A stretch of DNA of 64,000 nucleotides from Vibrio ostreae (lineage in GTDB: Bacteria; Pseudomonadota; Gammaproteobacteria; Enterobacterales; Vibrionaceae): contig NZ_CP076643.1 of NCBI RefSeq assembly GCF_019226825.1, positions 1,984,001 through 2,048,000 of the forward strand, in the 5' to 3' direction. Both the position numbers and the translations under genes were made by a program. The notes under the pieces were generated by a model, which was not told the DNA's origin, made no database searches, and worked only from the letters and a program-made list of their open reading frames with translations. Each line of letters starts with the position of its first letter. The first letter of the stretch is position 1. Shown piece by piece: positions 1-64,000 of this stretch.

Positions 1-21
1 ACCCCAGGGTTAATAACTAAA

Positions 22-40
22 CAATCATTAAAAAGTCATT
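22..40 (+). promoter_or_regulatory. Candidate Pho box upstream of ppk1
   Basis: Two 7-base direct repeats, AATCATT and AGTCATT, are separated by AAAA, giving the 11-base period of PhoB binding sites (CTGTCAT-N4-CTGTCAT). The site ends 43 bases before the ppk1 start. The match to the consensus is partial. A phoB-phoR pair lies 5 kb away, so PhoB control of ppk1-ppx is plausible but inferred. Confidence 0.45.
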
Positions 41-83
41 TTAATCCGACACAAAATCACCAGAACAAGTCAGTAGGTAAGTC

Positions 84-2195
84 ATGAGCGCGGAAAAGTT
101 GTATATCGATAAAGAATTAAGTTGGCTCTCTTTTAACGAGCGGGTGCTGCAGGAAGCCGCCGATAAGACCGTGCCGCTGGTGGAACGTATCCGTTTTCTG
201 GGCATTTTCTCCAACAACCTGGATGAATTCTATAAAGTCCGCTTCTCCGATGTAAAACGACGTATTCTGATCAACCGCGAACGCGGCGGCAATGACTCCA
301 ATAAACACCTGCTCAGTCGCATGCAGAGCAAAGCATTCAAACTCAATCAGGATTTCGACAACCTGTATAATGACATCATTCTTGAGATGGCACGGCGGCG
401 TATTTTCCTGGTCAATGAAACCCAGCTCGATGAAGCGCAGCAGCGCTGGATCAGCAAGTATTTCCATAAAGAAGTGCTGCCGCACATTACGCCGCTGCTG
501 ATGAAAGATGACATTGATGTGCTGCAGTTTCTCAAAGATGAATACGCCTATATCGCCACCGACATGAAAAAAGGCGACGAATCCCATTATGCGCTGATCG
601 AAATTCCGACCGATCACCTGCCGCGTTTTGTCATGGTGCCGGAACAGAAAGGTAAACGTCGCAAGACCATCATTCTGCTCGACAACATCATCCGTTACTG
701 CCTGGACGATATTTTCCGCGGCTTTTTCGATTACGACTCGCTCAATGGCTACGCCATCAAAATGACCCGCGATGCGGAATACGATCTCAGTCATGAAGTG
801 GAATACAGCCTGCTGGAGCTGATGTCGGAAGGCCTTAACCAGCGCCTGACCGCGATGCCGGTGCGTTTTGTTTACGAGCGCGATATGCCGGAGCAGATGC
901 TCAATTTCCTGTGTGAAAAGCTGCAGATTTCCCATTACGACAGCTTGCTGCCGGGCGGGCGCTATCACAACTTTAAAGACTTTATCGGCTTTCCGAACGT
1001 GGGACGCGACTATCTGGAAAACCGTCCGCTGCCGCCAATCAAGTGCGCCGATTTTGAAGGCTACCTGAATGCGTTTGACGCCATCAAAGCGCAGGACATC
1101 CTGCTGCACTACCCGTACCACAGCTTCGAGCACATTACCGAGTTGGTCCGTCAGGCGTCCTTTGACCCGAAAGTGGTCAGCATTAAGATCAATATCTACC
1201 GTGTGGCCAAAGACTCTCGTCTGATGAACTCGCTGATTGATGCGGTCCACAACGGCAAAAATGTCGTGGTGGTAGTCGAACTGCAGGCCCGTTTTGATGA
1301 AGAAGCCAACATTGAATGGTCACGGGTGCTGACAGAAGCCGGCGTGCACGTGGTGTTTGGTACACCGGGGATGAAAATCCACGCCAAACTGCTGCTGATC
1401 ACCCGCCGTGAAGAGAATGAATTTATCCGTTACGCCCATATCGGCACCGGTAACTTCCACGAAAAGACCGCGCGTATCTATACCGACTTTTCTCTGCTGA
1501 CCGCCGACAAAGATCTCACCAACGAAGTGCGTAACGTGTTCGGCTATATTGAAAATCCGTTCCGCCCGGTGAATTTCAATCATCTGATTGTCTCACCGCG
1601 CAATTCACGTAACCAGTTGTACCGTCTGATCGATGAGGAAACCGCGCATGCCCTGGCGGGTAAAAAAGCAGCGATTACCCTGAAAGTCAACAACCTGGTC
1701 GACCCCGGCCTGGTCAATAAACTGTATGCCGCCAGCAGTGCCGGCGTGCAGATAAAGATGATCATTCGCGGCATGTGTTCTCTGGTGCCCGGCTTAGAAG
1801 GCATCAGCGATAACATTCGTATCATCAGTATTGTCGATCGCTTCCTGGAGCACCCGCGGGTCCTGATCACACATAATGAAGGCAATCCCAAGGTTTATAT
1901 CTCTTCTGCTGACTGGATGACACGTAATATTGATCACCGTATCGAAGTGACCGCACCAGTGCGTGACGAGCGGCTGAAACAGCGTATTATAGACATCATC
2001 AATCTACAGTTTACGGATACCGTCAAAGCACGGGTGATCGATAAAGAAATGAGTAACCGCTACGTTAACCGCGGTAACCGAAAGAAAGTTCGTTCACAAC
2101 TGGCTATTTATGACTATCTTAAAAATGTAGAAAAACAAACACGTAAGCATAAGGGATCAGCAGATATCCATGACTCAGCCCAGCAACACGCCTGA
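84..2195 (+). CDS. ppk1: Polyphosphate kinase 1
   Basis: Makes long-chain inorganic polyphosphate from the gamma-phosphate of ATP, reversibly, at the inner membrane face or in the cytoplasm. The 703-residue length and the N-terminus ([17 protein letters not shown]) are typical of bacterial PPK1. The two histidines expected in the phospholipase-D-like active site are visible: His433 in MKIHAKLLL, the likely phosphorylated residue, and His590 in FLEHPRV, followed by SSADWMTRN. The ATG follows a modest ribosome site. ppx starts inside its last codons (26-base overlap), so the two opposing activities are probably co-transcribed and translationally coupled. A Pho-box-like repeat lies upstream. Confidence 0.97.
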
Positions 2196-3822
2196 CCACG
2201 CTAAGACTGAAAACGATCAGCCAGACAACGATCAGCCAGACAATACGACACCTGGTAACGATACGCCTGCAACCGACAGCGTGAATGACACGCAGCCTGA
2301 ACACGTGTCAGGTGATAGTTCAATTCGGGATGAGACCAGTACACGCGAAATCGCCGCGATTGACTTAGGATCGAACAGCTTTCACATGGTGGTGGCTAAA
2401 GTCGTTGACCAGGATTTACAGCTGATCAGCCGCCACAAACAGCGGGTCCGTCTCGCTTCAGGTCTGGATGAGCAGCACAATCTCGATAACGCATCGATAG
2501 AGCGCGGCCTCGAGTGTCTGGCGATGTTTGCCGAGCGTCTGCAGGGCATTGATGCCGACAATGTACGTATCGCCGCGACGCATACCCTGCGTCAGGCCAA
2601 TAACGCGCACATCTTTCTGCAACGCGCGCAGCAAGTGCTGCCCTACCCAATCGAGATTATTCCCGGTACAGAAGAAGCGCGCCTTATCTACCTCGGAGTG
2701 GCGCATACTCAGCCCCAGGCAGAATCGATGCTGGTGGTCGATATCGGCGGCGGCAGTACCGAAATGGTGATTGGCAAGGGCTTTGATGCCGAGCTGGTCA
2801 ACAGCAAACAGATGGGCTGCGTCTCCTATACCGACCGCTATTTTTCTAACGGCAAACTGTCGAAGAAGAATTTTGCTCAGGCGATGCTGGCAGCCGAACA
2901 GAAACTGGAATCGATAGCCAGTAAGTACCGCAAACTAGGCTGGAAGATCGCCTTTGGTTCATCCGGTACCGTCAAAGCGATTCACGAAGTGCTGATCGGC
3001 CTCGGATTTGATGATGGCATCATTACCGAGGAGCGGCTGGGTAAACTGATCGACAAACTGTGTGACTGGAACTCGATTGACGATATTCAGCTCTCCGGTC
3101 TGACCGAAGATCGTAAGCCGGTATTTGCGGCCGGAGTCGCTATCCTGAGTGCGATTTTCCACGCCCTTAAGATCAAAGAGATGTACTTCTCCGACGGCGC
3201 GCTGCGTGAAGGCTTGCTGTATGAGATGGAAGACAGGTTCAAGTATTCGGATATTCGCCTGCGCACCACGGAAAACCTGGCGACTAAACATCTGGTTGAT
3301 TTGGAACATGCCGCCAAGGTCAAAGGCCAGGCACGCGAATTTCTCGATCAGGTCGCCGCTGAACTGGGGCTGAAAAAGAACAACGAACTGTTCGATTTGC
3401 TGGAATGGAGCGCCCTGCTGCATGAAGTCGGTCTGAGTATCAGCTTGCAGGCATTTCACCGTCACTCAGCCTACATACTGCACCACACCAACATGCCCGG
3501 CTTTAACAGCGAGCAACAACTGGTGCTGTCGACGCTGGCCCGATTCCAGCGCAAAGCGTTAAAACTCAATGAAATGGCTGATTTTTCCCTGTTCAAGAAA
3601 AAACATATTCTTGGCCTTATCCGGGTGCTACGCCTGGCCATTGTGGTTAATGGTCAGCGCAATGACGACCCGTTACCTGAGCTAAGTCTTAACATCAAAG
3701 ACGACGAATGGCAGCTCAAATGCGTAGAAAAAGAGTGGCTGGAGAACAACAAGCTGCTGCATGCTGACCTGCTCAGTGAACAGGAGTACTGGCATAATGC
3801 CGGCTGGCAACTGAGCTTCTAG
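2170..3822 (+). CDS. ppx: Exopolyphosphatase (Ppx/GppA family) with extended N-terminus
   Basis: Releases phosphate processively from polyphosphate ends and opposes the neighbouring Ppk1. The ASKHA fold starts near residue 60 with [15 protein letters not shown]; the second phosphate-binding loop is [10 protein letters not shown] near 190; an HD-like C-terminal region follows. At 550 residues it is about 50 longer than most relatives. The excess is a hydrophilic Asp/Asn/Thr/Pro-rich leader (residues 1-57) containing a perfect DQPDN pair. The start at 2170 is the only ATG in this stretch; GTG codons at 2281 and 2308 have no clear ribosome site but would give more usual lengths. The enzyme call is firm; the start is not. 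Confidence 0.93.
2215..2244 (+). repeat. Two 15-base tandem units in ppx N-terminal coding region
   Basis: Two near-identical 15-base units (the last base differs) encode DQPDN twice in the low-complexity head of Ppx. Because the unit is a multiple of three, copy-number change would keep the frame. Confidence 0.8.
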
Positions 3823-3880
3823 CTATCGGCTGACAACGAGTAAAACATCGCAGGTCAAACAAGACGGACTGCTAACATAA

Positions 3881-3907
3881 AACAAGCCAGCACTGTGCTG
3901 GCTTGTT
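3881..3907. terminator. Bidirectional hairpin between ppx and pstS
   Basis: Perfect 13-base arms (3881-3893 and 3895-3907) around a single base, in practice an 11-base stem with a 5-base loop. It lies between the convergent ppx and pstS-like genes and probably ends both transcripts, although no long T run follows. Confidence 0.7.
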
Positions 3908-3945
3908 GCGTTTGCGGGGGCGCAAGCGGAGCAATAGGCGTTGAT

Positions 3946-4956
3946 TTATTCGATACCGACCTTGTGCAACTCCTGATGAACCAGATCCGGTGAGATAGGC
4001 AGATAACCATCTTTCGCGACTATGTCCTGCCCCTGCCTGGAGAAGATAAAGCGGATGAATTCACGCTCAACCGGACTCAGCTCGCGGGTCGGATTCTTGT
4101 TAATATAAACGTACAGATAGCGCGATAGCGGATAGTCACCGGACAAAATGTTAGCGCGGGTCGGCTCAACATACTGCTCACCTTCTACCGCAATAGGCAG
4201 TAACTTGACCCCGGAGACACGGTAACCGACCCCGGAGTAACCTATGGTGTTGATGGTCGAAGCCACCGACTGCACCACCGAAGCCGACCCCGGCTGTTCG
4301 TTGACGCTGCGTTTGAAATCACCGCCGCACAGCGCATTTTGCTTAAAATAGCCATACGTACCGGACACCGAGTTACGACCAAACATCTGAATACCACGTT
4401 TCGCCCACTCATAAGACAAACCAAGTTGCTCCCAGCGTTCGACCGACTCGGTCGCGCCGCAGCGCAAAGTGGCGGAAAAAATACTGTCGAGCTGAGTGAA
4501 ATTAAGCCCTTTGATTGGGTTATCACGATGCACGAAGATACCAATCGCATCAATCGCCACCCGCAGCGCCGTCGGTTTATAGCCATAGGTACGCTCAAAC
4601 GCTTCGATTTCGCTGCTGCGCATCGGCCGGCTCATCGGACCAAACTGAGCGGTACCTTCGGTCAGCGCCGGTGGCGCAGTGGCTGAGCCGGATGCCTGCA
4701 CCTGACCAATCACATTGGGGTAAATCGATTTAAACTCTTCCACCCACAAGGTGGTCATTCCGGCTAAGGTATCGGAACCAACCGTAAGCAGGTTCCCGGC
4801 CACGCCGGGCGTCTTTTCATAGTCACTTAGGTCATAGTCACTTAAGCCATTGTCACTTAAGTCATAGTCACTTACGCCATTATTACTTAAGGCCTGTGCC
4901 GACGCCGGGCCATAACAGGCCACCAGCAGCGCCAACAGAGTTATTTTTTTCCACAT
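3946..4956 (-). CDS. pstS: PstS-like phosphate-binding periplasmic protein
   Basis: Substrate-binding protein of the PstS/PBP-like-2 family, expected to capture phosphate in the periplasm for an ABC importer. The 336 residues start with a signal peptide (MWKKITLLALLVACYG...ASAQA). The mature part has family signatures GSDTLAGMTTLW, QVQASGSATAPPAL and GRNSVSGTYGYFK. Directly after the signal peptide is a five-fold pentapeptide repeat (SDYDL/SNNGV type) from a 15-base DNA repeat. The gene begins 2 bases after phoR ends, so phoB-phoR-pstS is probably one operon. No PstC, PstA or PstB is present here, so a role in sensing or for a distant transporter is equally possible. Confidence 0.9.
   Translation of the reverse strand: MWKKITLLALLVACYGPASAQALSNNGVSDYDLSDNGLSDYDLSDYEKTPGVAGNLLTVGSDTLAGMTTLWVEEFKSIYPNVIGQVQASGSATAPPALTEGTAQFGPMSRPMRSSEIEAFERTYGYKPTALRVAIDAIGIFVHRDNPIKGLNFTQLDSIFSATLRCGATESVERWEQLGLSYEWAKRGIQMFGRNSVSGTYGYFKQNALCGGDFKRSVNEQPGSASVVQSVASTINTIGYSGVGYRVSGVKLLPIAVEGEQYVEPTRANILSGDYPLSRYLYVYINKNPTRELSPVEREFIRFIFSRQGQDIVAKDGYLPISPDLVHQELHKVGIE
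4817..4891 (-). repeat. Five 15-base tandem units after the PstS signal peptide
   Basis: Five consecutive 15-base units with a few substitutions (tcatagtcacttaag type alternating with ccattgtcacttaag type on the plus strand). On the coding strand they give five pentapeptides at the start of the mature PstS-like protein. Alternation of two unit types suggests duplication of a 30-base module. Copy changes would stay in frame. Confidence 0.9.
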
Positions 4957-4958
4957 GC

Positions 4959-6256
4959 TTACTTCACCACCAGGCGCTTGGGCAGCACAAACGAGAACTG
5001 GCTGCCGACACCAACCTGGCTTTTGATGTCTAAATGAGAGTCATGATGGGACAAGGCATGTTTCACAATCGCCAGCCCTAAACCACTGCCGCCAGTGTCA
5101 CGCGAGCGCGCTTTGTCAACGCGGTAAAAACGCTCAGTCAGACGATGCAGGTGCTGCGGCTCGATACCGTCGCCTTTATCTTCCACTTCCAGACAGGCGC
5201 CCTGCGGGCTTTGATACCAGCGCACATTGATCTCGGCGCCAGGCGGGGTATATTTGACCGCGTTATACACCAGATTTGAGATCGCACTGCGTAACTGATC
5301 TTCATCCGCCAGCACGCGCAGTTTTTTATCCACCTCAAAATGGAGCTGATGCTGATCATCACCGCTCAGGCTGACCGCTTCTTTTTCCAGAATCTCCAGA
5401 ATCGACGGCACATCAACCACTTCGTCCAGTTCGTGAATCGGCGAGGCTTCAATCTTGGACAAGGTCAGCAGCTGGCTGACCAGACTGTTCATGCGGTTGA
5501 GCTGCTCGGTCATCACACCGTGCGCTTTCGGCCACATCGGGCCGACCAGCATATCCGGGTCTTCGGTCATCTCCAGATACCCCTGCAGCACCGTCATCGG
5601 GGTGCGCAGTTCGTGCGAGACGTTGGCAAAGAAGTTACGCCGCATACCTTCCAGCTGCTTGAGCTGAGTCACATCACGCACCACCATCAGGTGCTCGCCC
5701 TCGGTATACGGCACGATCCGCAGTTCGAGCGAACGTTCCACATTGAGCGGCGAACGCATGTCGAGCGGCTCAGTGAAGTCGCCTTTTTGCAGGTATTTGA
5801 TGAAATCCGGAGTACGAATCAGGTTTGAGATCGGCTGTCCGGCATCATCCGGCCAGCGAAAGCCGAGCAGATGCTGCGCCAGGCGGTTACACCACACAAT
5901 GTTGCCTTCACCGCGAAACACCACCACCGCATCGGGCAACGATTCTGCCCCGTTGCGAAAACGACGGATCAGATTGGTCAGTTCTTTGCGCTTTTTGCGC
6001 TGGCGCTGCTGCAGGCGGTAAATGCCGTTAAACAGCGACTCCCAGTTGCCGGACCCGGAGGGCGGCGTGAGGCGCTTTTCATCCCACAGCCAGGCAGAAA
6101 GTCGCATCTGGTTATGTAAATGCCACACAAGCTGCAAAGCCGTGGCCGCCAACAGCAACCACGGCATGTAGCCGAATATCCACCCGACCACAATCCAGGG
6201 CAGGTAAAAAAAGCCAGCTCCCAGGCCAGCTTTTTCCAAGTTAAACGTTCAACCAT
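4959..6256 (-). CDS. phoR: Phosphate regulon sensor histidine kinase, N-terminus shifted by an A7 run
   Basis: Membrane sensor kinase that phosphorylates PhoB under phosphate limitation. Order: N-terminal membrane segments, PAS region ([17 protein letters not shown]), HisKA with phospho-accepting His in [12 protein letters not shown], then HATPase N ([14 protein letters not shown]), G1 (DKGDGI) and G2 ([11 protein letters not shown]) boxes. The uninterrupted frame runs 4959-6239 and could only begin at a TTG. The family-like beginning [17 protein letters not shown] starts at the ATG at 6256-6254, in another frame, and joins the main frame if the run at 6206-6212 (seven A) had one more base. 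I therefore give the full extent. It follows phoB by 54 bases. Confidence 0.9.
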
Positions 6257-6310
6257 AATGTCTTCATGCCGCATCCGATTCGGCGGAATCCAGGACCGGC
6301 GTCAGTCCCC

Positions 6311-7000
6311 TTACGCTTTGGTTGAGAAACGGTAGCCAGCACCGCGCACCGTCTGGATCAGCTTATCGTGACCCGCTTCTTCCAGTGCTTTACGCAAACG
6401 ACGGATATGCACATCAACGGTACGGTCTTCCACGTAAACGTTCGTGCCCCAGACGTTGTTCAGCAGCTGCTCGCGGCTGTACACCCGTTCCTGGTGCGTC
6501 ATAAAGAAATGCAGCATTTTGAATTCGGTCGGACCCATATCCAATGCATCATCATTGGCCGTCACACGGTGCGAGACCGGATCCAGTTTCAGGCCCTGCA
6601 CATCAATCACGTCTTCCAGTGCCGTTGGCGTCACACGGCGAATGACCGCTTTGAGACGAGCCACCAGCTCTTTAGGAGAGAAAGGTTTGGTTATGTAGTC
6701 ATCAGCGCCGACTTCCAGGCCACGGACTTTATCTTCTTCTTCACCACGTGCGGTCAGCATCACAACCGGAATGTTGCGTGTCAGCTCTTCACGTTTCATA
6801 TGCTTGATGAAGTTAATGCCGCTGCCACCAGGCAGCATCCAATCAAGCAGAACCAGATCAGGGAAGGGTTCAGCCAGTTTATTCACCGCAGTGTCATAGT
6901 CTTCGGCTTCCACTGCCTGATAACCTTTTTGTTCAAGCACGAAACACAGCATTTCACGAATCGGCGCTTCGTCTTCAACAACCAGAATCCTTCTAGACAT
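6311..7000 (-). CDS. phoB: Phosphate regulon response regulator
   Basis: OmpR-family transcription factor activated by PhoR; binds Pho boxes to turn on phosphate-scavenging genes. The 229 residues contain a receiver domain (acidic pocket VVEDEAP, phospho-acceptor Asp53 in LLDWMLPG, Lys in DYITKPFSP) and a C-terminal winged-helix domain ([32 protein letters not shown]). It heads the phoB-phoR-pstS set on the minus strand. A Pho-box-like repeat lies 52 bases upstream, fitting autoregulation. Confidence 0.97.
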
Positions 7001-7051
7001 AATTGAATAACCTTTTTATTTAATCAACGCTGTGCATTATGAGAAATGATT

Positions 7052-7069
7052 ATGACACTTTTGTGACCT
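7052..7069 (-). promoter_or_regulatory. Candidate Pho box upstream of phoB
   Basis: Minus-strand repeats AGGTCAC and GTGTCAT separated by AAAA: two 7-base half-sites with 11-base period, close to the PhoB consensus. The position upstream of phoB suggests autoregulation. Confidence 0.55.
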
Positions 7070-7216
7070 TTGCAAACAATTTTTAATATAACTTTCTTAT
7101 CAAATTCATCGTTATATCAACCTGGTTTCGGGTGGCAATTTTTTGAATTCGCCGTGAGACATTGCCAGAGAGATGTCCTATGATGTCACGCTTTCGAACA
7201 AGGAAAAGAAATAGAT

Positions 7217-8131
7217 ATGTGGTTTAAAAACTGTATGGTCTATCGCGTCAACCGCGATATCAACTTCAATGCCGACCAGCTGGAACAGCAACTGGCAGAG
7301 TTTCGCTTCACCCCTTGTGGCAGCCAGGACAAACAGAAATTCGGCTGGGTACATGCGATGGGCAAACATGGCGACATGATGACTCACGTCAGTGAAGACC
7401 GCATTCTCATCTGCGCCAAGAAAGAAGAAAAAATGCTCCCGGCCTCGGTGATCAAAGACTCACTCAATGCCAAAGTTGAAGCAATGGAAGCCGAAGAAGG
7501 CCGTCCGTTGAAAAAGAAAGAAAAAGACAATATCAAAGACGATATCGTCATCGATCTGCTGCCACGCGCGTTCAGCCGCAGCCAGTACACCTTTGTGCTG
7601 ATCATGCCGTCGCAAGGTCTGATTCTGGTCGACGCCAGCAGCTACAAAAAAGCCGAAGACGTGCTGGCGCTGCTGCGTAAAACCATGGGCAGCCTGCCTG
7701 TGGTTCCGGCTATCCCGGAAGTGGCCGTCGAAACCACCCTGACCCAATGGGTCAAAGACGGCAACCTGCCGCAAGGTTTCAACCTGCTGGATGAAGCTGA
7801 GCTGACATCGACTCTCGATGACGGCGCCGTAGTGCGTTGTAAAAAACAGGAGCTGACCAGCGATGAGATTCTCAATCACATCGCTGCCAACAAGGTGGTG
7901 ACTAAGCTGTCTGTCAACTGGCAGGATCGGCTGAGCTTTATTCTGGCCGAAGACTGCAGCATCAAACGCATCACCTTCAGCGATGAACTGAAAGATGAGA
8001 ACGAAGACATTCCGCGCGAAGATCAGGCGGCGCGTTTCGATGCCGATTTCTCGCTGATGTGCGGTGAATTTTCCGCCTTCCTGCCGAATCTGTTCGACGC
8101 CTTAGGCGGCCTGCCGCAAGCCGACGCTTAA
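7217..8131 (+). CDS. rdgC: Recombination-associated protein RdgC
   Basis: Ring-shaped DNA-binding protein that coats duplex DNA and restrains RecA. The 304 residues match the family length, with the characteristic start [11 protein letters not shown], the middle motif [11 protein letters not shown], and a C-terminal end in [12 protein letters not shown] ribosome site (aaggaaaag) precedes the ATG. Transcribed divergently from phoB and followed by a strong terminator, so it is probably monocistronic. Confidence 0.96.
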
Positions 8132-8143
8132 GCCCCTCCCCGA

Positions 8144-8179
8144 GTCAGGCCGGTCCATTGTGACCGGCCTGACTTTTTT
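8144..8179 (+). terminator. Rho-independent terminator of rdgC
   Basis: Perfect 12-base arms (8144-8155 and 8162-8173), a 6-base loop and a run of six T. Confidence 0.9.
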
Positions 8180-8290
8180 GAGACAGTCGTTATCCACCTG
8201 GCAGCAATCACTCTGTCAGCTCATCCTCTCTTATCACCTGCAATCTCAACTGGTCATGGCTCACATTTTGACGTAAAATTTGCGCCCCTT

Positions 8291-8313
8291 CCAATGCCAT
8301 CAGGTGGCATTGG
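8291..8313 (+). other. Hairpin in the trhP 5' leader
   Basis: Nine-base arms ccaatgcca and tggcattgg around a 5-base loop, ending 33 bases before the trhP start and without a T run. It may affect translation or message stability; no known element is recognised. Confidence 0.4.
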
Positions 8314-8346
8314 CCTGACTTGAGATCAGATTGAGATAAAGAAGCA

Positions 8347-10003
<1,657 letters not shown>

Positions 10004-10038
10004 TAGGTTACACCCCTTCACGGCGGCGCAACCCAGAC

Positions 10039-10068
10039 AAAAAACGGTCTCAGCTGAGACCGTTTTTT
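10039..10068. terminator. Bidirectional terminator, yfhL / MFS gene
   Basis: Perfect palindrome (arms 10040-10053 and 10054-10067, aaaaacggtctcag type) flanked by A and T runs. It serves both convergent genes and touches the MFS stop codon at 10068. Confidence 0.85.
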
Positions 10069-11525
10069 TATGCGCTTTTTTCCGTCGCCCAACTGTAGTC
10101 ATCAAGCTGAATCAACGGCGCGCGCGCCGCGTTAAGCACACAGGTAAACGCAAATAACGCCGCCAGCAGATAGCCGGTCTGGAACGCATCGGCCACTACG
10201 TCCTGAGGCGTCTCCAGCAAGGTACTGATTGAGCTGCTGGCATCAAAACCGGGGATTTGCGAGTAAATCAGGGTACCAAATACCGCCGTACCGACTGACG
10301 CGCCCAGCGAGCGCGACAGCGCCGCCATAGAGGTAATCCGCCCCAGGCTGGCTTTACCAGCCACGGTCTGTATCAGCACCTGGGTCGATGGCATCACAGT
10401 GCCCAGCCCGAGGCAGCATAAAAAACCGACCGCACTGACCGCATTCGGCCCCATATCGACCGTAGCTAACGTCAGAAACGCCAGGGTACTGACGCTCATG
10501 CCGCACACCGGAATCCATTTTGGTACTCCGCTGCGGGCAATCAGTTTACCGGTGATAAACGAGCCGATAATAATGCCGGCCGAAAGCGGGATCATCAGCA
10601 GGCCGGAGCGGGCCGCGCTGACGCCCAGACCGATTTGCATAAAAATCGGCAGGAAAAACACCAGGCCAAACAAACAAGAAGCAAACAGAAACGTCGAAAT
10701 CAAAGGCACATGAATCTCTTTACGCACCAGCAAAGGTAAAGGCAGAAAAGAGTGACGGACCCGCTTTTGTTGCCACACAAAGCTCACCACTAACAACACA
10801 AACCCTCCAAGTAGCAGCAGGCTGGTTTCTGATCCCCAGGCAAAGTAATGACCACCGGCCGACAGCCAGTAGATAATCGTTGTCATCAGGGTCGGAAACA
10901 GCAACAACCCGAAAACGTCGATACGGCTTCTGGCACTTTTAACCTGACTCGACTGCAGACGCGATAAACGAAACAGCGCCAGTGCGACCAGCGGCAGATT
11001 AATCCAGAACAGCCATTGCCAGGAGAGATAAGTCACAATTACCCCGCCCAGCACCGGGCCACCGATACTCGACAGCGCAAACAACGCCGAAAAGTAGCCC
11101 TGAAAACGTGCCCGCTGACGCGGCGCGACCAGTTCGCCAATCAGCGCCTGTGACAGGCTCATCAGGCCGCCACTGCCCAAACCCTGGATAATCCGCCCCG
11201 CGACTAAGCCCGGCATGTTGACCGCCAGAGCGCAGACCAAAGAGCCAAGTGCAAAAATGCTGAGCGCAATCCCGAGCATACGTTTACGACCGTATTGGTC
11301 GCCCAGCCAGCCATATATCGGCACAGAAGCCGCACCGGCCAGCATATAGCCAACCGCAATCCAGGAAGAGAGTTGGATGTCACCCAGCTCACTGACCATG
11401 GCCGGAGTAGCAGTGGCCAGCAGAGTCTGATCCACCGCGGCCAGAAACATCGGCAGAAACACCGTGGCAAACAAGCTGAGAAACGTTTTTTTATCAATAG
11501 GCTGAGACATACTTTGGTGCGACAT
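10068..11525 (-). CDS. MFS multidrug efflux transporter, DHA2 (EmrB/QacA-like)
   Basis: Proton-driven drug exporter in the inner membrane. The 485 residues are rich in hydrophobic segments compatible with 14 membrane helices. Family motifs: LAAVDQTLLATATPAM (motif D1), GWLGDQYGRKRML (motif A), AGRIIQGLGSGGLM (motif B) and a motif-C-like GGPVLGGVIV. No periplasmic adaptor (EmrA) or local regulator gene is adjacent, so the substrate cannot be told. A second in-frame ATG five codons in (MSQPIDKK) is a possible start. Confidence 0.9.
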   Translation of the reverse strand: MSHQSMSQPIDKKTFLSLFATVFLPMFLAAVDQTLLATATPAMVSELGDIQLSSWIAVGYMLAGAASVPIYGWLGDQYGRKRMLGIALSIFALGSLVCALAVNMPGLVAGRIIQGLGSGGLMSLSQALIGELVAPRQRARFQGYFSALFALSSIGGPVLGGVIVTYLSWQWLFWINLPLVALALFRLSRLQSSQVKSARSRIDVFGLLLFPTLMTTIIYWLSAGGHYFAWGSETSLLLLGGFVLLVVSFVWQQKRVRHSFLPLPLLVRKEIHVPLISTFLFASCLFGLVFFLPIFMQIGLGVSAARSGLLMIPLSAGIIIGSFITGKLIARSGVPKWIPVCGMSVSTLAFLTLATVDMGPNAVSAVGFLCCLGLGTVMPSTQVLIQTVAGKASLGRITSMAALSRSLGASVGTAVFGTLIYSQIPGFDASSSISTLLETPQDVVADAFQTGYLLAALFAFTCVLNAARAPLIQLDDYSWATEKSA

Positions 11526-11609
11526 AGTGTGATTTTATGTAATAGATTGAATACTCATGCATCATACACTGAACCCGGCGCAGAAATGCCAGAGAAGTGT
11601 GGTCGGGAC

Positions 11610-11632
11610 AAAAAAAAGGCCACAAAGTGGCC
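11610..11632 (-). terminator. Terminator downstream of chrR
   Basis: Minus-strand hairpin ggccac-ttt-gtggcc followed by eight T, about 90 bases after the chrR stop. Confidence 0.75.
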
Positions 11633-11702
11633 AGCAGGAGTAACAAATCAGGAGGGTGACTTTTAGGCTTAACATCCCAGCAAGACAATCCCTGAATATA
11701 AC

Positions 11703-11732
11703 GTTCTTATGGATAAAGTTCTTATGGATAAA
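11703..11732. repeat. 15-base tandem duplication across the chrR stop codon
   Basis: Two perfect 15-base copies (gttcttatggataaa). The minus strand reads L-Y-P-stop twice, so chrR ends in the first copy it meets and a second identical stop follows. Confidence 0.85.
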
Positions 11733-12411
11733 GCCCTTTGCCAAACATATTAAACAGCCGAGCCACACCACGGGTAAACAGCATCGGCTCAGTCAGTACC
11801 GTCAGACACAGGCAGTCCTGGTCCTGAGCGGTTTGGGGTGAATGATGCACACTACCATCACGCAGAATGAAATCACCGGCGTCATAATGATCGTCTTCAT
11901 CTTTGAACCCGCCGTGCAGCACCAGCGTTGATTCCGTGCCCAGATGAGTATGCTGAGGAATACTCACACCGGCACTGATGTACATTAGATTCATGTGCGT
12001 GTTGTCATCACTGTGCAGCGCCAGGCTGAACACCTTGCCGCCATAACTGCGCCATTTCGCGTCGGCGCTCACAAAGCGCTTCAGCGCCCGTGGAACGGCA
12101 ATCTGACGGCCGTTGACCGACACGACCGGCGCTTTGGCCCGGGTCAGCTTGGGCCGCGCAGGCGCATCACTGGCAAAAATCTGCTCCAGCATCTGCTGCC
12201 AGTGGGCATCGGCAGTGGGCGCCGCGGATGCCTGACTGGATGTCATTTCTAAATTGAGCAGTGCATCTCCGCAATGCTCTTCCAATTGCCGGGTTTGCTG
12301 ACGGCAGTGTGGACACATCTCTAGATGAGTGGCCACAGACACGCCATGAATGGCATCGATAGAGCCTTGGGCATAGGCTTCAAGTAATGAAAAATCTGGA
12401 TGGTAGCTCAT
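11722..12411 (-). CDS. chrR: ChrR-family zinc anti-sigma factor with cupin domain
   Basis: Holds the partner ECF sigma factor inactive until released by a signal; in ChrR of Rhodobacter this is singlet oxygen. The N-terminal anti-sigma domain has the zinc ligands His4, His29, Cys33 and Cys36 (HLEMCPHC). After a linker, a cupin domain near residues 110-205 carries IPQHTHLGTESTLVLHG and a late HHSP. The ATG overlaps the sigma gene stop by 4 bases (ATGA), the usual coupling that keeps sigma and anti-sigma equimolar. Confidence 0.92.
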   Translation of the reverse strand: MSYHPDFSLLEAYAQGSIDAIHGVSVATHLEMCPHCRQQTRQLEEHCGDALLNLEMTSSQASAAPTADAHWQQMLEQIFASDAPARPKLTRAKAPVVSVNGRQIAVPRALKRFVSADAKWRSYGGKVFSLALHSDDNTHMNLMYISAGVSIPQHTHLGTESTLVLHGGFKDEDDHYDAGDFILRDGSVHHSPQTAQDQDCLCLTVLTEPMLFTRGVARLFNMFGKGLYP

Positions 12412-12992
12412 AGCCGCTCCGCATCGATTGAAGTTCTGAGTTTTTCCACTGCCAGACGCAAGCGTGATTTGACGGTACCGAGCGGAATGTCAAACATGTC
12501 GGCCACCTGCTGATGAGGAATTTCCTCAAGGTAAACCGCACGTACCACTTTTTGCTGCGCTTCCGGCAGAGTGTCGAGAAATTTAAGCACCTGCTCTTTG
12601 AGCATTTCATGCTCCGGAGCGTAGTGCTCAACCAGGTCAGGCGGGCAGAAATCTCCCGGCCAGATATCGTCGGCAAGGACATGAGGCTCCTTGCCTTTCT
12701 GTTTACGCATCAGGTCAAAACACAAATTACGTGCAATGGTGTAGACCCAGGTCGATAACGAACTTTTTGAGCCATCAAAAAGATAGGCTTTATGCCATAC
12801 GGTGGTCATCGCTTCCTGAACCAGTTCAACGGCGACGTGCTCGTTACCCAGATGCTTGAAAACAAACTGTTTCAGCCGCGGAGAAAAATAATGAAAGATA
12901 ACTGCGAAAGCTTCCTTATCGCGTTGTTTCACTTTCTCCATACACTTGGTCCAGTCCTGACGGCTGAAGGTTTGTGGATTCACATTAGTCAT
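12408..12992 (-). CDS. rpoE: ECF sigma factor (RpoE/ECF11-like), partner of ChrR
   Basis: Alternative sigma factor with region 2 (AVIFHYFSPRLKQFV...VQEAMTTVWHKAYLF, then WVYTIARNLCFD) and region 4 (LPEAQQKVVRAVYLEEIPHQQVADMFDIPLGTVKSRLRLAVEKLR). I chose MTNVNPQTFSR at 12992 (194 residues) because AAGGA lies about ten bases upstream; the open frame continues 15 codons further to 13037. The coupled ChrR protein assigns it to the oxidative/photooxidative ECF11 type rather than envelope-stress RpoE. A matching promoter motif lies upstream. Confidence 0.92.
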   Translation of the reverse strand: MTNVNPQTFSRQDWTKCMEKVKQRDKEAFAVIFHYFSPRLKQFVFKHLGNEHVAVELVQEAMTTVWHKAYLFDGSKSSLSTWVYTIARNLCFDLMRKQKGKEPHVLADDIWPGDFCPPDLVEHYAPEHEMLKEQVLKFLDTLPEAQQKVVRAVYLEEIPHQQVADMFDIPLGTVKSRLRLAVEKLRTSIDAERL

Positions 12993-13049
12993 GAGATGTC
13001 CTGTCCTTAACGGCCTGAAATTTAGGCCTTCCTGCACCTATCGCCTGTT

Positions 13050-13076
13050 GTACGAGCTGAGCATCCATTCAGATCA
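13050..13076 (-). promoter_or_regulatory. Candidate ECF-sigma promoter of the sigma-chrR operon
   Basis: Minus-strand TGATC, 17-base spacer, CGTAC: the -35/-10 arrangement of ECF11 promoters, 58 bases before the chosen sigma start. The same motif with the same spacing precedes the LON-domain gene. Confidence 0.5.
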
Positions 13077-13161
13077 CAGCAAAGCGGTCAGGCACCCTGC
13101 TTTCATTATAGTGCCAGCTTTTTCTGTTAGTGCGGATGGCCGTCGGTCACGTTGGAGGGAG

Positions 13162-13740
13162 TCAGTCGTCGTACGCTTCGATAGCCTGATTCAGGAAGGC
13201 CAGCGCGCTGTGGCAGGTTTCCTGCTGGGCCAGTTCATCAAACTGACCGTTAGACAGCGGCAACAGTTCCAACCAGCGCTGACTGACCCAGCTGGCATCA
13301 TCAAAGAAACGATGATCATACAGACTGCCGATCTGCGGAAACTCCTGATACAACTTTTGCAGATGCTGACTGAGGAAAACTTCCCGCTCTGGCATTTGCT
13401 GGGTTGGCCAGTTCGCCAACCATTCCACTTTCGCGCGGCGCAACCCGTCGTGCTCGACCCGAATCTTGCGGATCACGAAGCGTTTCATTCCCACCACGGT
13501 AATGCCCAGCAGGCCGTCATCGAGCGTTTCGAAGTCGACAATTTTCACCCATGTACCAAATTCGGAAAGAGGATTTGCTTTTCCTGCGCTTTTGCTATCG
13601 AACAAACAGATCCCGAATCCGCTGGCGGTTTTGCTGCATTCCGCCACCATACGTTTGTATCTTGGCTCAAAAATACGCAGTTTCATCTTACCTTCGGGTA
13701 AAACAACCGAACTGAGCGGAAATAACATTATCTCTTCCAT
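13162..13740 (-). CDS. LON substrate-binding domain protein (stand-alone)
   Basis: 192-residue protein consisting of the LON N-terminal (PUA-like) domain without ATPase or protease parts: IMLFPLSSVVLPEGKMKLRIFEPRY is the family opening. It probably binds protein or peptide ligands in the cytoplasm; its job is unknown. I chose the ATG at 13740, preceded by AGGAAA at a suitable distance; the frame stays open to 13809. It sits just upstream of the ECF sigma-chrR operon on the same strand, and a TGATC-N17-CGTAT promoter motif lies at 13795-13821, so it is probably a target of that sigma factor. Confidence 0.85.
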   Translation of the reverse strand: MEEIMLFPLSSVVLPEGKMKLRIFEPRYKRMVAECSKTASGFGICLFDSKSAGKANPLSEFGTWVKIVDFETLDDGLLGITVVGMKRFVIRKIRVEHDGLRRAKVEWLANWPTQQMPEREVFLSQHLQKLYQEFPQIGSLYDHRFFDDASWVSQRWLELLPLSNGQFDELAQQETCHSALAFLNQAIEAYDD

Positions 13741-13794
13741 CTGGATTTCCTGCCTATGTGAAGTTGATCTGCTAACCAAGTGTGTTTGTTGTGC

Positions 13795-13821
13795 ATACGC
13801 AATTTGCAAAACCCCAGATCA
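13795..13821 (-). promoter_or_regulatory. Candidate ECF-sigma promoter of the LON-domain gene
   Basis: Minus-strand TGATC, 17-base spacer, CGTAT, 55 bases upstream of the chosen ATG. Same hexamer and spacing as the motif before the sigma-chrR operon. Confidence 0.5.
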
Positions 13822-13878
13822 CTGACTACGCGTTTAGGTTATTCAATAAGCTTAATATCCTTCAACCCAAACGTTTGC

Positions 13879-13892
13879 GTGACAAAAATCAC
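13879..13892 (+). promoter_or_regulatory. Candidate CRP site 1 upstream of ompK
   Basis: GTGA-N6-TCAC palindrome core. Its centre is 70 bases from a second such site, and an AATGCAA half-site like those of CytR lies between them. Confidence 0.5.
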
Positions 13893-13948
13893 AAATAAAA
13901 TGCAAATCCTTGTAACACAAAAAAGTTCCGTAAATAAAATACAATAAT

Positions 13949-13962
13949 GTGACCATGATCAC
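13949..13962 (+). promoter_or_regulatory. Candidate CRP site 2 upstream of ompK
   Basis: TGTGA-N6-TCACC, a close match to the CRP consensus core, about 130 bases before the ompK start. Confidence 0.55.
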
Positions 13963-14090
13963 CAAAGAAGCTAAATTTTGCACGCCGTATCACTTTTAAT
14001 TGAGATTTTAGTCGCTATCATTCCCGCCAATTGGAAGAAGCAGTGATTAATTATTCTTCTGAATCAATACATACATAGAGAGTCCCCCTT

Positions 14091-14909
14091 ATGCGCAAAT
14101 TACTTTTAGCTCTTGGTCTACTGGCAGCATCCGCTGCACCAGCTCTGGCAGCTGACTACTCAGATGGCGATATCCACAAAAACGATTACAAGTGGATGCA
14201 GTTCAACATTATGGGTGCGTTCAATGAGAAAGGTGCCGCTGACGAAGATTCAAGCCACGATTACCTGGAAATGGAATTCGGTGGCCGTTCAGGCATTTTC
14301 GATCTTTACGGCTATGTTGATATCTTCAACCTGACTTCAGACACAAGCAGCGACAAGTACGGTCGTGATAAAATCTTTATGAAATTTGCACCGCGTGTCT
14401 CTCTGGACGCTCTGACTGGTAAAGACCTGTCTTTCGGTCCGGTACAGGAGCTATATCTGGCTTCTCTGATCCAATGGGATGGCGGTAGCGACGGTCTGAA
14501 CACTCAGAACATCGGTCTGGGTTCAGACGTGATGGTGCCATGGTTTGGTAAAGTAGGCGTAAACCTGTACAAAACTTACGATTCAGGTAAAAAAGACTGG
14601 AATGGTTACCACTTTGCCACTAACTGGTTCAAACCTTTCTACTTTTTCGAAAACGGTACGTTCATCGCATACCAAGGTTACATCGATTACCAATTTGGCA
14701 TGAAGAGCCAATACAACACGTCTAGCACTGGCTTTGACATGTTCAACGGTATTTACTGGCACTCAGACCGCTTCGCAGTGGGTTATGGCCTGAAACTGTT
14801 CAACGATGTATACGGCTTTGAAAACGGCGAAGGTCTGCCATGGGATGCATCTGCAACTGCAGACTCAACCGGTATCGGCCATTACCTGGCAGTAACTTAC
14901 AAGTTCTAA
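14091..14909 (+). CDS. ompK: OmpK / Tsx-like nucleoside-specific channel porin
   Basis: Outer-membrane beta-barrel of the Tsx/OmpK family; Tsx takes up nucleosides and OmpK of vibrios is a phage receptor. The 272 residues begin with a clear signal peptide (MRKLLLALGLLAASAAPALA, cut before ADYSDGD). Typical features are KWMQFNIMGAFNEKG, alternating aromatic strands and a C-terminal Phe (LAVTYKF) for barrel assembly. AGAG precedes the ATG. Two CRP-like sites upstream fit catabolite control as for tsx. A terminator follows directly. Confidence 0.93.
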   Translation: MRKLLLALGLLAASAAPALAADYSDGDIHKNDYKWMQFNIMGAFNEKGAADEDSSHDYLEMEFGGRSGIFDLYGYVDIFNLTSDTSSDKYGRDKIFMKFAPRVSLDALTGKDLSFGPVQELYLASLIQWDGGSDGLNTQNIGLGSDVMVPWFGKVGVNLYKTYDSGKKDWNGYHFATNWFKPFYFFENGTFIAYQGYIDYQFGMKSQYNTSSTGFDMFNGIYWHSDRFAVGYGLKLFNDVYGFENGEGLPWDASATADSTGIGHYLAVTYKF

Positions 14910-14933
14910 GTAAATCCTGCTCAAGCTTTGAGA

Positions 14934-14957
14934 GGGCGCCAATCGGCGCCCTTTTTT
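14934..14957 (+). terminator. Rho-independent terminator of ompK
   Basis: Seven-base GC-rich arms gggcgcc/ggcgccc, a 4-base loop and six T. Confidence 0.9.
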
Positions 14958-15016
14958 ATTGCTTTCGCTCCGCGGGGCATTATCCTTAGCGCAAACCCTT
15001 AACCGAAGTTGTTTGC

Positions 15017-15907
15017 ATGAATATCGTGATTGTCGGTCCCGGTGCCATTGGCAGCCTGTGGGCGACGCATCTGCACCAGGCCGGACATCAGGTGGCGCTG
15101 TGGGGCACTCAAAACGCCACACACTGGTCGCTGCAATGTGATGAGCAGCCCAAGCTCAATTTTGCCTACAATCAGCCTGACACGCTGCACCGCGCTGATT
15201 TGTTACTGATCACGGTGAAAGCCTGGCAAGTCGCGTCGGCTTTACCTGCCCTGCTTGAGCAAATTGCCGATGAGACCATCCTGCTGTTTATGCATAACGG
15301 TATGGGAGCGCTGGAAGCACTCAGTGATCGCCTCGCGCCTTATCCTGTGCTGTTGTCGACCACCACGCATGGCGCGCTAAAACCTGCGCCGGACAAGGTG
15401 CTGCATACCGGGCAAGGGCAAACTCAAATCGGGCCCTTTAATACGCCGGGTGCCCGCTGCGAGTTTGTCTGTGATGTGCTGCAGCATGCCCTGCCCCAGG
15501 TGAGCTGGAACCAACACATTGAGCACGCCCTGTGGCAGAAACTCGCGATTAACTGTGCGATTAACCCGCTGACAGCGATTGAGCAAATCAGTAATGGAGA
15601 GCTGGCCGACCCTCGCTATCGCGCCCGGCTAGATAACATCATTGCTGAAGTTGCCGCTGTGATGCGCGCGGAGCACATTCCGGTCGATCAACACGCGCTG
15701 CGCGCTACCGTCGATCTTGTCATTGCCGCCACGGCACGTAATCGCTCTTCAATGCATCAGGACGTTGTCCATCAGCGCCAAACCGAGATAGACTTTATCA
15801 ACGGATACGTGGTGCGCAAAGCGCAGCAGCATGGTCTGGCCGTACCGGTTAACCAGCAACTGTATCAACACATTCAATCCTTACAACAAAGTTGGACCCA
15901 AGCATGA
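15017..15907 (+). CDS. panE: 2-dehydropantoate 2-reductase
   Basis: NADPH-dependent reduction of ketopantoate to pantoate in the pantothenate/CoA pathway. The 296 residues start with the Rossmann motif IVIVGPGAIGSLWA (GxGxxG). NGMG and the catalytic Lys in LWQKLAINCAINPLTAI are in the expected places; the C-terminal helical domain contains SSMHQDVVHQRQTEIDFINGYVV, the substrate-binding signature. It overlaps yajL by 4 bases, so both are in one transcript with csdA. Confidence 0.93.
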   Translation: MNIVIVGPGAIGSLWATHLHQAGHQVALWGTQNATHWSLQCDEQPKLNFAYNQPDTLHRADLLLITVKAWQVASALPALLEQIADETILLFMHNGMGALEALSDRLAPYPVLLSTTTHGALKPAPDKVLHTGQGQTQIGPFNTPGARCEFVCDVLQHALPQVSWNQHIEHALWQKLAINCAINPLTAIEQISNGELADPRYRARLDNIIAEVAAVMRAEHIPVDQHALRATVDLVIAATARNRSSMHQDVVHQRQTEIDFINGYVVRKAQQHGLAVPVNQQLYQHIQSLQQSWTQA

Positions 15908-16503
15908 CAAAACGCATTCTGATCCCTATCGCTCCGGGCACGGAAGAGATGGAAGCCGTCACTCTGATTGATATTCTGGTCCGGGCCGGTTATCAGGTTG
16001 TGGTAGCCAGCGCGGATTTCGACGGTCACCTCACCATGCGCGCGTCCCGAGGCGTGACACTGACTGCCGACTGCAAACTGGTCGACGTCGCCGATGATGA
16101 ATTTGATGCCGTGGTGCTGGCCGGCGGTGTCGGCGGCGCAGAAGTGTTCCGTGACAGCACTGTGCTGGTCGAGATCATCAGACAGCAAAAATACGATGGC
16201 CGCCTGGTTGCCGCCATTTGCGCCGCGCCGGCGGTGGTCCTGCAGCACCACGACCTTTATCCGGGTGCGCTGATGACCTGTCATCCCAATTTTCAGCAGT
16301 GTATTCCCGCCGACTTGTGGCGGAACCGCCGCGTCACCTATGACGTCAACAACAATCTGCTGACCAGCCAAGGGCCGGGGACGGCGCTGGAATTTGCGGT
16401 CGAAATCATTGTCCAGCTGTCCGGAAAAGCGCTGGCGCGTGAAGTCGCCGTTCCGCTGGTTGCCCTGCCTCAGCTTAACTATGAAAAACTGGGTATCGAA
16501 TAA
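15904..16503 (+). CDS. yajL: DJ-1/PfpI-family chaperone or deglycase YajL
   Basis: Member of the DJ-1 superfamily, reported as an oxidative-stress-linked chaperone and protein deglycase. The 199 residues carry the conserved acid Glu15 (PGTEEMEAV) and nucleophile Cys106 (VAAICAAPAVVL), spaced as in E. coli YajL. The ATG at 15904 overlaps the panE stop as ATGA; the frame is open to a TTG at 15892, which is less likely. One base separates it from csdA. Confidence 0.93.
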   Translation: MTKRILIPIAPGTEEMEAVTLIDILVRAGYQVVVASADFDGHLTMRASRGVTLTADCKLVDVADDEFDAVVLAGGVGGAEVFRDSTVLVEIIRQQKYDGRLVAAICAAPAVVLQHHDLYPGALMTCHPNFQQCIPADLWRNRRVTYDVNNNLLTSQGPGTALEFAVEIIVQLSGKALAREVAVPLVALPQLNYEKLGIE

Positions 16504-16504
16504 C

Positions 16505-17716
16505 ATGCTGGATATTGCCGCGGTTCGCGCCCAGTTTCCGGCGCTCAAGCAAACCATTAATGATCAGGCGCTGATCTACCTCGACAGTGCGGCGACCACG
16601 CAAAAGCCGCAAGTGGTGATTGATGCCATCAGCCGTTATTACAGCGCGCAGAATGCCAATGTGCATCGCGGCAGCCACAGCCTGACCGCGCATGCCACCA
16701 GCCAGTTTGAAACCGCGCGTGAACGCATCGCCCGCTTTATCAACGCGCCAAGCAGTAAAAGTATTATCTGGACCCGGGGCGCGACCGAAGCACTTAACCT
16801 GATTGCGCAGACATACGCCCGTTCAACTCTGCAACCCGGCGATGAAATCCTGGTCAGCGAAACCGAGCATCACGCCAACATCGTACCGTGGCAGATAGTG
16901 GCGCAGCAGACCGGCGCTAAGGTGGTCAAAATTCCGATGACCACCAATGGCGAGTTTGGCCTGGATGCTTTCCACCACTTGCTGTCTGACCAGTGCAAAA
17001 TTGTCGCGCTGGCCCACATCACCAATGTCACCGGCACCCGCCAGCCGATTGAAGCGGTGATTGACGCCGCCCATCGGGCCGGCGCAGTGGTGGTGGTCGA
17101 CGGCGCGCAGGGCATCGTGCATGAAGAGGTCGATGTCACCGCGCTGGACGCCGATTTTTATGTCTTCTCCGGTCACAAACTGTATGCACCGGCCGGTATT
17201 GGCGTGCTGTATGGCAAACTGGCGCTGCTGGAAGCGATGCCACCCTGGCACGGCGGTGGAAAAATGGTGGAGAAGGTCTCGTTTGACGGCACCACCTTTG
17301 CCGAGCTGCCGGGTAAATTTGAAGCCGGCACGCCGAATGTGGCCGGCGCGATTGCGCTGGCGACGGCCATCGACTGGTACTGCGGGTTTGAGCGCACCGA
17401 GGTTGAAGCGCATCTGCATCAGCTGCAGCACACGACCTATCAGGCGCTGCTGCAGCTGGACGATATTCAGGTGCTGGGCTACCAGCCGGACTCAAGCATT
17501 CTCAGTATCGTGATGGACGGTGTCCATCATCAGGACTTGGCCACACTGCTCGATCAGCAGGGCATTGCGGTCCGTGCCGGCCACCACTGCGCTCATCCGC
17601 TGATGGATGCCTTCGCTGTCAAAGGCACTGTGCGGATCTCGTTCGGGATTTATAACTCGATGCAAGAAGTGCAACGCTTAATCGCAGCGATAGAAAAAGC
17701 AGTCGATATGCTGTAG
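16505..17716 (+). CDS. csdA: Class V cysteine desulfurase CsdA
   Basis: PLP enzyme removing sulfur from cysteine to supply persulfide to CsdE. The 403 residues show the PLP lysine Lys225 (FSGHKLYAP), HH at 122-123 stacking near PLP, and the catalytic Cys362 in RAGHHCAHP, the SufS/CsdA group II arrangement. The true start is the ATG at 16505, one base after yajL; the open frame extends further only inside yajL. Its partner csdE lies convergently 157 bases away, followed by tcdA, so the whole CSD system is local but split between strands. Confidence 0.95.
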   Translation: MLDIAAVRAQFPALKQTINDQALIYLDSAATTQKPQVVIDAISRYYSAQNANVHRGSHSLTAHATSQFETARERIARFINAPSSKSIIWTRGATEALNLIAQTYARSTLQPGDEILVSETEHHANIVPWQIVAQQTGAKVVKIPMTTNGEFGLDAFHHLLSDQCKIVALAHITNVTGTRQPIEAVIDAAHRAGAVVVVDGAQGIVHEEVDVTALDADFYVFSGHKLYAPAGIGVLYGKLALLEAMPPWHGGGKMVEKVSFDGTTFAELPGKFEAGTPNVAGAIALATAIDWYCGFERTEVEAHLHQLQHTTYQALLQLDDIQVLGYQPDSSILSIVMDGVHHQDLATLLDQQGIAVRAGHHCAHPLMDAFAVKGTVRISFGIYNSMQEVQRLIAAIEKAVDML

Positions 17717-17763
17717 TGAGAGGAGAAGGGTTTTAGGAACCAGGAATCAGGATCCTAAAATCT

Positions 17764-17891
17764 TATACCTAAACAACTTGGAGTTGCAGGTAGGCGGCAA
17801 ATAAGTGAATCCCCAATCACATAGAGACACGATGTGATTGGGGTGAACGAATGCAGCCAACACCGCTGCAGCTTCAAGTAGGAAGGGGATA
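17764..17891. repeat. Full-length ERIC element overlapping the csdE 3' end
   Basis: About 128-base imperfect palindrome. The centre reads gtgaatccccaatcacat ... atgtgattggggtgaacg, matching the conserved core of enterobacterial repetitive intergenic consensus elements; the outer arms (taaacaacttggagttgcag and its partner gctgcagcttcaagtagg) complete it. Its right end supplies the last codons and stop of csdE. Confidence 0.85.
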
Positions 17892-18332
17892 TGTCGCCAG
17901 ATGTTTAATCTGCTCAACAATCGCTTTCAGGCCATTGCCGCGCGACGGGCTGAGATGCGCAATCAGGCCCAGCCGGGCAAAGTAATCATCGATATCAAAC
18001 GCCTGAATCTGGGCGCTGGTTTTACCTTCATAAGCCGCCATCACCAGAGCGATCAGGCCACGCACGATGCGCGCATCCGAATCGGCGCAAAAGTGCCACA
18101 CATCGCCCTGCTGAGCCGCCAGCAGCCAGACCTGGCTTTCACAGCCAGCGACCGTCACTTGCTCGCTTTTTAGCGCATCCGGCATCTGTGGCAACTTTTT
18201 ACCCCACTGAATCACCTGACGATAGCGATCTTCCCAGCCTTTCATCTGCTGCATCACTGCCAGTACATCAGTGCTGTGAATGTCGCTGCCAAATGGCGAA
18301 TCCGGAAAATCAGACCAAGAATAATCAGACAT
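17874..18332 (-). CDS. csdE: CsdE, SufE-like sulfur acceptor
   Basis: Accepts persulfide from CsdA and stimulates it. 152 residues of the SufE fold; the acceptor cysteine is Cys64 in VAGCESQVWL. The protein ends ATYPLPT, and the final codons including the TGA lie inside the ERIC element, so the element has set the C-terminus. It begins 10 bases after tcdA, with which it forms an operon. Confidence 0.94.
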   Translation of the reverse strand: MSDYSWSDFPDSPFGSDIHSTDVLAVMQQMKGWEDRYRQVIQWGKKLPQMPDALKSEQVTVAGCESQVWLLAAQQGDVWHFCADSDARIVRGLIALVMAAYEGKTSAQIQAFDIDDYFARLGLIAHLSPSRGNGLKAIVEQIKHLATYPLPT

Positions 18333-18342
18333 AAAGGCTCCG

Positions 18343-19152
18343 TTACGCGCGGTGTTTCTGAATCAGTTTTTCGATAATGCGTGACACCGCGACAAAGCCG
18401 AAGGTCGCCGTTACCACAGTCGCCGCGCCAAAGCCGCTGGCACAGTCCATACGTTTCGGTCCTTCCGCACTGGATTTGACCGCGCACACACTGCCATCTG
18501 CCTGTGGATATTTAAGGTGCTCCGTGGAGAACACACAATCAATACCGAATTTACGCGCCGGATTGGTCGGGAAATTATGGAAACGGCGCAGACGGTCTTT
18601 GATCTTTTTCGCCAGCGGATCCTGAATCGTCCTGGTCAGGTCCGCGACTTTAATCTGAGTCGGATCGGTCTGACCGCCAGCCCCGCCAGTCGTGATCACC
18701 TTGATTTTATTGCTGCGGCAGTAAGCCAGCAGCGCAGCTTTCGCTTTAACGCTGTCGATTGCATCCAGTACATAGTCGTACTCTTTGCTCAGGTACTCAT
18801 GCTGGTTATCGGCAGTAATAAAGTCGTCAATCAGGTTCACTTTGCATTCCGGATTGATCAGTCTGACCCGCTCGGCCATCACTTCGATTTTGCTCTGACC
18901 GACCGTACCGCTCATGGCGTGGATCTGACGGTTGATGTTAGTGACGCACACATCATCCATATCGATCAGGGTCAGTTCACCAATTCCGGAGCGCGCCAGC
19001 GCTTCCACCGCCCAAGAGCCCACACCACCAATACCAATCACACACACATGGGCCGCACGCAGAATGTCCACTTCGCTGTTGCCGTACAAACGACGTGTGC
19101 CGCCAAAACGCTGGTTATAACTGTCAGAGGCTGGGGTATCGAGTTCGCGCAT
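18343..19152 (-). CDS. tcdA: tRNA threonylcarbamoyladenosine dehydratase
   Basis: E1-like ATP-dependent enzyme (also CsdL/YgdL) that cyclises t6A37 of ANN-decoding tRNAs to ct6A, working with CsdA-CsdE. The signatures QRFGGTRRLYG, VCVIGIGGVGSWAVEALARSGIG (ATP-binding Rossmann loop), LIDMDDVCVTNINRQIHA and PKRMDCASGFGAATMV-like C-terminal segment are all present. The ATG at 19152 follows GGATGA; an ATG three codons upstream and a TTG at 19167 are alternatives. Co-directional with csdE. Confidence 0.94.
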   Translation of the reverse strand: MRELDTPASDSYNQRFGGTRRLYGNSEVDILRAAHVCVIGIGGVGSWAVEALARSGIGELTLIDMDDVCVTNINRQIHAMSGTVGQSKIEVMAERVRLINPECKVNLIDDFITADNQHEYLSKEYDYVLDAIDSVKAKAALLAYCRSNKIKVITTGGAGGQTDPTQIKVADLTRTIQDPLAKKIKDRLRRFHNFPTNPARKFGIDCVFSTEHLKYPQADGSVCAVKSSAEGPKRMDCASGFGAATVVTATFGFVAVSRIIEKLIQKHRA

Positions 19153-19250
19153 ACTAATCATCCACAACAGGAAATGTCCGGATTACCACACGATCGGCGA
19201 CATTTACGCGCCGTCTATTGGCTCCGGACCATCCACAATCAAAGGGTTCA

Positions 19251-19283
19251 AAAAAGAAAGAGTGCGATTTATACGCACTCTTT
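19251..19283 (-). terminator. Terminator of mltA
   Basis: Minus-strand arms aaagagtgcg/cgcactcttt with a 7-base loop, followed by TTTCTTTTTT-like sequence; 36 bases after mltA. Confidence 0.8.
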
Positions 19284-19318
19284 AACCAAAAGTCTAGCCG
19301 GGCAAGCCCGCCGGGTGA

Positions 19319-20434
19319 CTATTGTAACTTCTCTGGCGGTGTAGCCCAAGGTGCTTGTGTCGGACTGTTTTCCAGCCCCAGTTTCCATACCCGGCCAAAG
19401 TGTTTGTAATGGCCGGCTTCGGTCCCGGCACGCGGCCCCATGCCGTGGTACAGATCGAGGTGATTCTGTTTTACCGCACCGCCGGTATCGAGCACAATCA
19501 GCAGGCGTAGCTGATGAGCGCCGGACCAGCTGCCATCGGCATTCAGCAGCGGTACTTCGGCCAGAATCGGCGTGCCCATCGGTAACAGCGAGCGATCTGC
19601 GGCCACCGAAGCCATCGGCAGCAGCGGGATCCCGGCACTACCCGTCACCGGCGCCGCAGCGCGCGGGGCAAAAAATACATACGACGGATTCTGCTCCAGC
19701 AGCTCTTTAACCGTAGCGTCATCGTTGGCCAGCACCCAGTCTTTAATCGCTTTAAGCGACATCTTGTCACGTTCGACCAGGCCACGCTCAATCAGAATCC
19801 GGCCGATACTCACGTACGCTTTATTATTCTTACCGGCATAGGCGAAATATTCCAGCGTGTCGTCATCGCCGAAATGGACAAAGCCACTGCCCTGCACTTC
19901 CATAATAAACGGATCAATCCGGTTGGCAGCGTAGCCTAATTCCAGCCCCTGACCTTGCAGTGCACCAGCGTAGATCTGCTCACGGGTCGGGCAGTCTGAA
20001 CTGCAATCCGGTTTGGCATAGACCGGAAAATGAAACTCGTCATCCGGAGTGTGACGCAGCTCGATCACCGGCGAAAAATAACCGGTGAACAACACATTGC
20101 CTTTCTTATCACCGCCGCCCATCTGTGCAGCCTGAATACCAAACTGAGCCAGAGTCTGCGGATCGCCGCTTTGCATCGCCCACTCACTCAGTTGCTCGTA
20201 CAACGGGCCGTACATCGCCGCCATCGAAGGCGATTTCGTCACCACCGCCTCACTCTGCTTGGCAAACTCGGTAAAATCACGTGGCGAGTTGGAGTGTACG
20301 TCAGCGACCTGATTCAGTGGCTGGGCAAATTCGGGATCTAGGTACTGCTGGGCGCGATCAGTCGGCTGGGCACAGCCGACAAGCAGCGCTACCGGCAGCG
20401 CCAGAGAAAGATAGGAAAATAAACGTTTTGTCAC
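19319..20434 (-). CDS. mltA: Membrane-bound lytic murein transglycosylase A
   Basis: Outer-membrane lipoprotein cleaving the glycan of peptidoglycan to 1,6-anhydro ends. The signal (KRLFSYLSLALPVALLVGC) ends in a lipobox LVGC. The MltA domain (FTGYFSPVIELRHT) and the C-terminal 3D domain (LLIVLDTGGAVKQNHLDLYHGMG with GRVWKLG) carry the catalytic aspartates. No ATG is usable: I chose the GTG at 20434, directly before TKRLF; a TTG at 20464 would add ten residues. Confidence 0.92.
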   Translation of the reverse strand: MTKRLFSYLSLALPVALLVGCAQPTDRAQQYLDPEFAQPLNQVADVHSNSPRDFTEFAKQSEAVVTKSPSMAAMYGPLYEQLSEWAMQSGDPQTLAQFGIQAAQMGGGDKKGNVLFTGYFSPVIELRHTPDDEFHFPVYAKPDCSSDCPTREQIYAGALQGQGLELGYAANRIDPFIMEVQGSGFVHFGDDDTLEYFAYAGKNNKAYVSIGRILIERGLVERDKMSLKAIKDWVLANDDATVKELLEQNPSYVFFAPRAAAPVTGSAGIPLLPMASVAADRSLLPMGTPILAEVPLLNADGSWSGAHQLRLLIVLDTGGAVKQNHLDLYHGMGPRAGTEAGHYKHFGRVWKLGLENSPTQAPWATPPEKLQ

Positions 20435-20505
20435 TGGAGTTAGTCCATTTGCTGAGTTAGGCAAAAGGATGACAAACTCCGCTCACAAGCGCAATTCAGG
20501 AATGG

Positions 20506-20964
20506 TTACTGAAGATGTTTTTTGTCATTTTCTGACAATTGCCCCGCCGGCGCTGACAATTGAAAAGTCGGATTATAGTGCGCTGACGAAGCTAACCTCA
20601 TTTCCGTGTGATCCTCATTTCGCATCTGAAACAGATAAGCCTGGCCACCGACCCGATAACGCAGCGAGTGCCCGTCATAGTCATAGCGGGTCGTCACCAC
20701 CCGGCCATCCATTAACACGACATCCGGCCGGATTTCGATGGTTTGCGCCAGATACGGCGCGACATCTTTTTCTTTCCACACGCCGTACAGAGTGCTTTTC
20801 GGCGGCTGGGTCAAGGATGCCAACTGACTGAACAGATTGCCGTACAGCAGCAGAACCAGCACAGTGCCTGCCACCGCAATCGTTAGTAAACAACGCTCAA
20901 CGGTTTTGCGCTGCACAGAGCGCAACGCGGCAAAAAGCGCTGCGCAAGCCTCATTATCTGACAT
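20506..20964 (-). CDS. DUF2850-like single-pass membrane protein
   Basis: 152 residues from the ATG at 20964, which follows GGAATAAC; the frame is open to 21009. One membrane helix (about LLTIAVAGTVLVLLLYGNLFSQL) follows a short cytoplasmic head, and the rest (TLYGVWKEKDVAPYLAQTIEIRPDVVLMDGRVVTTRYDYDG) is likely periplasmic. I recall this as the DUF2850 family of vibrios located near argA; the function is unknown. It lies 41 bases upstream of the mltA frame and may be co-transcribed with it. Confidence 0.75.
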   Translation of the reverse strand: MSDNEACAALFAALRSVQRKTVERCLLTIAVAGTVLVLLLYGNLFSQLASLTQPPKSTLYGVWKEKDVAPYLAQTIEIRPDVVLMDGRVVTTRYDYDGHSLRYRVGGQAYLFQMRNEDHTEMRLASSAHYNPTFQLSAPAGQLSENDKKHLQ

Positions 20965-21097
20965 GTTATTCCATTTTGAGTTGCATAATGTGGCAGCCGA
21001 GGCCACCATTTCACTGACCGGGATAACCGGCCCGACCCGGCTCTGTCACATCAAGATGATATTTTAAGCTGAAAGCAAAAAAACACTTGTTTACAGG

Positions 21098-21111
21098 TGA
21101 ATAAAAAGTCA
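21098..21111 (+). promoter_or_regulatory. Candidate ARG box upstream of argA
   Basis: TGAAT-AAAA-AGTCA compared with the ArgR half-site pair TGAAT-N4-ATTCA, about 40 bases before the argA start. One further ATTCA lies just downstream. Single-box match only. Confidence 0.4.
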
Positions 21112-21152
21112 TTATTCAAACATAAATAAACAATCAACTTGAGTGTCAGGCC

Positions 21153-22493
21153 GTGAAAATTCGTAGTACCGCCCTTGTAAAGGGGTTCAGACAATCCGCA
21201 CCCTATGTCAACGCTCACCGTGGCAAAATCATGGTGGTCATGGTGGGTGGTGAAGCGATTGCTGATAAAAACTTCACTAATATCATCAGCGACCTGGCAT
21301 TGCTGCACAGCCTGGGAGTCAAAATCGTCCTGGTGCATGGTGCCCGTCCTCAGATCAATCAAATCCTCGAAGCGAATAATCACACCACGCCTTACCACAA
21401 AGGTATCCGCATCACCGACGAAGAAGCACTCGGCCTGGTTATGCAGGCTGCCGGTCAGTTGCAACTGGCGATCACCGCCCGCCTGTCGATGAGCCTCAAC
21501 AATACCCCGATGGCCGGCACTCAGCTCAATGTCGCCAGTGGGAACTTTGTCATCTCCCAGCCGCTCGGCGTGGATGACGGCATTGATTACTGCCACAGTG
21601 GTCGTATCCGCCGCATCGATATCGACGGGATTAACCGTACCCTAGATCAAGGCTCAATTGTACTGCTGGGTCCGATTGCCAGCTCTGTCACCGGTGAGTG
21701 TTTTAACCTGCTCTCAGAAGAAGTGGCGACCCAAGTGGCGATAAGATTAAAAGCGGATAAATTGATCGGCTTCTGCTCGGAGCAGGGCATCATCGATGAG
21801 AAAGGCAACTCGATCGCCGAATTGTTCCCGGCCGAGGTTGAAAAACTGGTCCAGCGTCTGGAATCAGAAAGCAATCCGTCCAGCGATGATTCGACCGGAA
21901 CCCTGCGCTTTTTGCGTGCCGCGGTTTCCGTCTGCCGCGCCGGTGTACCGCGCAGTCATTTGATCAGTTACAAAGAAGATGGCGCTCTGATCCAGGAACT
22001 GTTCTCGTTTGACGGTATCGGTACCCAAATCGTCATGGCGAGTGCCGAACAGGTGCGTCAGGCTCAGATTGACGATATCGGCGGCATTTTTGATCTGATT
22101 CGCCCGCTGGAAGAACAAGGCATCCTGGTACGTCGTTCGCGTGAGCAGTTAGAACAGGAAATTCATAAGTTTACCATCATCGACAAAGACAGCCTCTTGA
22201 TTGGCTGCGCCGCGCTCTATCCGTATCAGGAAGAGAGCATGGCCGAAATGGCGTGTGTGGCGATCCATCCTGAGTACCGTGATGGTAACCGTGGTCTGCT
22301 GCTGCTCAATCACATGAAACACCAGGCCAAACAGATGGGCATTGAGCGTTTATTTGTCCTCACTACTCACAGCTTACACTGGTTCCGTGAGCAAGGTTTT
22401 ACCGAAGTCGGGGTTGAGAGCCTGCCGATGGCCAAGCAGAGCCTGTACAACTATCAGCGCCGTTCAAAAATCTTAATTTTAAATCTTAAATGA
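21153..22493 (+). CDS. argA: N-acetylglutamate synthase
   Basis: First step of arginine synthesis: acetyl-CoA plus glutamate to N-acetylglutamate. The 446-residue protein has an N-terminal amino-acid-kinase-like domain ([32 protein letters not shown]) that binds the arginine inhibitor, and a C-terminal GNAT domain ([26 protein letters not shown]). The start codon is GTG (21153), since no ATG gives the family N-terminus [18 protein letters not shown]. An ARG-box-like site lies upstream. Confidence 0.96.
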
Positions 22494-22551
22494 AATTTTC
22501 ATCTATATTACTGCCATGAAAGCAGTATATAGCTCGAGCAAAGCTCAATAT

Positions 22552-22579
22552 AAAAAGATGCAATCCGTTGCATCTTTTT
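22552..22579 (+). terminator. Rho-independent terminator of argA
   Basis: Perfect 12-base arms aaaaagatgcaa/ttgcatcttttt with loop tccg, 58 bases after argA. Confidence 0.9.
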
Positions 22580-22845
22580 GTTTATAAAATCAACACTTTT
22601 CAAGCCTGCCATAACTGTGTAAAATTCGCTCAAACGTGACAGGCATCACCTTTTTATTGCGGTGACCTTTTGTATTCAGGTGACCTTTGCTGCACGTTGC
22701 ACTCCAATCACTTCGATTTGAATACCTGGCTTTGAAGCCTGCAGCTTAAGTGAAGCGGAGTCCCAGGATTATCAGCTAAGCGACAAAGCTTAGTACGCGC
22801 ATGGATTGCTTTTATCACTCAACCAGTCGTTAAGAGCAACTTAAG
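22580..22845 (+). other. Structured 5' leader of the 59-residue small gene
   Basis: A likely extended -10 element (tgtgtaaaat at about 22616) starts a leader of roughly 220 bases. Visible pairings are cctgg (22725-22729) with ccagg (22763-22767), enclosing a 33-base arm, and ctaagc (22776-22781) with gcttag (22788-22793). ggtgacctttt and ggtgacctttg form a direct repeat upstream. No known riboswitch class is recognised; a cis-regulatory RNA or independent small RNA is possible. Confidence 0.35.
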
Positions 22846-23025
22846 ATGAAAACCGTTATTTGTAACTCACTGCAAAGCTTTTGGGATATGGCCGATAACG
22901 AGTTCCTGGAAGGGTTGGACGTGCATTGCGTTTTCCCGGTAAGCGAGCAACTTCGGACGTTTATCCTTGAATCAAAACAACGCTACAAGATTCGTACTAT
23001 TACTTTTACCAAAGCGTTTATCTGA
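22846..23025 (+). CDS. Small protein of 59 residues, unknown function
   Basis: ATG to TGA with no interruption, on its own between the argA terminator and the recD terminator region. The product begins MKTVICNSLQSFWDMADNEF, is acidic in the middle and basic at the end (KQRYKIRTITFTKAFI), and has no membrane segment or signal peptide. Two cysteines are present. Codon choice resembles the flanking genes. It has a long leader and a following hairpin (23091-23114), as expected for a real transcription unit. I do not recognise the family. Confidence 0.6.
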   Translation: MKTVICNSLQSFWDMADNEFLEGLDVHCVFPVSEQLRTFILESKQRYKIRTITFTKAFI

Positions 23026-23090
23026 CGCGGTAAAGGTGCCTGACTGACTCAATGTAGCCATTAAAGACATAGTCACTGACCCAATAGTTA

Positions 23091-23122
23091 ACAGGCAGCC
23101 CAAGGGCTGCCTGTTTGTTTTT
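23091..23122. terminator. Bidirectional terminator, small gene / recD
   Basis: Perfect 11-base arms acaggcagccc/gggctgcctgt, 2-base spacer, then TTGTTTTT. Lies between convergent units. Confidence 0.85.
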
Positions 23123-23143
23123 CCCAGCGCGATACAGCAAAAT

Positions 23144-25294
23144 TCAGGACGCGCTTAAACGCTGCACCAAACCACTGGCACGCTGGGTTTTCAGCTTGAT
23201 CGCCCGCTTCATCACGCCCATATCACAATACAGTGCCAAACGACGCTTGGCGCGGGTAATACCGGTATAGACCAGCTCACGGGTCAGGATCGGGCTGAAT
23301 TCCGGCGGTATAATCAGCAGAGTAAAATCAAATTCACTGCCCTGGGATTTATGAATCGTCATCGCATAGGCGGTTTCATGCAGAGGAACCCGGCTTGGCA
23401 AGACCGCTTTTACGCTGCCGTCCGGCAGCTCAAAATAGACTTTAAGCCGTTGCTGATCGTCCTGCTCATCGCGCAGGCAGATACCAATATCGCCGTTATA
23501 TAATCCCAGAGCGTGATCATTGCGGGTCACCATCACCGGGCGGCCACTGTACCAGAGCTCATCCTGAACTTTGATCAGTTTGCGTGCCGCCAGAGCGCGC
23601 TCAATCCGCACGTTAAGTCCGGTGACGCCAAAGTCACCCTCGCGCAGCGCGCACAATAAGCGGGTCTGACTGAACAAAGTCAGTACCTCGCGCGCTTTAT
23701 CGGCCATCGACTCCGCAGCGCGATCGGACTCCGCAGCTTGCAGCGGCTGACGCAGGCGCTGCAGATACGGCGTATAACCTGTCACCAGCGACTGCAGCAT
23801 CTGATGGTAATGCTCACCACTGAGCGCAAAATGGGCAATGTCGGCAAAATCTTGCTGCCACACCCGGTCAATCCACATTGCCTGACCGCTGTTGACGGCT
23901 TTGGCCAGCTGGCCTATTCCGGAGCGGGCATCGAAGCGGTAACTCTTTTGCAGCATACATAAACTGTCGCTGACCGCTGCGCGGGCACCTGCGGCAATCT
24001 CATCCTGACGCGGGTTAAGCGCCGCCGGCATAAATCCGGTTAAGCGCGCCAGCAGCTGACTTTGTTCGGCACTGTAACCCTGCTGCAGAAAAGAGCAGAT
24101 ATCGCCCAGCACCGCACCGGCCTCGACCGAGGCAAGCTGGTCTTTATCGCCAAGCAGGATCAGACGCGCGTGTGCGGGCAACGCATCGACTAATTTGACC
24201 ATCATAGGCAAATCGACCATTGAGGCTTCATCAACCACCAGCACATCCAGGTGCAGCCGGTTAGCGGCGTGATGACGGAACTCCGCGCTGTCCGGAATAG
24301 CGCCCAGCAGCCGGTGGATGGTGCTCGATTCAGTCGGGATCAGCGCTTTAAGTTCCGGCTCCACCGCTAGATCCGCGACAGCTTTGCCGATCGACTCGGT
24401 CAGCCGCGCGGCGGCCTTACCGGTCGGCGCCACCAGCTTGATGGCCGGAATATGGCCCTGCTGCTGCGACTGGCTGATCAGCGCCGCAAGCAGTTTGGTC
24501 ACCGTGGTGGTTTTACCGGTGCCGGGGCCGCCGGAAATCACCGCAAAACGGCGCGTCAGCGCAATCGCCGCCGCCACTTTCTGCCAGTTGAGGCAGTGAG
24601 CCTGCGGCACTAAGCTGTCCAGCACGTTCAAATCCGTCAGGCGCGGCGCCCCCTGCAACTTGGCATCAATCGCGTCCCAATCCAGTGCTCCCTCATCGAC
24701 CACATCCAACAGGTCACACACCAGACGCTGGCGCGCGACCTGATTGAGATCCGGGCTGAGCGCCTGATGCAAAAAGCGATAGTCACGGGCAAACAGATTA
24801 TCCAGCCGCAGACGCAGATTATCGACCTCCGCAGGCTTTAGGATCATGGGTGTCCCAAAGCTCTGTAAGCGCTGCGCCAGAGTCACTTCATAGTGCCAGT
24901 AACGATGCAGATACAGCCGTTCACCGTCGTACATCAGCGGCACCGCTTCGCCCTGCGCGCCAAGCAAAGTGCACTGCTTAACCAGCTCGGCCCAGTCACA
25001 GGCCAGCCATAACTGATTAAGCGGCAGCGCGGCATCCCCAAACAAGCCGAGCCGGGCGGCGAGATCCAGTGCATTGCCCTGCTCATCACGCAGCGGCAGG
25101 CAGATATGACCGCGCCCCAGCTCTGCGCTGACCGCTGCCGCCACCAGCAGCAGTACACTGCGCTGCGCCTCACTCAGTTGTCCGGCCGGACACTGCGCGG
25201 TTATAAAGCGCGCGAACTGGTAATCGATCTGGCGCAGCCCGCCCTGCTGGCTTAGCTGCTGTAAGGTGGTTTGTACCTCATCAAAGGTCATCAT
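23144..25294 (-). CDS. recD: Exodeoxyribonuclease V alpha subunit, helicase
   Basis: 5'-3' helicase of RecBCD, acting in double-strand-break repair and degradation of foreign DNA. The 716 residues contain Walker A GGPGTGKTTTV near residue 260, Walker B VLVVDEASMVDL, and the C-terminal UvrD-like motif AYAMTIHKSQGSEFDF. The stop of recB overlaps its start by 4 bases (ATGA), so recB and recD are coupled. Confidence 0.95.
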   Translation of the reverse strand: MMTFDEVQTTLQQLSQQGGLRQIDYQFARFITAQCPAGQLSEAQRSVLLLVAAAVSAELGRGHICLPLRDEQGNALDLAARLGLFGDAALPLNQLWLACDWAELVKQCTLLGAQGEAVPLMYDGERLYLHRYWHYEVTLAQRLQSFGTPMILKPAEVDNLRLRLDNLFARDYRFLHQALSPDLNQVARQRLVCDLLDVVDEGALDWDAIDAKLQGAPRLTDLNVLDSLVPQAHCLNWQKVAAAIALTRRFAVISGGPGTGKTTTVTKLLAALISQSQQQGHIPAIKLVAPTGKAAARLTESIGKAVADLAVEPELKALIPTESSTIHRLLGAIPDSAEFRHHAANRLHLDVLVVDEASMVDLPMMVKLVDALPAHARLILLGDKDQLASVEAGAVLGDICSFLQQGYSAEQSQLLARLTGFMPAALNPRQDEIAAGARAAVSDSLCMLQKSYRFDARSGIGQLAKAVNSGQAMWIDRVWQQDFADIAHFALSGEHYHQMLQSLVTGYTPYLQRLRQPLQAAESDRAAESMADKAREVLTLFSQTRLLCALREGDFGVTGLNVRIERALAARKLIKVQDELWYSGRPVMVTRNDHALGLYNGDIGICLRDEQDDQQRLKVYFELPDGSVKAVLPSRVPLHETAYAMTIHKSQGSEFDFTLLIIPPEFSPILTRELVYTGITRAKRRLALYCDMGVMKRAIKLKTQRASGLVQRLSAS

Positions 25295-28200
25295 AAATCA
25301 AGCTCCATCTGCCCGGCAGAGGTGGTTCGGCTTTGCGGCTCTAATCCACGAATCAAATCATCCAGTTCCTCGAGCATCGCCTGGCTCGGTCTGGCGCTGA
25401 AAATACCATGATCCGATTCTCCATCCATGCCACGCAAAAACAAATAATATACCCCGCCGAAATGGCGCTGGTAGTCATAATCGGCAATCCGGCTGCGCAG
25501 AAAACGGTGCAGCGCCAGGGCATAGAGCTGGTACTGCAAATCATAGCGGTGCTCGGCCATCGCCTGCTGCAGGCGCGCGCCATGATAGGCGGCCACATCA
25601 TCACCGAGATGATTGGATTTCCAGTCCAGCACGTAATACTTGCCCTGATGTTCAAACACCAGGTCAATAAAGCCTTTCAGCATGCCCTGTACGGTATAGA
25701 AGCCGAGGTCACCGGCCTGAGCCGACAGCGGATCGTGACGCTGCACCACCCGGTTCAACGCGGTTGCGCTCAGCACTTCGATCGGCAGTAAAAATTCCAT
25801 TTCGGTCAGACGCTGCTCCGGCGATTTCTGATTAAGACGCAGCGCTTTACCGTCCAGCGGCGTGCTGAGCACAGTATCGACCAGCTGCTGCAACACTGGC
25901 AGCCACTCGCTGCCGACCTGCTCGCGCTCCATCAAGTCGCTGATAGCCTGGGTATTCAACTCACTGCCGGCAGGCTGGGTAAATTCCACCTCCTCAAACA
26001 GCGAGTGCAGAAAGGTGCCCGGCTGGGCGCCGCGCGGAAAGGTGAAAATTGAGCGCTCCGGTTCCGGCAGCCCTTCCTCATCATGTTCATCGGCCGAATC
26101 CACATCGAAACCGCCGATTTCCAGCGTGGCATCATGGCTGTGACTGCCCTGTTTGACCAGGCCGGAGTAGCTGGTGATGCGCCATAAACGGTCAATCTCG
26201 CGGCTCAGCGTACGCGCGTTCAGCTCAGGCAGACTCTCCTCGCGGGCGACAAACGGCTGCGGCGGCAGCTCAGGCGGCTCACTCGCAGCGACACAGGCCA
26301 GCGCATCGACCTGCTGCTGCACGCTGCTGCGCAGCAAATCCAGCCCACCCTGCTCACCATTTTGCAGCAGGTAACCCATCGCGCTTTGGTGTACCCCGGT
26401 CGGCTCTTTGCTTGAACGGCCATTGCGCAGTGGTGCCAGGCCGATGAAACAGCCGTACACCGCACGGGTCAGCGCCACATAAATCAGGCGCAGATCTTCT
26501 GCCAGGCGCTCTTTGTCAGCCTGCTGCAACGAAGCGTCCTGGGCAGTGATATCCAGCAAAGTCTCACCGCTCGCCGCATCATAATATTTCCCTTCACTCG
26601 CTTCGCGGTAACTGAGCACAAACGGCAGAAACACCAGCTCATACTCCAGGCCTTTCGATTTATGAATGGTGACGATCTGAACCAGATTCCGCTCCGACTC
26701 AAGGCGCTGAATCGCCTCATCACTGCCGCCCAGCCCCTGCTCGGCATCGACAATCGACTGCGCCAGCCAGCGCAGCAGACCGTGGTCGCTGTCAATCTCC
26801 TGCGTCGCCTGCTGCAACAATTCACTGAGATGCATAAAATCTGTCAGTAAGCGCTCGCCATCACTTTCTTCCAGCCAACGTTCAGCGATATGACGCAGAC
26901 TGAGCACACTACGCAGCATCGGCAACACGCCGCGATCGATCCATAACTGGCGATATTGCTTAAACTCATTGACCGCGTTTTCCCACTCATTCTCATCGTT
27001 ATTGAGCGCATCCAACTGCTCGGCATTAAGCGCAAACAAGGGCGAAGCCAGCGCGGCACGCATCGCGCGATCATTTTCCGGTGTCAGCACCGCCTGCAGC
27101 AAACGCTGCAGATCCGCCGCCACCGCACTGCTGAACACACTATCGCGGTTGGAAAGGTAGACACTGGCAATGCCCTGTCTGGCCAGTGCCTCTTTGATCA
27201 TCCGCCCTTCATTACCGGTGCGCACCAGCACCGCGATATGACCAGCTTCAATCTGCGCACCGTCACTGAACTTTGCGGCGCCCTGCTGGGCCGCGCTGAG
27301 AATATGCTGGATCTGGCTGGCGGTGGCATTGGCCATGGCATCAAAATAACTGCCTTTGGTGACCGGCGCTTCGGCCTCAAGATGCCAGTAATTGAGCGCC
27401 GGCTGCGCCTGACCATCAAGTAACCAGCCACGCTGCGCGGCTTTCGGGCTCGGCTGCACCGGCAGAAACGGAATATCGTCGTCGTAAATAAACGGGCTGT
27501 CCGGGCGTTCAAACACCTGGTTAACGGCGGCCACCATATCCGCGCTCGAGCGCCAGTTAGTACCGAGCGTATAGTGAGCACTTACCTGATTACGGGCACG
27601 GATATAGGTAAAGATATCCGCGCCGCGAAAAGCATATATCGCCTGTTTCGGGTCACCGATCATAAACAGCCCGCACTGCGGGTAATCAAGATAGATGCGG
27701 CTGAAAATACTGTATTGCAGCGGATCGGTATCCTGGAATTCATCGATCATCGCTACCGGATACAGCGTGCGGATGCGGGCCGCCAGCGTCCCTTGCTCAT
27801 CGCCGTCCAGCGAGGCCGATAACTGCGTCAGCAGATCATCAAACGACAACCACTGTTTGCTCGCTTTGGCCTTCGCCAGCATGGTACGACAATGGGTAAT
27901 CGCATGCGCCAGCAGCGGCGCTTCCAGCGTCACCGGCTGGGCGAGGAAACGTTCGATAGCCGCAAACAGCTCGTGCTGCGGCACTGCGCCGGAGGGCGTT
28001 TTCTCAGCCAGTACATTCTGGGCAAAGCGCTTTAAGTGCTCCGGCACGTCATAACCGCTGGTCGGCTGCGCCGCCCAGTGCGACACGGTTTCAATCCATT
28101 GGGGCAGGGATTTTTTGGTATAGCTGCGTTTGTTGATGCCGGAACTGGCAATGCAGTCATGTATATCGTCCTGCGCCGCACGCCACTGCGCTTTCAGCGC

Positions 28201-28960
28201 TTCGATGCGTTGCAGATTGTCCTGATGCAGGGCCGCGAGATCGCCGTCCATCACCGGTGTGGTCAGTTTAAGCGGCGAGCCGGTCAGATAGCCGCCGATT
28301 TTCTCCAGCAAGGCCGCCGGTGATGCCCACAGGCGGCGCACTTCGGCTGCCAGATGCAGCGGCAGCGGATAGAACTGGCGCCGCCAGTAATCGGCCACCA
28401 CCTGAGCTTTGAGATGGCTTTCATCGGTGACAAATTCATTATTAAAACGGCTGCCCGACTCAAACGCATTCTGGGTCAGCATACGCTGGCAGAAACCATG
28501 GATGGTATACACCGCGGCTTCATCCATCTGCCGCTCCGCATTGAGCAGCAGACTGGCCGCCTGGCGGTGGTCGCTCACTTCCTCAAGCAGGGGGGGCAAT
28601 CACAGGATCGCTGCTCACCCCGCGGCTGAATGCCAGACGCGCATCGTGAATCCGGGCCCGGATCCGATCTCGCAGCTCGGCCGTGGCCGCTTCGGTAAAA
28701 GTCACCACCAGGATCTGGTCAACCGTCAGCGGCACCGCATGCCGGGTTGCTTCGTCCAGTCCGTCAAATCCGGCCTCATGGCCGTGCCCCAGCAACAAAC
28801 GCAGATAGAGACCGGCGATGGTAAAGGTTTTACCAGTCCCGGCAGATGCTTCAATCAAACGGGCGCCATGCAAGGGAAAACGCATGGTTTCCAGCGGTGT
28901 TGCCGTGATGTGGGAAGTGACACTCATGGTCTGGTGCATCCTCAGTTGATGATTGACCAC
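25291..28960 (-). pseudogene. recB: Exodeoxyribonuclease V beta subunit, frame broken at a G7/C7 run
   Basis: 3'-5' helicase and nuclease of RecBCD. Two frames together make one full RecB of about 1220 residues. The first (28960-28583) carries the N-terminus and Walker A ([24 protein letters not shown]) and ends VIAPPA-stop; the second (to 25291) continues at [13 protein letters not shown] with all remaining motifs: AMIDEFQDTDPLQY, VTIHKSKGLEYELVF and the nuclease motif VLDWKSNHLG. Removing one base from the run of seven at 28590-28596 restores VIAPLLEEV. A start at 28927 ([13 protein letters not shown]) is also possible. Otherwise intact, so a sequence error is more likely than loss. Confidence 0.9.
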
Positions 28961-29283
28961 CCATTTCCGCTGCCGGGTAAACAGAGGATTATGTGATCCA
29001 AATTATAAAAATGTATGTATTTATGTAAATTTTTGTTTTAGCGCAAGGTAATGAGATCTGACTCACGATACGCACCAAGTTGGCACACTATACTGCACCC
29101 CATTGATGCAAGCCCGCCAAACACCATCCGGTGAGCTCGCACTCCACCGCATTCTGTTTCAAACGACTACTGTTTCAAACGACTACTGCTTTAAACAAAC
29201 GAATAATGGTCCCTCTGACCTGTGGCCGTACAGCGAACGCCCTACACTATAATGATTTTCTGGCGGCCACCCACTCTTGCCCA
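28961..29283. other. 323-base recB-recC intergenic stretch
   Basis: No coding frame supported. It holds AT-rich sequence next to recB (a likely promoter), and a 16-base tandem repeat at 29154-29185. Confidence 0.5.
29154..29185. repeat. 16-base tandem repeat between recC and recB
   Basis: ctgtttcaaacgacta occurs twice exactly and a third degenerate copy (ctgctttaaacaaacga) follows from 29186. Confidence 0.8.
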
Positions 29284-32200
29284 TTACTCTCTCTCCGCAC
29301 TGTCTGTCAGTTGCAGCCTTGGCGCCTGAAACACCAGGCTTGCCAGCATACGTACCTGCTGCGCCAGTTCCTCATTCCATTGCGGCCATAAGCGCGCAAT
29401 GTAAGCATCGTTACCTTCACCATGACTCATAAAGCCGTCATTAAAGGTATCTGCCATCTTCTTCAGTGCTTTCTCTTCGTCATCCACCCACTTGCCGCGG
29501 CTGAAGCCGGCTTCAATACCCGCCTGCACCGTTTTAGGGAAATAAGGCAGCGGCTCGGTCATACCCTGATAGAACAAGCGCACCAATTCATTAAGCTGCG
29601 CCGTCGCAAGGCTCTGACTCTGCTCAGCCGATTCACCGAGCGGCGGCAGCACCTGGTGCACCACGCCCTCTTTACGGTCATAACCGATCAAATGGGTGGT
29701 CACCCTGTGCCCCATGGAGGCAGCGGCCAGATGATCAATCCAGGCAGCGAGAATGTCCTGCGAGCGAATCGAGCCGCTGCGATAACGCACCAGCCCCGAC
29801 TGAAAACAGCGGGTCAGCCAGCCGGTTAACTGCACCGGGCGCGATTCGCCCAGTCCATCCAGCGTGAGGTTGACCTCGCGGTCATCAAGCGGCGCCTGAC
29901 ACAGGTCATGGATTTTTTCCACCAGCTCTTCCGCCTGAACCCGGTTGGTTTCAAATTCCAGCTCACCAAAGGCGCCGACCGGCAGTTTACCCTGGGCGCG
30001 CTGCTGCTGATTAAACTCAGCCAGCACTGCCTGACGTTTCTCTTCATCCGCCGCACCGAGCAGGTTTTCCAGCAGCGCATCTCGCAGCTGATAGCTGGCC
30101 AGCCCGCCGAGGGCAAACGGCTCATCATCTTCCATCACCGGCAGCGGCGGCTCAAACACCACTTTAAGACGGCGGTTGAAAAAATAGCGCACCGGCAAAC
30201 GCCAGAAACGCTGCAGCTCAACCAGATCCAGCTCGAGCGGATAAACCACATCGAGCAGGTAATCCTCCAGCGCACGCTGAAACTGACCGCCCGGCAGGCC
30301 CTGGCGCAGTGCAGCCGGTAACCATTCACGGGCGTAGCTGCCGACATCAGACAAAAACGCCTGCGGGCTGAATGGCACCATGGCATGGCTGAAATGGATT
30401 TGATCCACCAGACGCTGGCCCGATTCGTCACACGGCAATGCGCTGTCAGTCGCCAGGCAGTAATTCTGCTGACAATACTCCAGCAGCTCACTGACCAGTA
30501 CTGACGGCACGCGCACGGTATTATCCTGGATCGAACGGCCGACGTAACTGATGTACAAGGTCTGCTGGGCCGACAACATCGCCTCCAGGAACAGGTAACG
30601 GTCATCATCACGCCGTGAGCGATCGCCGGGACGGGTACGGCCATTCATCAAATCGAAACCTTCCGGCGGCATCGAACGCGGGTAGACGCCGTCATTCATG
30701 CCGAGCAGACACACCACGCCAAACGGAATCGAACGCATCGGCATCAGGGTACAGAAATTGACCTGGCCGGCCAAAAAGCGCTGACTGACCCGGGTGCCGG
30801 ACAGTTTATCGTGCAGGTACTGGCTGATGACAGCCGGCGCGATATCCTGCTGGTAACCGGCATCACTGAGCTGCTCTTTCAGCGCCGCCAAGGTATCGCG
30901 AATCGATTTAAGCGCCATCTCCCCTTCCAGCTCGACACTGAAACAATCATCCAGTAGCGCGGAGAGCCGTTCACGCCAGGCATCGATCGACTGGGTCTTG
31001 GCCAACTCGCTGCGGTAATGGCTGATGGTGTCGATAAAGTGCGCCAGCTTACCGGCCAGCTCGGCACTCATGCCCTGCACTTCATTGTAAGGAGCCAGCA
31101 TCTGCGCACCATTATCAAACAGACCGGCCGAGGCCGGCATCGCATAGCCCAGCAACATACGGGCAATACCGAACTGCCAGGTATTCTGGCCGGTGGGCGG
31201 CAGCTCAAACTCACTCGCGGTGCTGTCATTCAGCCCCCAGCGGATACCGGACTCTTCCACCCAGCGCTTGGCAATCTCGAATTCACTGGTATCGAGGGCA
31301 AAACGCGCCATCATGGCCGGTGTTTCGAGCAGCTCCAGCAGCTCAGAAGCGAGACAGCGCGACTGAGGCAGATTGACCAGTTGCATGAAGGCGTTGAGGA
31401 TCGGGCTTTCCTGATCGGCGGTACGATCCGAAATGGAATACGGGATAAAACGCTCGCCCGGCGCGTTACCGAACACCGCCTGAATGTAAGGACTGTAAGC
31501 GTTGATATCTGCCACCATTACAATCACGTCGCGTGGTTTGAGGTCCGGATCGCGGTCAAACATCGCCAGCAGCTCGTCGTGCAGCACTTCCACTTCCCGC
31601 ATCGGACTGTGGCAGGCGTGCAGAGTCAGCGAGCGATCGCCGCTTGCCACCTGCGCTTTATGCGCGCTGCTTTCCAGCAAACGGTCATCCTGATGCTCTG
31701 CGAGATGGAGAATATCGGCCTGCAGCTGATGGAGCAGGCTATCGCGCTCAACCTCAATAAACAGTTCGTGCTCTTCATTCTCGCTCTGTGCCAGCAGATA
31801 AAGGTTATCGCGCCCGAGTTTACCGAGCGACGCGAGCAGGCTGTTACCCACCGCCTGCGCGGTGTGCAGTTCATCCTCCTGCGGATAGTCATCCAGGCTG
31901 CCTTTGAGCGGTGAGACCTCCGCACTGACTTCGACCCGGTCACCATCAAGCGCCAGCTGCTTGCGACGCTGGTTTTCGACCCGGGCGAGATATTTACGAT
32001 CGCGAATGTCACCCCAGTAGTGCTGGCAAGGGTTGGTAAACATCAGATGGACATCGATGTGCTCCCCGAGTGCTTTCAGTGCGTCCATATAGCGCGGCGG
32101 CAACGCCGAAATACCAAAGATAAACAGCCGCTTAGGCAGTTTATTCAGCCACTCCTGACTGAGGCCAGGCGCGGCCAGCGCATCAATAAAACTCTGATAC

Positions 32201-32766
32201 AGATTGGCACGGTGATAATGCGACTGGCCCTGCTCCAGGGTGTAATCGTAGAGCGCTTTCCACAGCAGCGGCTGCCACGGGTGTTCACCGTCGATTTCGG
32301 CCACATCCAGCCCCGCTTCCCAGCTGGCAATCCAGTCGGGACGGTACACTAGGTAGCCATCGAAGATATCGGCGATTTTTTCCGCCAGCTGATACAGCTT
32401 GGACTGATCGCTGTCATCCTGCAGATAGCGGCGCAGCGGCACGAATTCGTCCTGGTCGAGCATGCCCGGCAACAGCTCCATCAGCTTCCAGGTCATCGCC
32501 TCTTTGTTAAAAGCACTGCGTTTGGGCACGTCCGGCAACACATGGGTAAACATCTCCCAGATGAAGGTGGCCGGCAGCGGAAAATCAATATTGGCGGCCA
32601 CGCCCAGCTCCTGCGCCAAAGCCATTTTCAGCCACTGCGACATCCCCGGGCTCTGCACCAGAATCTGTTCTTTGGCAAAGGGATTGGCCAGCGGATCATT
32701 TTTAATCAGATGCACCAGCAGGATTTTCAGCGTATCAACTTTATTGGAGTGGTAAACGGTAAACAC
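29284..32766 (-). CDS. recC: Exodeoxyribonuclease V gamma subunit
   Basis: Chi-recognising scaffold of RecBCD with inactive helicase and nuclease folds. The 1160 residues begin MFTVYHSNKVDTLKILLVHLI and include VQSPGMSQWLKMALAQELGVAANIDFPLPA, a family landmark. The start is a GTG at 32766. It is transcribed before recB on the same strand with a 323-base gap, so it may have its own transcript. Confidence 0.95.
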   Translation of the reverse strand: MFTVYHSNKVDTLKILLVHLIKNDPLANPFAKEQILVQSPGMSQWLKMALAQELGVAANIDFPLPATFIWEMFTHVLPDVPKRSAFNKEAMTWKLMELLPGMLDQDEFVPLRRYLQDDSDQSKLYQLAEKIADIFDGYLVYRPDWIASWEAGLDVAEIDGEHPWQPLLWKALYDYTLEQGQSHYHRANLYQSFIDALAAPGLSQEWLNKLPKRLFIFGISALPPRYMDALKALGEHIDVHLMFTNPCQHYWGDIRDRKYLARVENQRRKQLALDGDRVEVSAEVSPLKGSLDDYPQEDELHTAQAVGNSLLASLGKLGRDNLYLLAQSENEEHELFIEVERDSLLHQLQADILHLAEHQDDRLLESSAHKAQVASGDRSLTLHACHSPMREVEVLHDELLAMFDRDPDLKPRDVIVMVADINAYSPYIQAVFGNAPGERFIPYSISDRTADQESPILNAFMQLVNLPQSRCLASELLELLETPAMMARFALDTSEFEIAKRWVEESGIRWGLNDSTASEFELPPTGQNTWQFGIARMLLGYAMPASAGLFDNGAQMLAPYNEVQGMSAELAGKLAHFIDTISHYRSELAKTQSIDAWRERLSALLDDCFSVELEGEMALKSIRDTLAALKEQLSDAGYQQDIAPAVISQYLHDKLSGTRVSQRFLAGQVNFCTLMPMRSIPFGVVCLLGMNDGVYPRSMPPEGFDLMNGRTRPGDRSRRDDDRYLFLEAMLSAQQTLYISYVGRSIQDNTVRVPSVLVSELLEYCQQNYCLATDSALPCDESGQRLVDQIHFSHAMVPFSPQAFLSDVGSYAREWLPAALRQGLPGGQFQRALEDYLLDVVYPLELDLVELQRFWRLPVRYFFNRRLKVVFEPPLPVMEDDEPFALGGLASYQLRDALLENLLGAADEEKRQAVLAEFNQQQRAQGKLPVGAFGELEFETNRVQAEELVEKIHDLCQAPLDDREVNLTLDGLGESRPVQLTGWLTRCFQSGLVRYRSGSIRSQDILAAWIDHLAAASMGHRVTTHLIGYDRKEGVVHQVLPPLGESAEQSQSLATAQLNELVRLFYQGMTEPLPYFPKTVQAGIEAGFSRGKWVDDEEKALKKMADTFNDGFMSHGEGNDAYIARLWPQWNEELAQQVRMLASLVFQAPRLQLTDSAERE

Positions 32767-32932
32767 AAGGCACTCACGCAGCTCTAACCATAATAATATT
32801 CAGATTATCATAAGCATGCCCGGCTGTACGGGATAGAGTGCGCAAAGGGTTAAGCAATACGCAATTTGCCGTGCTGGTAACCGGTCAGATATACTGAACC
32901 TATTCTGATTGATGTTAAACACAACTAAACCT

Positions 32933-33823
32933 ATGGCTGCCAATATTTCGCTCAAGCAATTGCGGGTCTTTACCACCGTCACCCAATATAAAACCCTGAC
33001 TGCCGCCAGCGAGATGCTGTTCCTGTCCAAAGCTGCGGTTAGCATGGCGTTATCGGAGCTGGAAAAACAGCTCGGCCACGCGCTGTTTGACCGGGTCAAT
33101 AACCGCCTGATCCTCAACCAGGAAGGGCAAAAACTGCTGCCGCTGGCCGATGAACTGCTCAGCCGCGCCAGAGATCTCGACCAACTGTTTAACGACAACC
33201 AGACCCTGTCCGGCCAGTTACGTATCGGTGCCAGTGATACGATTGGCAATCAGGTCGCGCCCTATCTGCTCAGTGCCTTCCGGGATAAATTTGACCATCA
33301 TTCACAAAGCCTGTTTATTGGCAATTCGGCACTGATTTGCGAGAAACTGGTCGACTATGAGCTGGATATTGCACTGATTGAGGGGAAAACCCTGCACCCG
33401 CAACTGATGTCGACCCAGTTCAGCCAGGATGAAATGTGCATCGTCTGCGCGCCGCATCATCCGCTGGCTGCACAGGACAAAGTATTGCTGCGTGATTTCG
33501 AGCAGAGTGAGTGGGTACTGCGTGAAGCGGGCTCAGGCTCACGTGAGTTTTTCCTGCGCGCGATTGCGCCGCGTATCGAACAGTGGCATGAAGCGTTTGA
33601 ACTCAATACCACCGAAGCGCTGATCAACAGCGTTTCGGCCGGACTGGGCTTTGGCTGCCTGTCGCGCCTTGCCGCCAAAAGCGCCATTAATGATGGCCGC
33701 ATCAAGGTGCTCAATGTCCCGCTCGACATGAAACGCCGCTTCTGGGTCCTGGTACATAAAGAGAAATACCAGAGCCCGCTGCTGCAACGTTTCATCGAAT
33801 TCTGCCATCACTGGCAAGGCTGA
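32933..33823 (+). CDS. LysR-family transcriptional regulator, YeiE-like
   Basis: N-terminal winged-helix (ISLKQLRVFTTVTQYKTLTAASEMLFLSKAAVSMALSELEKQLGHALFDRVNNRL) plus periplasmic-binding-like effector domain from about residue 90. The pattern resembles YeiE-type regulators more than metabolic-operon LysRs. I chose MAANISLKQ at 32933 (296 residues) by family N-terminus; ATG at 32912 is the alternative. The divergent neighbour is recC, which need not be its target; the effector is unknown. Confidence 0.87.
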   Translation: MAANISLKQLRVFTTVTQYKTLTAASEMLFLSKAAVSMALSELEKQLGHALFDRVNNRLILNQEGQKLLPLADELLSRARDLDQLFNDNQTLSGQLRIGASDTIGNQVAPYLLSAFRDKFDHHSQSLFIGNSALICEKLVDYELDIALIEGKTLHPQLMSTQFSQDEMCIVCAPHHPLAAQDKVLLRDFEQSEWVLREAGSGSREFFLRAIAPRIEQWHEAFELNTTEALINSVSAGLGFGCLSRLAAKSAINDGRIKVLNVPLDMKRRFWVLVHKEKYQSPLLQRFIEFCHHWQG

Positions 33824-33895
33824 TTCAGACTGTTCATCCGCACTTAAGCACACGCCACAGTTTTCGCACTGTGGCTGGACTTCTGATTGCAAAAA

Positions 33896-33911
33896 CTGTA
33901 TAAAAAGCCAG
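33896..33911 (+). promoter_or_regulatory. Candidate LexA box upstream of yebG
   Basis: CTGT-N8-CCAG, one mismatch from CTGT-N8-ACAG with an AT-rich centre, 32 bases before the yebG ATG. yebG is LexA-controlled in E. coli. Confidence 0.55.
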
Positions 33912-33942
33912 TAATTTATTAGCAAAATGTAGAGGATGAACC

Positions 33943-34233
33943 ATGGCTGTCATCGTTAAGTACGTGGTGGAACGCAACGGAGAAGAGAAAATGACTTTTA
34001 CCTCGAAAGCCGAAGCTGACGCATATGACAAAATGCTGGACATGGCGGACGAGCTGTTCGAACTGCTGGGTAAAAGTGAACTGGTAGAAGACGAAAGCAA
34101 ACAGGAAGAGCTGGCCATGTATCTGGCCCAGAACAAAGAAGAAGTTCTGTATGCCCTGGGTGCCAAACGTAAACCGACACCAAAGAAACCTAAAGCCGTC
34201 AAAGACGATCAAGCTGTCGACGACGCCGCTTAA
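33943..34233 (+). CDS. yebG: YebG-family SOS-response protein
   Basis: 96-residue DNA-damage-inducible protein of unknown biochemical role. The start MAVIVKYVVERNGEEKMTFTSKAEADAYDKMLDMAD is the family signature; a Lys/Pro-rich tail (KRKPTPKKPKA) follows. AGAGG precedes the ATG, and a LexA-like box sits upstream, agreeing with SOS control. Confidence 0.92.
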   Translation: MAVIVKYVVERNGEEKMTFTSKAEADAYDKMLDMADELFELLGKSELVEDESKQEELAMYLAQNKEEVLYALGAKRKPTPKKPKAVKDDQAVDDAA

Positions 34234-34559
34234 TCCAATCCCAAACCGCTGTTGTTGTTTTCCGGCTTAAGTCGTTGCTTTTCGGCTTTAGCGGGTAAAC
34301 CGGTAGCGGTTTTTTTATTTTTATCATGCAATTAACACGCAAAACCAGCATAACTACCGGCTAATTCCATCTAAAGAGATATGTCTCTCATCAGACAAAA
34401 AGTATCGTTCTACGGACGGATCCCCGCTTTGCACTTTCCTCACCGGGTGACTCTCTTTATGATGAGCTTAATCGTTTTGAGCGAATCATTTTTAAACAGA
34501 CAGCAGCGCTCAACCTGCTGTAAACCGGATTACTAATTATAAAGTTTATGGAGACCAAC
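34234..34559 (+). other. 326-base yebG-dapD intergenic region
   Basis: Contains the yebG terminator and the dapD promoter region with AT-rich sequence near 34540. No coding frame or recognised element beyond these. Confidence 0.5.
34297..34317 (+). terminator. Probable terminator of yebG
   Basis: Short hairpin aaaccg-gtag-cggttt overlapping a run of T. The stem is weak. Confidence 0.55.
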
Positions 34560-35591
34560 ATGGCAAACTTTGCACTTGGCTTTGGCAGCGCGACCAAAAA
34601 CCGCGACGGTAAAATCATTGAAGCTTTCTTCCCTGCCCCAATTCTGAACCCAAGCGACAAGCTGATTGCCGATGTAGCAGCGGTTGCAGGCTACAGCGCA
34701 GGTAACCAGGCCATCGAAATCAGCGCAGAGCAGAGTGCCCAACTGGCACAAGCTTTCGCCGCCAACGAGCAGGCAGCAAATGCATCATTTGCAGAAAAAG
34801 CCGCCGCTTCAGCGCAGCCACTGGTACTGGTTGTACTGGCAGCAGACGAGCAACCACAGAGCGTGGCAGAAGGTTTCCTGAAACTGCAACTGATCTCAAA
34901 CCGCCTGGTTCAGCCACACGGCATCATCCTGGATGGTATCTTCGGTCTGCTGCACAACATCGCATGGACGAACGAAGGTCCTATCGACCTGCCTGAACTG
35001 GCTGATCGTCAAATCGAAGCGCGCCTGGCTGGGCGTGCTCTGAGCGTCGATTGTGTAGACAAATTCCCTAAAATGGTGGATTACGTGGTGCCAACTGGTA
35101 TCCGTATCGCTGACACGTCTCGTGTCCGTCTTGGCGCGCACGTCGGCGAAGGCACCACAGTGATGCACGAAGGCTTCATCAACTTCAACGCTGGCACCAC
35201 CGGTGTGAGCATGGTTGAAGGCCGTATCTCTGCTGGCGTACTGGTCGGTAACGGCTCGGATATCGGCGGCGGCGCGTCTATCATGGGTACCCTGTCTGGC
35301 GGCGGTAAAGTGGTGGTTTCTATCGGTGAAAACTCGCTGCTGGGCGCCAACTCTGGTCTGGGCTTCCCGCTGGGTGACCGTTGTACGGTTGAATCGGGTC
35401 TGTATGTAACGGCAGGCACGAAAGTGCGCATGCTGGATAACCAGGGCAACGAAGTTGAAATCGTCAAAGCACGTGATCTGGCTGGCGTTTCTGACCTGCT
35501 GTTCCGTCGCAACTCTCAAACCGGTCAGGTTGAGTGTCTGGCGAACAAATCTGCGGTTGAGCTGAACAGCGAGCTGCACAGCAACAACTAA
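34560..35591 (+). CDS. dapD: 2,3,4,5-tetrahydropyridine-2,6-dicarboxylate N-succinyltransferase
   Basis: Succinyl-CoA-dependent step of lysine and diaminopimelate synthesis. This is the long (343-residue) type: N-terminal domain, then a left-handed beta-helix with hexapeptide turns (TRVRLGAHVGEGTTVMHEGFINFNAG and SIMGTLSGGGKVVVSIGENSLLGANSG). The ATG at 34560 has GGAG seven bases before it; the ATG at 34548 overlaps that ribosome site and is rejected. Confidence 0.95.
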   Translation: MANFALGFGSATKNRDGKIIEAFFPAPILNPSDKLIADVAAVAGYSAGNQAIEISAEQSAQLAQAFAANEQAANASFAEKAAASAQPLVLVVLAADEQPQSVAEGFLKLQLISNRLVQPHGIILDGIFGLLHNIAWTNEGPIDLPELADRQIEARLAGRALSVDCVDKFPKMVDYVVPTGIRIADTSRVRLGAHVGEGTTVMHEGFINFNAGTTGVSMVEGRISAGVLVGNGSDIGGGASIMGTLSGGGKVVVSIGENSLLGANSGLGFPLGDRCTVESGLYVTAGTKVRMLDNQGNEVEIVKARDLAGVSDLLFRRNSQTGQVECLANKSAVELNSELHSNN

Positions 35592-35613
35592 GGATCACTC
35601 CTTGATGATTAAT

Positions 35614-35640
35614 AAGGCTGGCCATAGGGCCGGCCTTTTG
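35614..35640 (+). terminator. Terminator of dapD
   Basis: Ten-base arms aaggctggcc/ggccggcctt (one G-T pair) with loop atag, then TTG TTTG. Confidence 0.8.
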
Positions 35641-35782
35641 TTTGTCCGCTCTTGCGGCTTACGTTGTTCTGCCCTTCCTTTGGTTTACCCTTCATTTACG
35701 CAGCTTGCTGAAAATTGGCGTTTTTCTCTCAATCGGTTATCATTAACCATGTTCCGATATAAAGTGGAACACACAACTGTTG

Positions 35783-35849
35783 CTTCGTATAACCCCACTG
35801 ATAAGGTGTGGGGGTCTCTACCAGAATCCGTAAAATTCTGATTACGAAG
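35783..35849 (+). promoter_or_regulatory. Purine riboswitch, adenine-type aptamer
   Basis: P1 is cttcgta ... tacgaag. The P2 and P3 arms are present (ccccac/gtgggg; cagaat/attctg), with the conserved J2/3 segment gtctctacc. The J3/1 segment reads gattacg: a U where guanine aptamers have C (position 74), so adenine is the predicted ligand. It precedes an adenine/adenosine deaminase, as in V. vulnificus add. Confidence 0.92.
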
Positions 35850-35994
35850 AGTTAAGCGCATGATCGCTTTTCTCTTTGTATGGCCCGACACCACTGCCCA
35901 AGGCGAAAAGCGATTAATCTCTGTTCACTCATGCTGACCATACAGTCCGGTATTGGCGGCAGAACAGGCCAACTTTTTGATTAAGAGCCGATAT

Positions 35995-37005
35995 ATGAAA
36001 GAATTTATTCAGCAACTGCCAAAAGTAGAGCTTCACCTCCACATCGAAGGTTCACTGGAACCTGAACTGATGTTCAAACTCGCTCAGCGTAACCACATCG
36101 ACATCCCGTTTGCTTCCCCCGAAGAAGTGCGCGCCGCCTATCAGTTTTCTAACCTGCAGTCTTTTCTCGATATCTATTATCAGGGCGCCAATGTGCTGAT
36201 CCATGAGCAGGACTTTTTCGATCTGACCTGGGAATACCTGCTGCGTTGTCAGCAGGATAACGTGATGCACACCGAGATCTTTTTCGATCCCCAGACGCAC
36301 ACCGCGCGCGGCATTGCGTTTGAAACCGTACTGAACGGCATCGTCGCCGCTCTCAATAAAGCAGAGCAGGAGCTCGGCATTACCAGCCAGATCATCATGT
36401 GTTTCCTGCGTCACCTGAGTGAAGACGAAGCGCTACAGACCCTGGAACTGGCCCTGCCGTATAAAGATAAAATTGTCGGTGTTGGTCTGGATTCCTCCGA
36501 ACAAGGTCACCCGCCGGAGAAATTCAGCCGCGTGTTTGCCAAAGCGCGTGCGGCCGGCTTTATTGCCGTCGCCCACGCCGGCGAGGAGGGCCCAGCGCTC
36601 AATATCCGCAACGCGATTGATCTGCTCGGTGTACAACGGGTTGATCACGGCGTGCGCTGCGTTGAAGATGCCGCCCTGGTGGAAGAGCTGAAACAGACCC
36701 GCATGCCGCTGACCGTATGTCCGCTCTCCAATCTGAAACTGAAAGTATTCCAGCACATGACTGAGCACAACATCGTCGAACTGCTGCGCCAGGGGCTGTG
36801 CGTCACCATTAACTCAGACGACCCGGCCTACTTTGGCGGCTACATGACCGACAACTTCCTGGCGGTCTCTGATGCGCACAGCATGACCCATCAGGAGCTG
36901 GCCCAGTTCACCCGCAATGCGATTGAAGCCAGCTTTATCTCTGCAACAGAAAAAGCGCGCATGAACGCGCAGGTCGATAGCGTAGTGGCGCGCTTTAGCG
37001 CCTGA
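35995..37005 (+). CDS. add: Adenine deaminase-type member of the adenosine/AMP deaminase family
   Basis: Zinc hydrolase of the metal-dependent amidohydrolase fold, 336 residues. Zinc ligands HLH in KVELHLHIEGS, AHAGEEGPA and NSDDPAYFGGY are all there. The segment GLDSSEQGHPPEKF is the form I associate with ADE-type enzymes acting on adenine, whereas classical adenosine deaminases have GLDLAGDE. That agrees with the adenine riboswitch upstream. Substrate remains an inference; the vibrio gene is usually named add. Start ATG at 35995 chosen by family N-terminus; an in-frame TTG at 35953 is unlikely. Confidence 0.9.
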   Translation: MKEFIQQLPKVELHLHIEGSLEPELMFKLAQRNHIDIPFASPEEVRAAYQFSNLQSFLDIYYQGANVLIHEQDFFDLTWEYLLRCQQDNVMHTEIFFDPQTHTARGIAFETVLNGIVAALNKAEQELGITSQIIMCFLRHLSEDEALQTLELALPYKDKIVGVGLDSSEQGHPPEKFSRVFAKARAAGFIAVAHAGEEGPALNIRNAIDLLGVQRVDHGVRCVEDAALVEELKQTRMPLTVCPLSNLKLKVFQHMTEHNIVELLRQGLCVTINSDDPAYFGGYMTDNFLAVSDAHSMTHQELAQFTRNAIEASFISATEKARMNAQVDSVVARFSA

Positions 37006-37049
37006 GTCATACTCCGGGCTATATTCTGAGTTATGACCTCCCGCATTAT

Positions 37050-37080
37050 AAAGCTGCGCATTTCGCGCAGCTTTGTCTTT
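37050..37080 (+). terminator. Terminator of add
   Basis: Ten-base arms aaagctgcgc/gcgcagcttt with a 5-base loop, then TGTCTTT. Confidence 0.75.
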
Positions 37081-37106
37081 ACCTCAAGCACCCAACTGTG
37101 CACGCT

Positions 37107-38291
37107 TTACCCCGGATGACCATCAGCGCGCGACATGAGCAGCATAGGCGCAAAACGCAGCATAAACAGCCCGAACGCCGCAATCCACAGCAAGGCACTG
37201 AGGTTCACCCACCACAACACATACGCCGGCAGCAGCGCAACGCCTAAGCTACGCAGCACAGCGGCCAGCAGCAGCGCGCCAAACGCCAGGCTCATATCCG
37301 GCCCCTGATAAATGGCCCGTCCGGTATGGCCCATCGACACCCGGGCAACCATAGCCAGAATCAAGCCGGCCAGCGCACCGATAGCCAGCAAATGCAGCAT
37401 ATTATGAGCAAACCAAGGCTGGTCAATTGCGCCGCGTAACAGCAGACTAAGCGGTATACACAGATAAGCCGCATGCAGCGACCACACCAACGGCTCACTT
37501 AGCGTGCGCCAGGGCTGCCAACGCCACCAGCGCAGTAACTGAGCCGCGCCGGCTACAAGCATCAGCGGACGCGCAACACTCTCAGCCGTTAACGGAAAAA
37601 AGCTCAAAATAAACAGCGCCAGCAACGGCGCGTTGGCGAACCATTCCAGCCACACGAGGGACGGTTTGCTTTCGAACTGAAAGCGGCGCGCAGTAAAAAA
37701 CGGGATCACCCGCCCGCCCATCACTGCCAGCAGCAAGGTAAACCACCATAACATCGCCTGCCACACTGCCGCAGCAGCAAACGGCGCCACACCTTTTATC
37801 GTGGCATAACTGGCAAAGTTAGCGCCGATCGCAACGGCCAGTAACGGGATAAAAAACAGATTGCGCCAGCCGCGGGCACGCACCAGGCGAATCCCGACCT
37901 CATAGGCAGTCAAAGCCAGAAACAGCGCTTCAATACTGGCCGCAAGCCACAGCGGCAGCGGCGTCCAGAGCAGAAGACGCACCAACAGCCACAGCCCGAC
38001 AATCAGCGCCAGGCGCCAACCTTTCGTGGCGGGAATCGAGGTCCAGTTCTGCACTGCAGTGAGCAGAAAGCCGGCCACGATCGCCATCGCAAAGCCAAAC
38101 AGCATTTCATGCACATGCCACCATAGAGCCGGCACCACCAGCCATTGCGGCTGACCATGTTGAAACATGACAACCCAGGCTCCGACCGCAATCAAAGCAT
38201 AGGCACACCCCAGCAAAAACAATGGCCGAAAACCCGAGCGTAAAATCGCCGGGATTCGCTCCTCGGCCTGTCTGTCGACAATATTCAGCAT
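37107..38291 (-). CDS. nnrS: NnrS-family heme-copper membrane protein
   Basis: 394-residue protein with about 12 membrane helices. NnrS proteins help cells under nitric oxide stress. Typical segments: LRSGFRPLFLLG, WHVHEMLFGFAMAIVAGFLLTAVQNWT and MVARVSMGHTGRAIYQGP, with histidines that could bind heme or copper. AAGGAG precedes the ATG. The AT-rich upstream sequence (38356-38390, gatattaatgattaataatc) could hold an NsrR- or FNR-type site, but no clean match is seen. Confidence 0.92.
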   Translation of the reverse strand: MLNIVDRQAEERIPAILRSGFRPLFLLGCAYALIAVGAWVVMFQHGQPQWLVVPALWWHVHEMLFGFAMAIVAGFLLTAVQNWTSIPATKGWRLALIVGLWLLVRLLLWTPLPLWLAASIEALFLALTAYEVGIRLVRARGWRNLFFIPLLAVAIGANFASYATIKGVAPFAAAAVWQAMLWWFTLLLAVMGGRVIPFFTARRFQFESKPSLVWLEWFANAPLLALFILSFFPLTAESVARPLMLVAGAAQLLRWWRWQPWRTLSEPLVWSLHAAYLCIPLSLLLRGAIDQPWFAHNMLHLLAIGALAGLILAMVARVSMGHTGRAIYQGPDMSLAFGALLLAAVLRSLGVALLPAYVLWWVNLSALLWIAAFGLFMLRFAPMLLMSRADGHPG

Positions 38292-38407
38292 AGTGGCTCC
38301 TTCGCCTGCAATTCATTAGCTTCCGCTGCAATGAATTGCACGATTTGAGCCAAGATATTAATGATTAATAATCAATAAATTAAAAAATATCAGGTCAAAT
38401 TAACCCA

Positions 38408-38435
38408 ATAAAAAAGGAGTCATAATGACTCCTTT
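38408..38435 (-). terminator. Terminator of the GNAT/C39 gene
   Basis: Minus-strand arms aaaggagtca/tgactccttt with a 3-base loop followed by six T; about 50 bases after the stop. Confidence 0.8.
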
Positions 38436-38486
38436 CGTTGTTTTTAACCTAGTTAACCACCCAAGGGTTAACTTATCAGAGGTTAA

Positions 38487-39581
38487 TCAGGATTCGCGCC
38501 GACTGATCACCACACAAGCAATCTGTTTTTGCTTGCCGAACCCGAGGATCTGTGACAAGGCTTTTTTACCAACCGGCACATAGCCGGACGCCACTGCATG
38601 ATCTTCCGACTCGGCATGCGGATCGTGGAAAAAGAAAAACTTCTCACTCATCCCGCTCAACACGATCCAGTGCGGCTCTTTCTTGCCGTCAAAACGATAG
38701 GTACTGATCAGCAGCAACACACAAGCGCCCTGATTTACCCACTCCTCAAGCTGAGCCTGGGTTGGCGGTGCGTCAATGGTTTCAACATCTTCTTCCAGCA
38801 ACTGGCGGCAAAAATCCTGATGAACCAGCTCAATCACTTCTTTTTTATTCGCATCACGCACACTGTCGATAAACGGTGTGCTGCGTGACTGACTCCATAA
38901 CTCAACGTGAAAGCCGCGCCGCGCCGCCGCCAGAGCCAGCCCTTGTCCGCTGCAGCCGCCGTGCCCGGCCGCCATGAAAATCGTGGTCGCCTCACGCCAC
39001 AACTGCATCTCTTTCACCCGGCTTGGTTCAAAGCTGTCATCCAGGCAGGAGAAACTCATTAACAGACAAGCCGCGCCGCAGGTAAAAGGGGTGGTCTGAA
39101 CGTATAACGGCATCGGTAGCAGAACTTTCGGGCCATGGGGCGTCAAACGCTTTTGCATGCGACGTCCATCACATAAATCGTCATAGTAATGGATCAATAG
39201 CTTCAAAGTTTTATAGCTCATTTTTTCATATAATTTAATGGCTGCTATATTGTCTTCACGAACTTCTAGCCGTAATGTAGTAGAGCCTTGATCAAGAGCG
39301 GCACGCTCGCATTGCTCAACTAAAGTCTGAGCAATCCTCCGTCCTCTGAAATCAGGTTTAACGGCAATCGAATACAACCTTGATAGCTGTGTACCTTGAT
39401 GAAACAACAACAATGCATATCCAGCCAGTTCCTCACCGGCATCAGCCACCAACAAGATCGCCTGGTCGGAGTGTAAAAAGCGCTTCATTTGACGCGGAGA
39501 AATTTTATCGCCTTCAAACAGCTGTTGTTCTAATGCATTGAGCGCAGAGAGATCAGAGTCTTTCGCATGACGAAAGTCCAT
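38487..39581 (-). CDS. GNAT acetyltransferase fused to C39-like peptidase
   Basis: 364 residues in two domains. Residues 1-140 are a RimI-like GNAT fold (LYSIAVKPDFRGRRIAQTLVEQ acetyl-CoA loop, ending NIAAIKLYEKMSYKTL). Residues about 155-360 resemble C39-type cysteine peptidases: candidate catalytic Cys168 (PFTCGAACLLM), His304 (PHWIVLSG) and Asp320 (FFHDPHAE). No transporter domain is attached. It is divergent from an ATP-grasp gene across 85 bases, a pairing reported by comparative genomics as a predicted peptide-modification system. Substrates are unknown. Confidence 0.88.
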   Translation of the reverse strand: MDFRHAKDSDLSALNALEQQLFEGDKISPRQMKRFLHSDQAILLVADAGEELAGYALLLFHQGTQLSRLYSIAVKPDFRGRRIAQTLVEQCERAALDQGSTTLRLEVREDNIAAIKLYEKMSYKTLKLLIHYYDDLCDGRRMQKRLTPHGPKVLLPMPLYVQTTPFTCGAACLLMSFSCLDDSFEPSRVKEMQLWREATTIFMAAGHGGCSGQGLALAAARRGFHVELWSQSRSTPFIDSVRDANKKEVIELVHQDFCRQLLEEDVETIDAPPTQAQLEEWVNQGACVLLLISTYRFDGKKEPHWIVLSGMSEKFFFFHDPHAESEDHAVASGYVPVGKKALSQILGFGKQKQIACVVISRRES

Positions 39582-39666
39582 ACGATGTCCTTACTGGGTT
39601 GACAGGATAGTAGTTGGCAAGATTGCGATATAATCATACACCTATTGCTATAGGAAAAAACGAAAG

Positions 39667-41118
39667 ATGGCAAACCTTTTAATCGTGACCGATCAGGCCA
39701 GTGACTGGCAACAGTACTTCCCTTCCGAACAAGTGATCAGTGTCGATCAATACCTGGATGCGGACTGGAAAAACAACCACCGCAGCCTGCAGGTCGTCAA
39801 CCTGTGTCGCGATTATGACTACATGAGCGCCGGCTATTACTGCTCGCTGATGGCGGAAGCGCGCGGTCACCGCGTGATTCCGCGCGTGATGGCGATTAAT
39901 GATATTAATCAGCCATTTTTGCTCTCATCCGGACTGCTTAAACTCAATAAGCTGTGCAAAAACACCGAGACTATCGCGTGTAAGATTTATTTCGGCCGCA
40001 CACCGGAGCCCGGCCTGGACAAACTGGCCCGTCACCTGTTTGAGCAGTTTATGGTCCCGGTAATAGAACTGGAAATGACCAAGGGTCAGGGCCAGTGGCA
40101 AATTAGCAAAATCGCCCCGTTCCCGTTCCAGGACCTCAATGATCCGGAGCAGGATTTCTTCATCGAATCGCTCGAGCTGTTCTCGACCAAGGTGTGGCGC
40201 AAACCCAAACAAGAGAAAAAATACCGCTACGACATCGCTATGCTGGTCGATGAAGAAGAGAAAATGCCGCCATCAGATGCCTCGGCCCTGAAACGTTTTC
40301 GCCGCGCCGCCAACCGTTTAGGCATGAACCTGGAAAACATTTCACCGGATGACTTGTCACGTCTGGGCGAATTTGACGGCCTGTTTATCCGCGCCACCAC
40401 CAACATCAGTAACTACACTTATCGCTTTGCCAAAACCGCAGAAAAAATGGGCCTGGTGGTGATGGACGACTCAGAGTCGATCATGAAATGTACCAACAAG
40501 GTATTTCTGACCGAACTGCTGCAACGCAATAATGTGCCGGCACCGAAAAGCGTGATCCTGCAAAGCTTTGACCCGGACTGGCAGGCCCATCTGCAGCAGC
40601 ATCTTGAGTTTCCTATGGTGCTGAAGATCCCTGACGGCGCGTTTTCACGTGGCGTGGTTAAAGTGCGTAATGAACAGGAGCTGGAGAAGGAAGCCGCGGC
40701 GCTGTTTGAAAAGAGCGCGCTGATTCTGGCACAGGCCTTTATGCCAACCGACTACGACTGGCGCATTGGCGTGATGAACCGCCAACCGATATTTGCCTGT
40801 AAGTACATGATGAGCCGTGGTCACTGGCAGATTTATCAGCACCACAACAGCGGCCGCGTTTCATCGGGTGGTTTCGAAACTCTCGATCTGAAACAAGTAC
40901 CGAAAACGGTGGTCGACGTGGCGGTCAAAGCGGCTAACTTAATTGGTGGCGGTTTGTATGGTGTTGACTTAAAAGAAATTGACGGCCAAGTTTATGTTAT
41001 TGAAGTCAACGATAACCCAAGTATTGATCACCACGTTGAAGACGCCTTCCTGGGCGATCTGCTCTATGACCGGGTGATGACTGAGTTTTTACGCCGCATT
41101 CAGATGCGTGGTTTCTAA
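39667..41118 (+). CDS. RimK-like ATP-grasp ligase with RLAN N-terminal domain
   Basis: 483 residues. The N-terminal part (1 to about 150) matches the RimK-like ATP-grasp N-terminal domain (VVNLCRDYDYMSAGYYCSLMAEARGHRVIPRVMAINDI); the C-terminal half is an ATP-grasp fold with Lys320 in FPMVLKIPDGAFSRGVVKV, Arg366 and the metal-binding EVNDNPS (446-452). Such enzymes join an amino acid to a carboxylate or peptide using ATP. The divergent GNAT/C39 gene is the likely partner. Target and product are unknown. Confidence 0.88.
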   Translation: MANLLIVTDQASDWQQYFPSEQVISVDQYLDADWKNNHRSLQVVNLCRDYDYMSAGYYCSLMAEARGHRVIPRVMAINDINQPFLLSSGLLKLNKLCKNTETIACKIYFGRTPEPGLDKLARHLFEQFMVPVIELEMTKGQGQWQISKIAPFPFQDLNDPEQDFFIESLELFSTKVWRKPKQEKKYRYDIAMLVDEEEKMPPSDASALKRFRRAANRLGMNLENISPDDLSRLGEFDGLFIRATTNISNYTYRFAKTAEKMGLVVMDDSESIMKCTNKVFLTELLQRNNVPAPKSVILQSFDPDWQAHLQQHLEFPMVLKIPDGAFSRGVVKVRNEQELEKEAAALFEKSALILAQAFMPTDYDWRIGVMNRQPIFACKYMMSRGHWQIYQHHNSGRVSSGGFETLDLKQVPKTVVDVAVKAANLIGGGLYGVDLKEIDGQVYVIEVNDNPSIDHHVEDAFLGDLLYDRVMTEFLRRIQMRGF

Positions 41119-41169
41119 GCTTGGCAGGCCGCTTGCGGCCTGCTGAACTTTCCAACGAAAAGGACCGAT

Positions 41170-42107
41170 ATGGATTTTCTCATCGATCACTGGCACTTTA
41201 CTGAATCACAAGTTATTCGACCAACCCAGACACCGGACAGCATAGAAGCGGATCACTGGTATCACTGCCAGCGTGATGCGCCGGGCGTACGGGAGTGGCT
41301 GATCGACAACGCCATTCCGGCGTCTATCATTGACAGCCTGCTGGCCGAAGACACCCGCCCACTGTTTGAACAGTATGATGAGCAGAACTTTCTGCTCATT
41401 CTGCGCGGCGTAAACCTGAATGAAAATGCCGACCCGGCCGATATGCTCAGTGTGCGCATTCTGTGTTACAACGGCGCGCTGATTTCAAGCCGCAAGATCC
41501 CGTCTAAAACCATCAATGCGATTCGCACCGCGCTGAGCGAAGGGCGTGGCCCAAAAACTCTGGCCGAACTGGTGCTGGGTGTGATTGATGGCCTCAGTCG
41601 CAACATAGATAACTATCTGGATCTGGTGGAAGAAAAGATCACCGATTTTGATGACGAGCTTGAGCTGACCGAAGAACTGATGACCACGCACAAAGCACTG
41701 TTGAAAATCAAACGCTTTATTAAACCACAGCAATACGCGATTGACGATTATCAGAACTCGAGTGTACCACTGGCCGGCCATAAACAGTTGCGATTGCGCC
41801 ATAGTGTCAACACCATCACCCGCATCAACGAAACGCTGGACTTTTATCTGAGTGAACTGGAAATCATCAAAGGTGAACTGCGTCAGTACCATGCGGAAAA
41901 AATGAACCAGAACACTTATCTGTTCTCTGTGATTGCGGCCATTTTCCTGCCAACCAGTTTCCTTACCGGCCTGCTCGGTGTTAACGTAGGGGGATTCCCG
42001 GTACAGAATCACCGATTGCGTTTGGCCTGTTCTGTGCCGGACTGGTACTGATCTTCGGACTGGAATTGTGGATATTGCGCCGTCTGCAGTTCTTCGGCGG
42101 CAAGTAA
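41170..42107 (+). pseudogene. zntB: ZntB, CorA-family zinc transporter, frame broken at a G5 run
   Basis: Inner-membrane metal transporter. The frame from 41170 holds the cytoplasmic domain (MDFLIDHWHF..., WYHCQRDAPGVREWL) and the first part of the membrane region (FSVIAAIFLPTSFLTGLLGVNVGG), then ends at 42051 in an unrelated tail. If the run at 41989-41993 had six G instead of five, the sequence would continue GIPGTESPIAFGLFCAGLVLIFG and stop at 42107, giving a normal 311-residue ZntB with a GxxN-type loop. The encoded match continues perfectly, so a consensus error is likely. Confidence 0.9.
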
Positions 42108-42182
42108 CCAGAGCTGCGATGCGCCAGCAGATAAGCGGCGTTCGCTCAGTTAGTGTATGTCTCTAAGCAGCAGGAACAGTTT

Positions 42183-42734
42183 ATGTACATTTTCGGCTAC
42201 GGCAGCCTGATGAATTCAGCCTCACGGCAACTGACCGGTAACACCGGGCAGGCTTTACCCGCTATCGTGCACGGCTTAGTGCGCCATTGGGGCAAAATTG
42301 ACGACAGCTATGTTATTTCTCCTCTGGTGGTCAATCCTGGCCAGGGAGAGGTTAATGGCGTGCTGCTTGAGATTGATGATGCCGCTTTGGTGGAATTTGA
42401 TCGCCGCGAACGTGGCTATCAACGCATTGCCCTCAGCGCCGAGCAAATTGAAACTGATCACGCCTTTGATCGCACTCAGCCCATCTGGGTCTATATCAAG
42501 GATGATCATCAGCCGCCATGTGCCAACAGCCCGATTGTCCAGACTTATGTCGATACCGTGCTGGCGGGTTGCCTGGAAGTATCGGAAAACTTCGCGCGCC
42601 ATTTTGTCGAACACACACTTGGCTGGCATCATCCGCTGGAAAACGATCGCCATGCACCGAAATACGGTAACCTGGCCGGCGTCAAGCAAGATCACCATCC
42701 GCTGATCGATGCCCTGCTGGCTGACGTTCGCTAA
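42183..42734 (+). CDS. Gamma-glutamylcyclotransferase-like protein
   Basis: 183-residue protein of the GGCT/AIG2 fold: MYIFGYGSLMNSASRQLTG contains the YGSL substrate-binding loop, and the catalytic acid is probably Glu in EFDRRERGY. May release 5-oxoproline from gamma-glutamyl compounds, but substrates of the bacterial branch vary. ATG at 42183 with AGGAAC eight bases before it; the frame is open to 42153. Confidence 0.85.
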   Translation: MYIFGYGSLMNSASRQLTGNTGQALPAIVHGLVRHWGKIDDSYVISPLVVNPGQGEVNGVLLEIDDAALVEFDRRERGYQRIALSAEQIETDHAFDRTQPIWVYIKDDHQPPCANSPIVQTYVDTVLAGCLEVSENFARHFVEHTLGWHHPLENDRHAPKYGNLAGVKQDHHPLIDALLADVR

Positions 42735-42765
42735 ACACCCGGCACAGAATTCATCATTGACAGAA

Positions 42766-42789
42766 AGGCCCTCTGCTTGCAGAGGGCCT
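42766..42789 (+). terminator. Hairpin downstream of the GGCT-like gene
   Basis: Nine-base arms aggccctct/agagggcct with a 6-base loop; only a weak T-rich tail. Confidence 0.6.
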
Positions 42790-42800
42790 GTTATCATCTC

Positions 42801-42889
42801 TTTGTTCACCCCAATCACATAGATACACTATGTGATTGGGGCGAACAAATGCAGCCAACACCGCTACAACTTCAAATAGGAAGGGGATA
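42801..42889. repeat. Partial ERIC element next to the galM stop
   Basis: Has the ERIC centre and right arm (gcagccaacaccgctacaac ... aaggggata) but not the left arm. The centre is now a near-perfect hairpin: 42801-42821 against 42829-42849 with one mismatch. Ends two bases before the galM stop codon. Confidence 0.8.
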
Positions 42890-42890
42890 G

Positions 42891-43952
42891 CTATGCCAGT
42901 TGGAACTGATACACAGTCGTGAACTTATATTCCTGCTCCGGTAACAAGATACAGCTCTGCTGAGCCCATTCTGGATGGTTGGGTGAATCCGGCAGAAACT
43001 GAGTTTCCAGCGCCACGCCCTGATAGCTCCGGTACTCACTGCCATTACGGCCCGGCGTACCTTGCAGCCAGTTGCCGCTGTATAGCTGCAGCGCCGGCTT
43101 TGCGGTAAACACCTGCATAACCACCTGTTCATCATCTGACACCAGAGTGGCGGCACACTGCCCGCCGCGACATGCATCGTTGAGCCAGTAACTGTGGTCA
43201 TAGCCTTGCGACGCTTGCTGCTGCTCATCTTTAAGCAGATCCTGACCCAGGGTTTTCGCCTGCTGAAAATCAAACCCGCTGCCCTGCACCGGCGCTAATT
43301 GACCCAGCGGAATCGCGCTATCATCAATCGGCAGATACTCCGACGCCGCAATTGACAATCTATGCCCCAGCACATCGCAGCCGGACTCGGCACCCATCAG
43401 ATTAAAGTAAGCATGGTTGGTGAGGTTGACCGGAGTTGGCTTATCGGTGGTCGCCTGATAGGTGATACTCACCTGGTTATCATCACCCAGCTCATAACGC
43501 ACGGACGCGCTGACATGACCGGGAAATCCCTGTTCACCATCTTGCGATTCAATGGTAAAACAGGCGAAGTTGTCGCCCTGACTGTCCAGCGTCCAGCGAC
43601 GATGACTCCAGCCCGGAGCGCCACCATGCAGACAGTTATCACCCTGACTGGCCACCACCTGAATCTCTTCGCCCTGATAGCAGTAGCGCGCATTAGCGAT
43701 CCGGTTAGCGTAACGCCCGACCGATGCGCCCATAAACGCACCCTGCACTGCAAAGTCAGCCATGGTGTCTACACCGAGCAGCACTTCACGGCTTTCTTGC
43801 GCCAGCGGCAAGCGACAACTGAGCCAGGTCGCACCAACATCCATCAGCACAATGCTCATCCCATGACGATTGGTCAGCTCCACCAGCTGCGCCGGACGAC
43901 CATCACCAAACGCCTGCTGCGTCATCGATTCAAACAACGAACTCTTCACCAC
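42891..43952 (-). CDS. galM: Aldose 1-epimerase (mutarotase)
   Basis: Interconverts alpha and beta anomers of galactose and glucose. The 353 residues contain GRYANRIANARY, the catalytic His in NLTNHAYFNLMG, DHSYWL, and the catalytic Glu in GVALETQFLPDSPNH. Normally the last gene of a gal operon; here no galE, galT or galK is adjacent and it has its own upstream operator palindrome. Confidence 0.94.
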   Translation of the reverse strand: MVKSSLFESMTQQAFGDGRPAQLVELTNRHGMSIVLMDVGATWLSCRLPLAQESREVLLGVDTMADFAVQGAFMGASVGRYANRIANARYCYQGEEIQVVASQGDNCLHGGAPGWSHRRWTLDSQGDNFACFTIESQDGEQGFPGHVSASVRYELGDDNQVSITYQATTDKPTPVNLTNHAYFNLMGAESGCDVLGHRLSIAASEYLPIDDSAIPLGQLAPVQGSGFDFQQAKTLGQDLLKDEQQQASQGYDHSYWLNDACRGGQCAATLVSDDEQVVMQVFTAKPALQLYSGNWLQGTPGRNGSEYRSYQGVALETQFLPDSPNHPEWAQQSCILLPEQEYKFTTVYQFQLA

Positions 43953-44281
43953 ATCCTCTCTTTTGGTTACGGAAGCGGCAAAACACCAAACGTGCAGGCT
44001 TCCTTTCCGGTCAATAACGCCAGTCTAGCAACTAACCCATTGAGTTGACTGTGAGTTAGCCCGCACTAGTGAAAACGTTTTCACTATCATGATACGACAA
44101 AACTATACCCAAACTAGACTTCATAGAAGCGGCACTACACATTACTGATATTCTCAATATTTAAATACAAATTGACCGCCAGGTTATCGACGTAGTCACA
44201 AAATCAATGTTTCGCTCAACATATTGTGGCAGCAGAACGACACTGTTCTAATCTTGATTAAGAAGTAGCTGATTTGGATTG
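43953..44281. other. 329-base region between galM and the glycosylation island
   Basis: Contains a perfect GalR-type operator (44068-44085) and AT-rich sequence leading into the island. No coding frame. Confidence 0.6.
44068..44085. promoter_or_regulatory. GalR/LacI-type operator upstream of galM
   Basis: Perfect 18-base palindrome AGTGAAAACGTTTTCACT, matching the GTGNAANCGNTTNCAC operator of the GalR/PurR family, 116 bases before galM. GalR is the natural candidate regulator. Confidence 0.75.
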
Positions 44282-46013
44282 GTGTCCGTATTGAACAAGA
44301 TCTACGCCAAACTTACCTCTGATCCTCTATGGCAGAGCATAGCCCTCACATTATTGATTACCGTTTTTATGTTCGTGCAGAGCTGGCCACGTATCGTTAC
44401 CTGGGATTTGGGTGATAATGACAACTATATGCGTCTGCATCAGATTCAGACCTTCATCGAATCCCCTTCCTGGTACCTGTATCCACTCAAAGATTTCAAC
44501 CCTCAGGATGGACAAATAATTCATTGGTCAAGATTGCCGGATCTGCCTATCCTGCTCGTATACTATAGCGCTATCGCTTTCGTTGACCATGACACAGCTC
44601 TTCAGATAGCGATTTCTATCGTTCCATTAGTGTATTTGGTACTACTTGTTTTGGTTATGAATATTTTTATAAAGAAAACTTTTGGTCAGGAATACATAAT
44701 ACTAAGTACCATTTATACAATTTTCTCTATAGCTGCCACAAAATTTAAACCCGGATATATAGATCATCACAACATACAACTACTTCTATTTGCTTTTTTT
44801 CTATTACTTATCTACTACTTTAGAGAAAAATATAGTTTAATTTGTGGCCTATGTGTTTCAATTTCACTAGCCATTGGATTAGAGGCTTTACCTTTTTACA
44901 TTCTAGTTCTTGCCATAACCGTACTAAAAGAATTAAATTCAAAAGAAAAAATAAGTTCAATTGGTAATATATCACTTTATATTTTCTTAAGTGGCGTTAC
45001 GATTTTTGTGATATTCAATCCAATCAAGGATTTATTAAACCCTAAATATGATGTAATTTCTCTACAGTTATTAAGCTACTTCTTCTTTGTCGGTACAGGA
45101 TTAAAAATAGCATCTAACAGTGAAAAAACCATCACTAAACTGTTGATTTTAATCATATCTTCTCTAATACCATTGCTATTGTTCCCGAAAGCGCTCATAC
45201 CTCTTTATATCGGTTACCCTGATATATTAAATGAATTTTGGCTTGATCATGTTTCTGAGGCAAAATCATTCCTAAAATTCATGAATGAGACTACATTAAA
45301 TTCTATATTATTTTATGGTTCTATTTTTATATCAACCGCTCTATCTCTAATTTTTTTAAAAAAAATTAACGAAAATCGACACTATCTTAATAAGCCTAGT
45401 TATTAGTATTTTCCCTGTGATGTTCTGGCAGATGAGAACTATATTTTTTTGTTCCATTCTACTTATTCCCGTAGTCACTCTAACCGGAGTTGAAATATTT
45501 CGATCAATAAAAATACCTGTATTGAGAATAATTGCACCTATAATGATAATCCCTGTAATAATGGCGATATTAATAATACCAATAGATAAACAGTTAAGTA
45601 GCACGATAGAAAAAACAAATAAACGTAATGAAGAAAAATTGTCACTTCCAAAAAAGCTAAACGAACTAAACATTACCAACAAAAACATACTAACATCTAT
45701 AGATTATGGCGCAAAAATAATCTCCCTAACCAATAATAACATCTACTCCGCGCCTTATCATCGAAATATCGATGGGAACTTATTTTTAATTGAAACAATG
45801 CAGTCAGATATAAGTAAAGAAACCTATAATAAAATTAAAAAACACAAAGTGGAAATAATATTAATAGATGTCAATGATGAACAAACAAAAATAATTTCCA
45901 GAAAAAGCTCTGATTCAAGCCTAATTAATAATTTAATCAAAGGTAAAAATCCGAATTGGACTAAAAAGATTTATAGTGACGATAATGGGATCATGATATA
46001 TAGTATAAACTAA
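44282..46013 (+). pseudogene. GT-C fold membrane glycosyltransferase-like protein, frame broken at an A8 run
   Basis: Two consecutive frames (to 45406 and 45417-46013) read as one membrane protein of about 577 residues. The first begins with a helix, then a large outer loop with an acidic motif (TWDLGDNDNYMRLHQIQ) and HWSRLPDLPI, then many helices and DHHNIQLLL. This is the layout of GT-C enzymes (STT3/ArnT-like) using lipid-linked sugars. Dropping one A from 45358-45365 joins the frames and gives a continuing helix (ILISLVISIFPVMFWQM). Start GTG 44282 or TTG 44279. Strongly AT-rich. Whether the gene is broken or misread is open. Confidence 0.65.
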
Positions 46014-46027
46014 ATAGAGTCGGAATT

Positions 46028-46960
46028 ATGGATAATTTAAAAATAGCAGTTCTTCTACCTTGTTACAATGAAGAGGGTGCTATCGGAAGAACAGTTAAAG
46101 ACTTTAAAAAATCACTTCCATCAGCTGAAATTTATGTTTATGACAATAACTCGAGTGACAATACTATCTCTGAAGCCTTAGAGGCTGGTGCTATTGTTAG
46201 AAGAGAACCACGTCAAGGTAAAGGAGAAGTTGTAAGAAGAATGTTTTCTGATATCGAAGCTGATATTTACCTGATGTGTGATGGTGATTCAACATACGAT
46301 GCAAGCATTTCCCCTTTATTAATAGATAAACTAATAGAAGAGCACTTGGATATGGTCGTCGGTATAAGATCCAGAACAAACGATGCTTATCCGTTAGGTC
46401 ATATTATCGGAAACAAATCATTTTCTAGAATAGTTAATATATTTTTCAATGCCTCACTACTGGACATATTCTCTGGATATAGAGTTTTCAGTCGACGATT
46501 TGTAAAAACTATCCCTGTATTGAGTGATGGATTTCAAATTGAAACTGAACTCACCGTACATGCTTTGCACCACAAATTCCCTATACAGGAAGTTCCCACG
46601 ACCTACCAAGAAAGACCAAATGGTACAAGAAGTAAATTACGAACATTCAAAGACGGATTTAAAATTCTTAACTTTGTTTTATTTTTAATCAGAGATATAA
46701 GACCACTATTTTTCTTTTCTATGCTATCTGTTCTTTTGTCCGTATTATCTCTTTTTCTAGGTATCCCAGTAGTTATTGAATTTTTGGAGTCAGGATTAGT
46801 GAATAAGGTACCAACAGCAATATTATCAAGTAGCATTGGTATCATTGCTATAATTTGTTTATTTACCGGCCTAATTTTAGACAACGTTAGACGAGGTAGA
46901 GTTGAAAGCATATTACTTTACTATAAATCCGTATTAGATAGGAGTTATTATGAGAATTGA
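46028..46960 (+). CDS. Family 2 glycosyltransferase, polyprenyl-phosphate sugar synthase-like
   Basis: 310 residues. The N-terminal GT-A fold has LPCYNEEGAIGRTV, VYDNNSSDNT and the metal-binding DGDSTYDA; FNASLLDIFSGYRVFSRRFVK follows. The C-terminus has two membrane helices (PLFFFSMLSVLLSVLSLFLG and AIICLFTGLIL). This matches dolichyl/undecaprenyl-phosphate sugar synthases that charge a lipid carrier for GT-C enzymes such as its upstream neighbour. AT-rich, 14 bases after that gene, and overlapping the methyltransferase by 11 bases. Confidence 0.85.
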   Translation: MDNLKIAVLLPCYNEEGAIGRTVKDFKKSLPSAEIYVYDNNSSDNTISEALEAGAIVRREPRQGKGEVVRRMFSDIEADIYLMCDGDSTYDASISPLLIDKLIEEHLDMVVGIRSRTNDAYPLGHIIGNKSFSRIVNIFFNASLLDIFSGYRVFSRRFVKTIPVLSDGFQIETELTVHALHHKFPIQEVPTTYQERPNGTRSKLRTFKDGFKILNFVLFLIRDIRPLFFFSMLSVLLSVLSLFLGIPVVIEFLESGLVNKVPTAILSSSIGIIAIICLFTGLILDNVRRGRVESILLYYKSVLDRSYYEN

Positions 46961-47651
46961 AAACAATGAAGATAAAGACTGGATAGAATATATAAATGGT
47001 TTTAGTGATAACTATAACGACCGAGTATATTCCAATTCAACTGGACTTGTGATGAACAAAGGGCACCAATCCTGTGAAGAAAAATTCGCTCCGTCAGATC
47101 ACTTTGACAATGTGTTAGAAATAGGTTCAGGTACAGGAGAGCACTTTAAATTCGTTCGACATTCTTTTAGAGAGTATACTTTTACCGATTGTGATCATAA
47201 TAACTTAGAGAAAATAAATAATAATTTAAGTAATGACATAAGATTTAATAAATTAAAATTCGAAGTAATGGATGCCAGAAAGCTTGATTTTAAAGATGAG
47301 TCTTTTGATAGAATCATCGCAACTCATTTATTAGAGCATTTAACCCATCCTCATTTAGTAATCAAAGAATGGAAACGTGTTTTACGTAAAGGAGGAACTT
47401 TATCCATACTAATACCTACGGATCCCGGTGTATTATGGAAAATGGGACGATATTTTACCACCAGAAGAAATGCAATTAAAAAAGGAATAAACTATGATTA
47501 TATAATGGCAAGAGAACATATTAATTCCTGTAATAACCTTATATCACTTTTAAACTATTACTTTCCAAATAGTGAATCACATTTTTGGCCATTAAAAGTG
47601 CTTCCATCTATTGACCTCAATCTATTCTACATATTCCATTCAATAAAGTGA
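46950..47651 (+). CDS. Class I SAM-dependent methyltransferase
   Basis: 233 residues with the SAM-binding motif I VLEIGSGTGEHFKFV, acidic motif II (TFTDCDHNN), and motif IV-like FDRIIATHLLEHLTHPH of the methyltransferase-11 type, then RKGGTLSILIPTDPG. Likely modifies a sugar or lipid intermediate made by the neighbouring transferases, judged by context only. Starts inside the GT2 gene; AGGAG lies before its ATG. Confidence 0.85.
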   Translation: MRIENNEDKDWIEYINGFSDNYNDRVYSNSTGLVMNKGHQSCEEKFAPSDHFDNVLEIGSGTGEHFKFVRHSFREYTFTDCDHNNLEKINNNLSNDIRFNKLKFEVMDARKLDFKDESFDRIIATHLLEHLTHPHLVIKEWKRVLRKGGTLSILIPTDPGVLWKMGRYFTTRRNAIKKGINYDYIMAREHINSCNNLISLLNYYFPNSESHFWPLKVLPSIDLNLFYIFHSIK

Positions 47652-47665
47652 AGATACGGTGATTT

Positions 47666-47969
47666 ATGTTTGAATCAAGATTGAACAATAACTTTAATGA
47701 ACGTAACATAGAACATAGGTTTATCCTTTGTATTTTAGTTGGATTATTTGTCAGTATTTATTTTTTATAAAAATAGTATAAACTTTATTTATGGAGAGTT
47801 ATCGAAAGGGAAGATATTAGGCATAGACTTTCTCCATTTCTGGACAGCAGCGAGTTTATCAGTAGATGGACTAGTCTATGATATTTTGAGAAAACATAAA
47901 AATAGCATACATAAAATCAAAAATATAATTAACCAAATAATATTACCCCTCTTTATTATCATTCGATGA
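47666..47969 (+). pseudogene. Remnant of a GT87-like (DUF2029) membrane glycosyltransferase
   Basis: The first 35 codons give MFESRLNNNFNERNIEHRF and a membrane helix, ending in a stop after a run of six T (47754-47759). Another frame continues with FYKNSINFIYGELSKGKILGIDFLHFWTAASLSVDGLVYD, which resembles the N-terminal loop of GT87 mannosyltransferases. After VYD the family sequence is replaced by an unrelated lysine/isoleucine-rich tail. The rest (about 300 residues) is missing, so this is a true truncation and not only a frameshift. Confidence 0.55.
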
Positions 47970-48123
47970 CAGAAACATATTTTTATTACATAAAAATTAC
48001 ACTGAAACAATTTATTTTTAATTTAACTTCTATATTTATTTACAATTTATCTATTGAATAGGGTAGATTTTAAAAATATATTTATTAAATATTCCCACTT
48101 TAACTTTAGTTATAAAATCAGCC

Positions 48124-49284
48124 ATGTTAGAAATTTTTAAAATTTTCTTTGCCTTAGGATGGGTGAGTTTCGGTGGCCCGGCAGCACATATCGGCTACTT
48201 TCGTCACACCTTTGTCGAACAACGCGCATGGCTGAGTGATGAAGAATACGCTCAGTTGGTTGCGCTCAGTCAGTTTTTACCAGGCCCGGGGTCCAGCCAG
48301 GTGGGTTTCGCGCTCGGTTACCAGCGTGGTGGCTTGGGCGGCGCATGTGCTGCGTTTATCGGCTTTACTCTGCCTTCCGTGCTTTTGATGCTGGCCGTTG
48401 CCCTGCTGAGCAGCCAGTTTCTTCAGCAGCCACTATTTCAGCATGTCGTGCATGGATTGAAACTGCTGGCGGTCATGGTGGTAGCAGATGCGACCTGGGG
48501 CATGTTCAAAAATTTTTGCCAGCAGAAGCTCACCTTGTCCCTCTGCTTACTCACCGCGATTGTTCTGCTCCTCATCCCCTCATTGAGCAGCCAAATGTTG
48601 GTGCTGATCATCGGTGCCTTAATTGGGGCCTTTTATCTGAAACATCCGACAAGCCCAGGTAAAACCAGCAGATTCTCGCTTTCGTGGCCGCCTTTAGTCG
48701 CTTTTCTTGCTCTGTTTTTTGCTTTACCTCTGCTCGCGCCACTATCATCCTATTGGCAAACAATGGATCAGTTTTATCAGGCCGGCAGTCTGGTGTTTGG
48801 CGGCGGCCATGTCGTGCTGCCTCTGCTGCAAAACGCTCTGGCAGATAACCTCTCTACCGACACCTTTCTGACCGGCTACGCTGCCGCGCAGGCCGTTCCG
48901 GGCCCCATGTTTACCTTAGCAACCTTCCTGGGTTTTGTTCTCCATCCTGAAACCCCTGTGGTCGGTGCTCTGCTGGCCACTGTGGCGATTTTCCTGCCGG
49001 GTTTCCTGCTGCTGTTGGCAGTGATTAAGAACTGGCAAGCATTGTCGAACGTTCCTGCCATCGCCGGGGCGTTGCAAGGGGTTAATGCCTGTGTGGTGGG
49101 TCTGCTGCTGGCGGCGCTTTATCAGCCGGTATTTACCAGCGCTGTCGCAGATGCTTATGATCTTGCCTTTCTGCTGATCGGTTTTATCCTGTTAAAAGTC
49201 GCTCGCGCCCCTATCCTGGTACTCGTGCTGTACTTTGCCGTTGCAGGCATTCTGCTGGGATTCATTTATCCCCTTCCTACTTGA
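48124..49284 (+). CDS. chrA: Chromate transporter ChrA, two-domain
   Basis: 386-residue inner-membrane protein with two homologous CHR domains. The first has FALGWVSFGGPAAHIGYF and LSQFLPGPGSSQVGFALGY; the second has FGGGHVVLPLL and AQAVPGPMFTLATFLG. These paired FGGP/PGP motifs define ChrA, which exports chromate. It ends GFIYPLPT, and its stop lies in an ERIC remnant, as for csdE. GC content returns to the chromosomal level here, marking the right edge of the AT-rich island. Confidence 0.93.
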   Translation: MLEIFKIFFALGWVSFGGPAAHIGYFRHTFVEQRAWLSDEEYAQLVALSQFLPGPGSSQVGFALGYQRGGLGGACAAFIGFTLPSVLLMLAVALLSSQFLQQPLFQHVVHGLKLLAVMVVADATWGMFKNFCQQKLTLSLCLLTAIVLLLIPSLSSQMLVLIIGALIGAFYLKHPTSPGKTSRFSLSWPPLVAFLALFFALPLLAPLSSYWQTMDQFYQAGSLVFGGGHVVLPLLQNALADNLSTDTFLTGYAAAQAVPGPMFTLATFLGFVLHPETPVVGALLATVAIFLPGFLLLLAVIKNWQALSNVPAIAGALQGVNACVVGLLLAALYQPVFTSAVADAYDLAFLLIGFILLKVARAPILVLVLYFAVAGILLGFIYPLPT

Positions 49285-49325
49285 AGCTGCAGCGGTGTTG
49301 GCTCAACTCTAAGTTGTTTGGGTAT
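49267..49325. repeat. Internally deleted ERIC remnant at the chrA 3' end
   Basis: The outer arms of the full element (tatccccttcctacttgaagctgcagcgg and caactctaagttgtttgggtat) are joined directly, with the central hairpin missing. Lies in opposite orientation to the copy at csdE and supplies the chrA stop codon. Confidence 0.75.
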
Positions 49326-49430
49326 CGGTCAATAATGAGTGCAAAATATCGGCGCACTATTGGTCGTTTCCTTACTCGATCACCTAAACTTAACTGTTAG
49401 GAGAAAGGGGATCTATGAGGAGGCGTACCG

Positions 49431-50576
49431 ATGGAAACACACAGCAAAACCAGCGAACACAGTTACTTTCCGACTGCTGGTACTTTGAATAATCAGTTGG
49501 CCGATATCCACCAAAGGTTACGGGTGGCTGAGCCGGAAATCGACCGGATTTCGTTTGCGCTGTATGACGCCGATAGCGATCATTTAAAAACGTATGCTGA
49601 CAGTACTTTTCACGGCTTCGAGCTGATGCACTATGAGTTTCCGCTGGATGCACTGCCCTCACTTAAACAGTGTTCGCTGTCCGGTGAAAGCCGCTACATC
49701 AACGACATTCCACAAACGCTCACACCTCGTTATCCACACACGAAATGGCTGATTGAACAGGGCTTCCAGTCTTCAATGGCGGTTCCCGCTTATCACGGCG
49801 AACATTTCATCGGTTTTATCTTTCTTAACTCTTGCCAGAAAGACTATTTTAATGAAGTACGTAAAGCCTCGCTCAAACCCTATATCGAGATTATTCGCTT
49901 TATTGTTTCGTCCGAATACGATTTAGTCCACGCACTGCTGCAATCAGCAAACGATATGAACGCCAGTTCACCGGAACACTTTCAGGAATCGCACGAACAC
50001 AAAGAACGCATCAGCCGCTTTGCGAAAGTGATTGCCCTGGAGGTCGCCCCTATTTATGACCTCGATGACGAGATGATCGAAACCATCAGCCAGTTCTCTA
50101 AATGCCACGATATCGGCAAATTATCGGTTCCGGCCAGCGTATTGAATAAATCCAACTCACTGGTGGATGAAGAGCGTGAACAGCTCAACGATCATGTCGA
50201 AAAAGGAGTCGAGATCATCAACCATATCATTGAGGATATGGGAGCGCCCAACCATCCTTGTGTATCAGTATTAAAAGAGATTGTGGCCTATCATCACGAA
50301 TTTTTAGATGGCAGTGGCTATCCCTACGGGCTGACCCAGGATGACATCCCGATATCGGCTCGCATTATTTCAGTGGCCAATATTTTCGATGCGCTGACCA
50401 GTCACCACCCCTATAAACAGGCCTGGTCCGTTCCTTTTGCCTTGCTGGAGCTGGAAAAAATGGTGGTGGTTGGCAAGCTGGACAAGCATTGTGTGAATGC
50501 ACTCCGCAGCCATCAGGACTACCTGAAAAAGGTGATCGAAGCCTATCCGGAACCTGATCCAATCGATAAGCTTTAG
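49431..50576 (+). CDS. GAF-like sensor with HD-GYP domain, cyclic-di-GMP phosphodiesterase
   Basis: 381 residues. An N-terminal GAF-like region (about 20-165) is followed by HD-GYP: HD pair His226-Asp227 (KCHDIGKLSVP), HHE 288-290 and GSGYP 294-298, then DIPISARIISVANIFDALTSHHPYK. The metal and GYP residues are kept, so it is probably active in hydrolysing cyclic di-GMP. GAGGAGG lies before the ATG. It converges on the Tad pilus cluster, whose surface-attachment function is commonly under cyclic-di-GMP control. Confidence 0.9.
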   Translation: METHSKTSEHSYFPTAGTLNNQLADIHQRLRVAEPEIDRISFALYDADSDHLKTYADSTFHGFELMHYEFPLDALPSLKQCSLSGESRYINDIPQTLTPRYPHTKWLIEQGFQSSMAVPAYHGEHFIGFIFLNSCQKDYFNEVRKASLKPYIEIIRFIVSSEYDLVHALLQSANDMNASSPEHFQESHEHKERISRFAKVIALEVAPIYDLDDEMIETISQFSKCHDIGKLSVPASVLNKSNSLVDEEREQLNDHVEKGVEIINHIIEDMGAPNHPCVSVLKEIVAYHHEFLDGSGYPYGLTQDDIPISARIISVANIFDALTSHHPYKQAWSVPFALLELEKMVVVGKLDKHCVNALRSHQDYLKKVIEAYPEPDPIDKL

Positions 50577-50584
50577 CAACGGCT

Positions 50585-50626
50585 ATAAACAATAAGCGCA
50601 ACCCCAAGGTTGCGCTTATTGTTTAT
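50585..50626. terminator. Very strong bidirectional terminator, HD-GYP gene / Tad cluster
   Basis: Perfect 19-base arms (50585-50603 and 50608-50626) with loop ccaa. Located between convergent genes, so it ends both the HD-GYP transcript and the long Tad transcript. Confidence 0.85.
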
Positions 50627-50663
50627 AGGTAAAAATGCTGTTGATAGGTAAAAATCGGTTAAG

Positions 50664-51683
50664 TTACTGTACCTTGACTCGTGTGCTGTCGCTCGAGTTC
50701 GCCCGCACCTCAAGTAACGCACGCTCCAGATTTTCATTCGCCACCTTGTAGTAGGACGGCTTTTTATCAATCGCCTGTTGCAGGAACGGAATCGCATCTT
50801 CCGGCTTGCCCTGCAACATCAGGAAATAACCCACGTTGTTAAGCGCTTCCGGCGCATCCATAAAACGCATAAAGACATTCAGCGCCCGTTGGGCATCCCC
50901 TTCCGCCAGATAAATCAGCGCCAGATTGTTCTGCGCTCTTTGGTTATTGCTGTCCTGTTCAAGTGCAGCCTGGGTATAACGTTTAGCCGGAGCATACTCT
51001 CCGCTCATGTAATAGGAGTAGCCCATGTTCATCAGCGCCTTACTCGATTTAGGCTCGATTTGTAGCGCGTGACGATAGAAGCCTTTCGCCACATCATGAT
51101 TGGCTTTAACATCATATAAAATGCCCAATCCCATATAGGCCAACGCCGGTGACTTATCATCGCTGCTCAGCTTATCAAGCTGTTCCACGGAAACGTTGGA
51201 AGTATCCAGTTTATTGCGACTTGCCAAACGTAGCTGGTCAGCATTGATGGCACGTAAAAAATAGCTTTCACCCTGCTTGGTATCGCCTTGTTTGGTGTAA
51301 TTGGATCCCAACTGTTCCAGTACCTGAATGTTGTTTGGGTTGGCTTCCAGAGCTAACAAGTAAGCTTGCTCGGCCAAATCCCGATTACCACGCGATTGGT
51401 GTATGCGCCCCACCGTGTAGAGTGTTTTGTCGCGGTATTGCGTATCAGGGAAATCCAGCGAACGCAGGTACTCATACAAGGCCAAATCGGTATTGTTGTT
51501 TTTCAGCGCATAATCGCCACGTTTGATCGCTTCAGTTTCAGTCATCGGCGCCGCGTCAGAGCTTAACGTTTCTACCGGACGACCATCATAAAGAGCGTTC
51601 TCGAAAGGCTTGGGAGTGTTGTTATTACTCGCACATCCACTCAAAAGAGCCACGCTTAAGGCAGTTAATACTAGTTTATTCAT
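50664..51683 (-). CDS. tadD: TadD, TPR lipoprotein of the Tad pilus
   Basis: Pilotin-like lipoprotein needed for Tad pilus assembly. 339 residues with a signal ending in lipobox LLSGC, then several TPR repeats (AEQAYLLALEANPNNIQVLEQLG; AKGFYRHALQIEPKSSKALMNMGYSYYMSGEY; RAQNNLALIYLAEGDAQRALNVF). Last gene of the cluster, 6 bases after tadC. Confidence 0.88.
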   Translation of the reverse strand: MNKLVLTALSVALLSGCASNNNTPKPFENALYDGRPVETLSSDAAPMTETEAIKRGDYALKNNNTDLALYEYLRSLDFPDTQYRDKTLYTVGRIHQSRGNRDLAEQAYLLALEANPNNIQVLEQLGSNYTKQGDTKQGESYFLRAINADQLRLASRNKLDTSNVSVEQLDKLSSDDKSPALAYMGLGILYDVKANHDVAKGFYRHALQIEPKSSKALMNMGYSYYMSGEYAPAKRYTQAALEQDSNNQRAQNNLALIYLAEGDAQRALNVFMRFMDAPEALNNVGYFLMLQGKPEDAIPFLQQAIDKKPSYYKVANENLERALLEVRANSSDSTRVKVQ

Positions 51684-51689
51684 ATTTCC

Positions 51690-52640
51690 TCACCGACCAT
51701 TAATCTGACTAAATCCATCAATTGCAGCAAGTACTGCTGGACCTAGCACCACAATAAAAAATGCAGGCCAAATACACAGAATCATAGGAAACACCATTTT
51801 AGTCGGTATCTTGGCGGCGATCTCTTCCACTTCCTGATTACGCTTGTCGCGATAATCTTCCGTATAATCACGCAGCGTCTGCGCCAGGCTGCCACCAATC
51901 CGCGATGCATGGGACAGCATGCCAACCAATCCACTGAGCTCAGTTACACCGGTGCGTTCCACCATGTCGCGAAACGCATGCGGCATTTCATAGCCTGCTT
52001 TAATTTTCAGACATACCGTATCCAATTCTTCTGCTAAATCGGGATGTGACAAAGCCAACTCGCGAGCTATCCTAACCAGAGCCATGTTAAGACCCAGCCC
52101 GGATTCGGTACATACCACGAGTAAATCCAATGCATCAGGAACACCACGCTTAATTCGCGTTTGGCGCTTTTTCATCAGGTGATTTAACACCATATTGGGG
52201 ATAAACATCCCGATCCCGGCGCCAAAAGCAACAAAGACAATCAACCCGGCGTCAGTCCCGGAAAATACATAATAGAAACCCGCTAATGTCAGTCCTATGA
52301 AGGTGGCAACAATTTTAATCACATAAAAATAAGAAATCGCACTTTCGTCATGAAAACCGGCCCGGATCAATTTACTGCGGATATCATCGCGCTCTTTGGA
52401 GCTTTGCGGAGTTAAAATCGGAGAGAGAGAGTCAAGTTTATTTTTTAGTTTAGACTTTTTCTCTTCCCCTTCACTAGGAATCGCGATCGAGTCCAGCCTT
52501 TTTTTCATCGGCGTCCGACCGCCGACCGCAACTAAGAAAACCGCACTCACAACAAAAACAGTCGATAATAAGATCATCAACAGAATGACGTTCTCACGGC
52601 TAAAACTGAACTCTTGAATAAAAGCAACCATACTATTCAT
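51690..52640 (-). CDS. tadC: TadC, inner-membrane platform protein
   Basis: 316 residues with N-terminal helix, type II secretion F-like core (DALDLLVVCTESGLGLNMALVRIARE, GLVGMLSHASRIGGSLAQTLRDYTEDYRDKRNQEVEEIAAKIP) and C-terminal helices. Pairs with TadB as the pilus platform that the TadA motor acts on. Confidence 0.92.
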   Translation of the reverse strand: MNSMVAFIQEFSFSRENVILLMILLSTVFVVSAVFLVAVGGRTPMKKRLDSIAIPSEGEEKKSKLKNKLDSLSPILTPQSSKERDDIRSKLIRAGFHDESAISYFYVIKIVATFIGLTLAGFYYVFSGTDAGLIVFVAFGAGIGMFIPNMVLNHLMKKRQTRIKRGVPDALDLLVVCTESGLGLNMALVRIARELALSHPDLAEELDTVCLKIKAGYEMPHAFRDMVERTGVTELSGLVGMLSHASRIGGSLAQTLRDYTEDYRDKRNQEVEEIAAKIPTKMVFPMILCIWPAFFIVVLGPAVLAAIDGFSQINGR

Positions 52641-52644
52641 TAGA

Positions 52645-53613
52645 CTACACCTCGAAGTTAATGATTTTTTTTATCCACAGAGCGCCCAGAATCATCCCTA
52701 CTAGTCCCAGTAGAGCCATCTTTATACCTCGCGGATCATTAAACAATGGCTCAACAAAATCAGGACTAATTAAACTTAGAACCCCAAACATCACAAAGGG
52801 AACCAGCATCAAAATCCAAGCCGACATTTTACTCTCTGCTGATAATGTCTTGATTTTTCTTGATAATTTAAATCTAGCACGTAACACCTGCGACACTTTA
52901 TCCAGATTTTCTGTAAGATTACCACCAGTCTCTTTCTGAAGCAGAACTGCGCTGGAAAAAGCAAACATCGATACCGTCGGATTACGCTCTACCATTTGCA
53001 TGATCGCTAACCGAATGTCATAGCCATAATTCAACAGGTTAAAGGTGTTTTTAAATTCACTGCCAATTGGGGCTTCCAACTCATTGCCGACTTCATTAAA
53101 CGCCTGAGTAATTGGGTTACCTGCCAATAACATTCGTTTCATGATGTCCAGCGCTTCAGGGAACTGCTCCTCGAATTTAGCCAGGCGCGCAGCAATCTTT
53201 TTCTGGATAAACACATATAAAAACAGCCAGACTAATAAACTGACAGCAAAAGCAATAACAAAGCTGACGCCAAAGAACATCAGTAACAACAGAACACAGA
53301 CCTCAACTAACAATGTGGTCATGACCGTCTGACTTAGCGACCAGTTTAACCCCGCCAATTCAAGGTTTTTTTTCATCACCGAGAAGGACGAAATACTGAC
53401 CAACTTTCTGTCCAGCGGAGATAAGCTTTTCAGATACTGTTCGTTGAGCAGTGAGCGGTTTTGTGGATCCAGGCTATCCTGACTCTCCTTGAGGCGTTTG
53501 GATATCACACTGTGTTTGGCTTTTTTACCGGCAGTAGGCAGCAAAAAAGCCTGAGAAATAAACACGACCGCGATAAATAAAAAGCCGAGGAAATAAAGAT
53601 ATTGCTCTTGCAT
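52645..53613 (-). CDS. tadB: TadB, inner-membrane platform protein
   Basis: 322 residues of the same F-like family: FPEALDIMKRMLLAGNPITQAFNEVGNE and LLQKETGGNLTENLDKVSQVLRARFKLSRKIKTLSAE, with helices at both ends. Four bases separate it from tadC. Confidence 0.92.
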   Translation of the reverse strand: MQEQYLYFLGFLFIAVVFISQAFLLPTAGKKAKHSVISKRLKESQDSLDPQNRSLLNEQYLKSLSPLDRKLVSISSFSVMKKNLELAGLNWSLSQTVMTTLLVEVCVLLLLMFFGVSFVIAFAVSLLVWLFLYVFIQKKIAARLAKFEEQFPEALDIMKRMLLAGNPITQAFNEVGNELEAPIGSEFKNTFNLLNYGYDIRLAIMQMVERNPTVSMFAFSSAVLLQKETGGNLTENLDKVSQVLRARFKLSRKIKTLSAESKMSAWILMLVPFVMFGVLSLISPDFVEPLFNDPRGIKMALLGLVGMILGALWIKKIINFEV

Positions 53614-53622
53614 AGAGACCTC

Positions 53623-55089
53623 CTAATGGTGCGTCTCATTAAATATTTCGTGCGGAAGCGTCAAACCTCGTTTGCTCAATGCGTCGTAACATTGCGGGAT
53701 GACCCCGGTGGCGGTATAAAAGCCGACCACGTTGCCATCTTCATCAATGCCCTGACGCTGAAACTTAAAGATTTCCGACATCGTAATCACGTCACCTTCC
53801 ATGCCGTTAATTTCAGTCACGCTCACCATACGGCGTTTACCATCTTCCTGACGCTCCATCTGCACCACCAAATGAATCGCAGAAGCGATCTGGGCTCGTA
53901 AGTTTTTGGTCGGAATATTCCAGCCCGCCATAGAAAACATGTTTTCTACCCGACTCAGGGCATCGCGCGGAGTATTGGCGTGAATCGTGGCCAGAGAGCC
54001 ATCATGGCCAGTGTTCATCGCCGCCAGCATATCGACCGCTTCACTGCCACGCACCTCACCAAGTACGATGCGGTCCGGCCGCATCCGCAAAGAGTTTTTG
54101 ACTAAATCGCGCTGGGTAATTTCGCCTTTACCTTCCAGGTTTGCAGGCCGGGTTTCCAGACGCACCACATGAGGTTGTTGCAATTGCAATTCTGCTGAGT
54201 CTTCGATAGTGACAATGCGATCTTCTTTGGGGATAAAACCAGAGAAAATATTCAGTGTGGTGGTTTTACCTGAGCCGGTACCACCTGAGATCAGAATATT
54301 CAGTTCACCTTGCACTGCCGCTTCAACAAAGCGGGCCATGGGTTCTGAAATTGAATTGAAGTTAAGCAAATTGTCCATGGTCAGTTTATCAACCGCAAAA
54401 CGACGGATAGAGAGCGAAGGGCCATCTAATGCCAGCGGAGGAATAATGGCGTTAACCCGTGAGCCATCTTCAAGACGGGCATCCACCATAGGGGATGATT
54501 CATCAATGCGTCGCCCGACACGACTCACGATGCGATCAATAATATTACGCAGATGACGATCATCTAAAAAAGTGTATGGAGTCCGCTCCAGTTTACCACG
54601 TCGTTCCACGTAAACACTTTTAGGGCCATTGACCAGAATATCCGACACGCTGGTATCACACAGTAAAGGCTCCAGTGGCCCTAAGCCAAACACTTCATCT
54701 TCAATCTGTTTGATTATCCGTTTGCGGCCCTCTGCGCTCAGCGCATGGGTCTGATCTTCCGACATTAACTGGACTACTGCGTCATGCAGGTCTTTCTTCG
54801 CCCGGCCTTTTTCAAGGCTGGACAACAATGCCAAATCCATGGTTTCCAGCAAACGCTGATGGTAATAGTGCTTGGTCGCCAACTCCTGCTCAAGCTGGCG
54901 GCGCGCTTCGTCTATTTCCCGGTTTTTAGCTTCGGCTTCGCGCAGTTTTCTTTCAATCGGATTCGAACCTTGCACGGATTCACTGCTATTGGCCGTTTTC
55001 TGAGTATCACTTTCAACCTGAACTATGCTTTCAGAGCTAAGGACCTTGTCCTGATACTCTGAATTAATATTTTTCCGTTTGAAGAACAT
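53623..55089 (-). CDS. tadA: TadA/CpaF, Tad pilus motor ATPase
   Basis: Cytoplasmic secretion ATPase of the VirB11/GspE superfamily. 488 residues: a charged N-terminal region, then a conserved core with Walker A GGTGSGKT (269-276), Asp box [14 protein letters not shown], Walker [13 protein letters not shown] and His box [11 protein letters not shown]. Tad systems use one such motor for both extension and retraction. Confidence 0.95.
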
Positions 55090-55104
55090 AATTCCTCCTA
55101 ATCC

Positions 55105-56322
55105 CTAGGAAAATAGACGTTTGAGCCAGCCTTTTTTCTGCTTATCCGGCGGAGCAAGCCCGTGGGATAATTCACTGATCGATTTGGTGATCGAGCTGCT
55201 TTTTTTTGATTCAACAAAAGGCTTACCCAAATTGGCACTCTCTATCGCCACCTTAAAATCGTTCGGGACAACATGCACAGTCATGCCAGAAACGGTTTTT
55301 TCAATATCTTTTAGTTTTATTTGCTGACGTTTTTCAAAGCGATTCACGATCAGTTCAACCTGATCGCGTGCCACGCCATATTCAATGGTTAACGCCTTAT
55401 ATATGCGTGCGGTATTTTTTATCCCGACCAGGTTCTGTTGGGTAATCAAAAATACTTTGCTTGCCTGAGATAAGACCGGTGCAAACATCCGGTTGACACC
55501 GGTGGACATATCCACGAAAACATAAGCATAATAATCAAGCAGGGTCGGCAGTAACTTGCCTAACTGCATCGCCTTATCAAAATTTTCGCTATAGTTTTCC
55601 TGCTTGAACGTCAGTACATGCAGGCCGGAAGAGTGCTTGGTCACCAGACCAAACAGTGACATCTCATCCAGGTCGCTGACATTTGCGATCGCATCATTGA
55701 TGCTGTACACCGGATTAACATTGAGATAATCAGCCACCACCCCAAAATGGATATCCAAATCAAGTAATAACACTTTATCTTTACATTGCACCGCCGTTTC
55801 CACCGCCGTATTGAGCGCTAAAGTGGTTGCACCGGAGCCACCTTTCGTATTCACGAAAGCAAACAACTGCCCGCTTTTCCGGGCGGCGATTTTTTCCTCC
55901 GCGCTGTTTTTCAGCAAAGGCATCAAATCGGCTAATCCGGCCTGGTCTGAGATAAAATCCGCGGCACCAATCCGGAGTGCGATTTTCAGGGCGCCATTAT
56001 CGTTCTCATCACCAAACACCACTAACGACGTGTGTACGTCATCCGAGCTGGGATTTTCATAACCCTGGAGTTCAACAATTTTCTGCGCCCAATTAGGCCC
56101 GGTTTCAACAAAAATCAGGTCCGGTGCCGAGAAATTTTTGAAGCTGTCCGAAATAACACCATGCAGAGAGAATGTCTCAAAACTCACGTTATTACAGAGC
56201 GACAACTCTTGCTGCATATGAAGCTTAAATCTGTCACTCGAATAAAGAATCCAGATGGAAAGATTGGTTTTCAATCGAATATTAAGATTGTCACTTCTAG
56301 ATAACTTCACTGTTTCACCCAT
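55105..56322 (-). CDS. tadZ: TadZ/CpaE, ParA-like pilus localisation protein
   Basis: 405 residues: an atypical receiver-like N-terminal domain, then a MinD/ParA-type ATPase from about residue 150 with deviant Walker A FVNTKGGSGATTLALN and LLLDLDIHFGVVADYLN. Places the pilus machine at a pole or focus in related systems. An Asp-rich receiver phospho-site is not evident. Confidence 0.9.
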   Translation of the reverse strand: MGETVKLSRSDNLNIRLKTNLSIWILYSSDRFKLHMQQELSLCNNVSFETFSLHGVISDSFKNFSAPDLIFVETGPNWAQKIVELQGYENPSSDDVHTSLVVFGDENDNGALKIALRIGAADFISDQAGLADLMPLLKNSAEEKIAARKSGQLFAFVNTKGGSGATTLALNTAVETAVQCKDKVLLLDLDIHFGVVADYLNVNPVYSINDAIANVSDLDEMSLFGLVTKHSSGLHVLTFKQENYSENFDKAMQLGKLLPTLLDYYAYVFVDMSTGVNRMFAPVLSQASKVFLITQQNLVGIKNTARIYKALTIEYGVARDQVELIVNRFEKRQQIKLKDIEKTVSGMTVHVVPNDFKVAIESANLGKPFVESKKSSSITKSISELSHGLAPPDKQKKGWLKRLFS

Positions 56323-56333
56323 CTTAATATCCC

Positions 56334-56873
56334 CTATATACAGGTTGTCTTCTCATTAGAGCCATCAACTCTTACATTACCTAATGACTCGGCCGGTAAT
56401 ATGGTCTCAAATTCTGGTACCGACAAAGTTCCGTTATCGCCCAGAAAATTGAGTAACCCTGAGAAGCCATAATTAAAATCAACAATCCTAACCCGGACAA
56501 AGTGAATATCTCTTTGATTATCAAACGGAGTTTCCACTTTAACTCCTGAATTATCCAAATAGTCGATTTCAATATTATCGTCATCAAACTGATCGCTCGC
56601 AAACATACCTGTCGGAATCTGCTCGGTAAAAGCTAACGATTTTATATTCACGTCGGTTCCGACCGGACAAACAACAGCTATTCTGGCGGCTCTGCGGCTG
56701 ATATCATTCATCGCCTGTAACTGAAAGGCAAAAATACCGATTTCAATCACCGCAAACATAATCAACAAAAATACCGAGGCCAGAATAGAGAACTCAACCA
56801 GAGTGATACCCTGTTGCCTGCTGCGGCCAGTAAAATTACGCCGTATCGTGTGCTGCCTCGAACAAAGTTTCAT
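56334..56873 (-). CDS. tadF: TadF-like minor pseudopilin
   Basis: 179 residues with an N-terminal basic head and TadE-type motif GITLVEFSILASVFLLIMFAVIEIGIFAFQLQAMND, a site for the prepilin peptidase, then a periplasmic domain. Starts inside tadE by 4 bases. Confidence 0.82.
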   Translation of the reverse strand: MKLCSRQHTIRRNFTGRSRQQGITLVEFSILASVFLLIMFAVIEIGIFAFQLQAMNDISRRAARIAVVCPVGTDVNIKSLAFTEQIPTGMFASDQFDDDNIEIDYLDNSGVKVETPFDNQRDIHFVRVRIVDFNYGFSGLLNFLGDNGTLSVPEFETILPAESLGNVRVDGSNEKTTCI

Positions 56874-57304
56874 GGTCTGACCCTCATCAATGACGATGAC
56901 CTTAGAGTCACATCTGACATCACATTACCCAACAAAGCATCGAGCAAAGGTGTATAAGGATAATTTGCCGTAACAACAACGTACTTATCTGTGTCATCGT
57001 CCGGGTTATAAGTGACGTCAACGGTCATATCTTCGAATAGTGGGTCGCCAACCCCGAGATTATTGCCGTAGATAACCACATTACGAATTTGTTGAGGATC
57101 GGCAATTTGATACGAATTTGCCGTGCCATAGACTTCAGTGACGGCGAATCGCGCACCATTTTGCACCGCTTTACTGAGCGTATTATAGCGAATAAAAGCG
57201 TTACCAAATTCGCCAACTGCCGCGAGAAATAACAGCAGTAGCGGTAACACAATCACAAATTCGACCGATGCTACACCAGATAAATTTTTTCTCGCCATAG
57301 CCAT
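56870..57304 (-). CDS. tadE: TadE minor pseudopilin
   Basis: 144 residues; SGVASVEFVIVLPLLLLFLAAVGEFGNAFIRYNTLSKAVQNGARFA is the TadE-like domain with Glu at position 5 after the likely cleavage site. The following region is periplasmic. Coupled to tadF. Confidence 0.88.
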   Translation of the reverse strand: MAMARKNLSGVASVEFVIVLPLLLLFLAAVGEFGNAFIRYNTLSKAVQNGARFAVTEVYGTANSYQIADPQQIRNVVIYGNNLGVGDPLFEDMTVDVTYNPDDDTDKYVVVTANYPYTPLLDALLGNVMSDVTLRSSSLMRVRP

Positions 57305-57306
57305 GA

Positions 57307-58560
57307 TTACGAATCCTCATTAAATGGATCGTCATACAACACAATACGGTAAGTACCGATAGTAGAATTTTCACCGTTATTGCGGCTGTTCTGCACTTTG
57401 CAGTCACGCATATATTCTGCATATACCGCGTTTTCTAATGCACCTTGTCCCTGGCCGCTATTTCTGGGTGGCTTGCGCAGTAAGAAATAACAACCAATCG
57501 TCACTACCCGGTAGTCACTGGCGCCGGTTTCCCCACCTGTACACTCTATGATCGGCACTTCTAACACACGTCTGCCGGTACCGGTATAATCGGCGTAGTT
57601 ATAACTCAACCCTTCACCATCCAGACTGTCAGCATCTCCGGCATTAAAGGTGCCTTCTTTGATTGCATCCAGGTTGTCCGCCAATTCATCAGCAGGGGTC
57701 TCCGTTGTGTCCGTCTCAGGACCATAACTACCGCGCACGGAATTACTGCCGGAGCCATTTGCAATATCATCTTCGGTCAAAAAGCGCGTATCGAGCCCCT
57801 GCCAAACCGGGCCGACGGTATTACCCGGTTTTGATGTCACATCCTCACCAGGAAATGCACACCCTTCGTACGACCCGGCCATCTGCTCGCGCAGCGTACC
57901 TTCATCCAGATTCAGGAGCTGAAAGTTCCCCGGCCCCATTTCTGACGTGTTCGAATACAGTTTAAGCTGATAGACATTATTGTCATTGTAACCACCGGTT
58001 TCACTCAAAGGGTCTGGCGCGCACATCGCCATCGGCACCACATTACATGATCCACCACCGGCACTGGGACCGGATACCGCACTGGCTGCAACCGCTTTGA
58101 CATCAGTAAACAGGCGCATAAAATAGCTTTCCAGCGCCAAGTTACTCACCGCTACGCGAACGTAACAGTCGCCATCAACAACGCAGTCAGCACCGGTAAA
58201 GTCAGAGCTGCTGTTAAAGGTCACAGCAATATCAGCGCCTATCGAATCCACCTCCGCATTACCGGCTGAGGAAGTCAGTCTGACCAGGGTCTCATTGGCC
58301 ACCGTCGTTGCATTGGCTTTCGCCTCTTCAATTGAAGTCCCTTTGTATTCGTCCATGCTGAAAGCAGCAGAGAGGGCCGCCGCATCAACCCCGTTTTGCA
58401 GTTTAGTCCGGTTCATATAAGCGTGATTGATATCAATCGCCAGCGCAGCAACGCCCAGCATGGTTATCATGGCAATGGTTACAATGACGATCACAATACC
58501 CTGCTGCTTTTTCATGCCATAACGCGAGTGGATACGATAACGAGAGTGTGAGATTTTCAT
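57307..58560 (-). CDS. tadG: TadG, pilus-associated large pseudopilin-like protein
   Basis: 417 residues. QQGIVIVIVTIAMITMLGVAALAIDINHAYMNRTKLQNGVDAAALSAAF is the TadG N-terminal motif with a helix anchor. The rest is a cysteine-containing periplasmic domain. I chose ATG 58560 because GAGGTG lies at the right distance; an in-frame GTG at 58566 is immediately upstream. Together with tadE and tadF it sits between the secretin and tadZ. Confidence 0.85.
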   Translation of the reverse strand: MKISHSRYRIHSRYGMKKQQGIVIVIVTIAMITMLGVAALAIDINHAYMNRTKLQNGVDAAALSAAFSMDEYKGTSIEEAKANATTVANETLVRLTSSAGNAEVDSIGADIAVTFNSSSDFTGADCVVDGDCYVRVAVSNLALESYFMRLFTDVKAVAASAVSGPSAGGGSCNVVPMAMCAPDPLSETGGYNDNNVYQLKLYSNTSEMGPGNFQLLNLDEGTLREQMAGSYEGCAFPGEDVTSKPGNTVGPVWQGLDTRFLTEDDIANGSGSNSVRGSYGPETDTTETPADELADNLDAIKEGTFNAGDADSLDGEGLSYNYADYTGTGRRVLEVPIIECTGGETGASDYRVVTIGCYFLLRKPPRNSGQGQGALENAVYAEYMRDCKVQNSRNNGENSTIGTYRIVLYDDPFNEDS

Positions 58561-58572
58561 AATCACCTCGGC

Positions 58573-58845
58573 CTATTGGAAGCCTTTAATTACCTGGCTG
58601 TTAGAGCCCTGTAACACTTCCACTTTTTTACCTGTGTAAATACTGTACACATCCTCCATACGCTCACCATTGCCATCGGGCACAACGCCAAGATTTTCCT
58701 GGGTGGCGTTAGGATTAAAGGTTTGCTCACTACGAATCTGAGCAACGTGGCTGCCCAGTCGATGTACACCAGCATGATTTTGGTTGGCGCAGCCAGTCAA
58801 ACCCAGCATCGCGACAATGCTGACTAACATAAATGCTTTCATCAT
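58573..58845 (-). CDS. Small lipoprotein in the Tad cluster
   Basis: 90 residues: signal MMKAFMLVSIVAMLGLTGC with lipobox LTGC, then a polar mature part. Located right after the secretin where other Tad loci encode RcpB; its short length does not allow a confident match. May help secretin insertion, as lipoprotein partners often do. Confidence 0.72.
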   Translation of the reverse strand: MMKAFMLVSIVAMLGLTGCANQNHAGVHRLGSHVAQIRSEQTFNPNATQENLGVVPDGNGERMEDVYSIYTGKKVEVLQGSNSQVIKGFQ

Positions 58846-58853
58846 CCTATCTC

Positions 58854-60320
58854 CTATAACCCGTGACCAAATGAGCCTTCCGAACCACCGCGGCCTGAAT
58901 TGACGGCAGCATCATTGCCAGAGACACGCATTGGTTTCACTCCAGTCGGACTGGCCAGATAAGCCCCTTGACCAAGCAGGTAGTAGTTGAGGTCGTTTGG
59001 CTCAACAAACGCGTCGGTTGGCAAGGTCACCTTGGATCGGTCAATCGGTTTAGCCAGCCTTGGAGTGACCAGAATGACCAGCTCGGTTTCACCGGAAATA
59101 TATTCCTGGCTGTTAAAGATCTGTCCCAGCAGAGGAATATCCCCCAGCCCTGGCATTTTCGAGATCGAATCACGCACGTTTTCACTCAACAGCCCGGCAA
59201 TCCCAATCGTCTGACCATCAGCGAGTTCCAGAGTTGAAGAAGCACTACGCCGGGTAATAGGCGGTATAAAGTACGCCGCATTGGTACCGCTGGGTGAAAT
59301 CGTTAAAGTGGAAGAGCTGGCAATTTCACTCACATCAATCGCCATGTTGAGATTGATTTTTTTATCGCTCAGCACAGTGGGGATAAATTTCAGTCCGACA
59401 CCAAACGGCTTGTAGTCAATAGTAATGCCATCATCATCTGCGACCGGAATCGGGAACTCACCACCAGCTAAAAACTCCGCCTTGGTTCCGCTTAATGCGG
59501 TTAGATTAGGTTCGGCCAACACTTTGGCCACACCATTTTCCTTGGCGATATCCAGCGCTAAAGTAAACAAGGTGTCACCATCAATAAAAGTGGACAATAA
59601 TCCGGTCCCTTCGATTGTTGGGGAATTAAACACCGGACTGATTACACCGGGAACAACATCATCAATGTAGGCACCGGCTGATGTACCGCCCCAGGAAAAT
59701 TTGCCGTTGTTTTGAAAAAAGTGGAAGTTAGAATCAAAACGACGAACCAGGCTGCGCTGCACTTCAGCGACAGTGACTTCCAGCATCACCTGTTGTGCGC
59801 CACCGATACTCATCAGGTTAACGACGCCGGTTTTTTCCGCCTCTTTATTGCGCGAGTCGGTCTCTTTGTCTGCTGACTCGCCTGCTGCATAGGTTTCTGC
59901 CAAACGTAACGCCACATTCATTTTATCCTGCGAGCTGACCTGACCACTGATAATCAAACGGTTCTGCGAACTGTGCACAGCGATATCTTCATCCGGCAGG
60001 AACTGGTACAGTTTTGCTTTGAGGCTATTCACATCGTGAGTCACTTCAATATTGAATGACTCAATCAGGCGTCCACTTCGGTCCCAGGCCATCAGGTTAG
60101 TTGCGCCCAGTTTTTTACCTATCAAAAACAGCTCATTGGATTTGAGCATCACTATATCCAGCACTTCCGGATCGCCGAGAGATACCCGGCTCGCGTTACC
60201 CTGCAGCAAAACCTGGGTCGATTTGTGATGTGGTACCGTAACCACTTTGCCGCTTTGAGTCGCCGCACTCCACGCACTGCATGTAAAGAATACGGCCAGC
60301 ACTACCAGTATTTGTTTCAT
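58854..60320 (-). CDS. rcpA: RcpA/CpaC, Tad secretin
   Basis: Outer-membrane channel for the pilus. 488 residues from the ATG at 60320, which follows GAGGTGG; the TTG further up lies inside rcpC. Signal peptide MKQILVVLAVFFTCSAWSA, pilus-assembly N-terminal domain (QVLLQGNASRVSLGDPEVLDIVMLKSNELFLIGKKLGATNLMAWD), BON-like part, then the secretin core (VLAEPNLTALSGTKAEFLAGGEFPIPV; LPGLGDIPLLGQIFNS-like MPGLGDIPLLG). Confidence 0.93.
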   Translation of the reverse strand: MKQILVVLAVFFTCSAWSAATQSGKVVTVPHHKSTQVLLQGNASRVSLGDPEVLDIVMLKSNELFLIGKKLGATNLMAWDRSGRLIESFNIEVTHDVNSLKAKLYQFLPDEDIAVHSSQNRLIISGQVSSQDKMNVALRLAETYAAGESADKETDSRNKEAEKTGVVNLMSIGGAQQVMLEVTVAEVQRSLVRRFDSNFHFFQNNGKFSWGGTSAGAYIDDVVPGVISPVFNSPTIEGTGLLSTFIDGDTLFTLALDIAKENGVAKVLAEPNLTALSGTKAEFLAGGEFPIPVADDDGITIDYKPFGVGLKFIPTVLSDKKINLNMAIDVSEIASSSTLTISPSGTNAAYFIPPITRRSASSTLELADGQTIGIAGLLSENVRDSISKMPGLGDIPLLGQIFNSQEYISGETELVILVTPRLAKPIDRSKVTLPTDAFVEPNDLNYYLLGQGAYLASPTGVKPMRVSGNDAAVNSGRGGSEGSFGHGL

Positions 60321-60328
60321 AACCCACC

Positions 60329-61075
60329 TCAATTCCTTACACGCACATTGGATGTATCTGTCCCTTTAATAATGGTGACGCTTGGTGGCGGAACGTATTT
60401 GACCACTTTAGGTTCGACAGCATGCGGGTTGCGCAGAGCAAGCTGTATATCTCCTTTACTTTTGGCACTTAAGAGTTTTTCAGCATCTCTGGGATCGACT
60501 TCCAGGGTGACCGCTCGTACGATGACAGGCTTGTTGTCGTTGGTACGCGCCGTCTGGTCTACAGCAAGTACCTTGATATCTTTGAGTACCGTCGTCGTAT
60601 TAGCGGAATTTTTTCCATAGGACACGGTATTAAGCACATCCACTTTATTACCAGGTAACAGAAAGCCCGCCACGCCAATTACATCGTTGACCCGAATGGT
60701 GATAGCACGTTTGTCTTCAGGAATCAGGGCAGCTAAAGTCGCGCCCTCTCCGGGAATACTCAGTCGCTGCGTCACCAATATTTCATCAGGGAAAAGATCA
60801 ACCGAAGCAATTTTTCCCAGCACATCCGTGGTCTTAGAAAACTGACTCTCTGCCGTCCAGGATTTTTCCAGTAACTTGGTCGTTAAGTGTTGCTCTTCGA
60901 TAATGGTTCCGGATGGTATCTGCATCGCGGCAACGACAACTGGTTGCCGCTCTACCACCTCAACTTCGGTGGTCGGTTTGGTTTGCGTATCCATCCACTG
61001 CTTGGCAAAAAACACCGCTGCCAACCCAAATACAATAGAGAGCAGTATCAACAAAATAATCTGACCGCGACTCAT
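60329..61075 (-). CDS. rcpC: RcpC/CpaB, Tad assembly protein with SAF domain
   Basis: 248 residues: N-terminal membrane anchor (ILLILLSIVFGLAAVFFAKQWMD), SAF-like domain (VVVAAMQIPSGTIIEEQHLTTKLL) and RcpC C-terminal domain (AITIRVNDVIGVAGFLLPGNKVDVL). Periplasmic, thought to work with the secretin. Overlaps the ATPase gene by 4 bases. Confidence 0.92.
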   Translation of the reverse strand: MSRGQIILLILLSIVFGLAAVFFAKQWMDTQTKPTTEVEVVERQPVVVAAMQIPSGTIIEEQHLTTKLLEKSWTAESQFSKTTDVLGKIASVDLFPDEILVTQRLSIPGEGATLAALIPEDKRAITIRVNDVIGVAGFLLPGNKVDVLNTVSYGKNSANTTTVLKDIKVLAVDQTARTNDNKPVIVRAVTLEVDPRDAEKLLSAKSKGDIQLALRNPHAVEPKVVKYVPPPSVTIIKGTDTSNVRVRN

Positions 61076-62424
61076 CGTGCACCTCCTCCTTTACCATCGG
61101 CGGTGAAGTAGAGCTGCCAGGCTCGCTCCAGAATTTCCGGAGTAATGATTTGGGCCGCTTCTTCAAACACGATGATATCTCGACTGATTCCTGTTAAATC
61201 TTTCGGCAAACAGGGGTAAAAACCCACTTTGTGTAACCCGTGCAGCTGGTACAACATGTCATAACACGAAGGATGAATGGTTAACCCTCGGCTGGCAGCC
61301 ATTTCTTCCCACAATGCGTGGTACTCGTTCTGCTCCAGTGGGTGAAACTCAATTTTGTAACCCAGACGACGCAAAAAAGCAGGGTCGCTGATTTTTTCCG
61401 GATCCAGGTTGGTGGAAAACGCTAAGGTCAATATAAAAGGAATAGTTATCTGCTGACCATTCGGCAAGGCCAGATAATCAAAAAAGTATTCCATCGGCAC
61501 AATCCAGCGGTTCAATATCGTATCGACCGGTACAGGCTGTCGCCCCAGGTCATCAATCACCAGAATGCCGTTATTGGCCATCATCTGCAGCGGTGCCATC
61601 CATACCCGGTTGTGCTCAGAGTGATTGACCTCCAGCATATCCATAGTCAGCTCACCACCGACCTGAATACTGGGCCGCTCAGACAATACCCAGCGTCTGT
61701 CATACTGGGCTTTATAAGACAAACTTTGCTCCTGACCTTGTGGAGCGACCGCTTTGTGATGCTGTTTGGAAAAGACTTTAATGATGTTGCCGGCCGCATA
61801 AACCGCATAAGGAATATAAACCGAGGTATTAAGCGAATTGAGCAGGCGGGTGGCAACATAGGTTTTACCTGTCCCCGCATCGCCGTACAGTAGCAGTGCG
61901 CGTCCGGAATTGATCGCAGGGCCTAATGTGGCGATCATCCGCTCAGCGCCATAAACATCACGCATGGCATAGGTCACATCAGCACGAGTGATGTAGTTAG
62001 CGCGTACATCCTGCGCTTCAACCATGGCCTGATAGTCATCGAGAGAGACCGGTGCCGGGCCAAGATAAGCATCTTTCTTAAATGCCAGATCGGCCTGGTA
62101 CATCCCCGCTTCAGATAAACCATATCTCACGTGTCCGCTTTGCTGCTGAGTGTAATAACTGGACGATTCGGCCTGGAATACTTCGACCAAAGACTTTTTA
62201 CGCAGTCCGGCCAGAAGGTCCTCGACCATATGACTACCGATCGCCATCAGTTGGGTCAGTTGCAATACATCTGATTTTGGGTAGGCGGATAACTGCTTAA
62301 GCATCAGATTTTCTAAAATCACATAAGGGATTTTTAATTCATCGACTGATGTAGGAACTGCGGGAGGCAATGCTTGAGGAGTTAACTCGATCCTATGCTT
62401 TGTTGTTGGAGAAGGTACGCTCAT
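61072..62424 (-). CDS. AAA ATPase with winged-helix-like N-terminus, Tad-associated, function unknown
   Basis: 450 residues. An N-terminal region (about 30-110) looks like a winged helix (LENLMLKQLSAYPKSDVLQLTQLM ... VRYGLSEAG). The AAA core has Walker A GDAGTGKT (181-188), Walker B ILVIDDLG (287-294), sensor-1-like STN (337-339) and an Arg pair after (352-353). It is not one of the canonical Tad parts (TadA motor, TadZ). It is coupled by overlap to rcpC and follows cpaA, so it acts with the pilus system; the role is not known to me. Confidence 0.8.
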   Translation of the reverse strand: MSVPSPTTKHRIELTPQALPPAVPTSVDELKIPYVILENLMLKQLSAYPKSDVLQLTQLMAIGSHMVEDLLAGLRKKSLVEVFQAESSSYYTQQQSGHVRYGLSEAGMYQADLAFKKDAYLGPAPVSLDDYQAMVEAQDVRANYITRADVTYAMRDVYGAERMIATLGPAINSGRALLLYGDAGTGKTYVATRLLNSLNTSVYIPYAVYAAGNIIKVFSKQHHKAVAPQGQEQSLSYKAQYDRRWVLSERPSIQVGGELTMDMLEVNHSEHNRVWMAPLQMMANNGILVIDDLGRQPVPVDTILNRWIVPMEYFFDYLALPNGQQITIPFILTLAFSTNLDPEKISDPAFLRRLGYKIEFHPLEQNEYHALWEEMAASRGLTIHPSCYDMLYQLHGLHKVGFYPCLPKDLTGISRDIIVFEEAAQIITPEILERAWQLYFTADGKGGGAR

Positions 62425-62480
62425 TCCAAAATCCTTAGCCTAATTTAGACTTTAGGTCATCAATTGTTTCATGGGTAAAA

Positions 62481-62972
62481 TTAAGTCAAACTAAAATACT
62501 GAAACATTGCTAGGCTAATAATAAAAACAGGTGCAAGAGGCATATAACTAATTTTATTATCAGAAATTAGCCCATATTGTTCTCGTTTTTTAGTGTGTAA
62601 GGAAACCGTGTCAATCCTATTTAAAGTTAAATACATAAATCCAACCAAAATACACGACAATATTACAAATTGAGCATACTCGGCCAAGGAGCCCATCCCT
62701 ACACTCAAGCCTATCGCAGCCAGCAGTTTTACGTCTCCAGCAGCCATAACCCTACTAACGTAAATCAAAACTCCAATCCCAAAGCACATTAGAAATCCAA
62801 ATAAACTATCAAGAAAAACTGCAGTCCAGTTATCATTAAATTGAAAAATAAAGGTTTCGAGTAATATAATCAGTAGCAGAGTAACGACTAGAGAATTGGG
62901 AATCCGATGCTCTTTAGCATCGGAAACTCCAATAACAATCAAAAGACTCCAACCAACAATCGATAAAACCAT
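62481..62972 (-). CDS. cpaA: CpaA/TadV prepilin peptidase
   Basis: Inner-membrane aspartic peptidase that processes Flp and the pseudopilins. 163 residues with about six helices; catalytic aspartates are in IGVSDAKEHRIPN and in AAGDVKLLAAIG, the GxGD-type site (here A-A-G-D). Short A24 form without the methylase domain, as usual for TadV. Confidence 0.9.
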   Translation of the reverse strand: MVLSIVGWSLLIVIGVSDAKEHRIPNSLVVTLLLIILLETFIFQFNDNWTAVFLDSLFGFLMCFGIGVLIYVSRVMAAGDVKLLAAIGLSVGMGSLAEYAQFVILSCILVGFMYLTLNRIDTVSLHTKKREQYGLISDNKISYMPLAPVFIISLAMFQYFSLT

Positions 62973-63023
62973 ATTTTAATGCTCTTATTTTTGATAAAAA
63001 GGTTGCTAATATCTTCAGTTTGC

Positions 63024-63206
63024 TTAACCACCATTGTTTATAGTTGTTGCCAAACCATTGATCACGTTTTCAACCGCATCTCCTAAATTAAGAAATGCAG
63101 CTACCAAGGCAGCAGCAATCAAAGCACCAGCCACTGCATACTCCACAATGGTCAACCCTTCTTCATCTTGCCAAAAGTTTTTAATCGCTTGAGTGAACTT
63201 ATTCAT
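63024..63206 (-). CDS. flp: Flp major pilin
   Basis: Small pilin subunit. 60 residues from the ATG at 63206, preceded by AAGGAGACC; the frame is open to 63230. Processing motif EEGLTIVEYAVAGALIAAALVAAFL has Gly, then Glu at +5 and Tyr at +6, typical of Flp. First gene of the Tad cluster, with a 51-base gap to cpaA. Confidence 0.93.
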   Translation of the reverse strand: MNKFTQAIKNFWQDEEGLTIVEYAVAGALIAAALVAAFLNLGDAVENVINGLATTINNGG

Positions 63207-63748
63207 GATTTGGTCTCCTTCCTGACACATTGAATGTTCATATTCAATTTAGATAGTTCTATCAGTAGCGGTTAGGACTTTTTGGTCAGAGTTTGGTACT
63301 TTCTTTAACATTAAGTAACAAAATACTCACTAATTATTGATTTAAAAATCATTTAAAGATGCGAAATATTTGGCACAAATAGCGTTCAATACCCTTTAGT
63401 AGTAACAAGACGCACTGTTATATTGATATTTTTCGCTTTATTACTCGGTAAACAGGCCATAAACAGTCACCAGCAACATTCTCATTAGTGAAACAAACAC
63501 AATAAAGTTACAGTGCATATTCAACCATTGATCACTTGGAAATGTGCGCTAAACCAATTATTTGACCTAAGACCTTGGGAGGTTTATTTGCACTTTTTTG
63601 GCTTAATTCTAGGCTTACAATTAAGCCTCTTGCTTTCTCGGGTGGCAACTAGTGTGGTTTTAGAATCTGTGGCTTTCGAAGCTATAACTTTAGAAGAAGC
63701 TATGACTTTAGAACCTTAGTGTGAAAATCTGTGGTGTGAGAATTCGGT
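63207..63748. other. 542-base region between flp and the unidentified right-end gene
   Basis: AT-rich. Holds the likely flp promoter region and an inverted repeat at 63229-63248. A 68-codon GTG-started frame (63513-63719) has atypical sequence and is not accepted as a gene. Confidence 0.5.
63229..63248. promoter_or_regulatory. Inverted repeat upstream of flp
   Basis: attgaat-N6-attcaat, 7-base arms, 23 bases before the flp start. Its position between promoter and ribosome site would suit an operator or a leader hairpin; no known regulator is matched. Confidence 0.35.
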
Positions 63749-64000
63749 ATGGCAGGAAAATATCAGGGTCACTGGTTAGGTAGTCCGCTGACGACGCTCC
63801 CACGGCGTGTTCAGGACGTGTGTAAGCACTATTTCGATGTGGTTGAGCACGGCAGTGATGTCTCGGTCCTTAGTGAACCTGATGTCTCCTATGCGCTGTT
63901 TTTTTATCAGAAGGATCGCTGCCAGGGGTTACTGCTGACTTCACTCAAGATCTGTATGAATTTAAACAAGTACTTGATCATTATTCACGATGGCTCATAC
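63749..64000 (+). CDS. Unidentified protein, 5' part only (runs off the window)
   Basis: Open from ATG 63749 to the window end, 84 codons without a stop. Begins MAGKYQGHWLGSPLTTLPRRV; includes DVVEHGSDVSVLSEPDVSYALFFYQKD. Codon usage and composition match the core genome. Divergent from flp, so a regulator of the Tad cluster is conceivable, but nothing in this fragment identifies the family. Confidence 0.65.
   Translation, partial: MAGKYQGHWLGSPLTTLPRRVQDVCKHYFDVVEHGSDVSVLSEPDVSYALFFYQKDRCQGLLLTSLKICMNLNKYLIIIHDGSY

Follow-up and report, generated by a model that had tools for sequence, protein, structure and literature searches.

Among the closest described enzymes, the acetyltransferase RimI acts on S18, the ligase RimK on S6, and LysX and ArgX on a carrier protein, and Ngg is a fusion of a GNAT and an ATP-grasp domain. 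A 2009 study by Iyer et al. reportedly used gene context to predict systems for peptide synthesis and tagging, proposing peptide ligation or acylation for the same domains as those considered here, with DUF3335 fused to GNAT; the best-known tagging system of that study is said to be a different one. In the relevant passages of two papers (PMC11957791, PMC12239564), RimK and RimB are described as reversibly extending a ribosomal protein. The NAGGN operon (asnO-ngg-peptidase), as presented in part of PMC8070244, has N-acetylation and peptide bond formation by one enzyme, an adjoining peptidase gene, and an N-acetylated dipeptide as its product. A passage of PMC10318531 places DUF3335 close to PF09778 and notes its frequent fusion to GNAT domains, citing Iyer 2009, and the work of Iyer et al. 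(2009) on the GNAT-DUF3335/RLAN-RimK pairing is cited in sections of both PMC10318531 and PMC12239564. The GNAT-DUF3335 fusion has already been published together with a predicted role. Among the matches listed from the open-licence literature, a body outside which most subscription journals lie, titles and abstract openings named no function for the pair. No paper with at least two of five RLAN/RimK-like phrases was found in that literature, and the listings and passages covered did not contain the GNAT-ligase fusions, the standalone-GNAT pattern, or the DUF155/DUF2817 link described below; none among the matches listed there combined a RimK or ATP-grasp term with a DUF155 or RMND1 term.

The pair studied here lies in a 64,000-nucleotide stretch of Vibrio ostreae DNA (hereafter the window). 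Its first gene (38487..39581, minus strand; open reading frame and Pfam matches) has an ATG start and encodes a protein of 364 aa. Residues 1-150 (39132..39581, minus strand) form a RimI/Ard1-like GNAT domain by alignment and fold search, with a match to PF00583 over residues 31-122 (65.5 bits, cut-off 20.7). Residues 157-359 (38505..39113, minus strand) form a putatively papain-like (C39-like) DUF3335 domain by alignment and by the Pfam profile PF11814, "Peptidase_C39 like" (255.2 bits, cut-off 25). The second gene (39667..41118, plus strand; open reading frame and Pfam matches) also has an ATG start and encodes a ligase of 483 aa that belongs to the RLAN ligase family: An RLAN domain (PF14401; residues 27-167; 39745..40167, plus strand; alignment and 150 bits, cut-off 25) is followed by an ATP-grasp ligase fold (residues 188-483; 40228..41115, plus strand; alignment and fold search), within which residues 277-455 match the RimK-type profile PF08443 (45.5 bits, cut-off 21). 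The Pfam scores of both proteins are well beyond chance. Homologs of the ligase in V. furnissii and V. fluvialis are 92% and 93% identical to it, and public records name relatives of the two proteins "GNAT family N-acetyltransferase/peptidase C39 family protein" and "RimK family protein." The first-pass annotation had described two divergent reading frames 85 bp apart, one joining an acetyltransferase to a cysteine-peptidase-like domain and the other an RLAN head to an ATP-grasp core; we found the coordinates, strands, and gap to be exactly so, and all four domains score above their cut-offs.

The same annotation had proposed a shared promoter in the 85-bp region between the two genes (39582..39666), and this idea fared worse. 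A scan for sigma-70-like sites found none within the gap, and the six sites found across 37000-42800 are near the number in shuffled sequence (4.3, SD 1.9). The corresponding gap measures 63-212 bp in 46 related loci. Beyond the stop of the GNAT-DUF3335 gene, toward nnrS, the scan found a palindromic terminator-like stem (38413..38435) with a T run on the plus strand; a preceding A run, seen in the sequence, would serve the minus strand.

We surveyed the pair in 349 evenly sampled Pseudomonadota genomes. The RLAN ligase family is large, being present in 62 of these genomes, whereas DUF3335 is present in 52; both occur together in 51, against 9.2 expected (Fisher 4e-49, a value that ignores phylogeny), so that 51 of the 52 DUF3335 genomes also hold RLAN. 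Of the 55 DUF3335 genes, 49 are no more than 3 kb away from RLAN; the remaining six occupy other sites of the genome or, in one case (G019), belong to a genome that lacks RLAN. The adjacent pairs are arranged on the same strand in 31 of 49 cases (27 with DUF3335 first and four with RLAN first), divergently in 17, and convergently in one. Of 7,999 scored candidate proteins, 7,982 matched the window ligase. In a set of 48 loci found with the ligase, 47 are such that both genes are nearly full-length, adjacent, and divergent while the outer neighbors vary, and the 48th (L048) has partial matches only. On a 64-row ligase tree the layout switched at least twice with the pair kept together. This retained pairing despite changes of layout supports a shared function more strongly than does the 85-bp gap. 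A lack of co-conservation had been named at the outset as one way to refute the pairing, and that attempt at refutation failed. The pair in the window is an ordinary member of a widespread enzyme pair.

This distribution bears on whether the pair might be an anti-phage or toxin module. The patchy occurrence (62 of 349 genomes) and a function without assignment would suit such a role, but neither protein matched any PADLOC model at E 0.01 (0 families), the flanks are common to Vibrio kin, and matches occurred in only 11 of 72,556 plasmid records at E 1e-30. A known anti-phage system was therefore rejected, and we regard a defense or toxin role in general as highly improbable.

To define the neighbors of the ligase, we built profiles from the families of the window and ran them over 107 loci, 102 of which contain RLAN. 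A first survey had used a longest-reading-frame rule, under which antisense frames replaced some true genes, and the profile-based survey redid those calls. The 102 loci comprise 47 of the 48-locus set (L048 was dropped as partial) and 55 further loci; 54 of the 65 RLAN hits of the phylum sample fall inside the loci examined and 11 outside, and the 55th further locus (L146) shares its genome with L047. Two loci are counted twice (L047 = L146 and L022 = L158), leaving 100 distinct loci.

The nearest GNAT within 1 kb of the ligase is fused to DUF3335 at 84 of these 102 loci, stands alone at 16, and is fused to the ligase at one; the single locus with none (L125) has a GNAT-DUF3335 gene on another contig of the same genome. 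DUF3335 is missing from 11 of the 62 RLAN genomes, and a standalone GNAT sits beside the ligase in all 11. The 17 standalone or ligase-fused GNATs share R68, Y70, S71, E106, Y118, Y133, and D135 without exception (17/17 each). The genome-wide absence of DUF3335 falls on at least five separate branches of the ligase tree, along which the ligase-adjacent GNAT changed eight times between forms with and without DUF3335. Moreover, a protein search with a fused protein returned GNAT and ligase in a single chain in 52 of 120 among the matches listed, four of which we rescanned, and such fusions occur across a range of bacteria. The standalone-GNAT pattern and the GNAT-ligase fusions together indicate that acetyltransferase and ligase make up the core, to which DUF3335 has been added. 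The RimI/Ard1-like acetyltransferase, rather than the peptidase-like domain, is the constant partner of the ligase, which revises the initial reading of the peptidase-bearing fusion as the traveling partner.

Some genomes arrange these components differently. Three genomes (G069, G073, and G157) each have two ligases, one beside a GNAT-DUF3335 gene and the other (L150-L152) beside a standalone GNAT; these loci, together with L149 as a GNAT-DUF3335 copy, represent a duplicated system in which one copy has DUF3335 and the other lacks it. In another genome (G017), GNAT-DUF3335 sits 2.1 Mb from the ligase. Both situations speak against a simple story of DUF3335 loss. One short cluster (L120:6022-10098) contains GNAT-DUF3335, DUF155, a standalone GNAT, and the ligase, giving two GNATs for a single ligase locus. 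Finally, all four domains occur in one chain in P0289, a single metagenome sequence on which we place no weight: Its DUF3335 end seems truncated, and the chain may stem from an error of assembly or reading frame.

We then compared active-site residues among homologs. An alignment of 84 GNAT-DUF3335 proteins, which share 35% to 90% identity with the window protein, has C168, H304, and D320 at the positions first named as a triad. Q162, C168, and H304 are found in 84/84 rows, and position 320 is always acidic (D in 71, E in 13), so that the domain, which also matches the profile, has the Cys-His-Asp/Glu set and the oxyanion Gln of DUF3335 members. In the GNAT domain, E106 and N111 are conserved in 84/84 rows and Y118 in 82/84; a hand count on the printed alignment pairs E106 with E127 of Sulfolobus Ard1, which the titles of entries 6ag4 and 6ag5 give as mutated. 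Among 88 ligases, K278, K320, R366, E446, N448, and N450 are present in 88/88 rows and D434 in 87/88 (with one gap), as expected of the ATP-grasp core claimed for the protein, and N45, G56, Y57, Y58, L61, and R66 of the RLAN domain are invariant, as is a ligase loop, HWQI, at residues 386-389. A second proposed refutation, that active-site residues would vary among homologs, thus found no support in either alignment. These data also bear on whether DUF3335 could be a noncatalytic scaffold or regulatory domain, with GNAT and ligase alone as the working unit. The retention of GNAT in RLAN genomes that have no DUF3335, on the branches noted above, is consistent with this, but the invariant Q162, C168, and H304 with an acid at 320, down to 35% identity, make it very unlikely.

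Predicted structures (AlphaFold2) were confident for GNAT-DUF3335 (pLDDT 92.1) and fair for the ligase (85.0), whose RLAN half is in places weakly modeled. Fold searches placed the GNAT half nearest to RimI and Ard1, and the ligase half (residues 188-483) nearest to LysX, ArgX, and RimK, with D-Ala-D-Ala ligases ranking lower (VIA-align Z). In searches with the whole GNAT-DUF3335 model, GNAT matches alone were listed, the GNAT domain having filled the list. A comparison of the DUF3335 profile with PDB sequences gave only weak matches, among them a C39 domain (E 0.017) and BtrH_N chains (E 0.024) with the His and Asp motifs aligned; the match to 6mpz is weak, with aligned motifs. Peptidase C39 proper (PF03412/PF13529) does not match the window protein at E 0.001, and some relatives carry these domains. 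DUF3335 is a candidate peptidase, and its papain-like relatives include acyltransferases such as BtrH (per a passage of PMC10318531).

DUF3335 might accordingly be a BtrH-like acyl- or aminoacyltransferase instead of a hydrolase, in a module that builds a secondary metabolite. The BtrH_N and C39 matches lend this some support, as does a gene for a GGACT-type gamma-glutamyl cyclotransferase two genes from the ligase (42153-42734); in butirosin, BtrG goes with BtrH and BtrJ, a parallel to this arrangement. The GGACT gene, however, accompanies the pair at only 10 of 48 loci, all of them Vibrio, and across the loci surveyed no carrier-protein or tailoring gene recurs near the pair, whose outer neighbors vary. 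We consider acyl transfer of this kind unlikely. NnrS, ZntB, GGACT, ADA, DapD, and GalM were all rejected as system components, being common only to Vibrio loci in the 48-locus set and not seen among the other stretches listed, bar a weak ZntB match (L112, 31%). In the window, the gene for a ZntB/CorA-like transporter downstream from the ligase (41170-42104) has a reading frame that is broken near 42000. The last ~35 ZntB residues of relatives match in another frame, and relatives carry intact copies, suggesting a pseudogene or a sequence error.

Other families were considered as further partners. For DUF155 (RMND1/Sif), 14 of 36 places are within 6 kb of the pair, and for DUF2817, 15 of 56 strong matches are near it. 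DUF3335 genomes are enriched in the two families (21 of 36 genomes for DUF155 and 23 of 45 for DUF2817). On the tree, the adjacent cases fall mostly in one clade, with exceptions in G017, G278, and G359 for DUF155 and in G017 and G021 for DUF2817. The association is modest. In G017 the two genes sit beside GNAT-DUF3335 with RLAN distant, which ties them there to DUF3335 and not to the ligase. Neither family was found among the nine window reading frames scanned (32909 to 42734), and they may form no part of the system in this window. The retropepsin PF05618 (RimB/RloA) was rejected as a third partner: It is enriched (47 of 62 RLAN genomes, compared with 119 of 349 overall) but, by eye, never adjacent among the rows listed, and the same nine frames contain none. 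A precursor-peptide (RiPP) system was also rejected. Among the best 25 rows, no small reading frame was seen to recur beside the pair in distant lineages, which argues against a dedicated precursor peptide; small frames recur only in five Marinobacter-like loci with similar flanks (L047, L146, L147, L155, and L157). In these five, the small frame lies ~3 kb from the pair and, by eye, presumably resembles ribosome modulation factor.

We propose, with a probability of roughly one half, that the components form one amide-bond module, which would ligate and N-acetylate, may include a further domain for amide cleavage or acyl transfer, and would yield a short N-acylated peptide. From its fold and invariant residues, the RLAN-ATP-grasp enzyme would use ATP to convert a carboxylate to an acyl-phosphate and then join an amino acid or amine to it, like RimK, LysX, and ArgX. 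The RimI/Ard1-like GNAT would use acetyl-CoA to cap the same acceptor or product at its alpha-amino end. That the two act as one unit is suggested by their fusion in a range of bacteria. Where present, DUF3335 may cleave or transfer the amide or acyl group of the product, allowing release, editing, or recycling; this is the weakest step of the scheme. Between a small N-acyl peptide and a protein tag, we somewhat favor the peptide. In the former case the module would make a new metabolite class, and in the latter a new post-translational modification; in either case the GNAT-ligase fusions, as single-chain enzymes, make the function directly testable.

A protein acceptor is the principal alternative to the small peptide. 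The ligase might extend the C terminus of a protein and the GNAT cap the N terminus of the same or another protein, with DUF3335 trimming the tag, much as RimB removes the glutamates that RimK adds to RpsF (described in part of PMC11957791). The pairing of RimI-like and RimK-like enzymes points this way; the nearest folds act on protein ends, which on the modeled structures would favor a protein acceptor; and DUF155/RMND1, near the system in some lineages (14 of 36 places), could hint at translation. On the other hand, the loci surveyed contain no recurrent target gene near the pair, the retropepsin is missing from the places described above, and the substrate loop of RimK is lost. In P. aeruginosa RimK, glutamate is contacted via R189 and N262, among others (from a passage of PMC10092738). 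Aligned to the E. coli-type entry 5zct, which has the same numbers, the window ligase places R366 and N448 at these positions, and the RimK loop FRSNLHRGG is replaced by the invariant HWQI and a variable stretch. The backbone grip thus seems to be kept and the side-chain pocket changed, and from this comparison the ligase probably adds something other than the poly-glutamate of RimK. We view end-tagging as possible but doubtful.

For the favored module, a tentative elaboration is that the RLAN ligase and RimI-like GNAT are a self-contained synthase whose N-acylated peptides (or N-acyl aminoacyl tails) would form a class so far undescribed, the HWQI pocket determining the residue; recycling by hydrolysis might then fall to DUF3335, joined in some lineages by DUF2817, and DUF155 might be an accessory membrane- or ribosome-linked factor, in a system parallel and unrelated to NAGGN and RimK. 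None of the following enzyme models reached its cut-off. The RimK S6 glutamate ligase models of NCBIfam scored 35.6 bits against a cut-off of 331 (NF007764) and 90.7 against 143.4 (TIGR00768), the LysX_arch model 76.5 against 275.6, and the rimI model TIGR01575 77.8 against 86.4; the window GNAT also differs from RimI and Ard1 in its fusion to DUF3335 and, in relatives, to the ligase. A RimK-type core and the combination of a ligase with a hydrolase-type partner are common to the window pair and to RimK/RimB and RloABC (according to parts of PMC11957791 and PMC12239564), whereas the window pair has an RLAN head, a cysteine-type DUF3335 in place of a retropepsin, the HWQI loop, and a constant GNAT partner. 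The most similar known layout is the NAGGN operon, and by analogy with its N-acetylating ligase beside a peptidase gene, a short peptide would be more likely than a ribosomal-protein tail. The window ligase differs in its RLAN head, no asparagine-synthase gene is found among the nine window reading frames, and the NAGGN synthetase model TIGR03103 scored 24.1 bits against a cut-off of 569, for the GNAT protein only; the parallel is one of layout, not of kinship.
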